Assembly: GCA_913046215.1 (NCBI GenBank)
Contig: CAJWRJ010000014.1
Span: 1 to 39,998 of the forward strand
DNA from: an uncultured Legionellales bacterium
Lineage (GTDB): Bacteria; Pseudomonadota; Gammaproteobacteria; Eutrophobiales; Eutrophobiaceae
DNA length: 39,998 nucleotides
Direction of reading: 5' to 3'
Every line of letters begins with the position of its first letter. Position 1 is the first letter of the stretch. Below, piece after piece: positions 1 through 39,998 of this stretch. The notes beneath the pieces are model-generated. The model worked only from the letters and a program-made list of their open reading frames with translations, did no database searches and was not told the DNA's origin. The position numbers and the translations under genes were made by a program.

Positions 1-55
1 AAAAGAAAGTAGCTAAAAAGAAAGTAGCTAAAAAGAAAGTAGCTAAAAAGAAAGT
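1..55 (+). repeat. 15-bp in-frame tandem repeat in the rpsB tail
   Basis: The unit AAAGTAGCTAAAAAG occurs in consecutive copies from the first base of the window, the last copy being altered (AAAGTTACGAAAGAAG). It encodes the K-K-V-A-K tail. The repeat starts before the window, so copy number is unknown. Confidence 0.85.
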
Positions 56-98
56 TACGAAAGAAGTTGAAACTGATAATACATCGGACAAAAATTAA
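1..98 (+). CDS. rpsB: 30S ribosomal protein S2, C-terminal tail (partial)
   Basis: Only the last 31 codons and the TAA (96-98) are in the window. The frame reads a lysine-rich tail built from a five-residue unit K-K-V-A-K repeated about three and a half times, then an acidic end (KEVETDNTSDKN). Identity is inferred from position: rpsB directly precedes tsf in nearly all Proteobacteria, and the gap to tsf is only 14 bases. The tail itself carries no S2 signature. Lysine- or alanine-rich C-terminal extensions of S2 are known in several bacteria, and this one would sit on the solvent side of the small subunit. The underlying DNA is a 15-bp tandem repeat, so the tail length may vary between strains. 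Confidence 0.75.
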   Translation, partial: KKVAKKKVAKKKVAKKKVTKEVETDNTSDKN

Positions 99-112
99 TA
101 GGAAAATAAATA

Positions 113-982
113 ATGGAAATCACTGCTTCATTAGTTAAAGAACTTCGTGAACGGACGGGTGCAGGCATGATGGATTGTAAAAAAGCACTTAATGATGCTA
201 ACGGAGATATAGAGGTTGCAATTGAAGTTATGCGTAAGTCCGGAGCTGCAAAAGCTGCAAAAAAAGCTGGTCGGATAGCTGCTGAAGGAATCATCTCAAT
301 CAAACAGAATGAGGGCGAGATAGTTATTCTTGAAGTCAATTGCGAAACAGACTTTGTTGCAAAAGACGAGAATTTTTTGTCATTTGTAGATGAAATACTG
401 GAAGTAATTACAAAACAAGATGTAACTGATGTTGATGATTTACTGCATAAGAGTATTAACGATCAAACTATTGAAGAGAAAATACAGCAGTTAACAGCTA
501 AAATTGGGGAAAAGCTAAGTATTAGGCGTTTTGAGAAATCTAAAATCAATAAAAAAGTTGGTACTTATTTGCATGGAAAACGTATAGGAGTGATTGTTGA
601 GATTGAGGGTGGTGATGACAATTTAGCTAAGGATATAGCAATGCATATTGCTGCAAGCAAACCCTTATATGTTGATTCCAAGGAAGTTTCTTCATCCGTA
701 CTTGATAAAGAAAAAGAAATTTATATTGCTCAAGCACAAGAGAGCGGTAAACCTGATGATATTATTGAAAAAATGGTTGAAGGAAGATTAAAAAAGTTTG
801 TTAAAGAAATAACGTTACTAGGTCAGCCGTTTGTTAAGGACTCGGAGCAATCTGTCGAAAAAATATTAAAGTCTGCTAATGCAAAAGTTTTATCATTCAT
901 AAGATATGAAGTAGGCGAGGGAATTGAGAAACGAGTGGATAATTTTGCAGAAGAAGTGATGTCGCAGGCAAAGGGAAACTAA
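113..982 (+). CDS. tsf: Elongation factor Ts
   Basis: EF-Ts is the cytoplasmic nucleotide exchange factor that regenerates EF-Tu-GTP during translation. The 289-residue product has the family length. The N-terminal UBA-like domain carries the signature [12 protein letters not shown] at residues 15-26, and the core domain carries [13 protein letters not shown] around residues 76-88, the segment containing the TDF motif that wedges into EF-Tu. The ATG at 113 follows a purine-rich stretch (AGGAAAATAAATA) and lies 14 bases after rpsB. pyrH follows after 4 bases, so the usual rpsB-tsf-pyrH transcription unit is intact. Nothing unusual was seen. Confidence 0.97.
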
Positions 983-986
983 TTTA

Positions 987-1718
987 ATGGAAAATCCGTC
1001 AAAGCAATTAAAATTTAGACGGATTTTATTAAAACTTAGTGGCGAGGCGTTAATGGGTGACGAACCCTACGGCATCGATCCAAAAATTATTGATCGTCTA
1101 GCAGCTGAAATTTATGAATTAAGTAAAATAGGAGCTGAGATTGCAGTAGTTATAGGTGGCGGCAATATTTTTCGTGGAACGGGTCTAGCAGCAAGAGGTA
1201 TTGATAGAGTTACTGCAGACCATATGGGTATGCTTGCAACCATAATGAACTCACTCGCAATGCAAGACGCCCTAGAACGGATCAATGTTCATGCCAGAGT
1301 TATGTCGGCATTGAAAATAAATCAAGTATGTGAGGACTATATTCGAAGACGTGCAGTCAGGCATCTCGAAAAAGGAAGAGTAGTCATTTTGGCAGCAGGT
1401 ACTGGAAACCCCTTTTTTACAACTGATTCTGCGGCAAGTTTGCGTGCAATCGAGATCAGTGCTGAACTTCTGATTAAGGCAACCAAAGTAGATGGTGTAT
1501 ACTCAGATGATCCTGTATCAAATAAGAATGCAACACGCTATGAAAGACTTAGGTATGATGAGGTCATTGAACGTAAATTAACGGTGATGGATACAACTGC
1601 TATTGTCTTATGCAGAGACAATAAAATGCCATTGAGAATTTTAGATATGAGAAAACCAGGGGTACTTCTAACGGTAGCAACCGGTGGCGATGAAGGAACA
1701 CTTGTGAGCAATAATTAA
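987..1718 (+). CDS. pyrH: Uridylate kinase (UMP kinase)
   Basis: This cytoplasmic enzyme phosphorylates UMP to UDP with ATP in pyrimidine nucleotide synthesis. The 243-residue length matches the bacterial hexameric family of the amino acid kinase fold, which is unrelated to eukaryotic UMP/CMP kinase. Motifs seen: KLSGEALMG near residues 16-24 (phosphate binding), GGGNIFRG near 57-64, and the C-terminal half with [12 protein letters not shown] and [13 protein letters not shown], all family hallmarks. It starts 4 bases after the tsf stop and is followed 9 bases later by frr, so it belongs to the translation-factor operon. Confidence 0.97.
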
Positions 1719-1727
1719 AAAAATACT

Positions 1728-2285
1728 ATGGTTGAAGATATAATTAAAGATGCAAAAAGTCGTATGCTGAAAAGCATTGAATCCTTGAAGAGTGAAATGG
1801 CTAAAATAAGGACCGGTCGCGCTCATCCAAGTTTACTTGAACATATCAAAATTAATTATTTCGGAACGGATACCGCACTTAATCAACTAGCTAGCATTAA
1901 TGTAATTGATGCAAGAACCTTAGGTGTAAATGCATACGATAAAGGAAGTATTCAGGATATAGAAAAAGGAATTATGAATGCTGATCTCGGATTAAATCCA
2001 GTTACTGCGGGTGAAGTAATACGTGTTCCGTTGCCTTCGTTAACTGAGGAAACCAGAAAAGATTTAATTAAAATTGTAAGAGGAGAAGCTGAGCAGTGTC
2101 GCGTTGCTATACGTAATATACGACGTGATGCAAATACTTCATGTAAGAATCTTGTAAAAGAAAAAGTTATTTCAGAAGATGACGATAGAAAAGCAGAATC
2201 ACAAATACAAAAATTAACCGATGAGCATATAGTACTTGTTGAAAAGAGCCTTGAGAAAAAAGAGGCTGAAATGCTAGAAATTTAG
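1728..2285 (+). CDS. frr: Ribosome recycling factor
   Basis: RRF works with EF-G to split post-termination ribosomes. The product has 185 residues, as in E. coli. Recognisable segments are the N-terminal helix with KIRTGRAHPSLLEHI (about residues 26-40), the hinge/beta domain DARTLGVNAYDK, and the conserved PSLTEETRKDLIKIVRGEAEQCRVAIRN stretch in the long helical bundle, quoted here in parts: PSLTEETRKDL then VAIRNIRRDAN. It closes the rpsB-tsf-pyrH-frr block. A 71-base spacer with a promoter-like sequence separates it from uppS, so a new transcription start may lie there. Confidence 0.97.
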   Translation: MVEDIIKDAKSRMLKSIESLKSEMAKIRTGRAHPSLLEHIKINYFGTDTALNQLASINVIDARTLGVNAYDKGSIQDIEKGIMNADLGLNPVTAGEVIRVPLPSLTEETRKDLIKIVRGEAEQCRVAIRNIRRDANTSCKNLVKEKVISEDDDRKAESQIQKLTDEHIVLVEKSLEKKEAEMLEI

Positions 2286-2289
2286 GACT

Positions 2290-2317
2290 TTGCTCACTGG
2301 AAACTTTCTTCTATAAA
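2290..2317 (+). promoter_or_regulatory. Possible sigma-70-type promoter before uppS
   Basis: In the 71-base frr-uppS gap, TTGCTC (2290-2295) and TATAAA (2312-2317) are spaced by 16 bases, a fair fit to -35/-10 elements, about 40 bases before the uppS ATG. In such A+T-rich DNA chance matches are common, so this is tentative. Confidence 0.35.
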
Positions 2318-2356
2318 ATATTAATAATTTCTCCCTCATAAATAACATAATTTACT

Positions 2357-3097
2357 ATGAATAGTAAATCTTCTAAACCCAAACATATTATAATTATAAT
2401 GGATGGAAATGGTAGGTGGGCAGAACAAAATGGTTTGACTCGTTCTGCAGGCCATAAGGCTGGTGTAAAAGTATTAAGAAATTTAATTGAACATGCAGTT
2501 CATCTCGAATTAAAGACGCTTACTGTTTATGCTTTTAGTCGTGAGAATTGGCAGCGCCCAAAGAAAGAAGTTGAGCTATTACTCGATTTGTTTATCTCAT
2601 CACTCGAATCAGAAGTTAAAGATTTGCATGAGAATAATATAAAATTAAATTTTATCGGAGAGACAGATAAATTTTCCGAAAAATTGAAGAAATCTATGAG
2701 CAAATCTGAATCACTGACATCCAACAATTCAAAACTAACATTAAATGTTGCTTTAAATTATAGCGGCCGATGGGATGTTTATAAAGCTCTGTTGTCTATA
2801 ATAGATGATATGACAGCTAAGAAAATTACTAAAAATGATGTCAATGAAGAGCTAATAAATACAAAATTGTCGCTAGCAGATTACGATGAGCCAGATCTCC
2901 TAATCAGAACTGGCGGTGAAAAGAGATTAAGTAACTATTTGTTATGGCAGATTGCGTATACAGAATTGTATTTTACTAATACTCTGTGGCCCGACTTTAA
3001 TACTGATCAGTTTGATCTAGCTTTAGATTGGTACACAAAACGACAAAGAAGATTTGGTAAAACATCTGAACAAATCGAGAAAAATAAAAATGCTTAA
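2357..3097 (+). CDS. uppS: Undecaprenyl diphosphate synthase
   Basis: This cis-prenyltransferase condenses eight isopentenyl diphosphates onto farnesyl diphosphate to give the C55 carrier lipid used for peptidoglycan and O-antigen. The 246-residue product has the catalytic motif MDGNGRWA with Asp16, the SRENWQRP segment, and the C-terminal signature EPDLLIRTGGEKRLSNYLLW quoted at its limit, followed by AYTELYF and LWPDF. All are diagnostic. The middle region (residues about 95-150) is rich in Lys, Ser and Asn, consistent with the base composition. Its 3' end overlaps the likely cdsA start by 8 bases, suggesting translational coupling. Confidence 0.97.
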   Translation: MNSKSSKPKHIIIIMDGNGRWAEQNGLTRSAGHKAGVKVLRNLIEHAVHLELKTLTVYAFSRENWQRPKKEVELLLDLFISSLESEVKDLHENNIKLNFIGETDKFSEKLKKSMSKSESLTSNNSKLTLNVALNYSGRWDVYKALLSIIDDMTAKKITKNDVNEELINTKLSLADYDEPDLLIRTGGEKRLSNYLLWQIAYTELYFTNTLWPDFNTDQFDLALDWYTKRQRRFGKTSEQIEKNKNA

Positions 3098-4109
3098 AGA
3101 AAGAGCAATATCAGCATTAATTCTGGTAGCTCTTGTAATATGGACGACTCTTTATCTTGAACCAGTTTGGTTTGTATTAATTTCATCTTCATTTATTCTT
3201 CTTGGTATATGGGAATGGTTCAAATTATTTTCAAATAGAGATATGCGGGGTATTTATATTATTTTTATTGTATTCCCAATTCTTTTTATGTTTATTATTT
3301 GGCCCTCTATATCATTTATACTAAGTGTTTCATCAATCAGAACAGATTCTTTACAATCAAAAGGAATTTTTTATTTATTTTATGTATTTGTAATGGTTTT
3401 TTGGATAAGTTATGCACCTGTTGTAATTCATATGTATCAAACGGAGCGAATTGATAACCTATCAAGAAAAATGCCCGGAGGGGGCATTCTTCCTCCCAAA
3501 AAAACAACATTGAAAAGTTTCTTCTTAGGTAACTGGACGCACAATGGATGGAAGATTACTCTTTGTAGCATTAACCCAAAACTTACATTGAAAAATTTCT
3601 TCTTAGGTAATTGTTTGTTATGGGGTATGTGGTTAACTTTAATAATATTACTAGTTAAAAATCCATATATCTTGTTATTTCTTTTTTTAATTATATGGAG
3701 TGCTGATACAGCAGCTTATTTTGTTGGAAAAAAATATGGTAAACATAGCCTTGCTCATAATGTCAGTCCAGGCAAAACTTGGGAAGGAGTGGCAGGAGGT
3801 TTGATTGCAGCTATCTTAACTTCTTTTTTAACATTATATTTATTTAAAAAATTTTCGGGCGTTAATTTGTTTGAAGCCTCTCAATTAAAGATAATTTTAT
3901 TGTCATCTATTACAGTTATTTATTCTGTGATTGGAGATCTTTTTATAAGTGTTGTAAAAAGAGAGACAGGAAACAAAAATAGTGGTGTATTGATTCCTGG
4001 ACATGGTGGAATTTTAGATAGAATTGATAGCTTAATGGCTGGTTCTGTTGCTTTTATGTCATTTGGAGCTTTTTTTGATCTTTTCGGCTTCGCTCATTAT
4101 GGATTATAA
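3090..4109 (+). CDS. cdsA: Phosphatidate cytidylyltransferase (CDP-diglyceride synthase), with insertion
   Basis: This polytopic inner-membrane enzyme makes CDP-diacylglycerol from phosphatidate and CTP. I place the start at the ATG at 3090 (MLKERAISA), which matches the usual CdsA N-terminus, rather than an in-frame codon at 3054 inside uppS. The product is 339 residues, about 50 longer than typical. The family core is present: WSADTAAYFVGKKYGK, NVSPGKTWEG and, near the end, PGHGGILDRIDSL. Two oddities: residues about 129-174 are an extra hydrophilic, repeat-containing segment, and the signature reads KRETGNKNSG where the Asp normally following the second Lys is Asn. dxr begins on the base after its stop. 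Confidence 0.93.
   Translation: MLKERAISALILVALVIWTTLYLEPVWFVLISSSFILLGIWEWFKLFSNRDMRGIYIIFIVFPILFMFIIWPSISFILSVSSIRTDSLQSKGIFYLFYVFVMVFWISYAPVVIHMYQTERIDNLSRKMPGGGILPPKKTTLKSFFLGNWTHNGWKITLCSINPKLTLKNFFLGNCLLWGMWLTLIILLVKNPYILLFLFLIIWSADTAAYFVGKKYGKHSLAHNVSPGKTWEGVAGGLIAAILTSFLTLYLFKKFSGVNLFEASQLKIILLSSITVIYSVIGDLFISVVKRETGNKNSGVLIPGHGGILDRIDSLMAGSVAFMSFGAFFDLFGFAHYGL
3470..3488 (+). repeat. Perfect hairpin inside cdsA insertion
   Basis: AATGCCC (3470-3476), a 5-base loop GGAGG, and GGGCATT (3482-3488) form a perfect 7-bp stem. It lies at the left edge of the extra segment in cdsA and is much more G+C-rich than its surroundings. Confidence 0.7.
3507..3613 (+). repeat. Pair of 29-bp direct repeats in cdsA, 78 bp apart
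   Basis: The copies begin ACATTGAAAAGTTTCTTC (3507) and ACATTGAAAAATTTCTTC (3585) and continue TTAGGTAACTG or TTAGGTAATTG; 27 of 29 bases are the same. The offset of 78 bases is 26 codons, so frame is kept and the protein repeats T-L-K-(S/N)-F-F-L-G-N. Similarity extends a little upstream (CCCAAAA before both). This looks like a tandem duplication or an inserted element within cdsA. Confidence 0.8.
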
Positions 4110-5285
4110 ATGAAAGAAATAACAATATTAGGCTCAACAGGTAGCATTGGTGTTAATACATTAGATGTAATTTCAAATCATCTGGATAAGTTTAATGTAA
4201 GAGCATTAACGGCAAATACGAATTTAGATATTTTTGTTGAGCAGTGTTTTAAATATCAACCCGAATACGCAGTGATGACAGATGAAGCATCTGCATCAAA
4301 ATTAGAAGAAAAATTAAAAAAGAAAGCTCCAGATATAAGCGTTTTAGCCGGTATTGAAGGCCTAGTAAAAGTAGCAGAACTGGATTCAGTAGATTATGTT
4401 ATGGCTGCAATTGTCGGCGCAGCTGGATTATTGCCAACACTGGCTGCCGCAAAATCCGGCAAGCGTGTCTTACTTGCAAATAAAGAGGCGCTCGTGATGT
4501 CCGGAAAATTATTTATGGATACCATTGCGGGAAGCAACTCTGAATTAATACCAATCGATAGCGAACATAATGCTATTTTTCAATGTATCGCGGATACAAA
4601 TAATCAGGAAAATGCATCAATTAGAAGTATCATGCTGACTGCTTCAGGAGGACCATTCCTTAACACCCCCATAAACGAGCTTGCTTCAAAAACACCTGAA
4701 CAGGCTTGTAAACACCCTAAATGGAAAATGGGGAGAAAGATTTCAGTTGACTCAGCAACGATGATGAATAAAGGGCTAGAGATAATCGAAGCGTCATGGT
4801 TATTTAATATAGATCCTGATTCGATTAATGTTGTCATTCATCCGCAAAGCATTATTCATTCATTAGTTGAGTATAAGGATGGGTCGGTATTAGCTCAACT
4901 AGGAAATCCTGATATGCGTATTCCTATATCTTTCGGTCTAGCATGGCCAGATAGAATTGAAACAAAGGTAGAGCGATTAGATTTATTTGATATTAGTCAG
5001 TTTGATTTTAAAAGGCCGGAAGAAGATCGGTTTCCCTGTTTAAGGCTCGCACGCGAAGCAATTAAACAAGGAGGAACAAGTAGCGCTATTTTAAATGCGG
5101 CGAATGAGGTCGCGGTGAACGAGTTCTTAAACAATAATTTAAAATTTACAGATATTGCTATTGTTATAGATTCTGTAATGAGCAATGTCGCACAGAATAA
5201 TGCTAGCACACTCGATGTAATTCTTAATGATGATAAATTAGCAAGAGCACAAGCAAAAGAAGTTATTAGAGGTATGAAAATTTGA
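4110..5285 (+). CDS. dxr: 1-deoxy-D-xylulose 5-phosphate reductoisomerase
   Basis: Dxr (IspC) converts DXP to 2-C-methyl-D-erythritol 4-phosphate with NADPH, the committed step of the non-mevalonate isoprenoid pathway. The 391-residue product has the family length. Seen: the N-terminal dinucleotide motif GSTGSIG (8-14), LANKEALVMSG, PIDSEHNAIFQC, the flexible-loop region LTASGGPF, and KISVDSATMMNKGLEIIEA, which holds metal-binding and substrate residues. Placed between cdsA and rseP; together with uppS it brings two isoprenoid steps into the same operon. The stop overlaps the next start as TGATG. Confidence 0.98.
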   Translation: MKEITILGSTGSIGVNTLDVISNHLDKFNVRALTANTNLDIFVEQCFKYQPEYAVMTDEASASKLEEKLKKKAPDISVLAGIEGLVKVAELDSVDYVMAAIVGAAGLLPTLAAAKSGKRVLLANKEALVMSGKLFMDTIAGSNSELIPIDSEHNAIFQCIADTNNQENASIRSIMLTASGGPFLNTPINELASKTPEQACKHPKWKMGRKISVDSATMMNKGLEIIEASWLFNIDPDSINVVIHPQSIIHSLVEYKDGSVLAQLGNPDMRIPISFGLAWPDRIETKVERLDLFDISQFDFKRPEEDRFPCLRLAREAIKQGGTSSAILNAANEVAVNEFLNNNLKFTDIAIVIDSVMSNVAQNNASTLDVILNDDKLARAQAKEVIRGMKI

Positions 5286-6649
5286 TGGAATTTATAAACT
5301 CACTACTAGCATTTATTGTGTCCATTGGCATATTAATTACATTTCATGAGTACGGACATTTTTGTGTTGCTAAATTTTTTGATGTCAAAATTCTTCGTTT
5401 TTCAATCGGTTTTGGAAAATCAATATTTATAAAACATTTTGGTAAAGATGAAACAGAATTTAGCATAGCTGCATTACCATTAGGCGGTTATGTAAAAATG
5501 CTCGATAGCCGCGAGGGAAATGTTGCAAAAAATGAAATGAACCGCGAGTTTAATGGTAAGCCGCTTTGGCAAAGGTTTTGTATAGTTTTAGCTGGACCAG
5601 TATTTAATTTTATTTTAGCAGTAATACTTTATACAGTCATATACACAGTTGGAGTACAGGGATTAAAACCAATTATTGGCGAAGTTGAATCATCTTCAAT
5701 GGGAGCTAAATCAGGTTTTGTAGCAAAACAGGAAATAGTCTCTGTTAATGGAATTATTACTCCGACATGGTCAAATGTAGTTGATAGTCTTGTCAGTCAA
5801 ACTGTATCTGGAGATACAGCAAAAATTACAGTAAAAGATATTGATGGCATTCAGAAGTCTGTTTATTTAGATCTTTCCAGAATATCAATTGATGAAATAG
5901 CTGATGGTAAGTTATTGAAAAAAATAGGTATAGTTATAGAAAAATTAGAAATAGCTCCAATAATTGGTGATATCGTAAAGAATTCACCTGGTGAAGCAAG
6001 TGGATTACAAAAAAATGATAAAATAATTGCTGTTAATGATGAAATTATAGAGTCGTGGGACGAGTGGGTTGAGATAATAAGACGAAGCCCGAATCAACAG
6101 TTGAATATTGATATTTTACGTAATGAAACAATAAAAAATATAGCGTTGGTGCCTGAAAATATTCTTGAAAATGGTAAAAATATTGGTCGTATTGGCGTTA
6201 GACCGGAAATAACTGATGATTTATATGAATCATATTTTGCTTTAGAGCAGTATTCGCTGCATTTAGCTATTTTGAAGGCATTTGATAAGACTTGGGAAAT
6301 GTCAGTGCTAACTCTGAAGGTACTTGGTAAAATAATAATCGGCGATGCATCTGTAAAGAATTTATCTGGTCCGATAAGTATCGCTAAGTATGCGGGGCAG
6401 TCAGCTAGTATTGGTTTTACAGCACTTCTAACATTTCTAGCTATAGTTAGTATAAGTTTGGGTGTACTTAATTTATTACCAATACCATTGTTGGATGGCG
6501 GTCATCTGGTTTATTACATTATTGAATTCATTACAGGTAGACCTGTTTCAGATTCAATGCAAATAATAGGACAACAAATAGGAATAGTTTTGCTTTTAAG
6601 TTTGATGAGCATTGCACTTTATAATGATTTTATTAGGTTACTAGGATAA
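5285..6649 (+). CDS. rseP: Site-2 protease RseP, regulator of sigma-E
   Basis: RseP is an inner-membrane zinc metalloprotease that cuts anti-sigma factor RseA within the membrane during envelope stress and also clears signal peptides. The zinc motif is HEYGH at residues 21-25 in the first transmembrane helix, and the second active-site motif is NLLPIPLLDGGHL near the C-terminus. Two PDZ-like domains lie between (one ends near NGIITPTW, the other near NDKIIAVNDEIIESWDEW). The 454-residue length is normal. I choose ATG 5285, overlapping the dxr stop by one base (TGATG); a TTG one codon earlier is possible. bamA, whose product feeds the same stress response, follows. Confidence 0.96.
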   Translation: MEFINSLLAFIVSIGILITFHEYGHFCVAKFFDVKILRFSIGFGKSIFIKHFGKDETEFSIAALPLGGYVKMLDSREGNVAKNEMNREFNGKPLWQRFCIVLAGPVFNFILAVILYTVIYTVGVQGLKPIIGEVESSSMGAKSGFVAKQEIVSVNGIITPTWSNVVDSLVSQTVSGDTAKITVKDIDGIQKSVYLDLSRISIDEIADGKLLKKIGIVIEKLEIAPIIGDIVKNSPGEASGLQKNDKIIAVNDEIIESWDEWVEIIRRSPNQQLNIDILRNETIKNIALVPENILENGKNIGRIGVRPEITDDLYESYFALEQYSLHLAILKAFDKTWEMSVLTLKVLGKIIIGDASVKNLSGPISIAKYAGQSASIGFTALLTFLAIVSISLGVLNLLPIPLLDGGHLVYYIIEFITGRPVSDSMQIIGQQIGIVLLLSLMSIALYNDFIRLLG

Positions 6650-6660
6650 ATGACAAACAA

Positions 6661-8952
6661 GTGAAAACTAGATTTAAAAAATTATTTTTTATATTTATTT
6701 TATTACTTCCTCTGCATGTAGCTAATGCAGCAGAGGAATTCATAATTGAAGATATTCGTGTTGAGGGCTTGGAAAGAGTTACGCCAGGCACTGTGTTTAA
6801 TTATCTTCCGATGAAGGTAGGAGATAAATTTAATGATTCACTCTCTTCTAATGCTGTTAGAGCATTATTTAGAACAGGTTTTTTTGATGACGTAAAATTA
6901 GTGAGAGATGGAAATGATTTAGTGTTGATTTTTGTAGAGCGACCAGCAATTGGAACAATCACAATGATCGGCAATGAAGATATAAAAACAGAAGAATTAT
7001 TAGAAAATTTAAAACAAATTGGATTTGCAGAAGGAAGAGTATTTGTGCAATCTCAATTAGATATGGTTGAACAAGAATTACAGAGACAGTATTACTCCTT
7101 TGGTAAATACGCGGCTAAGATCGTATCAACTGTGACTAAACTAAATAATAATCGTGTTGCTATTGTTATAGAAGTATCTGAAGGACTTGCTGCAAAAATA
7201 AAGAAAATTAACATTGTTGGAAATGAAATTTTTGAAGAAAAAGAATTATTGAAGGAGTTCAACTCTAGCACATCAACAATGTTTTCATTTTTTACAAAAG
7301 TTGATCAATATTCAAAGCAAAAATTATCTGGGGATTTGGAGGTATTGCGGACATTTTATTTAGATCGAGGTTATTTAAATTTTACTCTGGATTCAACACA
7401 GGTAACAATTTCTCCAAATAAAAAGGATATTTTTATAACAATAAATATAACTGAGGGCGATGTATATAAAATTAGTGATGTTAAATTGGGCGGAGATTTA
7501 ACCTTGCCTGAAAAAGATATATTAGATTTAATATTAGTCAGATCAGGAGAAATTTTTTCAAGAAAAGATGTAACGGAGACGACAAAAAAAATTACAGATC
7601 GTTTGGGGGAAGAAGGCTATTCATTTGCAAATGTAAATTCCATTCCAGATATTGATAAAGAAAATAAAACTGTATCATTGACTTTTTTTGTAGATCCGGG
7701 AAAACGTGTTTATGTTAGACGTATAAACTTTTCTGGTAATAATAAAACTCGTGACGAGGTATTAAGACGTGAAATGCGTCAGCAAGAGGGTGCCTGGATA
7801 TCAACATCACAAGTTCAAAGAGGAAAGCTTCGTCTACAACGCACTGGATTTTTTAAAGATGTTAATGTTGAAACACCTCTTGTTCCAGGGACGTCAGATC
7901 AAGTCGATGTTAATTATTCTGTTGAGGAAGCACCGGGAGGGCAATTTGGCATTGGAATTGGTTTTTCACAGACATCAGGAATTATTTTAACAACAAATTT
8001 AACGCAAGATAATTTTCTTGGAAGTGGAAAAAAAGTTGGGTTTGTATTCAATAATAGTGACATTAATAGTAACTATAGCCTTAGTTTTTATAATCCTTAT
8101 TATACGCTCGATGGAATAGGTCGTGGTTTCAATGTCTTTTATAAGGAGACAGATGCAGGTGAAGCAAATTTATCATCATTCAGTTCAAAAGATGCAGGTG
8201 CGGATGTAAGGTTTTCTGTTCCTGTTTCAGAAAACAATACCATTGAAACAGCCTTTATGTATCAAAAAACAGATGTCACACTCGGAACAAACCCTTCAGC
8301 TCAACTTACAAATTTTATTAATGCTAATGGTAATGAATACGATATATTTAGTTGGAATTTTTCTTTTAAATTTGACACCAGAAATAAAGCAATTTTACCA
8401 GATAAGGGAACTTTACATCGGTTAAGTTCAGAGGTTACCCTCCCAGTTGGTTCGGATGTTGAATTCTATAAGTTACGTTATAAGACATCATGGTTTAAGG
8501 ATATTTACGAGGATTACATTCTGACTCTTGGTGCGGATCTTGGTTATGGCGACGCGATTGGCGATACAACCGAGCTACCATTTTTTGAAAATTTTTATGC
8601 GGGTGGCCCGCGTTCGGTTAGAGGGTATGATGAATTTACAATAGGGCCAGTTGATAATACAGGTCTTGCAATTGGTGGTTCAAAAAAGGTTGTTGGAAAT
8701 GCTGAAGTTATTATACCTGTGCCATTTCTCAGCGATGTAAAACAGGCTCGTGTGACAGGATTTGTTGATGCTGGTAGTGTTTACGGACCAGATGAGGATG
8801 TCAGTTTTGATGATCTTAGATACTCGACTGGAATAAGTGCTATTTGGGTTTCACCATTTGGTGCAATTAGTGCTAGTTATGCTGTACCATTTGCAAATAA
8901 AAGTACTGACCGTATTCAAAACTTCCAGTTTACTTTTGGTACGTCATTTTAG
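6661..8952 (+). CDS. bamA: Outer membrane protein assembly factor BamA
   Basis: BamA is the Omp85 core of the BAM complex that folds beta-barrel proteins into the outer membrane. It starts with GTG at 6661 and has a signal peptide ending near residues 23-24 (HVANAA-EE). Residues about 25-420 form the repeated POTRA domains (V-x-G-N-x-x segments such as IVGNEIFEEKELL and FSGNNKTRDEVL), and the rest is the 16-strand barrel. The conserved loop-6 motif is VRGY at residues 653-656, and the chain ends in an aromatic Phe (FTFGTSF), the usual C-terminal signal. At 763 residues it is slightly shorter than the E. coli protein. skp follows. Confidence 0.97.
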   Translation: MKTRFKKLFFIFILLLPLHVANAAEEFIIEDIRVEGLERVTPGTVFNYLPMKVGDKFNDSLSSNAVRALFRTGFFDDVKLVRDGNDLVLIFVERPAIGTITMIGNEDIKTEELLENLKQIGFAEGRVFVQSQLDMVEQELQRQYYSFGKYAAKIVSTVTKLNNNRVAIVIEVSEGLAAKIKKINIVGNEIFEEKELLKEFNSSTSTMFSFFTKVDQYSKQKLSGDLEVLRTFYLDRGYLNFTLDSTQVTISPNKKDIFITINITEGDVYKISDVKLGGDLTLPEKDILDLILVRSGEIFSRKDVTETTKKITDRLGEEGYSFANVNSIPDIDKENKTVSLTFFVDPGKRVYVRRINFSGNNKTRDEVLRREMRQQEGAWISTSQVQRGKLRLQRTGFFKDVNVETPLVPGTSDQVDVNYSVEEAPGGQFGIGIGFSQTSGIILTTNLTQDNFLGSGKKVGFVFNNSDINSNYSLSFYNPYYTLDGIGRGFNVFYKETDAGEANLSSFSSKDAGADVRFSVPVSENNTIETAFMYQKTDVTLGTNPSAQLTNFINANGNEYDIFSWNFSFKFDTRNKAILPDKGTLHRLSSEVTLPVGSDVEFYKLRYKTSWFKDIYEDYILTLGADLGYGDAIGDTTELPFFENFYAGGPRSVRGYDEFTIGPVDNTGLAIGGSKKVVGNAEVIIPVPFLSDVKQARVTGFVDAGSVYGPDEDVSFDDLRYSTGISAIWVSPFGAISASYAVPFANKSTDRIQNFQFTFGTSF

Positions 8953-8970
8953 TTATTTGGAGCAATAATA

Positions 8971-9477
8971 ATGAAGATTTTACTTAATTTACTTTTAACA
9001 TCGACACTCTTTTTTGGATATGTTTGTAATTTGTATGCAGAAGATACATATAAGATCGGTGCCGTTAATGCTATTCGTGTACTTGAGCAATCTCCTCAAG
9101 CCGAAAGAGCTAGAAAGATGATTGAAGAGGAATTTACTTCGAGAGATAAGCAATTAATATCTGAGCAGAAATCTATTAAAGAGCTCGAAGATAAATTTAA
9201 TAAAGATAAAGCAATTTTAAGCGAACAAGAAAGAACAAAACTTGAGAGGGATATCATATCCAATAGAAGAGACCTTAAAAGAAAACAAGATGAATTTAGA
9301 GAAGATCTTACATACAGACGTAACGAGGAAATGGGAAAGATACAGAAACAAATAATTGAAGCAATTCAGCAGGTCGCGAAAGACAATAAATATGATTTGG
9401 TTTTAAGTGAGGGCGTCTTATATGCAAGCCCAAAGATTGATATGAGTGGATTAGTAATTGAACATCTTAAAAAATAA
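8971..9477 (+). CDS. skp: Periplasmic chaperone Skp/OmpH
   Basis: Skp is a trimeric, jellyfish-shaped periplasmic chaperone that carries unfolded outer-membrane proteins towards BamA. The 168-residue precursor has a signal peptide (about residues 1-23, ending NLYA-ED), then the short beta segment KIGAVNAIRVLEQSPQAE that forms the trimer body. Residues about 45-130 are highly charged heptad-like helix (the coiled-coil tentacles, e.g. KELEDKFNKDKAILSEQERTK shortened here to KELEDKFNKDKA), and the C-terminal body strand includes YDLVLSEGVLYAS. Position between bamA and lpxD is standard. A 46-base gap follows before lpxD. Confidence 0.95.
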   Translation: MKILLNLLLTSTLFFGYVCNLYAEDTYKIGAVNAIRVLEQSPQAERARKMIEEEFTSRDKQLISEQKSIKELEDKFNKDKAILSEQERTKLERDIISNRRDLKRKQDEFREDLTYRRNEEMGKIQKQIIEAIQQVAKDNKYDLVLSEGVLYASPKIDMSGLVIEHLKK

Positions 9478-9523
9478 AATTCATAAGTAAGGTTATATTA
9501 AATTAATTTCAACGGGTAGTTTT

Positions 9524-10528
9524 ATGTCAGCCACACTCGGCGAATTATCTCAATTAAGCGGTGCAAGGCTTGAAGGGTCTTCTGATTGTGCTATTACATC
9601 TGTGAATACATTAAGACAGGCAAAGCAAGGGGAAATATCATTTTTATCAAACCGACACTATGCAAATGATCTACTAGATACAAAAGCATCTGCTGTTATT
9701 CTTTCTGAAGAAGACCTGAAGCATTGTCCAACACATGCACTCGTTAGTGACACTCCTTATTTAGTCTACGCAAAAATTGCTAATTTTCTTCATCCAGAAA
9801 TTTCTCGAGATGGCAGTGTCGCAGACAGCGCGATTTTAGGCAGCGGATGTGATGTAGATAAAACTGCAACAGTGTGTGCTAATGTAGTCATTGGTAATAA
9901 TGTTATTATTGGTGCTGGGGTCTATGTAGGTCCTAATTCCACGCTTGAAGATAATGTGAAAATTGATACTGCCAGTAAATTGATTGCTAATGTAACTATT
10001 TGTAATGATGTTATTGTTGGTAAGAACGTAATTTTACATCCTGGGGTTGTTTTAGGTGCCGATGGTTTTGGTCTAGCTAAAGAAGATGATGAATGGATAA
10101 AAATACCTCAAATAGGATCAGTTTTAATTGGCGATAATGTAGAAATTGGAGCTAATTCGACGATTGACCGAGGGGCTATTGAAAACACAGTCCTTAAAAA
10201 TGGCGTAAAAATAGATAATCAGGTACAGATTGGACATAACGTTGTTATAGGAGAGAATACTGCTATAGCGGGGTGTTCTGGAATTGCAGGCAGTACTACT
10301 ATAGGCAAAAGATGTATGATTGGGGGAGCAAGTTCAATAAGTGGACATATCGAAATAACTGATGATGTTACAATCACAGGTATGTCAGGTGTTTCGAACT
10401 CAATAAAGACACCGGGTATTTATTCATCAGGACTACCTGTAACGGAAAATAGAATCTGGAGAAAAAATATTGTTCGCATGAAAAATCTTGACGAAACAAT
10501 AAGAAAGATACTTTTAAAAATACAATAA
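9524..10528 (+). CDS. lpxD: UDP-3-O-(3-hydroxyacyl)glucosamine N-acyltransferase
   Basis: LpxD adds the second 3-hydroxyacyl chain, from acyl-ACP, to UDP-3-O-acylglucosamine in lipid A synthesis. The 334-residue protein has the small N-terminal uridine-binding domain (residues 1-100, with GEISFLSNRHYAN) followed by a left-handed beta-helix of hexapeptide repeats (I-G-x-N-V-x type, residues about 105-300). The catalytic histidine is probably His238 in QIGHNVVIGENTAIAG, and VLGADGFGLA matches the family. The start follows a modest ribosome site (AACGGGTAG). It is in the conserved order with fabZ, lpxA and lpxB. Confidence 0.97.
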   Translation: MSATLGELSQLSGARLEGSSDCAITSVNTLRQAKQGEISFLSNRHYANDLLDTKASAVILSEEDLKHCPTHALVSDTPYLVYAKIANFLHPEISRDGSVADSAILGSGCDVDKTATVCANVVIGNNVIIGAGVYVGPNSTLEDNVKIDTASKLIANVTICNDVIVGKNVILHPGVVLGADGFGLAKEDDEWIKIPQIGSVLIGDNVEIGANSTIDRGAIENTVLKNGVKIDNQVQIGHNVVIGENTAIAGCSGIAGSTTIGKRCMIGGASSISGHIEITDDVTITGMSGVSNSIKTPGIYSSGLPVTENRIWRKNIVRMKNLDETIRKILLKIQ

Positions 10529-10535
10529 AAAAATT

Positions 10536-10979
10536 ATGAAAAATATAAATATTGAAGAAATAAAAACGATATTGCCTCATCGCTATCCTTTTTTATTAAT
10601 TGATAAAGTAATTGAGGTTAAAAAAGGCGAAGAAATTAAAGCTTTAAAAAATGTTACATACAATGAACCTTTTTTTCAGGGACATTTTACAAATAAATCA
10701 ATAATGCCCGGAGTAATGATTATCGAAGCTTTTGCACAAGCTACTGCTTTACTCGGTGCTTATGGTTTTGAAGAAAAAAGAAGTTCTGAGAGCGAGCTGT
10801 ATTATTTGGTTGGAATAGATAAAGCACGTTTTAGAAAATCAATTGTGCCAGGCGATCAAATAATAATAAACGTTAAATTTTTAGCGAACAAAAAAGGTAT
10901 ATGGAAATTCGCTGCGACTGCATTTGTTGATTCAAATGAGGCAGCATCAGCTGAATTATTAACAACAATCAAGGACTAA
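10536..10979 (+). CDS. fabZ: 3-hydroxyacyl-[ACP] dehydratase FabZ
   Basis: FabZ dehydrates beta-hydroxyacyl-ACP to trans-2-enoyl-ACP in fatty acid elongation. It competes with LpxA and LpxD for the same 3-hydroxyacyl-ACP pool. The 147-residue single hot-dog domain shows LPHRYPFLLIDKV (13-25) and the active-site helix segment FFQGHFTNKSIMPGV with His50, followed by Glu64 in MIIEAFAQA. These are the catalytic pair. It starts 7 bases after lpxD and ends 4 bases before the lpxA start, so the ratio of fatty acid to lipid A synthesis is probably set within one transcript. Confidence 0.98.
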   Translation: MKNINIEEIKTILPHRYPFLLIDKVIEVKKGEEIKALKNVTYNEPFFQGHFTNKSIMPGVMIIEAFAQATALLGAYGFEEKRSSESELYYLVGIDKARFRKSIVPGDQIIINVKFLANKKGIWKFAATAFVDSNEAASAELLTTIKD

Positions 10980-10983
10980 ATTC

Positions 10984-11757
10984 TTGATTGATCCTACTGC
11001 AATAGTCCATCCAGATGCTAGTATTGATAGTAATGTAATCATTGGCCCATACACAGTTATTAAAAAAGATGTATCTATTGGTTCTGGAACTGAGATTGGG
11101 TCACATGTTGTCATTAGTGGCCCAACAAAAATTGGTTCTCATAACAAGATATTCAATTTTTGTTCCATAGGAGAAGATCCCCAAGATAAAAAATATAAAG
11201 ATGATTCGAATTCATATTTAGAAATTGGTTCAGGCAATACAATTCGTGAATATGTTTCTATTAATCGCGGAACATCAAATGGCGGAGGAAAAACAAGCAT
11301 TGGTAGTAATAACTGGATTATGGCTTACGTTCATATTGCTCATGATTGTTGTATTGGTAATAATTCTACGTTTGCAAATAATACAACATTAGCAGGGCAT
11401 GTAAGTATAGGTGATTTCGTTATTTTAGGTGGTTTTACAGGTGTCCATCAATTTTGTCGTGTTGGTAATTATAGTTTCTCAGCAATTTCATCTGTTATTG
11501 TCAAGGATGTTCCCCCGTATATTTTAGTTTCAGGCAATACTGCTAAGCCATCAGGACTAAATCGTGAGGGTCTTAAGAGAAATGGATTTAATTCAGATGA
11601 TATAAACTTATTAAAGAAAGCCTATCGAATTATTTATCGAGATGGCTATATTCTTGCTGAAGCACTTGAGGAGCTACTAAAAATCTCAAAGGATTCAAAA
11701 GAGGTAGAATTGTTGTATTCATTTATCTCATCGTCAGAAAGAGGAATTGTTAGATAA
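10984..11757 (+). CDS. lpxA: UDP-N-acetylglucosamine acyltransferase
   Basis: LpxA performs the first step of lipid A synthesis, moving a 3-hydroxyacyl chain from ACP to the 3-OH of UDP-GlcNAc. It starts with TTG at 10984, which gives the expected N-terminus MIDPTAIVHPDASI. The 257 residues are mostly hexapeptide repeats forming a left-handed beta-helix, with a C-terminal helical region from about residue 190. The catalytic histidine is probably His120 in YVHIAHDCCIGNN, and GGFTGVHQFCRVG is another family hallmark. A TTG start may keep expression low for an enzyme that drains fatty acid precursors. A 36-base gap precedes lpxB. Confidence 0.97.
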   Translation: MIDPTAIVHPDASIDSNVIIGPYTVIKKDVSIGSGTEIGSHVVISGPTKIGSHNKIFNFCSIGEDPQDKKYKDDSNSYLEIGSGNTIREYVSINRGTSNGGGKTSIGSNNWIMAYVHIAHDCCIGNNSTFANNTTLAGHVSIGDFVILGGFTGVHQFCRVGNYSFSAISSVIVKDVPPYILVSGNTAKPSGLNREGLKRNGFNSDDINLLKKAYRIIYRDGYILAEALEELLKISKDSKEVELLYSFISSSERGIVR

Positions 11758-11793
11758 TGAAATTTAGTTTGAATATTAAAGTAGAGTAAATAA

Positions 11794-12942
11794 ATGCTCC
11801 GTATAGGGATTGTTGTAGGTGAACCTTCTGGTGATACTCTTGGCGCAGGCCTTGTTCGTGAATTGAGAAAAAAAAATAAAAATTTAAAAATTGAAGGTAT
11901 TGGCGGCGAGAAACTTAAAATTGAAAAGATGGATCTTTTATTTCCAATGGAAAAATTATCTGTTATGGGTTTTACTGAAGTCCTAGGAAGATATTTTGAA
12001 TTAAGAAGCATTAGAAATAAGTTAATAAAACATTTTTTAAAAAATCCTCCAGATATATTCATCGGAATTGATTCGCCAGACTTTAATTTGTGTATAGAAA
12101 AAAGATTACGTAAGGCAGGAATTAAAACTATACATTATGTTAGTCCATCTGTGTGGGCGTGGAGAATGGGCAGAGTAAAAAAAATAAAAGATTCTGTTGA
12201 TTTAATCTTGAATGTATTTCCATTTGAGACTCAGATTTATGATAGGTATGGAGTGCCTAATAAGTATATTGGACATCCATTAGCTGATCTTTTATCTAGC
12301 ACACCAAATATTGAATCTTCTAGAAATAGTTTAGGCTTGCCGTTAGATAAAAGAATAATTGCTTTATTACCAGGAAGTCGAAGAAATGAAATAAAGAGAA
12401 TCGCAGCTCCTTTATTAAAAGCATCTTTAATTGCGAAAGAAAAAGACAAGAATCTTTTGTTTATTTGTGCATTAATTGATAATGATTCATTAGAAATCTT
12501 CAAAAAGATAAAGAATAAAATCGCGCCAAATTTAGATGTAAATGTATATATCGCAAAAACACATCAAGCGATAGAATCATCGGATATTGTTATGCTCGCA
12601 TCTGGAACCGCAACACTTGAGTCAATGTTATTATATAAACCAATGATTGTAGCCTATAAAATGTCATGGCTTACCTATTTAATAGTTAAGTTGTTGGCCA
12701 AACTGCCATATGCATCAATACCTAATATTTTAGCAAATGATTGTATAGTTCCCGAATGTTTACAATATAGATGTACGCCTAAAATACTAGCTTCAGAATT
12801 AGATAAGTTCTTAAACTCTACTAAAAATATAAAAAAAATAACTAGTTATTATGAAAAATTCTCGAAAAAACTAAGAAAACAAGCTGATTATGGAGCTGCA
12901 AATGCGGTGCTCCAACTAATAGAAAATGATAAGCTCAATTGA
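11794..12942 (+). CDS. lpxB: Lipid A disaccharide synthase
   Basis: LpxB is a peripheral inner-membrane glycosyltransferase (GT19) that joins UDP-2,3-diacylglucosamine and lipid X into the lipid A disaccharide. The 382-residue length is typical. Seen: GEPSGDTLGAGLV near the N-terminus, IGIDSPDFNL, the highly conserved SPSVWAWRMGRVKKI, LLPGSRRNEI, and ASGTATLESMLLYKPMIVAYK at its core (ASGTATLES and PMIVAYK), which forms the UDP-sugar site. Its end overlaps the rnhB start by 17 bases, implying coupled translation. Confidence 0.97.
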   Translation: MLRIGIVVGEPSGDTLGAGLVRELRKKNKNLKIEGIGGEKLKIEKMDLLFPMEKLSVMGFTEVLGRYFELRSIRNKLIKHFLKNPPDIFIGIDSPDFNLCIEKRLRKAGIKTIHYVSPSVWAWRMGRVKKIKDSVDLILNVFPFETQIYDRYGVPNKYIGHPLADLLSSTPNIESSRNSLGLPLDKRIIALLPGSRRNEIKRIAAPLLKASLIAKEKDKNLLFICALIDNDSLEIFKKIKNKIAPNLDVNVYIAKTHQAIESSDIVMLASGTATLESMLLYKPMIVAYKMSWLTYLIVKLLAKLPYASIPNILANDCIVPECLQYRCTPKILASELDKFLNSTKNIKKITSYYEKFSKKLRKQADYGAANAVLQLIENDKLN

Positions 12943-13534
12943 TGATTTAGAAATAGGCAATGCTAAATTAATTGCTGGTGTTGATGAGGTCGGAAGAGGT
13001 CCGTTAGCTGGCCCTGTTATTGCGTCAGCTGTAATATTAGATCCGAAAAAGAAAATTGATAACCTTTGTGATTCAAAAAAATTGAGTTCAAAAATGCGTT
13101 TTCTTATTTCAAAAAATATAAAAATGAACTGTATCGAGTGGTCCGTAGGAAGAGCAGAAGTAAATGAAATAGATGAACTAAATATTCTGCAGGCAAGTTT
13201 ACTTGCAATGAAAAGAGCAGTGGATAAATTAAAGGTAAAACCAGAACTTGTTGTTGTTGATGGACAATATACTCCTAATATTGATATAAAAAAGATTGCA
13301 ATTATCAGAGGAGATAATTTTATCCCGTCAATTTCTGCGGCATCGATAATCGCAAAAGTGGAAAGAGATGAAGAAATGATTGCATTAGATAAAATATATC
13401 CAAACTATGGATTTTCATCACACAAAGGGTATCCAACAAAAAAGCATATTGAGTCAATAGAACAGTTGGGTGTTACAGTAATTCATAGACGTACATTTTC
13501 TCCTGTAAAAAAAATTATAGATAAATCTTGTTGA
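12926..13534 (+). CDS. rnhB: Ribonuclease HII
   Basis: RNase HII cuts the RNA strand of RNA-DNA hybrids and starts removal of single ribonucleotides misincorporated in DNA. The 202-residue protein carries GVDEVGRGPLAGPV with the catalytic Asp20-Glu21 pair, the third acidic residue in VVVDGQYTPN, and SAASIIAKVERDE holding the fourth, then the family C-terminal piece YGFSSHKGYPTKKH and HRRTFSPVK. It overlaps lpxB by 17 bases and is one base from dnaE, which makes a replication/repair pair inside the envelope operon as in E. coli. Confidence 0.97.
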   Translation: MISSIDDLEIGNAKLIAGVDEVGRGPLAGPVIASAVILDPKKKIDNLCDSKKLSSKMRFLISKNIKMNCIEWSVGRAEVNEIDELNILQASLLAMKRAVDKLKVKPELVVVDGQYTPNIDIKKIAIIRGDNFIPSISAASIIAKVERDEEMIALDKIYPNYGFSSHKGYPTKKHIESIEQLGVTVIHRRTFSPVKKIIDKSC

Positions 13535-13535
13535 T

Positions 13536-16500
13536 ATGAGTTTCATACACTTACATTTGCACACTGAATATTCATTAGTTGATGGACTTATTAGAATTAA
13601 TGAATTAGCAGCTACTGCTGAAAGCATGAATATCCCAGCTATTGCTGTTACTGAGAGAAATAATGTATTTTCGGCTGTAAAATTTTACCGCGCCATGTCT
13701 TCACATGGAATCAAACCGATAATTGGCGCTGAAATAAACCTAGCATCAAAAGCAAAAGATGAATTTTCTAATGTACTTTTGCTTTGTCAGCATATAGACG
13801 GATATAAGAATTTGTCACAATTAATAACAAAAAGTTATACAGAGGGACAGCACTTAGGTAATCCAATTGTCTATATGGATTGGCTTGAAAGCTATAATGA
13901 TGGGTTAATTATTATAGATTGTGCCGAAAATGGATATTTGAGTAAATCGTCTATTCATGATGATATTTCAATAGTCGAAAAAAAAATAGAAAAGTGGCTT
14001 TCCATATTTTCAGACCGTTTTTATCTTGAGCTTCAGAGGGTTGGTAAAAGCGATCAAGATAATTTAATAAATAATACAATTGATATTTCAAATAAATTTA
14101 ATATCCCGTTAGTAGCAACAAATAATGTAAGATTTTTGGATGAAATGAGTTATGAAGCTCATGAGGCGCGTGTTTGTATTCAGGAAAGTTTTACGTTGGA
14201 TGATCCAAGGCGTCCTAGGCATTATACGTCACAGCAGTACTTACGTAGTCAGAAAGAAATGGGAGAATTATTTTCGGATATTCCAGAATCTCTTACAAAT
14301 ACATTAAAGATTGCACAAAGATGCAATATTGAATTTACACTTGGTCAAAATTTTTTACCACACTTTCCTGTAAAAAAATCTGAAACTCAGGATCAAAAAC
14401 TTATAAACGATTCAAAAAATAAATTAAATAAAATTTTAGTTGACTTAAAAATAGACAATAAAGAAATTGCAGAGGAATATCATTCTAGATTACAAAAGGA
14501 ACTTGATGTAATTATTGGGATGGGTTTTTCTGGATATTTTCTAATAGTTGCAGATTTTATACATTGGGCAAAAAGTAATGGTATACCAGTGGGACCAGGA
14601 AGAGGATCCGGTGCAGGTTCATTGGTCGCCTACTCGTTAGATATAACAGAGCTTGATCCAATCAAATATGATTTACTTTTTGAGCGTTTCCTAAGTTCCG
14701 AACGAATTTCATTGCCTGATTTTGATGTTGATTTTTGTATGGACCATAGAGACGATGTTATAAATTATGTTTCAGAAAAATATGGAAATGATCGAGTCTC
14801 ACAAATAATTACCTTTGGTAAAATGGCTGCAAAAGCAGTAGTCAGAGATACAGGAAGAGTTTTAGGTTTTCCGTATGGTTTTGTTGATCAAATAGCAAAA
14901 CTGATCCCTTTTGATTTGGCAAAACCAATGACTCTTGATAGGGCATTATCTGAAGATAAGACTCTGAAAAAAAGATATAAGTCAGAAGATGACGTAAAAC
15001 AATTAATTGATCTTGCAAAAAAACTAGAAGGTATAACAAGAAACGCTGGAAGACATGCTGCTGGCGTTGTTATCGCTCCGAAGTCATTATTTAATTATAT
15101 GCCTCTTTATTGCGAACAAACATCAGAGGCTATAGTGACTCAATTCGATATGGGAGATGTTGAGAGTATCGGACTTGTGAAATTTGACTTTTTAGGACTG
15201 AGAACATTAACAATCATTGATTGGGCACTTAAGGATGTAAATCGAATAAGAATAAAAGAAAATAAAAAACCATTAGATATTAGAAAAATAGAACTAGATG
15301 ATTCTTTAACATATAAATTAATTCAGAATATAAATACAACTGCAGTGTTTCAATTAGAATCAGATGGAATGAAACAGCTAATCAAGAGACTAAAACCAGA
15401 TAAATTTGATGATCTTATTGCACTAGTCGCCTTATTTAGACCAGGCCCCTTACAGTCTGGAATGGTTGATGAGTTTATTCAGAGAAAGTCAGGTGCAACA
15501 GTTCGATACATGCATGATGATCTAGAGCATGTTCTTAAACCAACGTATGGAATAATCTTATATCAGGAACAAGTTATGCAAATAGCACAGCTTCTTGCTG
15601 GATATACATTAGGTTCTGCAGACATTCTGCGAAGAGCTATGGGAAAAAAGAAAGCGGATGAAATGAAACAGCAAAGAGCAATATTTATAGAGGGTTGTAT
15701 TGCGCGTGGTATTGATGGAGATCTCTCAACAAAAATTTTTGATGTTATGGAAAAATTCGCAGAATATGGATTTAATAAATCTCATTCTGCGGCATATGCT
15801 TTAGTAGCTTACAGAACGGCTTGGTTAAAAGCGCATTATCCTGCAGCTTTTATGGCTGCTGTATTATCATCTGATATGGACAATACAGATAAGATCGTCA
15901 CGTTTTTAGAAGAAATTAGAAGAATGAAAATTGAAGTGCTCCCACCATCTGTAAATCAGGGTCAGTATTTTTTTACTGTTACTGATGATATGAAAATAAC
16001 CTATGGTTTAGGTGCAATTAAAGGTGTAGGTTTGTCTGCTATTGAGGTGATTGTTAAGGCAAGAGAGGAGGGCGGCGAATTTCTTAGTTTATTTGATTTT
16101 TGCAAACGGGTTGATCTGCGAAAAGTTAATCGACGAGTTCTCGAAGCATTAATAAGATCAGGTTCTATGGATTTTTTCGAAGTTAGTAGAAGTACGCTTT
16201 CGTATAATCTTTCCAAAGCAATTTCATTATCAGAACAACATTCAAGAGATACTATAAGCGGACAAAATGATATGTTTGGTTTAGATGATGATAAAAATAG
16301 TGATAGTAATGTAGTAGATATTTCTCAATACAAAATTCTACCTAATTGGAGTGATAAAGAAAGATTAATTGGGGAAAAAGAAACATTAGGCTTTTATCTT
16401 AAAGGGCATCCAATTAATAGATATGAGGATGAAATCAAAGAAATAGTTAGTACTCGATTAAATGAATGTAGATTAGGTAATGTTTTTATTGCTGGTTATA

Positions 16501-17000
16501 TTATGAGCATAAGAACACGAACCGGAAGCAGAGGTCATATGGCAATGGTTAGACTTGATGATAGGACAGGAAGAATCTTGGTTAATGTATACTCTGATGA
16601 ATATCAAAAATATAGAAGTCATTTAATAAAAGATCAGCTTGTTTTTATCAAAGGCGTAGCCGTAGAGGACGATTATGTTGTTGAGGGGGGTATTTCAATA
16701 AAGGCTAATCAGATTTATTCGCTCGATCAAATAAGAAAGGAAAGATCCTCATTGGTTCTTAGTATAGAAAAAAGCGATTTAAGTAATGGCGGTGTTGAAA
16801 AGCTTAAAAATACAATAACTCCTTATAGAAATGGAAGTTCAAGAGTTTATATACGATATGATAATGGTGAGGCGATTGCCAATTTAAACCTTGGCGAGGA
16901 GTGGAGGTTAACAATAAATGACGAGCTACTCGATAAATTAACAGAATCTATTGGTAAAGATAATATAAAAATAGATTATAATATTAATAAATTTCAATAG
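13536..17000 (+). CDS. dnaE: DNA polymerase III alpha subunit
   Basis: DnaE is the replicative polymerase catalytic subunit. The 1154-residue length fits the DnaE1 class. The N-terminal PHP domain begins with HLHTEYSLVDG (His6, His8). The catalytic palm contains GPGRGSGAGSLVAYSL and PDFDVDFCMDHRDDV near residues 394-407, supplying two of the three catalytic aspartates. AVFQLESDGMKQLI, FRPGPLQSGMVDEF and FNKSHSAAYALVAYRTAWLK are fingers hallmarks. The C-terminus has an OB-fold region (FIAGYIMSIRTRTGSRG) and a beta-clamp binding candidate, QNDMFGLDD, just upstream. It starts one base after the rnhB stop. Confidence 0.98.
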   Translation: MSFIHLHLHTEYSLVDGLIRINELAATAESMNIPAIAVTERNNVFSAVKFYRAMSSHGIKPIIGAEINLASKAKDEFSNVLLLCQHIDGYKNLSQLITKSYTEGQHLGNPIVYMDWLESYNDGLIIIDCAENGYLSKSSIHDDISIVEKKIEKWLSIFSDRFYLELQRVGKSDQDNLINNTIDISNKFNIPLVATNNVRFLDEMSYEAHEARVCIQESFTLDDPRRPRHYTSQQYLRSQKEMGELFSDIPESLTNTLKIAQRCNIEFTLGQNFLPHFPVKKSETQDQKLINDSKNKLNKILVDLKIDNKEIAEEYHSRLQKELDVIIGMGFSGYFLIVADFIHWAKSNGIPVGPGRGSGAGSLVAYSLDITELDPIKYDLLFERFLSSERISLPDFDVDFCMDHRDDVINYVSEKYGNDRVSQIITFGKMAAKAVVRDTGRVLGFPYGFVDQIAKLIPFDLAKPMTLDRALSEDKTLKKRYKSEDDVKQLIDLAKKLEGITRNAGRHAAGVVIAPKSLFNYMPLYCEQTSEAIVTQFDMGDVESIGLVKFDFLGLRTLTIIDWALKDVNRIRIKENKKPLDIRKIELDDSLTYKLIQNINTTAVFQLESDGMKQLIKRLKPDKFDDLIALVALFRPGPLQSGMVDEFIQRKSGATVRYMHDDLEHVLKPTYGIILYQEQVMQIAQLLAGYTLGSADILRRAMGKKKADEMKQQRAIFIEGCIARGIDGDLSTKIFDVMEKFAEYGFNKSHSAAYALVAYRTAWLKAHYPAAFMAAVLSSDMDNTDKIVTFLEEIRRMKIEVLPPSVNQGQYFFTVTDDMKITYGLGAIKGVGLSAIEVIVKAREEGGEFLSLFDFCKRVDLRKVNRRVLEALIRSGSMDFFEVSRSTLSYNLSKAISLSEQHSRDTISGQNDMFGLDDDKNSDSNVVDISQYKILPNWSDKERLIGEKETLGFYLKGHPINRYEDEIKEIVSTRLNECRLGNVFIAGYIMSIRTRTGSRGHMAMVRLDDRTGRILVNVYSDEYQKYRSHLIKDQLVFIKGVAVEDDYVVEGGISIKANQIYSLDQIRKERSSLVLSIEKSDLSNGGVEKLKNTITPYRNGSSRVYIRYDNGEAIANLNLGEEWRLTINDELLDKLTESIGKDNIKIDYNINKFQ

Positions 17001-17012
17001 ATATATATAGAT

Positions 17013-17966
17013 ATGCATTTTCTAGATTTTGAAAAACCAATCGCCGAGCTTGAGGCAAAAATTGAAGAATTAAGTTTTGTTGAAAGTAGTCAAGAAATCG
17101 ATGTAAATAAGGAAATTATGGCCTTGAAGAAAAGAAGCCATGATTTAACTAAGTCGATTTTTTCATCATTAACACCATGGCAAATAGCACAAATTTCTAG
17201 GCATCCGAGACGTCCATATACTAGAGACTACATAGAGAGAATATTTGTAGATTTTGAGGAATTGCACGGCGAAAGATATGTAGCTGATGACCCTGCAGTT
17301 ATTGCTGGAATAGGACGTCTAGGTAACCAATCAGTTGCAGTTATTGGTCATCAAAAAGGACGAGATACAAAAGAGAGAATTATGCGTAACTATGGCATGC
17401 CAAAACCTGAGGGTTATCGTAAGGCGTTACGCGTTATGAAACTTGCTGAGAGGTTTAATATGCCCGTTTTAACTTTTATCGATACTCCTGGTGCATATCC
17501 TGGTATAGAAGCTGAAGAGAGAGGTCAGAGTGAGGCTATCGCAAGAAACCTTTTAGTGATGTCCGAGTTGAAATCACCGATTATAGCAACTGTTATAGGA
17601 GAAGGTGGTTCGGGAGGTGCTTTAGCTATTGGTGTAGCTGATCACTTATCTATGCTTCAATATAGTATTTATTCTGTTATATCACCCGAAGGATGTGCTT
17701 CAATACTTTGGAAAAGTGCAGATAAAGCACAGGAGGCAGCGCAATCCCTTGGCATAGATTCAAAAAGGTTAAAAGAATTAGGACTTATCGATCGTATTAT
17801 TGATGAACCATTAGGTGGCGCACATCGTGATTATGATGATATCGCAAAAAGACTTAAATTGATTTTGATTGAGGAGCTTGAAAAATTAAGCGCCTCACCT
17901 ATATCTCAGATTGTTAATCAAAGACAAGAGAGATTGAGAAAGATCGGTAAATTTGAAGATAATTAA
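17013..17966 (+). CDS. accA: Acetyl-CoA carboxylase carboxyltransferase subunit alpha
   Basis: AccA pairs with AccD to transfer the carboxyl group from carboxybiotin to acetyl-CoA, making malonyl-CoA for fatty acid synthesis. The 317-residue length is standard. Family motifs seen: [17 protein letters not shown] at the N-terminus, [56 protein letters not shown], the oxyanion-hole region [11 protein letters not shown], and [11 protein letters not shown]. It starts 12 bases after dnaE. AccD is not in the window, as usual. A 49-base gap separates it from tilS; ldcC, present there in E. coli, is absent. Confidence 0.98.
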
Positions 17967-18015
17967 ATATTCTATTTTCTTTCACGTCCCGTAAATTTTA
18001 AATTAAAATAGTCTA

Positions 18016-19362
18016 ATGATATACCAGCTATCTGAATTCGATCCCTCCGAGTTTTTTAACTCTTTTACAGATTCAAAGCATATTGTTATCGCTTTTAGTG
18101 GCGGTATAGATTCTAGTGTTATGCTTAATATAATGTGTAAAAAAAGAGACAAACTAAAACAATCAATAGAAGCAATTTATATCGACCATGGTCTAAATGA
18201 TAAAAGTGCTGAATGGGGAGTATTCTGTAGTAAAGAGTGTGAAAAACATCAAATTGCCTTTAAAACAATAAAAATTACAGAAGACTGTCCTAAAAATAGT
18301 AGTATTGAGGCATGGGCAAGAAATATTCGGTACTCCTTATTTGTAGAGAGTATGAAAAAAAATGATATTCTACTAACAGCACATCATCAAGATGATCAAG
18401 TAGAGACTTTTTTCCTTCAATTATTAAGAGGCGCTGGTCCACAAGGTCTTGCATCTATGCCTATTGTAAAAAAAATAGAGCATATATTTCATATTAGACC
18501 ATTTTTATATTTTCAACGTAAAGAAATCATCGAGTACGCTCATAATCATAATATTTCATGGTTGGAGGATGAAACTAATTATGATGTTAAATATCAGCGT
18601 AACTTTATTAGACATAATGTACTACCAGAGATCTCTAAAGTTTGGCCATCGTATCAACAAAATATTCTAAGAACCATAAAACATCAAGTCGAGTATAAAA
18701 AAATATTAGATGAGATTGCAATGTTAGATATTGAAACAGTATCAACTAATAATTTTAATAATCTTGATGTTAATTTAATAAAAAAATTAAGCGTAGAGAG
18801 GCAAAAAAATTTAATTTTCTTTTGGCTGAAAAAAATAAATTTAGAATCACCAACATCAAAACATATGGATCAAATAATCAATACATTAATAAATTCCGAT
18901 CAAGAAAAATCTCCATGTGTTAACTGGAATAATACAGAATTGAGACGTTATAAAACACTTTTATACGCATCGGGCTTAACTAATGCATATGATTCAAACT
19001 TTGAGATAAATTGGGACACCGCCTCTCCATTAAGTATTGAGGGGGAAACATTAATAGCAAAGGAAACTGAGGGCAAGGGAATATCTAAGAAAAGCATTAA
19101 GGATGCAAAAATTATTATTCGATATAGACATGGCGGTGAAAAAATATATTCTAATAGTCTCAAACAATCTAAATCAATTAAACAATTATTTCAGGAACAT
19201 AACGTTTTACCATGGCTTAGAAACAAAGTTCCGCTAATTTATATAAATGAGAAATTAGCAGTAGTGCCTGGGTTTTGTGTAGATAGAAACTATTTGGCAA
19301 ATAAAAATGAAACATCATTAGATATACAGTGGTCAGGTTATAAAAAAGTGATTCAATCTTAA
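18016..19362 (+). CDS. tilS: tRNA(Ile)-lysidine synthetase
   Basis: TilS converts the wobble cytidine of the CAU-anticodon tRNA-Ile to lysidine, switching its identity from Met to Ile; it is essential. The 448-residue protein shows the ATP pyrophosphatase P-loop SGGIDSS (28-34) in the N-terminal domain, then TAHHQDDQVETFFLQLLRG and GLASMPIV, both family hallmarks, and RNFIRHNVLPEI. The C-terminal half (residues about 340-440, with RYRHGGEKI) is the tRNA-binding domain. The start ATG at 18016 follows an A+T-rich spacer with no strong ribosome site. It is the last recognisable member of the + strand supercluster. Confidence 0.96.
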   Translation: MIYQLSEFDPSEFFNSFTDSKHIVIAFSGGIDSSVMLNIMCKKRDKLKQSIEAIYIDHGLNDKSAEWGVFCSKECEKHQIAFKTIKITEDCPKNSSIEAWARNIRYSLFVESMKKNDILLTAHHQDDQVETFFLQLLRGAGPQGLASMPIVKKIEHIFHIRPFLYFQRKEIIEYAHNHNISWLEDETNYDVKYQRNFIRHNVLPEISKVWPSYQQNILRTIKHQVEYKKILDEIAMLDIETVSTNNFNNLDVNLIKKLSVERQKNLIFFWLKKINLESPTSKHMDQIINTLINSDQEKSPCVNWNNTELRRYKTLLYASGLTNAYDSNFEINWDTASPLSIEGETLIAKETEGKGISKKSIKDAKIIIRYRHGGEKIYSNSLKQSKSIKQLFQEHNVLPWLRNKVPLIYINEKLAVVPGFCVDRNYLANKNETSLDIQWSGYKKVIQS

Positions 19363-19365
19363 AAT

Positions 19366-20061
19366 ATGAAAATTTTAAATAAAATTATTTCAAAAATGAA
19401 TACTGGTAAAAAAAATCAGTCGAAAACTATTACAGTTTCAACTAAATTAGATAGCAATAATAATAATAGGAAAAAATTATTTGAACACTGGTGTAAAAAA
19501 GAAAAATGGCTACTCTTCAATGAAGGTATTCCTCTTTTATATGCAGTAGACCCAGAGAAAAAAAATAAAATACCAGATGAATTAGTTACAAAAATAGAAA
19601 AGCTAGCGTCACATGCAAAAGAATGTGTAAAAAACAATCTTCTTCCCGTTATAAATACTGATCAATCAGAAAAAAAATGGGAAGTGAAACCTATTAATCT
19701 TTTTTCTTGGGCTACTGTTAGTAGAGTTGCAATGCCTGATGAATTTGTTTCATTAATGTCATTCATTAGTCTAACTGTTAAGCAAATTAATAATTCTGAT
19801 AGTAATGAGAACACTAATAGTATAAATCATGTAAATAGAGAAATTACACTAGGGGCTGCTATATCTATTTTAGTTAATGCACCTAATTCCTCTAGAAATG
19901 CTAATGAACATATTGATAGTATCAGCATAGTTCAAGAGATTCTAAAAAATGAAAAACACTGGTTTAAAGACACTGAGCGTAAACTATCGGAAGCCGAAAT
20001 GGTTCAACTTATTAATGAGTATTTAAAGTTTTCTAAACCTTTGTATTTAAATAAAATCTAA
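19366..20061 (+). CDS. Hypothetical protein, Lys/Asn-rich, downstream of tilS
   Basis: I do not recognise this 231-residue protein. It starts 3 bases after the tilS stop, so it is probably co-transcribed. It has no signal peptide or membrane segment and looks cytoplasmic. The first 35 residues are basic and low-complexity (K, N, T, S). Two better-defined parts follow: residues about 36-125, with WCKKEKWLLFNEGIPLLYAVDPE and PINLFSWATVSRVAMPDEF (W-x-x-x-E-x-x-x-L-L, then D-P), and a C-terminal helical part, residues about 160-230, with LGAAISILVNAPNSSRN and LSEAEMVQLINEYLKF. Its stop abuts the stop of the opposing gene at 20062. Only a small uncharacterised family is expected. Confidence 0.8.
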   Translation: MKILNKIISKMNTGKKNQSKTITVSTKLDSNNNNRKKLFEHWCKKEKWLLFNEGIPLLYAVDPEKKNKIPDELVTKIEKLASHAKECVKNNLLPVINTDQSEKKWEVKPINLFSWATVSRVAMPDEFVSLMSFISLTVKQINNSDSNENTNSINHVNREITLGAAISILVNAPNSSRNANEHIDSISIVQEILKNEKHWFKDTERKLSEAEMVQLINEYLKFSKPLYLNKI

Positions 20062-20574
20062 TTATTTATCAGGAAATAAAGGGTCTGGTAAATCATAAAA
20101 CTCTATTTTTATAGATTTAACCCCACGTTTTTGTTCAGTAACTTCAGCAAAAGCATCATCCGGTTCTTTAAATTCTCCAATCTGTGCAATATTATTATCT
20201 AATTTTGCATTAACATTGATAATTTTTTCATGTAATTCAGGTGAATAATCAAACTCATAAGCCCTTGGATCACTTAAATCTGTCATATTATTAATTTTCG
20301 ATAACCACAAGTAAATTATACCAGCAGTATTTTTTTCTTTATCTGGTTGTTCTACATGAGCAGCTAGTAATCTAAATTGGGTTGGTGGATCCTGCGTAGT
20401 TGGCCATCCAAGTAAAGCTGGAAAAGAAAAATAAGTTATCACATAAAACGCTGATGTAATAACAATTGCCCCAGCCTTTAATTGCCAAGGCCATTTTGAA
20501 TAAAGATTAATGCTAAGTAGTAATACTGCTAATAGTATATATGCTGCAATAATTCCTGTTATTCCTAATGTCAC
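20062..20574 (-). CDS. Small membrane protein of the MotA-like cassette
   Basis: This 170-residue protein is the last gene of the five-gene - strand set. Two N-terminal hydrophobic segments (about residues 4-24 and 31-54) are followed by a soluble domain with LGWPTTQDPPTQFRLLAAHV, IIYLWLSKIN, RAYEFDYSPELHEKI and a C-terminal FYDLPDPLFPDK. I have no name for the family; the segments GWPT, RLLAAHVEQPD, YSPELHE and FYDLP look like conserved islands because they are less A/T-driven than the rest. It starts 15 bases after the preceding gene, so the two are almost certainly co-expressed. Function unknown; it may be an accessory of the channel pair upstream. Confidence 0.8.
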   Translation of the reverse strand: MTLGITGIIAAYILLAVLLLSINLYSKWPWQLKAGAIVITSAFYVITYFSFPALLGWPTTQDPPTQFRLLAAHVEQPDKEKNTAGIIYLWLSKINNMTDLSDPRAYEFDYSPELHEKIINVNAKLDNNIAQIGEFKEPDDAFAEVTEQKRGVKSIKIEFYDLPDPLFPDK

Positions 20575-20589
20575 AATAATTTCTCCGTT

Positions 20590-21183
20590 TTAATTAACAA
20601 TTACAAGAGGTTTTGGAAGAAAATTAATTCCTGAAACTTTACCATTACGTGTGATACTGAAACGAACCGCCGTTTTTTCATCACCCTTTTTTTGAAGATT
20701 CACAGTACCGTAATAAACAATTTCTAACTTTGGGTTAACTTTAGCTAATCTAACGTTAACATCGACTGGTTTATTGGTTTCTGATGCATAGTAATGTAGA
20801 TTAACAATATATTCACCTTTAACGACACCTCTTAATGTAACTACCTCCTGATTTAGTGGGTTTTGAACTTCTTCTCCATTAATTATTATGGTGTCATTAA
20901 CAAGTCCACGATCATCACGATCTAAATGTAATAATCCAGCTTCTGTTGCTCTAAAATAAACTAGTTGTCCTTCAGGGTCTTCCACCCATACATCAATATC
21001 ATCCGGGCTATTATCCTTCCATGTTATTGTAAGTATGTATTCCGCTTTTGGGTCGATAATACCCGTTTTTGCCTCTGGATTCATAAACATAATTGCAACA
21101 AGAAAAAGAAAGGTAAAACCTAGCAGCGCATTAAATAACAAGTCAGTAAAAGGATCAGAGCGAAAACGATCTTTAGTACGCAT
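20590..21183 (-). CDS. One-helix periplasmic protein, MotB/ExbD-like membrane segment
   Basis: The 197-residue product has one membrane helix near the N-terminus (about residues 15-35, after FRSDPFT) and a periplasmic beta-rich domain. Asp14 sits at the membrane edge in DLLFNALLGFTFLF. Its place resembles the proton-carrying Asp of MotB (D-F-V-x-A-M-M-A-F-F) and ExbD, and the gene is 4 bases downstream of a MotA/TolQ-type gene, so I infer a stator B-subunit. The periplasmic part is not OmpA-like. It contains TWKDNSPDDIDVWVEDPEG and HLDRDDRG, then GEYIVNLHYY, resembling DUF2135/carbohydrate-binding-like beta sandwiches. No peptidoglycan-binding motif was seen. Confidence 0.82.
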   Translation of the reverse strand: MRTKDRFRSDPFTDLLFNALLGFTFLFLVAIMFMNPEAKTGIIDPKAEYILTITWKDNSPDDIDVWVEDPEGQLVYFRATEAGLLHLDRDDRGLVNDTIIINGEEVQNPLNQEVVTLRGVVKGEYIVNLHYYASETNKPVDVNVRLAKVNPKLEIVYYGTVNLQKKGDEKTAVRFSITRNGKVSGINFLPKPLVIVN

Positions 21184-21187
21184 TTTT

Positions 21188-21928
21188 CTAATTATTATTT
21201 ATTTTTGGAATTACGTGGACATGTGTCATATGTCGCGTCATTTCAATTAGTCCATCAACATGCCTATCAATCATATGGTATTGCATTGCTGATAATACAC
21301 TTGCAATGAGGCCAGTTAGAGTTGTATATAAAGCAGTACCCATTCCATTACTCATATGTCTAAGAATTTTTTGCATATTACTTACATCAAAGTCTGCAAT
21401 ATTGGCAACCGATCCAAGCATGAAAATAAAACCAATTATTGTTCCTAATAATCCAAGTTTTAGCATTACATCAGAGACGAACCAACCTATTTCCTGAGGT
21501 CCTTTCAGTCTTGAATTATATACATCATTGAGATCCGATGATGAACCGCTTTCATCATTATCGGAAACCTTACCATTACGATAAAATAAATCTTTAATAT
21601 ATTCAGTCATGAGACATTGAGGTAATTTAATTTTTGAATTAATTAACACTCTTTCATCATTAATATGTATTTTTATTTTATCTTCATTTCTAATTATTTT
21701 TTCAATTTTTCTTGATAGATTCGTTTCTAATGAGATTGCATATATTCTTTTAGCACAATGGATAGTAACAAGTATATAGACTAGTGAAATAGCCATTGAT
21801 ATATGACTTTTGTCCACACTATAAAGCATAAGAATTACACCTTCATGCCATGCAACAATAACAGTGAAAATAATAAGCCCTGTAAGAATGAGCCATTTAA
21901 GTAGCAGTATATGTTCGGGTTCTTTCAT
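21188..21928 (-). CDS. MotA/TolQ/ExbB-family proton channel protein (four-helix type)
   Basis: The 246-residue protein has four predicted membrane segments: about residues 11-30, 42-60, 153-175 and 195-217. The second pair carries the family core: KLGLLGTIIGFIFMLGSV (157-174) and MSNGMGTALYTTLTGLIAS (192-210). A cytoplasmic loop of about 90 residues separates the pairs. Two N-terminal helices make it closer to MotA than to three-helix ExbB/TolQ. With the one-helix partner 4 bases downstream, the pair is expected to form a proton-driven 5:2-type motor. It is not near flagellar genes. The start ATG at 21928 lies 38 bases after a lipoprotein gene. Confidence 0.88.
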   Translation of the reverse strand: MKEPEHILLLKWLILTGLIIFTVIVAWHEGVILMLYSVDKSHISMAISLVYILVTIHCAKRIYAISLETNLSRKIEKIIRNEDKIKIHINDERVLINSKIKLPQCLMTEYIKDLFYRNGKVSDNDESGSSSDLNDVYNSRLKGPQEIGWFVSDVMLKLGLLGTIIGFIFMLGSVANIADFDVSNMQKILRHMSNGMGTALYTTLTGLIASVLSAMQYHMIDRHVDGLIEMTRHMTHVHVIPKINNN

Positions 21929-21966
21929 TTTATTATTTTTGTCCTGATCATTACCTAGGTATCTTT

Positions 21967-22446
21967 TTATTTGTCTAGGTCGAGAATAAAAGGATCCTCA
22001 GAAGCTGCGTATTCTACCATTTTCACTAAGATATTATTCATTTTTAATGCAAAATTATTTAGTTTTGTTGAGCCAGTATTTATTGGCATAAGGCGAGTTG
22101 CAATGAAGGTTTCATTATTTTGTTGATTAATAGTAATTTTATAAGGGCAAAAATTTATATAATCAGGTTCTAGAATTAGCATTTCTTCAGCTAGTGATAA
22201 ATTACAAAACAATATTATTTCATTTTTTGGAAATTTTTTTTCTTTCCTTTCTTGTATGGATTCACCAATATTTAATCTATTCACAACACGAAAATTATTT
22301 TCAGTTATTGCAAACTCAACATCTTGAATAATATCATCAAAATTTTTCGTTGAAATTTTCTTATGTATTTCACTATTATTATTTGAGCATGCAAAAAGTA
22401 TAGTTAAAAAGCATATGAGCACAGAATGATACTTAAGATTATTCAT
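21967..22446 (-). CDS. DUF302-like lipoprotein
   Basis: The 159-residue precursor starts with a signal sequence and a likely lipobox LFAC at residues 17-20, so mature protein would be lipid-anchored at Cys20. The body has NFDDIIQDVEFAITENNFRV shortened to FDDIIQDVEFAITEN, FPKNEIILFCNLSLAEEML and PDYINFCPYKITI, a layout that matches the DUF302 fold (a domain often involved in periplasmic ligand or metal binding; function poorly known). Identification rests on pattern memory only. It lies 47 bases downstream of the L,D-transpeptidase and 38 bases upstream of the MotA-like gene, all on the same strand. Confidence 0.72.
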   Translation of the reverse strand: MNNLKYHSVLICFLTILFACSNNNSEIHKKISTKNFDDIIQDVEFAITENNFRVVNRLNIGESIQERKEKKFPKNEIILFCNLSLAEEMLILEPDYINFCPYKITINQQNNETFIATRLMPINTGSTKLNNFALKMNNILVKMVEYAASEDPFILDLDK

Positions 22447-22493
22447 AATTTTTCAACTCATTAATATCGTAAAGATTTAGTTAGAATTACTGA

Positions 22494-23057
22494 TTATTCT
22501 TTTATAACAACCATTGTACCAATATCTATATATTTCATAAGGTCATTTATATCATGATTTGTTAAGGCGATACATCCATCAGTCCAATTTAGATCTTGAT
22601 GGATTGCTAATTTTTGCTTAGTAATTTTCCCGATACCATGAATTCCTATTTGTCCTCCAAGTTTTGTATCTTGAGGCGGAAATTCACGCTTTTTATAGGC
22701 TAGGGCGATTCTTTTAAAATCTAATCCGTCAATTATTTCGTTTTTAAAACCATACCATGCATCAATTAGATTTGGATAGTTAAGCTGTATGAAATAATGA
22801 AAGCGGTTACTCTTTTTCAAGTTTGATATACGATACACACCAATTGGAGTTTTACTGTCACCACGTTTTCTTTTTGTACCTTTACCACCTTTTCCTGTAG
22901 CAATATGATACTTTTTTACAATTGTATTTGATTTTTTCAATATTAGTTCTTTGTCATTTTTTTTAACGATAATTGTGTATTCGTCACTGGCATTTGCAGT
23001 TAGTGATATAAAACCTATAAATATAGAGAGTGATAGTGTAATTAATTTTTTGTTCAC
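22494..23057 (-). CDS. L,D-transpeptidase family protein (YkuD domain)
   Basis: The 187-residue precursor has a signal peptide (cut near residues 23-24, TANA-SD) and a YkuD catalytic domain. The active-site residues are His140 in GIHGIGK and Cys162 in NWTDGCIAL, giving the H-x16+-[S/T]-x-G-C order of this class, nearer to YafK/DpaA-like enzymes than to YbiS. Substrate may be peptidoglycan: forming 3-3 crosslinks, or attaching or releasing a lipoprotein. It is the first gene of the - strand set that ends with the MotA-like cassette. The promoter must be in the 112-base divergent spacer shared with the cytochrome b561 gene. Confidence 0.88.
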   Translation of the reverse strand: MNKKLITLSLSIFIGFISLTANASDEYTIIVKKNDKELILKKSNTIVKKYHIATGKGGKGTKRKRGDSKTPIGVYRISNLKKSNRFHYFIQLNYPNLIDAWYGFKNEIIDGLDFKRIALAYKKREFPPQDTKLGGQIGIHGIGKITKQKLAIHQDLNWTDGCIALTNHDINDLMKYIDIGTMVVIKE

Positions 23058-23126
23058 GACTGATTTTAAGTAAAATTAGTATTGTTATATGTTTTTTTTA
23101 TTTTGATTATTTGAGATAATAGTTAA

Positions 23127-23143
23127 TGATATTATAAATATCA
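23127..23143. promoter_or_regulatory. Perfect 17-bp palindrome in divergent spacer
   Basis: TGATATT-ATA-AATATCA is a perfect dyad with 7-bp arms. It lies 26 bases before the cytochrome b561 start and 70 bases before the L,D-transpeptidase start, a sensible place for an operator acting on both. A chance palindrome in A+T-rich DNA cannot be excluded. Confidence 0.4.
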
Positions 23144-23169
23144 CCATAAATTAATTTGTAATTAAAAAA

Positions 23170-23700
23170 ATGAGCGCTAAAAAATATAATTCAATTGCAA
23201 TTATCATACACTGGTTAATGGCTATATTAATATTGTGCATGTTTATTCTTGGTTTTTATATGGTTGATTTGCCGAAAGGAAGCGATGAAAGAAGCTACTT
23301 CTTTCAGCTGCATAAATCGCTAGGCTTGACCCTTGCTTTATTAGCTTTGATAAGGATCTCGTGGAAGTTTTTTTCTAGACCGCCTGAGTCTCTTCCAGAT
23401 GATGTGACGAAAATTCAAAAGAAGCTAGCAACAGCTACTCATCACTTACTTTATTTGATGATGTTTATACAGCCAATAACAGGGTATATTTCGTCTTCAT
23501 TTGCTGGCTATAAAACGAAGTTCTGGGGGATTCCACTACCTCACTGGGGGTGGAAGTCCCCGGATCTCAATCAATTATTTACGCTGTTTCATGAAATTTC
23601 CGCTGTAATTTTAGGCTTACTTATTCTGCTTCATTTGGCCGGCGCTTTTTTTCATATCTACAACAAACAATTCCATCTTTTTAAGCGAATGTGGTTTTAG
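23170..23700 (+). CDS. Cytochrome b561 family protein
   Basis: This 176-residue inner-membrane di-heme b-type cytochrome likely passes electrons between the quinone pool and a periplasmic partner. Four membrane helices are visible (about residues 8-30, 48-66, 90-108 and 140-165). Candidate heme ligands are His14, His48, His91 or His92, and His155, with the RISWKFF and HWLMA segments typical of the bacterial CybB-like group. It is convergent with pqqA, and the short hairpin at 23715-23731 sits between them. A link to PQQ-dependent oxidation is suggested only by location. Confidence 0.9.
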   Translation: MSAKKYNSIAIIIHWLMAILILCMFILGFYMVDLPKGSDERSYFFQLHKSLGLTLALLALIRISWKFFSRPPESLPDDVTKIQKKLATATHHLLYLMMFIQPITGYISSSFAGYKTKFWGIPLPHWGWKSPDLNQLFTLFHEISAVILGLLILLHLAGAFFHIYNKQFHLFKRMWF

Positions 23701-23707
23701 TTTGGAC

Positions 23708-23731
23708 AAAAAAAAGGGGTCTAAGACCCCT
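23708..23731 (-). terminator. Rho-independent terminator after pqqA
   Basis: Read on the - strand, AGGGGTC-TTA-GACCCCT (23731-23715) forms a 7-bp stem followed by eight T (23715-23708 region). It lies 24 bases beyond the pqqA stop. On the + strand the stem is followed only by a weak TCTTT, so it may also slow transcription leaving the cytochrome gene. Confidence 0.9.
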
Positions 23732-23754
23732 CTTTGCTTAAGCTAGGACAACAA

Positions 23755-23829
23755 TTACTTGTTGTTAATGTACATGGTGACTTCAAAGCCAAAGCGGATG
23801 TCACTATATTCTGGAGTTTCCCATTTCAT
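23755..23829 (-). CDS. pqqA: Coenzyme PQQ precursor peptide PqqA
   Basis: A 24-codon gene reading MKWETPEYSDIRFGFEVTMY then INNK. PqqA is the ribosomal peptide from which PqqE, PqqF/G, PqqB and PqqC make pyrroloquinoline quinone; the Glu and Tyr of the motif E-x-x-x-Y become the cofactor. Here they are Glu16 and Tyr20, in FEVTMY, with the correct spacing and the usual family length. A strong ribosome site TAAGGAG lies 7 bases before ATG (23829). It stands alone: no pqqB, C, D or E is adjacent, a terminator follows directly, and the upstream spacer has sigma-54-type signals. It is too short for ordinary ORF cut-offs. Confidence 0.95.
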   Translation of the reverse strand: MKWETPEYSDIRFGFEVTMYINNK

Positions 23830-23866
23830 ATTAACTCTCCTTAAGAATAGTTATTGTTAAAAATAC

Positions 23867-23897
23867 CCGATGAGAACGGGACACATATTGCTATGTG
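23867..23897 (-). promoter_or_regulatory. Two short hairpins in the pqqA leader
   Basis: On the - strand, CACATA-GCAA-TATGTG (23897-23882) has a 6-bp stem closed by a GNRA tetraloop, and CCCG-TTCTCAT-CGGG (23881-23867) follows immediately. If transcription starts near 23900 as the -24/-12 match predicts, the first hairpin is at the very 5' end of the mRNA, where it could protect a short, abundant transcript. Start site is inferred. Confidence 0.5.
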
Positions 23898-23909
23898 CAT
23901 TTATATATA

Positions 23910-23926
23910 TACAGAAATCATGCCAG
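23910..23926 (-). promoter_or_regulatory. Sigma-54-like (-24/-12) promoter for pqqA
   Basis: On the - strand CTGGCATGATTTCTGTA matches the consensus YTGGCACGRNNNTTGCW at all but three fixed positions, with the -24 GG intact. The -12 dinucleotide is GT rather than GC, which would weaken it. It would start transcription near 23900, about 70 bases before the pqqA ATG. Confidence 0.5.
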
Positions 23927-23955
23927 TTTGAAAAAAAATGATAATATTATAATTA

Positions 23956-23968
23956 AATCATATAGTTA
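23956..23968 (+). promoter_or_regulatory. Possible IHF site between enhancer and promoter
   Basis: AATCATATAGTTA matches the IHF consensus WATCAANNNNTTR with one mismatch. It lies between the twin dyads (24013-24050) and the -24/-12 match, where DNA bending would be needed for looping. Matches are frequent in A+T-rich DNA. Confidence 0.35.
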
Positions 23969-24012
23969 GCTTAGATAAGTAGTATATGTAATATTAATTA
24001 TTTAATGAAAAG

Positions 24013-24050
24013 TGGTTAGTTTTAACCATAAAAATGGTTCTTTTGAACCA
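24013..24050. promoter_or_regulatory. Twin dyads TGGTT-N6-AACCA, 22 bp apart (probable enhancer)
   Basis: Site 1 is at 24013-24028 and site 2 at 24035-24050. Both have identical arms and spacer length and the same face of the helix (22 bp, two turns). Site 2 lies inside a longer perfect repeat, AAAAATGGTTC and GAACCATTTTT (24030-24040, 24045-24055). They lie between pqqA and the kinase/NtrC-type operon, about 115-150 bases upstream of the predicted pqqA start. The most natural reading is a binding site for the regulator at 25541-26938, activating pqqA and perhaps limiting its own operon. Confidence 0.7.
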
Positions 24051-24071
24051 TTTTTGATCTATAATTCTAGT

Positions 24072-25538
24072 ATGTCCTTCTTTTCTCCTAAGTCTTTAAA
24101 AATTTTAATATTTCGACATGAGATTGCAATTTTATTTTTAGTTGCCGTTATGGGCTTGATTGGTGGAATATCCGCATTTTTTTGGCAACAAAATTCTGCT
24201 GAATCAGTGCGTATCAACTCTATGTTTTACCTTACCGAGCAGATTAGGGGTGAATTATATGCACAAATTCAGGAAATGATTCGCGCAAGGGTGCTTGAAG
24301 ATACAAACGCATTGAAAGCATATCCAGAATACTCTAGAAGTATCTCAGAAAGATTTAACCAACTTAGAAGACGATCAGATTCACACGAGGAGGATATGGC
24401 AATTCAAGAACTAAATCTCTCATATCGGGAGATTCAAGTGGATATGAATAATATTTTTAGTAATCCATATATTGCTGACAGGTTAGCCCGTATACAAATT
24501 TTAAATCCTACATTTTCTCAACAAATGGTGGGTAAGTTTGAAAACCGTTATCACTCATTTAAGTCACTACTAAGAAAAAAACATCAAGCATTGGATAGTA
24601 CTTTAGAAATATGGACTAAATTCGCACCATTCGTTATTCCAATACCACTAATTATTGCATTTGTTATCGTTTTTTATACTCGACGTATCATGAGAATAAA
24701 GTTTATACAACCTATTGCAAATATTATGAGAGGGGCTAGCAAGATAAGTTCCGGACGATTAGATTATAAAATTAAAGAAGAAGGTGTTGAAGAGGTTTCA
24801 GAATTAGCTATATCAATTAATGATATGGCTAAAGAGTTATCAGATAATAGAGATACTCTTTTAGAAAATGAAAGACAAGTTGCTCTTGGATCACTAATTC
24901 CGGTCGTTGCTCATAATGTACGTAATCCATTAGCAAGTATACGAGCTACTGCTCAATTACTGGAAGATGCTGAGAATAAGGATGATATTACCGAATCTAA
25001 AAATGCAATTATAGATACAATTGATCGTCTTGGTCGTTGGGTAAGTTCATTAGTTTCTTATTTACATCCACTAGAACCTAACTTGAAACAAGTAAGCGCT
25101 CCTGAACTACTTGATGCTGCATTGAATGTTCTCAATGCAAAAATTAAAGAAAAAAATATTCAAATAATAAAAAAAGGCTGGGAGGAATTAACATTATTAA
25201 GTGTTGATCCAGATTTAATGGAGCAAGCATTATATAGTTTGTTAGCTAATTCTGTAGAAGCATCTCCAAAGTCGACTAATCTCGAAATAAGTGTTTTAAA
25301 TTTGAAGGAAACTATTGAGATACATATAGTCGATAACGGTCCAGGATTACCATTTGAACCAAAACCAGGAAATCTTGAGCCGGGCCCTTCAACAAAACGC
25401 TTTGGTACAGGATTAGGGATACCCATTGCATTTAAGATATGCCAAAAACATAACTGGACTCTGAAATTTGATGTTATGAAAGAAAAAGGCACAAAAGTGA
25501 TTATCATTGCGCCCTTAAAAGAGAAAAAGGAGCATTAG
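24072..25538 (+). CDS. Sensor histidine kinase (NtrB-like output, membrane bound)
   Basis: The 488-residue kinase has membrane segments near residues 12-37 and 185-202 flanking a mostly helical periplasmic domain of about 145 residues. A HAMP domain follows (about 203-260, with IANIMRGASKISSGRLDYKI, here limited to its core ISSGRLDYKI). The HisKA box is VVAHNVRNPLASIRATAQLL with His281 expected to be phosphorylated. ATP-binding motifs are LLANSVEASP (N box), VDNGPGLP and FGTGLGIPIAFKI. I choose ATG 24072; a GTG at 24012 would place the first 20 residues on the twin dyads. It precedes the sigma-54 activator by 2 bases and is divergent from pqqA. Confidence 0.93.
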   Translation: MSFFSPKSLKILIFRHEIAILFLVAVMGLIGGISAFFWQQNSAESVRINSMFYLTEQIRGELYAQIQEMIRARVLEDTNALKAYPEYSRSISERFNQLRRRSDSHEEDMAIQELNLSYREIQVDMNNIFSNPYIADRLARIQILNPTFSQQMVGKFENRYHSFKSLLRKKHQALDSTLEIWTKFAPFVIPIPLIIAFVIVFYTRRIMRIKFIQPIANIMRGASKISSGRLDYKIKEEGVEEVSELAISINDMAKELSDNRDTLLENERQVALGSLIPVVAHNVRNPLASIRATAQLLEDAENKDDITESKNAIIDTIDRLGRWVSSLVSYLHPLEPNLKQVSAPELLDAALNVLNAKIKEKNIQIIKKGWEELTLLSVDPDLMEQALYSLLANSVEASPKSTNLEISVLNLKETIEIHIVDNGPGLPFEPKPGNLEPGPSTKRFGTGLGIPIAFKICQKHNWTLKFDVMKEKGTKVIIIAPLKEKKEH

Positions 25539-25540
25539 TT

Positions 25541-26938
25541 ATGGCTGAATCAATGACTTCAACAGATGTTCCAATTCAAACTAAACAAATTCTTTTAGTT
25601 GAAGACGAGGTCGTCTTTGCTAATGCTGTAAAAAAACATCTACAACGAAAAGGGTATAGCGTTAATTTAGCAACAGATCTAGATACAGCAAGGCAATGTT
25701 ATAAAAAAAATACTCCAGATCTTATTCTATTAGATATGCGTTTACCCGATGGATCAGGTTTAGATTTACTATGTGAGATAAAATCAAAAAATACATCAAT
25801 TGAAATACTTGTAATGTCAGCATATGGAGAGCTTGAGGATGCTGTGTCTGCAATGAAATTAGGTGCTTCTGATTATCTTAAAAAACCAATAGATCTTGAG
25901 GAACTATTTGTCAATGTTAAAAAGGTTTTTGAAAAAAATGATCTGGCACAAAAGTTAAATTATTCTGAAAAACGTGAGCAGCATGCATCAGAAGAAGTTA
26001 ATTTTTTAGGTGAATGCGAATCAATTAATTCAATACGTATGCAGGTTGAAAAAATTTCTGCTTTATCTCAATCTGAATCAGGAATACCGCCTACTATTTT
26101 AATTTTAGGTGAAACGGGAACAGGAAAAGATGTGGTCGCAAGACTAATGCATTCAAAAAGTAGTCTAAGTAAAAAACCTTTTGTTCATGTAGATTGTGCA
26201 TCGCTACCAAAAGATCTTATTGAATCAGAATTATTTGGACATGAAAAAGGCGCTTTTACAAATGCAAATGCTTCGCGAGCTGGATTAATTGAGGCTGCTG
26301 AAGATGGTGTTTTATTTCTTGATGAAATTGCAGAGATTCCTATTGATTTGCAATCAAAACTGTTGGCCGTGCTCGAGAGAAGATCATTAAGAAGACTGGG
26401 CTCAACAAAAGAACGCCCAATTGCTGCATGGATTATAGCCGCAACGAATAGAGATATTCAGTTATTAGTTGATAGTGGAGAATTTAGATCTGATTTATAT
26501 TATCGATTGAATGTTATATCACTAACAATGCCGGCATTGCGCGAAAGAGATAACGACGTTATCTTATTAGCAAATTATTGTGCAACAATGACATCGAAGC
26601 GCTATAGTTTAGAATTTGATGGTTTTACAGATGAGGCAATAAAGTTAATAAAAAATTATTCTTGGTATGGTAATGTTAGAGAACTGAAGCATCTTATTGA
26701 GAGAGCTGTTTTATTAAATGGTGGAGGTACTTTGGATGCCAATATTTTGGGGATTGATATCAACAAAACTAGTGAGGAAGAATCCGATGTCAATGATGAA
26801 ACAACGCTGGGCGAAGCCGAATTACGTTTAATAAAGACTGCGTTAGAGCGAACGAATCGTAATGTATCAAAAGCAGCAAGAGAGCTTGGAATAACACGTA
26901 TGGCGCTTCGTTATCGAATTAAAAAATATAATTTATGA
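25541..26938 (+). CDS. Sigma-54-dependent response regulator (NtrC family)
   Basis: This 465-residue activator has three domains. Receiver: residues about 14-132, acidic pair Glu21-Asp22, phospho-acceptor Asp65 in LLDMRLPDGSG, Lys114 in YLKKP. AAA+ ATPase: about 155-395, with Walker A GETGTGKD (190-197), Walker B VLFLDE (257-262) and arginine-finger region FRSDLYYRLNV. Fis-type HTH: about 420-465, NVSKAARELGITRMALRYRI. The sigma-54 contact loop reads GAFTNA (237-242) instead of GAFTGA. Paired with the kinase just upstream, and the best candidate to act at the twin dyads and the pqqA promoter. Confidence 0.95.
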   Translation: MAESMTSTDVPIQTKQILLVEDEVVFANAVKKHLQRKGYSVNLATDLDTARQCYKKNTPDLILLDMRLPDGSGLDLLCEIKSKNTSIEILVMSAYGELEDAVSAMKLGASDYLKKPIDLEELFVNVKKVFEKNDLAQKLNYSEKREQHASEEVNFLGECESINSIRMQVEKISALSQSESGIPPTILILGETGTGKDVVARLMHSKSSLSKKPFVHVDCASLPKDLIESELFGHEKGAFTNANASRAGLIEAAEDGVLFLDEIAEIPIDLQSKLLAVLERRSLRRLGSTKERPIAAWIIAATNRDIQLLVDSGEFRSDLYYRLNVISLTMPALRERDNDVILLANYCATMTSKRYSLEFDGFTDEAIKLIKNYSWYGNVRELKHLIERAVLLNGGGTLDANILGIDINKTSEEESDVNDETTLGEAELRLIKTALERTNRNVSKAARELGITRMALRYRIKKYNL

Positions 26939-27237
26939 CAATGAATGAAAAAAAGAAAATAGAAATTGAAGCCGCAACCTTTAGAAGGCTCGTGGAGCAT
27001 TTTAGGGAGCATACAGAAGTACAGAATATTGATTTAATGAACTTAGCAGAATTTTGTAGAAACTGTATTTCTAAATGGTATAAAAAAGCAGCAGAAGACA
27101 ATGATATAGAATTGGAATATGAAGAAGCCAGAAAAATTATTTATGGTATGCCATATTCCGACTGGAAAGATAAATATCAAAAAGAAATGACTCAGGAACA
27201 AAAAGAGAAATTTGAAGCAAGAAAAAAAAGAAATTAG
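26935..27237 (+). CDS. DUF1244 family protein
   Basis: A 100-residue, charged, cytoplasmic protein with the family core VQNIDLMNLAEFCRNCISKW (residues about 29-48) and the later YGMPYSDWKDKYQKE. The paired Cys of FCRNC might bind metal, but no role is established for the family. Its start overlaps the stop of the sigma-54 activator in an ATGA arrangement (ATG 26935; another in-frame ATG follows two codons later), so translation is coupled. The stop interlocks with that of the convergent TraB gene: + TAG at 27235-27237 and - TAA at 27236-27234. Confidence 0.9.
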   Translation: MTMNEKKKIEIEAATFRRLVEHFREHTEVQNIDLMNLAEFCRNCISKWYKKAAEDNDIELEYEEARKIIYGMPYSDWKDKYQKEMTQEQKEKFEARKKRN

Positions 27238-28178
27238 TAAATAACTTCTAGCTTGTAGCCTTGACCATTAAGTAACTCTAACAGGCTATTATTTGCAATT
27301 AAATGCGATATACCAACAGCAACAAAAACATCTCCAAATTCAAACTCCTCTTTTATTGTTTTCAGCATTTTTTTATTTCGATCATCTAGCATTATTTGCA
27401 TGAATTGATCATAGAATCGTTTATTTGAATGTTTTATATCATTAAAAGCACGAATGCCAACAATATCTCGATTAACATACAAATTTACTAATTTTTTTAT
27501 ATCTCTAATGATCTCTTTTCGATTACATATTGTATCTTTAAGTATATTTATTTGATCTGCTTCGTTTATTTTTTCAAGTGAAGATATAATATTATCCATT
27601 GATTCTAGAGACTCAACTATAAGCCCCCTCTCTTTTGCTAACCTAAATAAGTTACTTTCAAGTGATGGAGCTCTAACAGGTTTTGGTCTACCTATAAGGT
27701 TAAATGCCGCCCATGGTTTAAGATATTTAATCTTTTTTATTTGATTTTCAGACAAGTTATAACTATCAAGTTGTTGTTTGAGTCTTTCAAAAAACACTCC
27801 ATCTAGAATTTGATCTAGTCGTTTACTATTTTTATAGTACATTCTATCAATATAGACTGAATTTGAAATATTATCAGGGATTACTTCAAGTATGAGTTTT
27901 TTACTGCTAACTAAAACATGCTTAACTTCATGAGGATATTTTGAAACTAAATAGTCTTGTGAATGCATTGTTCCATAAAGATAATTTACTTTATTTTTAG
28001 GAGTTATAACTTTCCAAAGGACTCCTTTTTCAAACAGTAGTTTTTCTTTTTGATTAGCATTATTTTCCGAGATTTCACTATTTTTAATAAACTCCTTACA
28101 TTCAGTGTTTATGTCTTTCGATAATGAAGGTGATGATATTGCGAATAAAAAAAATATAAGTAGCACTTTATTAGTCAT
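27234..28178 (-). CDS. TraB/GumN family protein
   Basis: The 314-residue precursor starts with a signal peptide (about residues 1-20, SPSLSK). It shows the family pattern: LYGTMHSQD with the first GxxH-like motif, PSLESNLFRLAKERGLIVESLES in the middle (shown in parts: LESNLF and GLIVESLES), and VFVAVGISHLIANNSLLELL with the second G-x-x-H near the C-terminus. These conserved His are thought to form a metalloprotease-like site (the Tiki/TraB fold), but activity of bacterial members is largely unproven. It faces the DUF1244 gene and is 23 bases downstream-independent of the TPR gene that follows on the same strand. It is probably periplasmic. Confidence 0.87.
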   Translation of the reverse strand: MTNKVLLIFFLFAISSPSLSKDINTECKEFIKNSEISENNANQKEKLLFEKGVLWKVITPKNKVNYLYGTMHSQDYLVSKYPHEVKHVLVSSKKLILEVIPDNISNSVYIDRMYYKNSKRLDQILDGVFFERLKQQLDSYNLSENQIKKIKYLKPWAAFNLIGRPKPVRAPSLESNLFRLAKERGLIVESLESMDNIISSLEKINEADQINILKDTICNRKEIIRDIKKLVNLYVNRDIVGIRAFNDIKHSNKRFYDQFMQIMLDDRNKKMLKTIKEEFEFGDVFVAVGISHLIANNSLLELLNGQGYKLEVIY

Positions 28179-28201
28179 GAAATTTTCTACTTATTATATT
28201 A

Positions 28202-29437
28202 TTAGATATTTTTATTTTTCTCTTTTTTTCTTTTGATGTTGTCTAGCCACCATCTTGCCTGTTCTTCCGTTGCTTTATCTGATAGTGCTTGTTCAAAAGA
28301 TAAAGCAGCTTCAGCTAAGTTTTCAATATTAAACTGAGCAATCCCTAGAAGTAAATTTATTTTAGATTTAAGAGTAAGATCCTCAGATTCTAGCTCAACA
28401 TTTAGTATTTCATTTGCATTATTCCAATTCTCATTTTCAATATATAGTTGACCAAGACGTAGTCTAGAATTTTCATCATTATATAAATTAATAATTTCTA
28501 TAAATACAGATTCAGCTTTATCATTTTCCTGAGCTAATATCCAGCTATCTACAAGCATCGTTAGCATTTCTAGTGATGTATCAATTCTGCCAGTAGCTAT
28601 TTCTTTTTCTAATATTAGTGCTGCTTTGAAAGGATTTTCAAAATATAAATAATTTTTACAAAGCTGAACTATTTGTTTTTTTTTCAAAAAATCTTTTGCA
28701 TATGCAAGCTCATATACAGCTAATGCTTTCTTATCTCTACCGAGCTGTTGATAAATACCAGCAAGTTGAATCCAATATTTCTTTTTTGCAGGATATTTGA
28801 TAATAATATCCTCAAGAGTTAATGCAGCGTTATCAAAATCATTAGTTTCATAATAACCAGATAACAATAATTCATACCAATTTAATGGAGGTGTTTTGGT
28901 TAGAGAAACTGCTTTACTTGCATATGAAATTACTTCTTGATGATTTTCGAGATAATAATAGGCGGTAGCCGCTAATATGTACGCCTCAGGTTCAGGCTTT
29001 TTTTCATTTTCGAACCATTTTAAAATATAATTGAGACCTTCTTGGTATTTTTCCGAGTAAATCAGCAATTGAGTGACTGTGTAATAAAGTTTATGCGTTA
29101 CTTCTTCTGGAAGTGCATCATATGATAATGCTTTAACAAAACTCTCAGCCGATGCTTTAAAATCACCTAGATTATTATGAATATATCCGACTGTTTGGTG
29201 AACAACTGCCGCATCATAATCTTTTATATTGCCTGCAGCTATCATCTTTAGAAGTTTTTGTAATGCTTCATCATTCTTTCCTTCATCAATATCATTCTGA
29301 ACATTTTTGAGTACCGAGTGCGTACCTGTTTGTAAAGAGTAAGAGGTACTTTTAGCTAAAACAGAACATGTAAACATTAAAAGTGCAAATGTTAAAAGAA
29401 GAAAATATGATAGATTTTTTATATGTATATGCATCAT
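28202..29437 (-). CDS. TPR-repeat protein of the TonB2 cluster
   Basis: The 411-residue precursor has an N-terminal signal (residues about 1-28, ending SVLA-KS) and then tetratricopeptide-like helical repeats through most of its length (e.g. AVVHQTVGYIHNNLGDFKAS and YWIQLAGIYQQLGRDKKAL, each within a 34-residue spacing, and a final LLLGIAQFNIENLAEAALSF). It overlaps the tonB gene by 4 bases and comes last in the exbB-exbD-tonB order, as the TPR protein does in TonB2 clusters of marine gammaproteobacteria. Expected role: a periplasmic scaffold for TonB2-dependent uptake. Ligand unknown. Confidence 0.9.
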   Translation of the reverse strand: MMHIHIKNLSYFLLLTFALLMFTCSVLAKSTSYSLQTGTHSVLKNVQNDIDEGKNDEALQKLLKMIAAGNIKDYDAAVVHQTVGYIHNNLGDFKASAESFVKALSYDALPEEVTHKLYYTVTQLLIYSEKYQEGLNYILKWFENEKKPEPEAYILAATAYYYLENHQEVISYASKAVSLTKTPPLNWYELLLSGYYETNDFDNAALTLEDIIIKYPAKKKYWIQLAGIYQQLGRDKKALAVYELAYAKDFLKKKQIVQLCKNYLYFENPFKAALILEKEIATGRIDTSLEMLTMLVDSWILAQENDKAESVFIEIINLYNDENSRLRLGQLYIENENWNNANEILNVELESEDLTLKSKINLLLGIAQFNIENLAEAALSFEQALSDKATEEQARWWLDNIKRKKEKNKNI

Positions 29438-30117
29438 TTTTTTAGAGTAAATTTTATATCTTGTCTAGCACGTTTTTCAACAGGTTGTCCGTCCACCATA
29501 TCAGGATTAAATTTCCACTTAGCGATAGCTCTTAATACTGATTTATCAAATATGTTAGGGGGATTCGATTCAATAATTTCAGCATCTTTAACTGATCCAT
29601 CTATTGTAATTGTAAATTCAACAGTTACATTGCCCTCTATTTTACTTCGAAGCGCCCGTTTTGGATAAACCGGCGGAATTCTAAGAGATGGTACAACATT
29701 GCTGTCTATATTTGGTTTACCAGGTCTTCCTAAGGCGCTTGAATCCCCTGATCCACTAAATTCACCGAGATATGGATCTCCAGCTATGGACATTGGAATG
29801 TCAATTTCTGGTTCTGGGAGTTCAACATCCATTTGCTGAGGTTTATCCACTGCAGGTGTTGGCATTTCAGGAGGAGGCGGATCTTCCTCTTCGGGCGGAG
29901 GCTCAATATCTTCAATTTTTTCTGGCGGCGGAACTGGTTTTTCAATAACTCGAGTAAAATCCAGAAAATTTCTATCTATTAGGTCTATATTAAATCCTTG
30001 TTCTCTACTAACAAGCTTCTGAATTAAAATAAATATCGCTATATTTAATAATAATGCAAGTAAAAGAAGCGTTGGTAATTTTACATTTTCTAAAATATTG
30101 ATTCTTGGTATTTTCAT
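29434..30117 (-). CDS. TonB protein (TonB2 type)
   Basis: TonB couples proton-driven ExbB-ExbD to outer-membrane receptors. The 227-residue product has one N-terminal membrane helix (about residues 14-33), then a proline-rich spacer from about 56 to 90 (PVPPPEK, EPPPEEEDPPPPEMP) alternating with acidic residues, and a C-terminal TonB domain (about 145-227) with PPVYPKRALRSKIEGNVTV, IIESNPPNIFDKSVLRAI and WKFNP. The short spacer and the neighbours fit the TonB2 class rather than classic TonB1. The acidic, not lysine-rich, spacer is a mild oddity. It begins 17 bases after exbD and overlaps the TPR gene by 4 bases. Confidence 0.95.
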   Translation of the reverse strand: MKIPRINILENVKLPTLLLLALLLNIAIFILIQKLVSREQGFNIDLIDRNFLDFTRVIEKPVPPPEKIEDIEPPPEEEDPPPPEMPTPAVDKPQQMDVELPEPEIDIPMSIAGDPYLGEFSGSGDSSALGRPGKPNIDSNVVPSLRIPPVYPKRALRSKIEGNVTVEFTITIDGSVKDAEIIESNPPNIFDKSVLRAIAKWKFNPDMVDGQPVEKRARQDIKFTLKK

Positions 30118-30134
30118 CGTAAAAATTAATATTT

Positions 30135-30545
30135 TTATTGCTGTTCATTCGATGCTGCGATTGAAACATTAGTTACTCCAGCAAGACGAACTTGATCAAG
30201 CACTTCAACAGTAATCCCCGTTCTTGAATTCTGATCAGCAAGTATAATTATTGTGCCTTCAGGATTTTGAGCATGCTCTCTTTCAACATAGGAACGAACA
30301 GCATTAACTTCAATTTTATTATTATCAATCCATACCTCACCTTCTTTACTAACAGCAATTATCATACTACCTTGTTCTTCTCTTACAGCTGATTTAGCAG
30401 TTGGCCTATCAACATCGATACCGGATTCTTTAGTAAAAGATGATGTTACCAAAAAGAAAATTAATAATATAAATACTGTGTCAATTAGTGGCGTAAGATT
30501 TATATCTTCAACTTTTGATTCTTGTTTTGAATGTACTTGTCTCAT
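30135..30545 (-). CDS. exbD: Biopolymer transport protein ExbD
   Basis: ExbD is the one-helix partner of ExbB and carries protons through an Asp in its membrane segment. The 136-residue product shows VEDINLTPLIDTVFILLIFF with Asp22 at the expected place, followed by a periplasmic domain (about residues 45-136, including IIAVSKEGEVWIDNNKI and IIILADQNSRTGITVEVLD). ExbD2-type proteins of this length are usual in TonB2 clusters. It lies 4 bases after exbB and 17 bases before tonB, so the three are one transcription unit. Confidence 0.95.
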   Translation of the reverse strand: MRQVHSKQESKVEDINLTPLIDTVFILLIFFLVTSSFTKESGIDVDRPTAKSAVREEQGSMIIAVSKEGEVWIDNNKIEVNAVRSYVEREHAQNPEGTIIILADQNSRTGITVEVLDQVRLAGVTNVSIAASNEQQ

Positions 30546-30549
30546 AAAA

Positions 30550-31101
30550 TTACTGTGTTAATAAATCTTGAATTTTATTTAATTTCTTATCTGTCGTTAA
30601 TGCATCTTTTGCAATCATTTCACTAGTTTTTGCTCGTTTTGTGAGATCAGCTGTAAAATAAATTCCGATAATGGATGTAGCTAACCCTGCAGTTGTTGGT
30701 AGCAATGCTCTTGATATTCCCTCTGCCATACCTCGAGCATTTCCCATGCCAAAAACATTCAGCACCTCAAATATTGAGATCATACCTGTAACTGTACCAA
30801 GCAATCCAAGCAAAGGAAGTAAGCCTGTTAGCGTTTGAATAGGAATGAGATTATGTTTTACCTCAGTTGATATCTCACTTATAAGACCATCTTTAATTCT
30901 AAGGGCATACCATGATGAATGATCTTGTCTATCTTGCCACCTCTTAACAATTTTATTGATTCTAATTGGGCATATTTTAAATAGGAAATAATAACGCTCT
31001 AATATAAGAACCCATAATATGATAGAAAGAAAAAAAATACTCACTAAGACGGGACCGCCTTTTGAAAAAAAATCTCTCATCATTTCAATTTGATCAAACA
31101 T
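30550..31101 (-). CDS. exbB: ExbB/TolQ-family proton channel protein
   Basis: The 183-residue inner-membrane protein forms the proton channel with ExbD. A first helix (about residues 15-35) is followed by a cytoplasmic loop, then the two-helix core LLPLLGLLGTVTGMISIFEV and SRALLPTTAGLATSIIGIYF, both family signatures. It is the short ExbB2 type. It lies 38 bases downstream of the TtpC-like gene and 4 before exbD, and it is the second of three MotA/TolQ-type proteins in the window, the others being at 21188-21928 and 31140-32582. Confidence 0.95.
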   Translation of the reverse strand: MFDQIEMMRDFFSKGGPVLVSIFFLSIILWVLILERYYFLFKICPIRINKIVKRWQDRQDHSSWYALRIKDGLISEISTEVKHNLIPIQTLTGLLPLLGLLGTVTGMISIFEVLNVFGMGNARGMAEGISRALLPTTAGLATSIIGIYFTADLTKRAKTSEMIAKDALTTDKKLNKIQDLLTQ

Positions 31102-31139
31102 TTTTATGTTGCTCTAATTATCTACTCTTTTATTTATAA

Positions 31140-32582
31140 TTATCCATCATCCGGTATTACAAATTCTGGTTCATCGCTATCTGCTGCACTTGGTTTAGAT
31201 TTATCTTCTTTTTTAACATTTTGATGTTGCGATGATTGACCAAAAACTTTTCTTCGATTTTCTTCAGCCAAAATGGCGACATAAGCCATACTCTTTTCAT
31301 CTAGAATTTGGATCAATGTATTACTTTTAGAAGACAGATAGCCATGAAAAAGAAGTAGTGGTATAGCTACTAGAAGTCCCATTACCGTAGTTACAAGAGC
31401 TTGAGATATACCACCCGACATGACTCGAGGATCGCCTGTTCCATATAGTGTTATCGATTGGAAAGTTTCGATAATACCGGTTACCGTTCCAAGTAGCCCT
31501 AATAATGGAGAAACGGCTGCAAGTAATGCTATTGTCCATAGACCACGCTGTAGTTTTGGCATTTCCTTTAAAATGGCCTCATCTAGTTTCAATCCAAGAG
31601 TTTCAGCATCAATTTCTGGATTATTTTTATAGACTAGCATAATACGTCCGAGCGCATTTTCATCAGGCTCCTCTTTTTGAAGTTGTTCATTAACTTTACG
31701 AGCTGTAATGAACAAAACAATTAATCTTTCAATAGCCAACAACAAACCAACAAACCCAATTATTAATATTACGTAACCTATTAGGCCGCCTTGCTCAATT
31801 CTATTTTTAAGATCAGGGACTTGAACTAGCAGAGCCAACATCGCACCGCGTGTTGGATCAATAGGAAAAGGGTAGATGCCGGTCTCTGGAGATTTAATTT
31901 CTCTTGCCATTTCTAAAAAACGTTGTCCCGGCTGTCTTCCTGGTTCCATTAATATTCCAGATTCTGGAAGAGATCTTAAAAAACGTCCATCTGATACAGC
32001 ATTAAAAACACCGATACGAGTAATATCTTGTTCTACTTCATTGCCTGCCGCTGTAATTATTTTTCCTTTAAATTGAACTACTTTTCCAGATTCAACCATT
32101 TCATCCATAGCTAATAACCAAAGTTCCTCTAATTCATCATATGATGGCAATTCCTTACGCGTTGATAAAATATCAAGTATTTTATCTCTATCAGGTTTTT
32201 GTGCGGAAACTAGAGATGTATCAATTATAGAATCAAGTTCGGCAGCAATTTGTTTAACGATTCCATCAAGCTCTCCAAGTGTTCCCATTTTTTCGTCTAG
32301 TATTTCTTTCTGTTTTTTTATTTCAATATCATAGCTTTCATATGTTGCTTTTAATGATACGCTTCGATCTTCCTCTTCTTTTAATTTTTTATTTGCTGAC
32401 GAAAGTAATTTTTTTTGTTCATTGCGTGCATTTTTAAACTTTGATTCTCTATTTATTAATGCTTCTTTTTCTTCTACGCGCTCTCTTTTAACCTGTTCTA
32501 GCAGCTCATCTAAATTAGTTGGCTCAGCAGCATAGGTTGAGGATATTAGTAAAATGAATATTATATTTATATATCTATTCAT
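31140..32582 (-). CDS. TtpC-like protein: periplasmic coiled coil plus MotA/TolQ/ExbB domain
   Basis: This 480-residue protein has a signal peptide (about residues 1-19), a long charged helical stretch (about 20-115, heptad-like, KKLKEEEDRSVSLKATYES shortened), a middle soluble region, and a C-terminal three-helix MotA/TolQ/ExbB domain whose core is SPLLGLLGTVTGIIETFQSI and ALVTTVMGLLVAIPLLL. That is the TtpC architecture required for TonB2 function in Vibrio. I choose ATG 32582, which begins the signal peptide; a TTG at 32594 is possible. It overlaps the DUF3450 gene end by 8 bases and precedes exbB. Its tail is hydrophilic and acidic. Confidence 0.9.
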   Translation of the reverse strand: MNRYINIIFILLISSTYAAEPTNLDELLEQVKRERVEEKEALINRESKFKNARNEQKKLLSSANKKLKEEEDRSVSLKATYESYDIEIKKQKEILDEKMGTLGELDGIVKQIAAELDSIIDTSLVSAQKPDRDKILDILSTRKELPSYDELEELWLLAMDEMVESGKVVQFKGKIITAAGNEVEQDITRIGVFNAVSDGRFLRSLPESGILMEPGRQPGQRFLEMAREIKSPETGIYPFPIDPTRGAMLALLVQVPDLKNRIEQGGLIGYVILIIGFVGLLLAIERLIVLFITARKVNEQLQKEEPDENALGRIMLVYKNNPEIDAETLGLKLDEAILKEMPKLQRGLWTIALLAAVSPLLGLLGTVTGIIETFQSITLYGTGDPRVMSGGISQALVTTVMGLLVAIPLLLFHGYLSSKSNTLIQILDEKSMAYVAILAEENRRKVFGQSSQHQNVKKEDKSKPSAADSDEPEFVIPDDG

Positions 32583-33483
32583 AATTTTTACCAAGTATTG
32601 AGACAGGTAATTTTATTAACTCAGGAGGGGCTTGTTTTTTTGCAATTAAAAGACCTTTACCAATCGAGCGATTATAATCTGATGGCAATTTTCTCCAAGC
32701 TTTAGAGTGTTTATTCCAGACACCGCTTAACTCACCATCAGATGTTTGAAACACCATAATCAAGCGACCAACCCGTAAAATATCAACAGTATATTCTTCA
32801 TTATCAACAGTAATCGTATCGTTATATGCCTCAATTGTTCGTCCGTATTCAATTTCAATTTGGTAGGCTTCCATAACGCGGCGATATTTATCCGGTAAAG
32901 TTATATCGGGAAAGTTTATAATTTGTTTTAATGTAGCAACACGTTGACGTCTTTCATCTAAGAGAAAAGGAAGATCAAGCCTTACAAATTTTTCAAGAGT
33001 CTCAATCATTTTATTTATGAATGGAACAATGGTTCTTTGAGTTTCCTCTGCATTTTCAAGTTGTCTTTGTATTGAGCTAAGAGAAAGTTTTTGTTGATCA
33101 ACTAGTTTTGCTAGTTGTTTGTTATATGAGGTAAGGCTTTCAGTTTTTCGAATTGCATTGCGATAAACTAGGACCATATCCCTTGTTTCATCTGTTAATT
33201 CATCTATTGTATTTTGAGATTTTACAGCCTCTTCTTGAGCCTCTATTTTTTCTTCAACTGCAGCATTCAGTGTCTTTTCTATATCAGCCTCAGTTGGTGT
33301 ATTTTGTTGATCAGTATTTTCTTCAGTTTTATTGCCTTCATCTTCTTGAGTTACCACAGGTTCCGAGGTTTCAATATCAGGATTTTCTTTGTTTGCAGGA
33401 TCGTCAGCTGCAGCGTAGGCAACAATAAACAGCGAAATACCTAAAAAATATGAAGCAAAGAAATATTTTATGTATTTTTCCAT
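32575..33483 (-). CDS. DUF3450 family protein of the TonB2 cluster
   Basis: The roughly 302-residue precursor starts, by my choice, at ATG 33483, which opens a clean signal peptide (MEKYIKYFF to about residue 25, AYAAA-DD); an upstream in-frame ATG at 33516 would add 11 residues. A charged low-complexity segment (Glu, Asn, Thr, residues about 30-60) leads into a long helical coiled-coil region (about 65-165) and a conserved C-terminal part with LPFLLDERRQRVATLKQII and FQTSDGELSGVWNKHSKAW. DUF3450 proteins are standard in TonB2 operons, always before TtpC. Periplasmic; precise role not known. The last 8 bases overlap the ttpC-like gene. Confidence 0.88.
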   Translation of the reverse strand: MEKYIKYFFASYFLGISLFIVAYAAADDPANKENPDIETSEPVVTQEDEGNKTEENTDQQNTPTEADIEKTLNAAVEEKIEAQEEAVKSQNTIDELTDETRDMVLVYRNAIRKTESLTSYNKQLAKLVDQQKLSLSSIQRQLENAEETQRTIVPFINKMIETLEKFVRLDLPFLLDERRQRVATLKQIINFPDITLPDKYRRVMEAYQIEIEYGRTIEAYNDTITVDNEEYTVDILRVGRLIMVFQTSDGELSGVWNKHSKAWRKLPSDYNRSIGKGLLIAKKQAPPELIKLPVSILGKNYE

Positions 33484-33656
33484 TAGGAATTTTTCCCTAT
33501 TGTTTATATAGTTCAAAATGTATTGGTGGTATTGTAAATTAACATTTGAGCTTTTACATAGAAATTTTAATATATTTAATTGAAAATTATCACATTTCTA
33601 TAACAATAGGCCATGTATTTTGACTATAAATAGCTGCATGAAGAGGTGAGAGTTAG
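33484..33656. promoter_or_regulatory. Divergent promoter region, TonB2 cluster and MoxY-like kinase
   Basis: This 173-base spacer separates the - strand TonB2 operon from the + strand kinase gene. It contains an inverted pair CCTATTGTT (33496-33504) and AACAATAGG (33602-33610), 97 bases apart, and an imperfect TTGT-N6-ACAT (33532-33545). I cannot assign -35/-10 boxes with confidence. A GAGGTGAGAG stretch just before the kinase ATG is a reasonable ribosome site. Confidence 0.4.
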
Positions 33657-35009
33657 ATGAGCCTTAGGATTAGACTAAATATTTTAATTACAACTCTGCT
33701 TGTAATCTTATTTTTATTTAGTAGTTATTATACTATTTCACATGCAAGAAACTCTGTGCATAGTGAAGTTGAATCTAGCACACAGCTTGCACTACAACTT
33801 ATTCAGGCCGCATCAAGTTCTTCATTATCTGAGCGAGATAAAATCGCTTCCGATGAACAGAAACATGTAAAATTTATTCGTAAATTGACAGAATTGGATA
33901 TGATAAGACATGTTCATATCGAAATTCGATCACCGACAGAATTATTAAACCCAGCTGATGATGATATTTTATTTATTAAGAGTGATGCACCAAAATGGTT
34001 CATACAATTAATTCAACCACCAGCAACGGAAATAAGAAGATGGTTGTATACTCCAGTAACATCGCCAATCGATGTACTTATAAAACCAGATCCTTTGGAT
34101 GAAATTCATGAAAGTTGGATTGAAACAAGAAATATCTTAGTATTCCTCTCAATTTTTATTATTCTCGCGAACATCCTTATATATTTCGTAATTGGTATTT
34201 ATTTATCTCCTATCGAAAGGATATTAGAGGGTTTAGCAAGTATCAGACAAGGAAATTATAAATTAAGACTCCCTAATTTTCGTTTACCTGAGCTTGATAG
34301 AATTTCTCAGCAATTTAATCATATGACGCAAGTCCTATCTGAAACCAAAGTGAGAAACCAGTTGCTTACTAAACGCTCACTTGAGATCCAGGAGGAAGAA
34401 AGACAAAATCTTTCCCAAGAGCTTCATGACGAACTAGGTCAAACAATCACTGCAATTAAAGCAGTCGCAGTATCTATATCAAATAAAACAACAATAGAGA
34501 AAAGATATATAAATTCGAGTGTAAGAACAATCGTTCAGTATTCAGATCATATTTATCAAGTAGCTAAAAATATGATGCACCGATTGCGACCATCAGTCTT
34601 AGATGAATTTGGTTTAGTTAAAGCATTGCAGAATATGATAGATGAGTGGAATGATAATCAAGAAAATATATTTTGCGATTTTACATTTGAGGATATTCCT
34701 TCTTATTTATCTGATTCTCTTCGAATTTCACTGTATAGAATTACTCAGGAAGGTCTAACGAATACACTAAAATACTCGAAAGCTAGTAAGGTAAATGTAA
34801 AAATAAGAAAGGTTGTTGATGATGGTGTCGAAAAAATCAATCTTAAAATTGAGGATAATGGTATTGGAATGGACAAGGATGGTGTAAAACCAGGCTTTGG
34901 AATATTAGGCATGAGGGAGCGTGTTGAAATGAATGAAGGGCAGTTCAAAATTGATAGTTCGCCAGGTGATGGAGTAAAGATAAGTATATTAGTTCCAATT
35001 GATAAATAA
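33657..35009 (+). CDS. MoxY-like sensor histidine kinase
   Basis: The 450-residue kinase has two membrane segments (about residues 8-27 and 160-181) around a periplasmic sensor of about 130 residues. That sensor has the LapD/MoxY N-terminal pattern: LTELDMIRHVHIEIRSPT, APKWFIQLIQPP, and DVLIKPDPLDEIHESW. A HAMP region follows (SPIERILEGLASIRQGNY in part), then the HisKA_3 box QELHDELGQTITAIKAV with His257, and a UhpB/NarX-type ATPase domain (ITQEGLTNTLKYSKA, EDNGIGMD, GFGILGMRERV). MoxY regulates methanol dehydrogenase in Paracoccus, so a role in PQQ alcohol oxidation fits the genes around it. The LuxR-type regulator lies 8 bases downstream. Confidence 0.9.
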   Translation: MSLRIRLNILITTLLVILFLFSSYYTISHARNSVHSEVESSTQLALQLIQAASSSSLSERDKIASDEQKHVKFIRKLTELDMIRHVHIEIRSPTELLNPADDDILFIKSDAPKWFIQLIQPPATEIRRWLYTPVTSPIDVLIKPDPLDEIHESWIETRNILVFLSIFIILANILIYFVIGIYLSPIERILEGLASIRQGNYKLRLPNFRLPELDRISQQFNHMTQVLSETKVRNQLLTKRSLEIQEEERQNLSQELHDELGQTITAIKAVAVSISNKTTIEKRYINSSVRTIVQYSDHIYQVAKNMMHRLRPSVLDEFGLVKALQNMIDEWNDNQENIFCDFTFEDIPSYLSDSLRISLYRITQEGLTNTLKYSKASKVNVKIRKVVDDGVEKINLKIEDNGIGMDKDGVKPGFGILGMRERVEMNEGQFKIDSSPGDGVKISILVPIDK

Positions 35010-35017
35010 GAAAAATT

Positions 35018-35656
35018 ATGAAAAAAATTAAAGTAATACTAATTGATGATCATGCAGTTGTACGTGCAGGTTATAAAATTCTTCTAAAGAATGTAGATGA
35101 TATAGAAGTAGTAGCCGAGGCAGAAAATGGTAATGAGGCAATAGAGTTAATAAAAAATAATAAATATGATGTGATTGTTACAGATATGTCTTTACCTGAT
35201 ATTGGTGGCATTGATCTTATAAGGAAGATTAAAACTATCAATTCTGATTCCAAAATACTAGTTGTTACTATGCATGAAGAAGTTGTCTATGTTGAACAAG
35301 CGCTTCATTCAGGTGCAATGGGTTATATGACGAAAAGCGCAGATCCACAGCTGCTTTCAAAAGCAATAAGGCAAATCTCTAAAGGTAAGAAATATATTGA
35401 TGATGAATTACAACAGAGAATGGCATATGAAGGATCAAGAGATAAAGATTCCATATTATCAAGGCTATCAACAAGAGAATTCGAGATATTTTGTTTATTA
35501 GCTGAAGGTTTAAATACTAACGAAATAAGTAAGAAGTTAAATATAAGTTATAAAACTTCAGCTAACTATAGTACTAATATAAAGAGCAAACTAGGCGCAA
35601 CTACTGTTGCAGATGTCGCAAGAATAGCAATTAGATATAATATAATTAAAGCATAA
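35018..35656 (+). CDS. LuxR/NarL-type response regulator (MoxX-like)
   Basis: The 212-residue protein has a receiver domain (residues 1-125; acidic pocket Asp10-Asp11, phospho-acceptor Asp56 in VTDMSLPD, Lys106 in GYMTKSAD) and a C-terminal GerE/LuxR helix-turn-helix (about 145-205, LSTREFEIFCLLAEGLNTNE shortened to LSTREFEIFCLLAEG, then EISKKLNISYKTSANYSTNI). It is 8 bases after its partner kinase. The pair is likely to control the nearby PQQ-linked genes. Its stop is 8 bases from the stop of the convergent beta-propeller gene. Target sites are not known; the TTGT-N6-ACAA dyads near the window end are candidates. Confidence 0.95.
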   Translation: MKKIKVILIDDHAVVRAGYKILLKNVDDIEVVAEAENGNEAIELIKNNKYDVIVTDMSLPDIGGIDLIRKIKTINSDSKILVVTMHEEVVYVEQALHSGAMGYMTKSADPQLLSKAIRQISKGKKYIDDELQQRMAYEGSRDKDSILSRLSTREFEIFCLLAEGLNTNEISKKLNISYKTSANYSTNIKSKLGATTVADVARIAIRYNIIKA

Positions 35657-35664
35657 ATTGTTAC

Positions 35665-36624
35665 TTAATTATCTTTTACAATTACTCCCCATGGAAACTT
35701 ACCAACCTCAATAGTTTTAATAACCTCATTACTTTTAGTATCAATTACAGAGACGGTTCCACTTACACCGTCTGTCGTAAAAACACGACCTCCATCGCTG
35801 GACATTGCTAACCCCCAAACGCGTTTTCCAACAGGAATACCTTTAAGAATTTCAAGTGTATCTGAATTCATAACAATAATTTTATTTGCTCGTCCACCAG
35901 CAACATAAATTGTTTTTTCATCTTTACTTAGAATGACATCTTTAGGTTTGGCCTTATTGTCACCTAGTGGGGCAGTTTTTAGAATCTTAGCGTTTGGGAT
36001 ATCAACTTTTACAACTTCACCACTTATTTCAGCTGTTGCGTATGCGATATCACCAGATTTTGTAAAAACTGCTGCACGCGGTCTTGAACCGATTAGAATA
36101 TTACTTTCTATGACATTTTCAGGAGCTTTTATAACGTGAAGCATATTAGTTGATTCGCTTGTAACAATAACATATCTTCCATCTGGAGAAATTGCTACAC
36201 CTTCAGGCTCCAGACCAACTTTGATTACTGCTAGTTCTTTACCAGTTCTTGGATCATAGACACTAGCCTTTGCGTCATCTTCATTCGAAATATAAATGTT
36301 TCCATTAGGATGCACTGCAAAAGTTTCAGGGTCTGATCCTGCTTCGAAATCTCTGAGAATTTTTAGCGAATTGGGATCGATAACAACAATTTTATTTTCT
36401 TCACTGACAGCAACATAAAGTTCACTACTATCTGGCGATAAACCAATACCTCTTGGGCGATCACCAACTTCAATAGTATCTTCAACAACAAGCGTTTCAG
36501 CATTAATAACTGAAATATTATTACTTTTTTCATTTGTTACAAATATCCTATCTTTTGCATAACTTGCAAATGGCGATAACAAAATTGCTATTACTGTTAA
36601 TAATTTAATCCAATTAACGTTCAT
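35665..36624 (-). CDS. YVTN beta-propeller protein, PQQ-catabolism associated
   Basis: The 319-residue precursor has a signal peptide (about residues 1-23, ASYA-KD) and then seven roughly 40-residue YVTN-like blades, e.g. VTNEKSNNISVINAETLVV and DRPRGIGLSPDSSELYVAVS, the pattern repeating at PETFAVHPNG, PEGVAISPDGRYVIVTSES, and WGLAMSSDGGRVF. Such secreted seven-blade propellers are regular companions of PQQ-dependent alcohol dehydrogenase systems, and a binding protein of the same system is 28 bases upstream. Their role is not settled; it may be to support or scaffold the enzyme. Part of a two-gene - strand operon. Periplasmic. Confidence 0.9.
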   Translation of the reverse strand: MNVNWIKLLTVIAILLSPFASYAKDRIFVTNEKSNNISVINAETLVVEDTIEVGDRPRGIGLSPDSSELYVAVSEENKIVVIDPNSLKILRDFEAGSDPETFAVHPNGNIYISNEDDAKASVYDPRTGKELAVIKVGLEPEGVAISPDGRYVIVTSESTNMLHVIKAPENVIESNILIGSRPRAAVFTKSGDIAYATAEISGEVVKVDIPNAKILKTAPLGDNKAKPKDVILSKDEKTIYVAGGRANKIIVMNSDTLEILKGIPVGKRVWGLAMSSDGGRVFTTDGVSGTVSVIDTKSNEVIKTIEVGKFPWGVIVKDN

Positions 36625-36652
36625 CTATTAAACTCCTTTATTTTTCAATTTT

Positions 36653-37459
36653 TTAATTCTTACAATCGAGTATACCAAGACTATCTAGCGTAGGAGGTTT
36701 GGCAACTCCTCTAACTGGAGCCTCAGTAATTATTTTATCATTTTCAACCAGAAGAATTAGTTGACGTAATTGTCCATTTTTTCTGAAATTCATATTACTA
36801 CCTTTCTGACCATCAAAGGTTAATTCATTTTTTAAATACTCTAACATGTCAGATGACTTAGTTATCTGTGTTCTTGCAACAGCATCAGAAGTCATTTTTA
36901 CAGCAGCCCATCCTGCCCATGAATGATCATCCATTTTGACATGATAATTTTTCTTAAATCTTTTATTTAGATCACGAGCAGCAAACTTAACAAAGGTATG
37001 ATGCCATGATTTAGCTGTAGCATTTGAATCTGGTTTTTTAACTTTCAATTGCATTAAGGCATCAGATTTCATTTGTTTACTAGGCGTGATGTGTAAAATA
37101 TTTTTAGTGCAATCATGCCTGAGCTCATCGCTTTCATCAGCGAGATTAAAAACTGGAGTTTCACTCAACTGTTTAGCAATATTTCTTAATTCCTTTGAGT
37201 TTACTGATGTTAAGACGGCAAGATATTTTGAAAAGTCATGTCCATCGATGTTATCAATAGTAATCTCATCCAAACTATACTTTTGATTTAGAAATTCTCC
37301 TTGAAGATTTGATTCATCTAAGCCCTGCTTAACGCCTAGAAGTGACGGGTGACTACTTTCTCCAATATAAATAAAGTTTGTCTCAATCACACCAGCAGTG
37401 ATATTGAAAGATGACAAAATTAAGGCGCAGAATAGGTAGTTGTATTTTTTAAGCTTCAT
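36653..37459 (-). CDS. ABC-type substrate-binding protein, PQQ alcohol dehydrogenase system
   Basis: The 268-residue precursor has a signal peptide (about residues 1-22) and FIYIGESSHPSLLGVKQGLD. The C-terminal half matches the PQQ-system-associated ABC binding protein family: HTFVKFAARDLNKRFKK, DHSWAGWAAVKMTSDAVAR, LTFDGQKGSNMNFRKNGQLR and QLILLVENDKI, with a conserved last Cys. Members I know of are around 350 residues or more, so this one is short, apparently through loss in the middle. No ABC permease or ATPase is in the window. First gene of the operon with the beta-propeller protein, opposite the aldehyde dehydrogenase across a 381-base spacer. Confidence 0.85.
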   Translation of the reverse strand: MKLKKYNYLFCALILSSFNITAGVIETNFIYIGESSHPSLLGVKQGLDESNLQGEFLNQKYSLDEITIDNIDGHDFSKYLAVLTSVNSKELRNIAKQLSETPVFNLADESDELRHDCTKNILHITPSKQMKSDALMQLKVKKPDSNATAKSWHHTFVKFAARDLNKRFKKNYHVKMDDHSWAGWAAVKMTSDAVARTQITKSSDMLEYLKNELTFDGQKGSNMNFRKNGQLRQLILLVENDKIITEAPVRGVAKPPTLDSLGILDCKN

Positions 37460-37840
37460 AAATGTAAATCTTTTTTAAAATAGTATATGCCTTAGACGAT
37501 TATATAAAGTGTAAATTCAATGATTATGATTTTTTTTCATTTATAACATTATCTACTGATAATATGTTCATGATTTTTATAGATTTTCTTTTGAAAATTA
37601 GTCCTATCGATTTACGCGTTATATTGAGTGATATTCTAATTACATGTGACTATAATCGTCTTAAATAACTAATAATAAATATTTAAAAACAGGATGTTGA
37701 GAAATCAAAGTAATTGATTTTAGTGTCACTTTAATTTCTATAATAAACAATGATTTAACTGGTTTATTTAATATATAAAGATATTAAGGATGACTCAATA
37801 TTCATCATAATATTGTCAAAACTTATTATAGGAGGCAGTT
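37460..37840. other. 381-bp divergent spacer, aldehyde dehydrogenase and PQQ-binding-protein operon
   Basis: No gene was found here. It is very A+T-rich. It contains two inverted repeats: ATTATC-TACT-GATAAT (37548-37563) and AAATCAA-AGTAA-TTGATTT (37702-37720). A strong ribosome site AGGAGG ends the spacer about 8 bases before the aldehyde dehydrogenase ATG. A promoter must exist on each side, but I cannot choose -35/-10 elements reliably. The length is enough for a regulated divergent promoter. Confidence 0.5.
37702..37720. promoter_or_regulatory. Inverted repeat AAATCAA-N5-TTGATTT upstream of aldehyde dehydrogenase
   Basis: Perfect 7-bp arms and a 5-base spacer, 120 bases before the aldehyde dehydrogenase start. 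It is the best operator candidate in this spacer. Its arms resemble parts of an FNR/CRP-type half site (TTGAT), but the half-site order is reversed from TTGAT-N4-ATCAA, so I do not assign a factor. Confidence 0.4.
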
Positions 37841-39358
37841 ATGGCAGCAAATCCAGATGAAGTAGCAAGTCAAAAGCCTACTCTCAGGGAAAAATATGAT
37901 AATTTTATCGGCGGCAAGTGGGTTGCACCTGTTGATGGAGGGTATTTCGAAGATACTTCATCAATTGACGGTAGTGTTTTAGCAAAAATATCACAATCAA
38001 ATGAAAAAGATGTTGATCTTGCGGTTAAAGCAGCATGGAAAGCCGCGGAATCTTGGAATAAAACATCAGCAACAGAGAGAAGTAATATTCTTCTAAAAAT
38101 TGCTGATCGTATTGAAGAAAATATCGATATGTTGGCAAAAATCGAGACGTGGGGTAATGGAAAACCAATAAGAGAAACATCGCTTGTTGATTTACCTTTA
38201 ACAGTCGACCATTTTCGTTATTTTGGGAGTGCGATCCGCTCTGAATCTGGTGAAACTTCTGACTTGGATTCCAGCAGGGTTACAATGGAAATACACGAAC
38301 CTCTTGGCGTAGTAGGTCAGATTATACCTTGGAATTTTCCAATATTGATGGCGGCATGGAAATTGGCACCAGCTTTGGCAGCAGGGAATTGTGTTGTAAT
38401 GAAACCTGCAGAACAGACACCAATTTCAATTCATGCGTTTATTGAAGTTATTGCAGATTTATTGCCTGCTGGCACCGTAAACATTGTGAATGGATTCGGT
38501 CCAGAGGCTGGTAAGCCACTCGCAACACATCCCGACATTAAAAAAGTTGCTTTTACAGGCGAGACAACTACAGGTCGTCTGATTATGCAGTATGCTTCAG
38601 AAAATCTTATTCCAGTTACTCTAGAACTTGGCGGTAAATCTCCAAACATCTTCTTTGATAGTGTAGCAGCTGAAGATGATGCTTTTTTAGATAAGGCAAT
38701 CGAGGGTTTTGTCATGTTTGCAGTGAATCAGGGCGAGGTTTGCACCTGCCCATCAAGAGCGCTTGTTCATGAGAGTATTTATGATCAATTTATGGAGCGT
38801 TGCATAGAGCGTACAAAGGCAATTGTTATGGGCGATCCATTAGACATGAATACAATGATGGGTGCCCAAGCATCGAATGATCAGTATGAAAAAATATTGA
38901 ATTATATTGATGTTGGAAAACAGGAAGGAGCTGAGGTTTTATTGGGCGGTGAGAAGTATGATAACCCAGTACATCCAAATGGCTACTATATCAAGCCAAC
39001 TATTTTTAAAGGCAACAATAAGATGCGTATTTTTCAAGAAGAAATATTTGGACCTGTTGTCAGTGTTACTACATTTAAAGATGAGGCAGAGGCATTAGAA
39101 ATTGCCAATGATACGCTATACGGTTTGGGTGCAGGCGTTTGGACACGCGATATTCACCAGATGCAATCAATGGCGCGTGGTATTGAAGCGGGCCGTATTT
39201 GGTGCAACTGCTACCATGATTACCCAGCGCATGCTTCATTCGGCGGCTACAAAAAATCCGGTATTGGTCGCGAAACTCATCGAATGATGCTTAATCATTA
39301 TCGTCATACGAAGAATGTGATAGTGTCATACGATAAAAATAAATTAGGATTCTTTTAG
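37841..39358 (+). CDS. NAD-dependent aldehyde dehydrogenase (acetaldehyde-type, ExaC-like)
   Basis: This 505-residue cytoplasmic enzyme oxidises aldehydes to acids with NAD+. Catalytic residues: Asn166 in [10 protein letters not shown], Lys188 in VMKPAEQTP, Glu262 in TLELGGKSP, Cys301 in [11 protein letters not shown]; nearby FTGETTTGR is the coenzyme region. The motif GEVCTCPSR and the adjacent DUF779 gene mark the ExaC/AldA-like acetaldehyde dehydrogenase group used in PQQ-dependent ethanol oxidation of Pseudomonas. The product of a PQQ alcohol dehydrogenase would be its natural substrate. A strong AGGAGG lies 8 bases before the ATG. A hairpin terminator separates it from the DUF779 gene. 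Confidence 0.95.
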
Positions 39359-39396
39359 AATCTCTCATTTATCGGTCTTTGTAGTTTTCTATGAAT

Positions 39397-39427
39397 GGGT
39401 GGTCCCGTAAGGAATCACCCTTTTTTT
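39397..39427 (+). terminator. Rho-independent terminator after aldehyde dehydrogenase
   Basis: GGGTG (39397-39401) pairs with CACCC (39416-39420), extended imperfectly inside (TCC with GGA), and is followed by seven T (39421-39427). It sits 39 bases after the aldehyde dehydrogenase stop and 17 bases before the DUF779 start, so it probably lowers but need not abolish expression of that gene. Confidence 0.8.
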
Positions 39428-39443
39428 GGAGTAATCTAAAATT

Positions 39444-39824
39444 ATGAGCGTCGATCGAGTATCAGTTTCATTAAAAGCCAGGCAGATTATTGACAAATTA
39501 AGAGAAAAACACGGCGAACTAATTTTTCACCAAAGTGGGGGTTGTTGCGATGGTTCGGCCCCGATGTGTTTTCAAAAAGGTGATTTTTTAGTTGGGAGCA
39601 GAGATGTATGCCTGGGTGAAATACATGGCTGTCCATTTTATATGGCCTCTGATCAATTTGAGTACTACAAAAATATGCAAATCAATATCGATGTTTCAAA
39701 AGGGCGAGGATCAAGTTTTTCACTGGAAATCCCCTTAGGTCTCAGATTTATGACCATATCTCGGGTATTTACCGAGGAAGAGTTAAAAAACGTCAAGCCA
39801 GTTAAGTTTAGTGATGTGGCTTAA
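39444..39824 (+). CDS. DUF779 family protein
   Basis: A 126-residue cytoplasmic protein with the family core HQSGGCCDGSAPMCF (residues about 30-44) and later GEIHGCPFYMASDQF and PLGLRFMTISRVF. Several Cys (the CC pair, Cys43, and those in DVCLG and HGCPF) could bind metal or form disulfides; the activity is not known. DUF779 genes often sit next to acetaldehyde dehydrogenase genes, as here. A terminator-like hairpin lies between the two, and a GGAG sequence before the ATG is its ribosome site, so it may also have its own promoter within the hairpin spacer. Confidence 0.9.
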   Translation: MSVDRVSVSLKARQIIDKLREKHGELIFHQSGGCCDGSAPMCFQKGDFLVGSRDVCLGEIHGCPFYMASDQFEYYKNMQINIDVSKGRGSSFSLEIPLGLRFMTISRVFTEEELKNVKPVKFSDVA

Positions 39825-39998
39825 TAGTTTTATAAGTTATTGAAAAATATAGATAAAGTTAATTTATTGTAAAAGCACAACACTATTGAAAAAAATTATA
39901 CCTGTAATTCACCTTAAATATTCTATTACCATATTACTGTAAATTATTGAAATTAATATAATAAATCGATAATATGTTGTAAAAATACAACATTTTTT
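39825..39998. other. A+T-rich spacer at window end with paired dyads
   Basis: No gene is seen in these 174 bases. TTGTAAAAGCACAAC (39867-39881) and TTGTAAAAATACAAC (39977-39991) are 13/15 identical, both of the form TTGT-N6-ACAA, 110 bases apart. The second belongs to ATGTTGTA-AAAA-TACAACAT (39974-39993) followed by T, so it could be a terminator for DUF779 or an operator for the next gene beyond the window. Confidence 0.5.

Follow-up and report, generated by a model that had tools for sequence, protein, structure and literature searches.

A conserved three-gene membrane unit with a MotA/TolQ/ExbB-type subunit and a candidate DUF2135/TerD-type partner in proteobacteria and phages

Few jobs are known for the proton-driven motors of the MotA/TolQ/ExbB superfamily: flagella, Tol, Ton, gliding and Zorya. 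The window analysed here, i.e. the whole 39,998-nucleotide stretch of a contig from an uncultured Legionellales bacterium, contains two adjacent genes which raise the question of whether they encode a further machine of this kind and, if so, on what it would act. The first-pass annotation had described them as a MotA/TolQ-type protein, hereafter A, followed after 4 bases by a one-helix subunit, hereafter B. Both open reading frames were confirmed on the minus strand, and a third gene, C, lies directly downstream. The features of this region are as follows.

20062-20574, minus strand: C subunit, 170 aa, with membrane helices at residues 2-25 and 30-55 and a small alpha/beta domain
20590-21183, minus strand: B subunit, 197 aa, with a single membrane helix and a periplasmic beta domain
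20593-21048, minus strand: periplasmic domain of B, residues 46-197, DUF2135-related, with a TerD-like predicted fold
21082-21153, minus strand: membrane helix of B, residues 11-34, with an AF2 pLDDT >90 over most of its length
21142-21144, minus strand: codon of Asp14 of B, presumed to be the proton-carrying residue from its conservation and its alignment with ExbD PLID
21188-21928, minus strand: A subunit, 246 aa, a MotA/TolQ/ExbB-type membrane protein
21967-22446, minus strand: DUF302 lipoprotein-like gene, directly upstream of A (Pfam DUF302, 2e-9)
22494-23057, minus strand: L,D-transpeptidase gene (YkuD; Pfam YkuD, 4.8e-21)

The five genes form a closely spaced row on the minus strand (20062-23057), in which the L,D-transpeptidase, DUF302, A, B and C genes are separated, in that order, by 47, 38, 4 and 15 bases. 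The L,D-transpeptidase gene is likely the start of the A-B-C transcription unit, while its product is probably a conserved neighbour outside the A-B-C machine. The DUF302 gene belongs to the conserved gene row of gammaproteobacteria, as seen in the neighbour maps, and tilS, accA and dnaE are also found among the genes flanking A and B. No flagellar, Tol or TonB genes adjoin the pair, as had been noticed at first pass, and the separate, complete TonB2 system reported elsewhere in the window was found at 28202-33516 on the minus strand, where it comprises DUF3450, two ExbB-type proteins, ExbD, TonB and a TPR protein.

With a score of 37.6 bits against a cut-off of 22.9, A belongs to the Pfam MotA_ExbB family (PF01618), and a PF01618 search of its own genome recovered it at 39.1 bits. 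Its hydropathy profile clearly reveals three membrane segments, and the fourth segment of the family is supplied by the conserved GMGTALYTTLTGL stretch, which bears out the four-helix MotA/TolQ-type architecture first proposed. The segments GLLGTIIGF and ALYTTLTGL are conserved, and the pore-segment residues G159, G162, T163, G166, T202 and T203 are near-constant and are retained in most distant copies as well. By profile, the closest solved relatives of A are ZorA, which ranks top, and PomA, the matches to the PomA and MotA chains being weak. In curated libraries, the best weak matches were ZorA, ExbB2 and TolQ, all of them far under the cut-offs.

The AF2 model of B (mean pLDDT 84) places the membrane helix at residues 11-34, with Asp14 at its start. 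When the first 44 residues of B were aligned by profile with the ExbD/TolR proteins of related genomes (hhalign), DPFTDLLFNALL fell over ExbD PLIDVVFLLLIFF with an E of 0.001 and Asp14 lay beneath the proton-carrying Asp of the ExbD PLID motif, in the expected register; two control membrane regions gave no such alignment with the ExbD/TolR profile. The description of B as a one-helix protein whose Asp14 aligns with a proton-carrying Asp is thus supported. This residue is D in 120 of the 130 bacterial rows and in 47 of the 48 viral rows, and its conservation extends into phage copies of only about 25-40% identity. In the sole viral row lacking it, an Asp is found one position off, which is probably a misalignment.

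The first-pass claim depended on Asp14 being conserved in homologues, and this applies to most rows, to the window's own genus and to the phages, with the exception of one bacterial sublineage, for which the claim in its strict form fails. In about 10 of the 130 bacterial rows, Asp14 is replaced by Ala or Val, always together with a replacement of Asn18 by Lys; the carriers are large-genome alphaproteobacteria, together with three gammaproteobacterial copies. Ala/Val14 and Lys18 were observed at loci L051, L052, L066, L159-L168 and L176-L182, with the pore residues of A intact. The tree is compatible with one or more origins of this change. As L051, one of the three gammaproteobacterial copies, which lies inside the main chromosomal clade, has the complete gene row, the A-B-C operon can persist without Asp14. 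From these substitutions, the sublineage appears to have changed its pore, and a change of ion or a loss of conduction is possible.

Residues 46-197 of B are modelled by AF2 as a confident beta sandwich. In structural alignments, the top match was TerD (3ibz, Z 11.2, rmsd 3.6, 136 residues aligned), with further matches to 7jtk_A (Z 10.7), 9a6r (10.2), 2qng (9.6), 2qz7 (9.6) and 2kxt (8.7); the TerD kinship of 7jtk_A and 9a6r_B is left aside here. These top matches span Z 11.2 to 8.7 with 124-136 residues aligned, and the next unrelated fold follows at 6.3. TerD ranked top only after VIA realignment, and Foldseek alone gave nothing under E 0.001 for B against the PDB. At the profile level, hhalign aligned the domain with DUF2135 (98%, E 1.7e-13, 111 columns) and DUF2135 with the TerD profile (70%, E 4e-5). 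As the direct comparison of B with TerD fails (1%), the TerD kinship of B rests on the fold and on the DUF2135 bridge.

Searched against Pfam with E values up to 1, B matched neither ExbD (PF02472), OmpA or TerD nor the DUF2135 model itself (PF09906), and a PF02342 (TerD) search of the genome did not retrieve B and found no TerD. Since B is without any Pfam match, no OmpA domain is present, which, together with the TerD-like predicted fold, agrees with the initial description of a beta-rich end lacking OmpA. We take the domain to be a DUF2135/YfaP relative with a predicted TerD fold, so it can be assigned to a class beyond the D-x-D-V-W-type label first given. The suggested search for conserved residues in this domain yielded seven that are invariant over 184 rows (W55, D62, D64, P70, E113, R118 and G123), while D90 and D91 are invariant or almost so. 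TerD-type domains bind ligand or Ca2+. Calcium binding by the B domain is presumed from TerD, the PDB title of 2kxt naming calcium, and residues D62, D64, D90, D91 and E113 are only suggestive of it.

The combination of A and B is close to that of ExbB-ExbD and TolQ-TolR, which also comprise two adjacent genes, a multi-helix A subunit with GT..G and TT pore segments, and a one-helix B subunit with an Asp near the helix start in a P-x-x-D context. In contrast, B exhibits a DUF2135/TerD-type domain instead of the ExbD/TolR domain, neither TonB nor TolA/TolB/Pal is found beside the pair in the neighbour maps, and a third subunit is added. MotA-MotB and PomA-PomB share the family of A, whereas B lacks the OmpA-like peptidoglycan-binding domain of the MotB/ZorB type. 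With regard to Zorya, ZorA provides both the best weak library matches and the top solved match of A, but A lacks the long ZorA tail (ZorA models are about 380-700 aa), the pair is without ZorC/D/E, and A-B-C copies are themselves found in phages. A PADLOC/Zorya reading of A was ruled out by its size, the B domain and its neighbours (tilS, accA, dnaE and the L,D-transpeptidase). The weak matches to ZorA, ExbB2 and TolQ could nevertheless mean that A and B are ordinary members of a named system, in a divergent Tol/Ton-like or Zorya-like form. All these scores are far below the curated cut-offs, a ZorB-type OmpA domain and adjacent ZorC/D, TolA or TonB genes are missing, and a Tol set, an ExbBD pair and a TonB2 set are encoded separately in this genome. 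Membership of A and B in Tol, Ton or Zorya is refuted by the B domain and the gene content, which makes this explanation highly improbable.

In the TolQ-like motors for which vWA transducers were described (Mol Biol Evol 2025, PMC12204202), a VWA protein replaces ExbD or attaches like TolA. They resemble A and B in their superfamily, their undescribed function and an adjacent VWA protein, whereas here B is its own subunit of DUF2135/TerD type, and the VWA of the present loci is encoded by a fourth, sometimes absent gene, together with an FHA domain. DUF2135/YfaP and TerD proteins share with B the DUF2135 profile, the TerD fold and a D-x-D motif, but the B domain terminates an ExbD-like membrane subunit and Ter operon genes are absent. 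A paper on MotAB evolution names generic ion transporters whose domains are unexplained (PMC12505986), and Ter modules were reported in jumbo phages (PMC7824862). No A-B-C triad was found in open-access papers on MotAB evolution, vWA transducers, DUF2135, phage 16-3, TerD and phage-encoded stators.

B was present in 44 of 96 relatives, mainly of the same family, with 61-94% identity in most matches. In the three other genomes of the genus, the identity is about 93% for B, 79-82% for A and C, and 59-66% for the DUF302 gene. The gene after tilS (19366-20061, plus strand, in the window) is fast-evolving, with 44-49% identity within the genus and no family match. As nearly all same-family matches of B are at 61-94% identity, and B exceeds A, C and the flanking genes in conservation, the B locus is conserved far beyond chance. 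A scan of public species genomes yielded 247 relatives, of which 80 were kept, including gammaproteobacterial MAGs, Methylohalomonas lacus and an alphaproteobacterial group that includes MAGs named Rickettsiales/HIMB59. At bacterial loci with enough flank, A precedes B in the same orientation in 123 of 123 cases and C follows it in 122 of 123, while at viral loci A precedes it in 47 of 47 and C follows it in 40 of 47; these counts were made with profiles widened by phage members, count some contigs twice (e.g. L036-L074 with L075-L154, L193 with L286, and 16-3) and include rows that trained the profiles, loci L268-L303 excepted. The proposal that A and B are conserved as a unit therefore stands insofar as A precedes B in every locus, and has to be amended in that the unit comprises three genes, C included. 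To judge from its sequences, the triad is strongly constrained in gammaproteobacteria and in the alphaproteobacterial group that includes the Rickettsiales/HIMB59 MAGs. RodA/PBP2/MreCD genes occur near it in one alphaproteobacterial group, and the L,D-transpeptidase gene in gammaproteobacteria; this envelope theme, to which the lysis genes beside phage copies also belong, differs by lineage and is only a hint of its purpose.

The AF2 model of C (pLDDT 78) exhibits two membrane helices and a small domain. C belongs to no Pfam family, and its fold comparison gave no match above Z 6.4, possibly just a common arrangement; with this best match, an OB fold was not adopted. For B and C together, nothing exceeded the cut-offs in Pfam or NCBIfam, PADLOC gave no match, and PHROGs gave weak matches only, among them phrog_1735 for B (E 0.003). 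None of the libraries searched thus gives B or C a family name, despite their strong constraint.

A fourth gene follows two patterns. In many gammaproteobacteria, it encodes a signal peptide, a VWA domain (85-239), a membrane segment (352-370) and an FHA domain (408-472), the VWA and FHA domains both exceeding the Pfam cut-offs; the VWA would be located outside and the FHA inside the membrane. A lipoprotein (c12), which is distantly DUF3108-like, is encoded instead in alphaproteobacteria and in the paralogues that adjoin PQQ-dependent dehydrogenases. The VWA gene had no match in the window's own genome, in a search without a positive control in the same genome. A-B-C paralogues near genes for PQQ-dependent alcohol/methanol dehydrogenases were observed at L049, L053, L058-L060, L062 and L067. 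At L185 (5987-9436, plus strand), a large protein, apparently VIT-VWA-TPR, bears a C-terminal DUF2135-like domain (B profile, E 3e-5), which again ties a VWA to such a domain. At L177 (6394-8624, minus strand), in one alphaproteobacterium, A-B-C is followed by a calcineurin-type phosphoesterase and by a Ser/Thr kinase that bears a Usp domain; taken with the FHA domain which the fourth gene encodes, they hint at phospho-regulation.

This context could also fit a proton-gated sensor instead of a motor, in which a ligand or Ca2+ at the DUF2135/TerD domain, such as TerD-type domains bind, would open A/B as a small channel, and the fourth protein, which joins a VWA outside the membrane to an FHA inside it, would relay the signal to cytoplasmic phospho-signalling. 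Nevertheless, the FHA protein is missing from phage and HIMB59-type triads, the kinase context belongs to one examined locus, and Asp14 and the pore residues are retained, as they are in relatives that generate force. We consider such a sensor unlikely.

A, B and C probably form a proton-driven complex of the MotA/TolQ/ExbB kind which acts through the B domain on an envelope partner. All three would be located in one inner-membrane complex, in which A would build a ring, a pentamer by analogy, with two B helices within it, i.e. a 5:2 stoichiometry. Asp14 would carry the protons, and their entry would move A against B. The DUF2135/TerD-type domain, an acidic and probably Ca2+-binding beta sandwich, would transmit the movement to a periplasmic or cell-wall partner. 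C would be an obligate third membrane subunit, to which many bacteria would add the fourth protein, either the VWA/FHA protein or the lipoprotein. Compared with the motors of known function, such a complex adds a constant third subunit and a B subunit with a working end of a ligand- or calcium-binding type, which differs from those of the known members.

The triad is also found in phages. A tblastn search of phage records found B in Rhizobium and Sinorhizobium phages: in Pootjesviridae (RL2RES, RHph_I1_9), with 36-38% identity over most of its length, and in RHph_I1_18, RHph_N3_19, 16-3, AP-16-3, NV1.1.1 and TM3_3_14B. In the five phages examined beyond Pootjesviridae, B is flanked by A (E 3e-15 to 3e-6) and C (5e-5 to 0.01). 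IMG/VR provided 23 further B loci with a phage-alignment query and 13 with the B of L063 as query, whereas the window-family alignment and the queries with single phage sequences each gave one locus. The viral carriers are rhizobial isolates (16-3, RL2RES) and marine contigs.

The A protein of phages is reduced to 113-158 aa, and in several phages the triad adjoins genes for a protease (phrog_9683; 16-3, TM3_3_14B, L184, L193, L275, L283), endolysins (L184, L193, L283, L293) or Rz-like spanins (L193). Both features would suit holin-like phage copies, which dissipate the membrane potential or aid lysis, the bacterial copies having been domesticated from phage. However, the Pootjesviridae triad is located among replication genes, the C-terminal domain of B is retained although superfluous for a simple hole, and the bacterial copies are deep, syntenic and chromosomal, so this explanation appears quite improbable. 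Under the proton-driven complex favoured here, phages would have the minimal A-B-C set, probably directed at the envelope of the host in the course of infection or lysis. It is conceivable, and we propose it tentatively, that phages carry and use their own proton-driven envelope machine, A-B-C with a DUF2135/TerD working domain and a kinship to flagellar and Tol/Ton motors, which bacteria would have taken from phages or phages from bacteria, where it is a core chromosomal system. To our knowledge, this would be the first case of phages carrying a whole set of such motor genes. As Methylohalomonas lacus, Azospirillum and Sinorhizobium phage 16-3 are cultured carriers, A-B-C is directly testable.

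Two further observations concern the window's genus. L063 (G005:C50), which was binned with a genome of the same genus, encodes an endolysin-like M15 peptidase, A-B-C and an SGNH hydrolase; viral contigs 98% identical to it exist, and it is evidently a marine phage contig. The 1.4 Mb genome itself retains Tol, the ExbBD pair, TonB2 and the A-B-C unit together.
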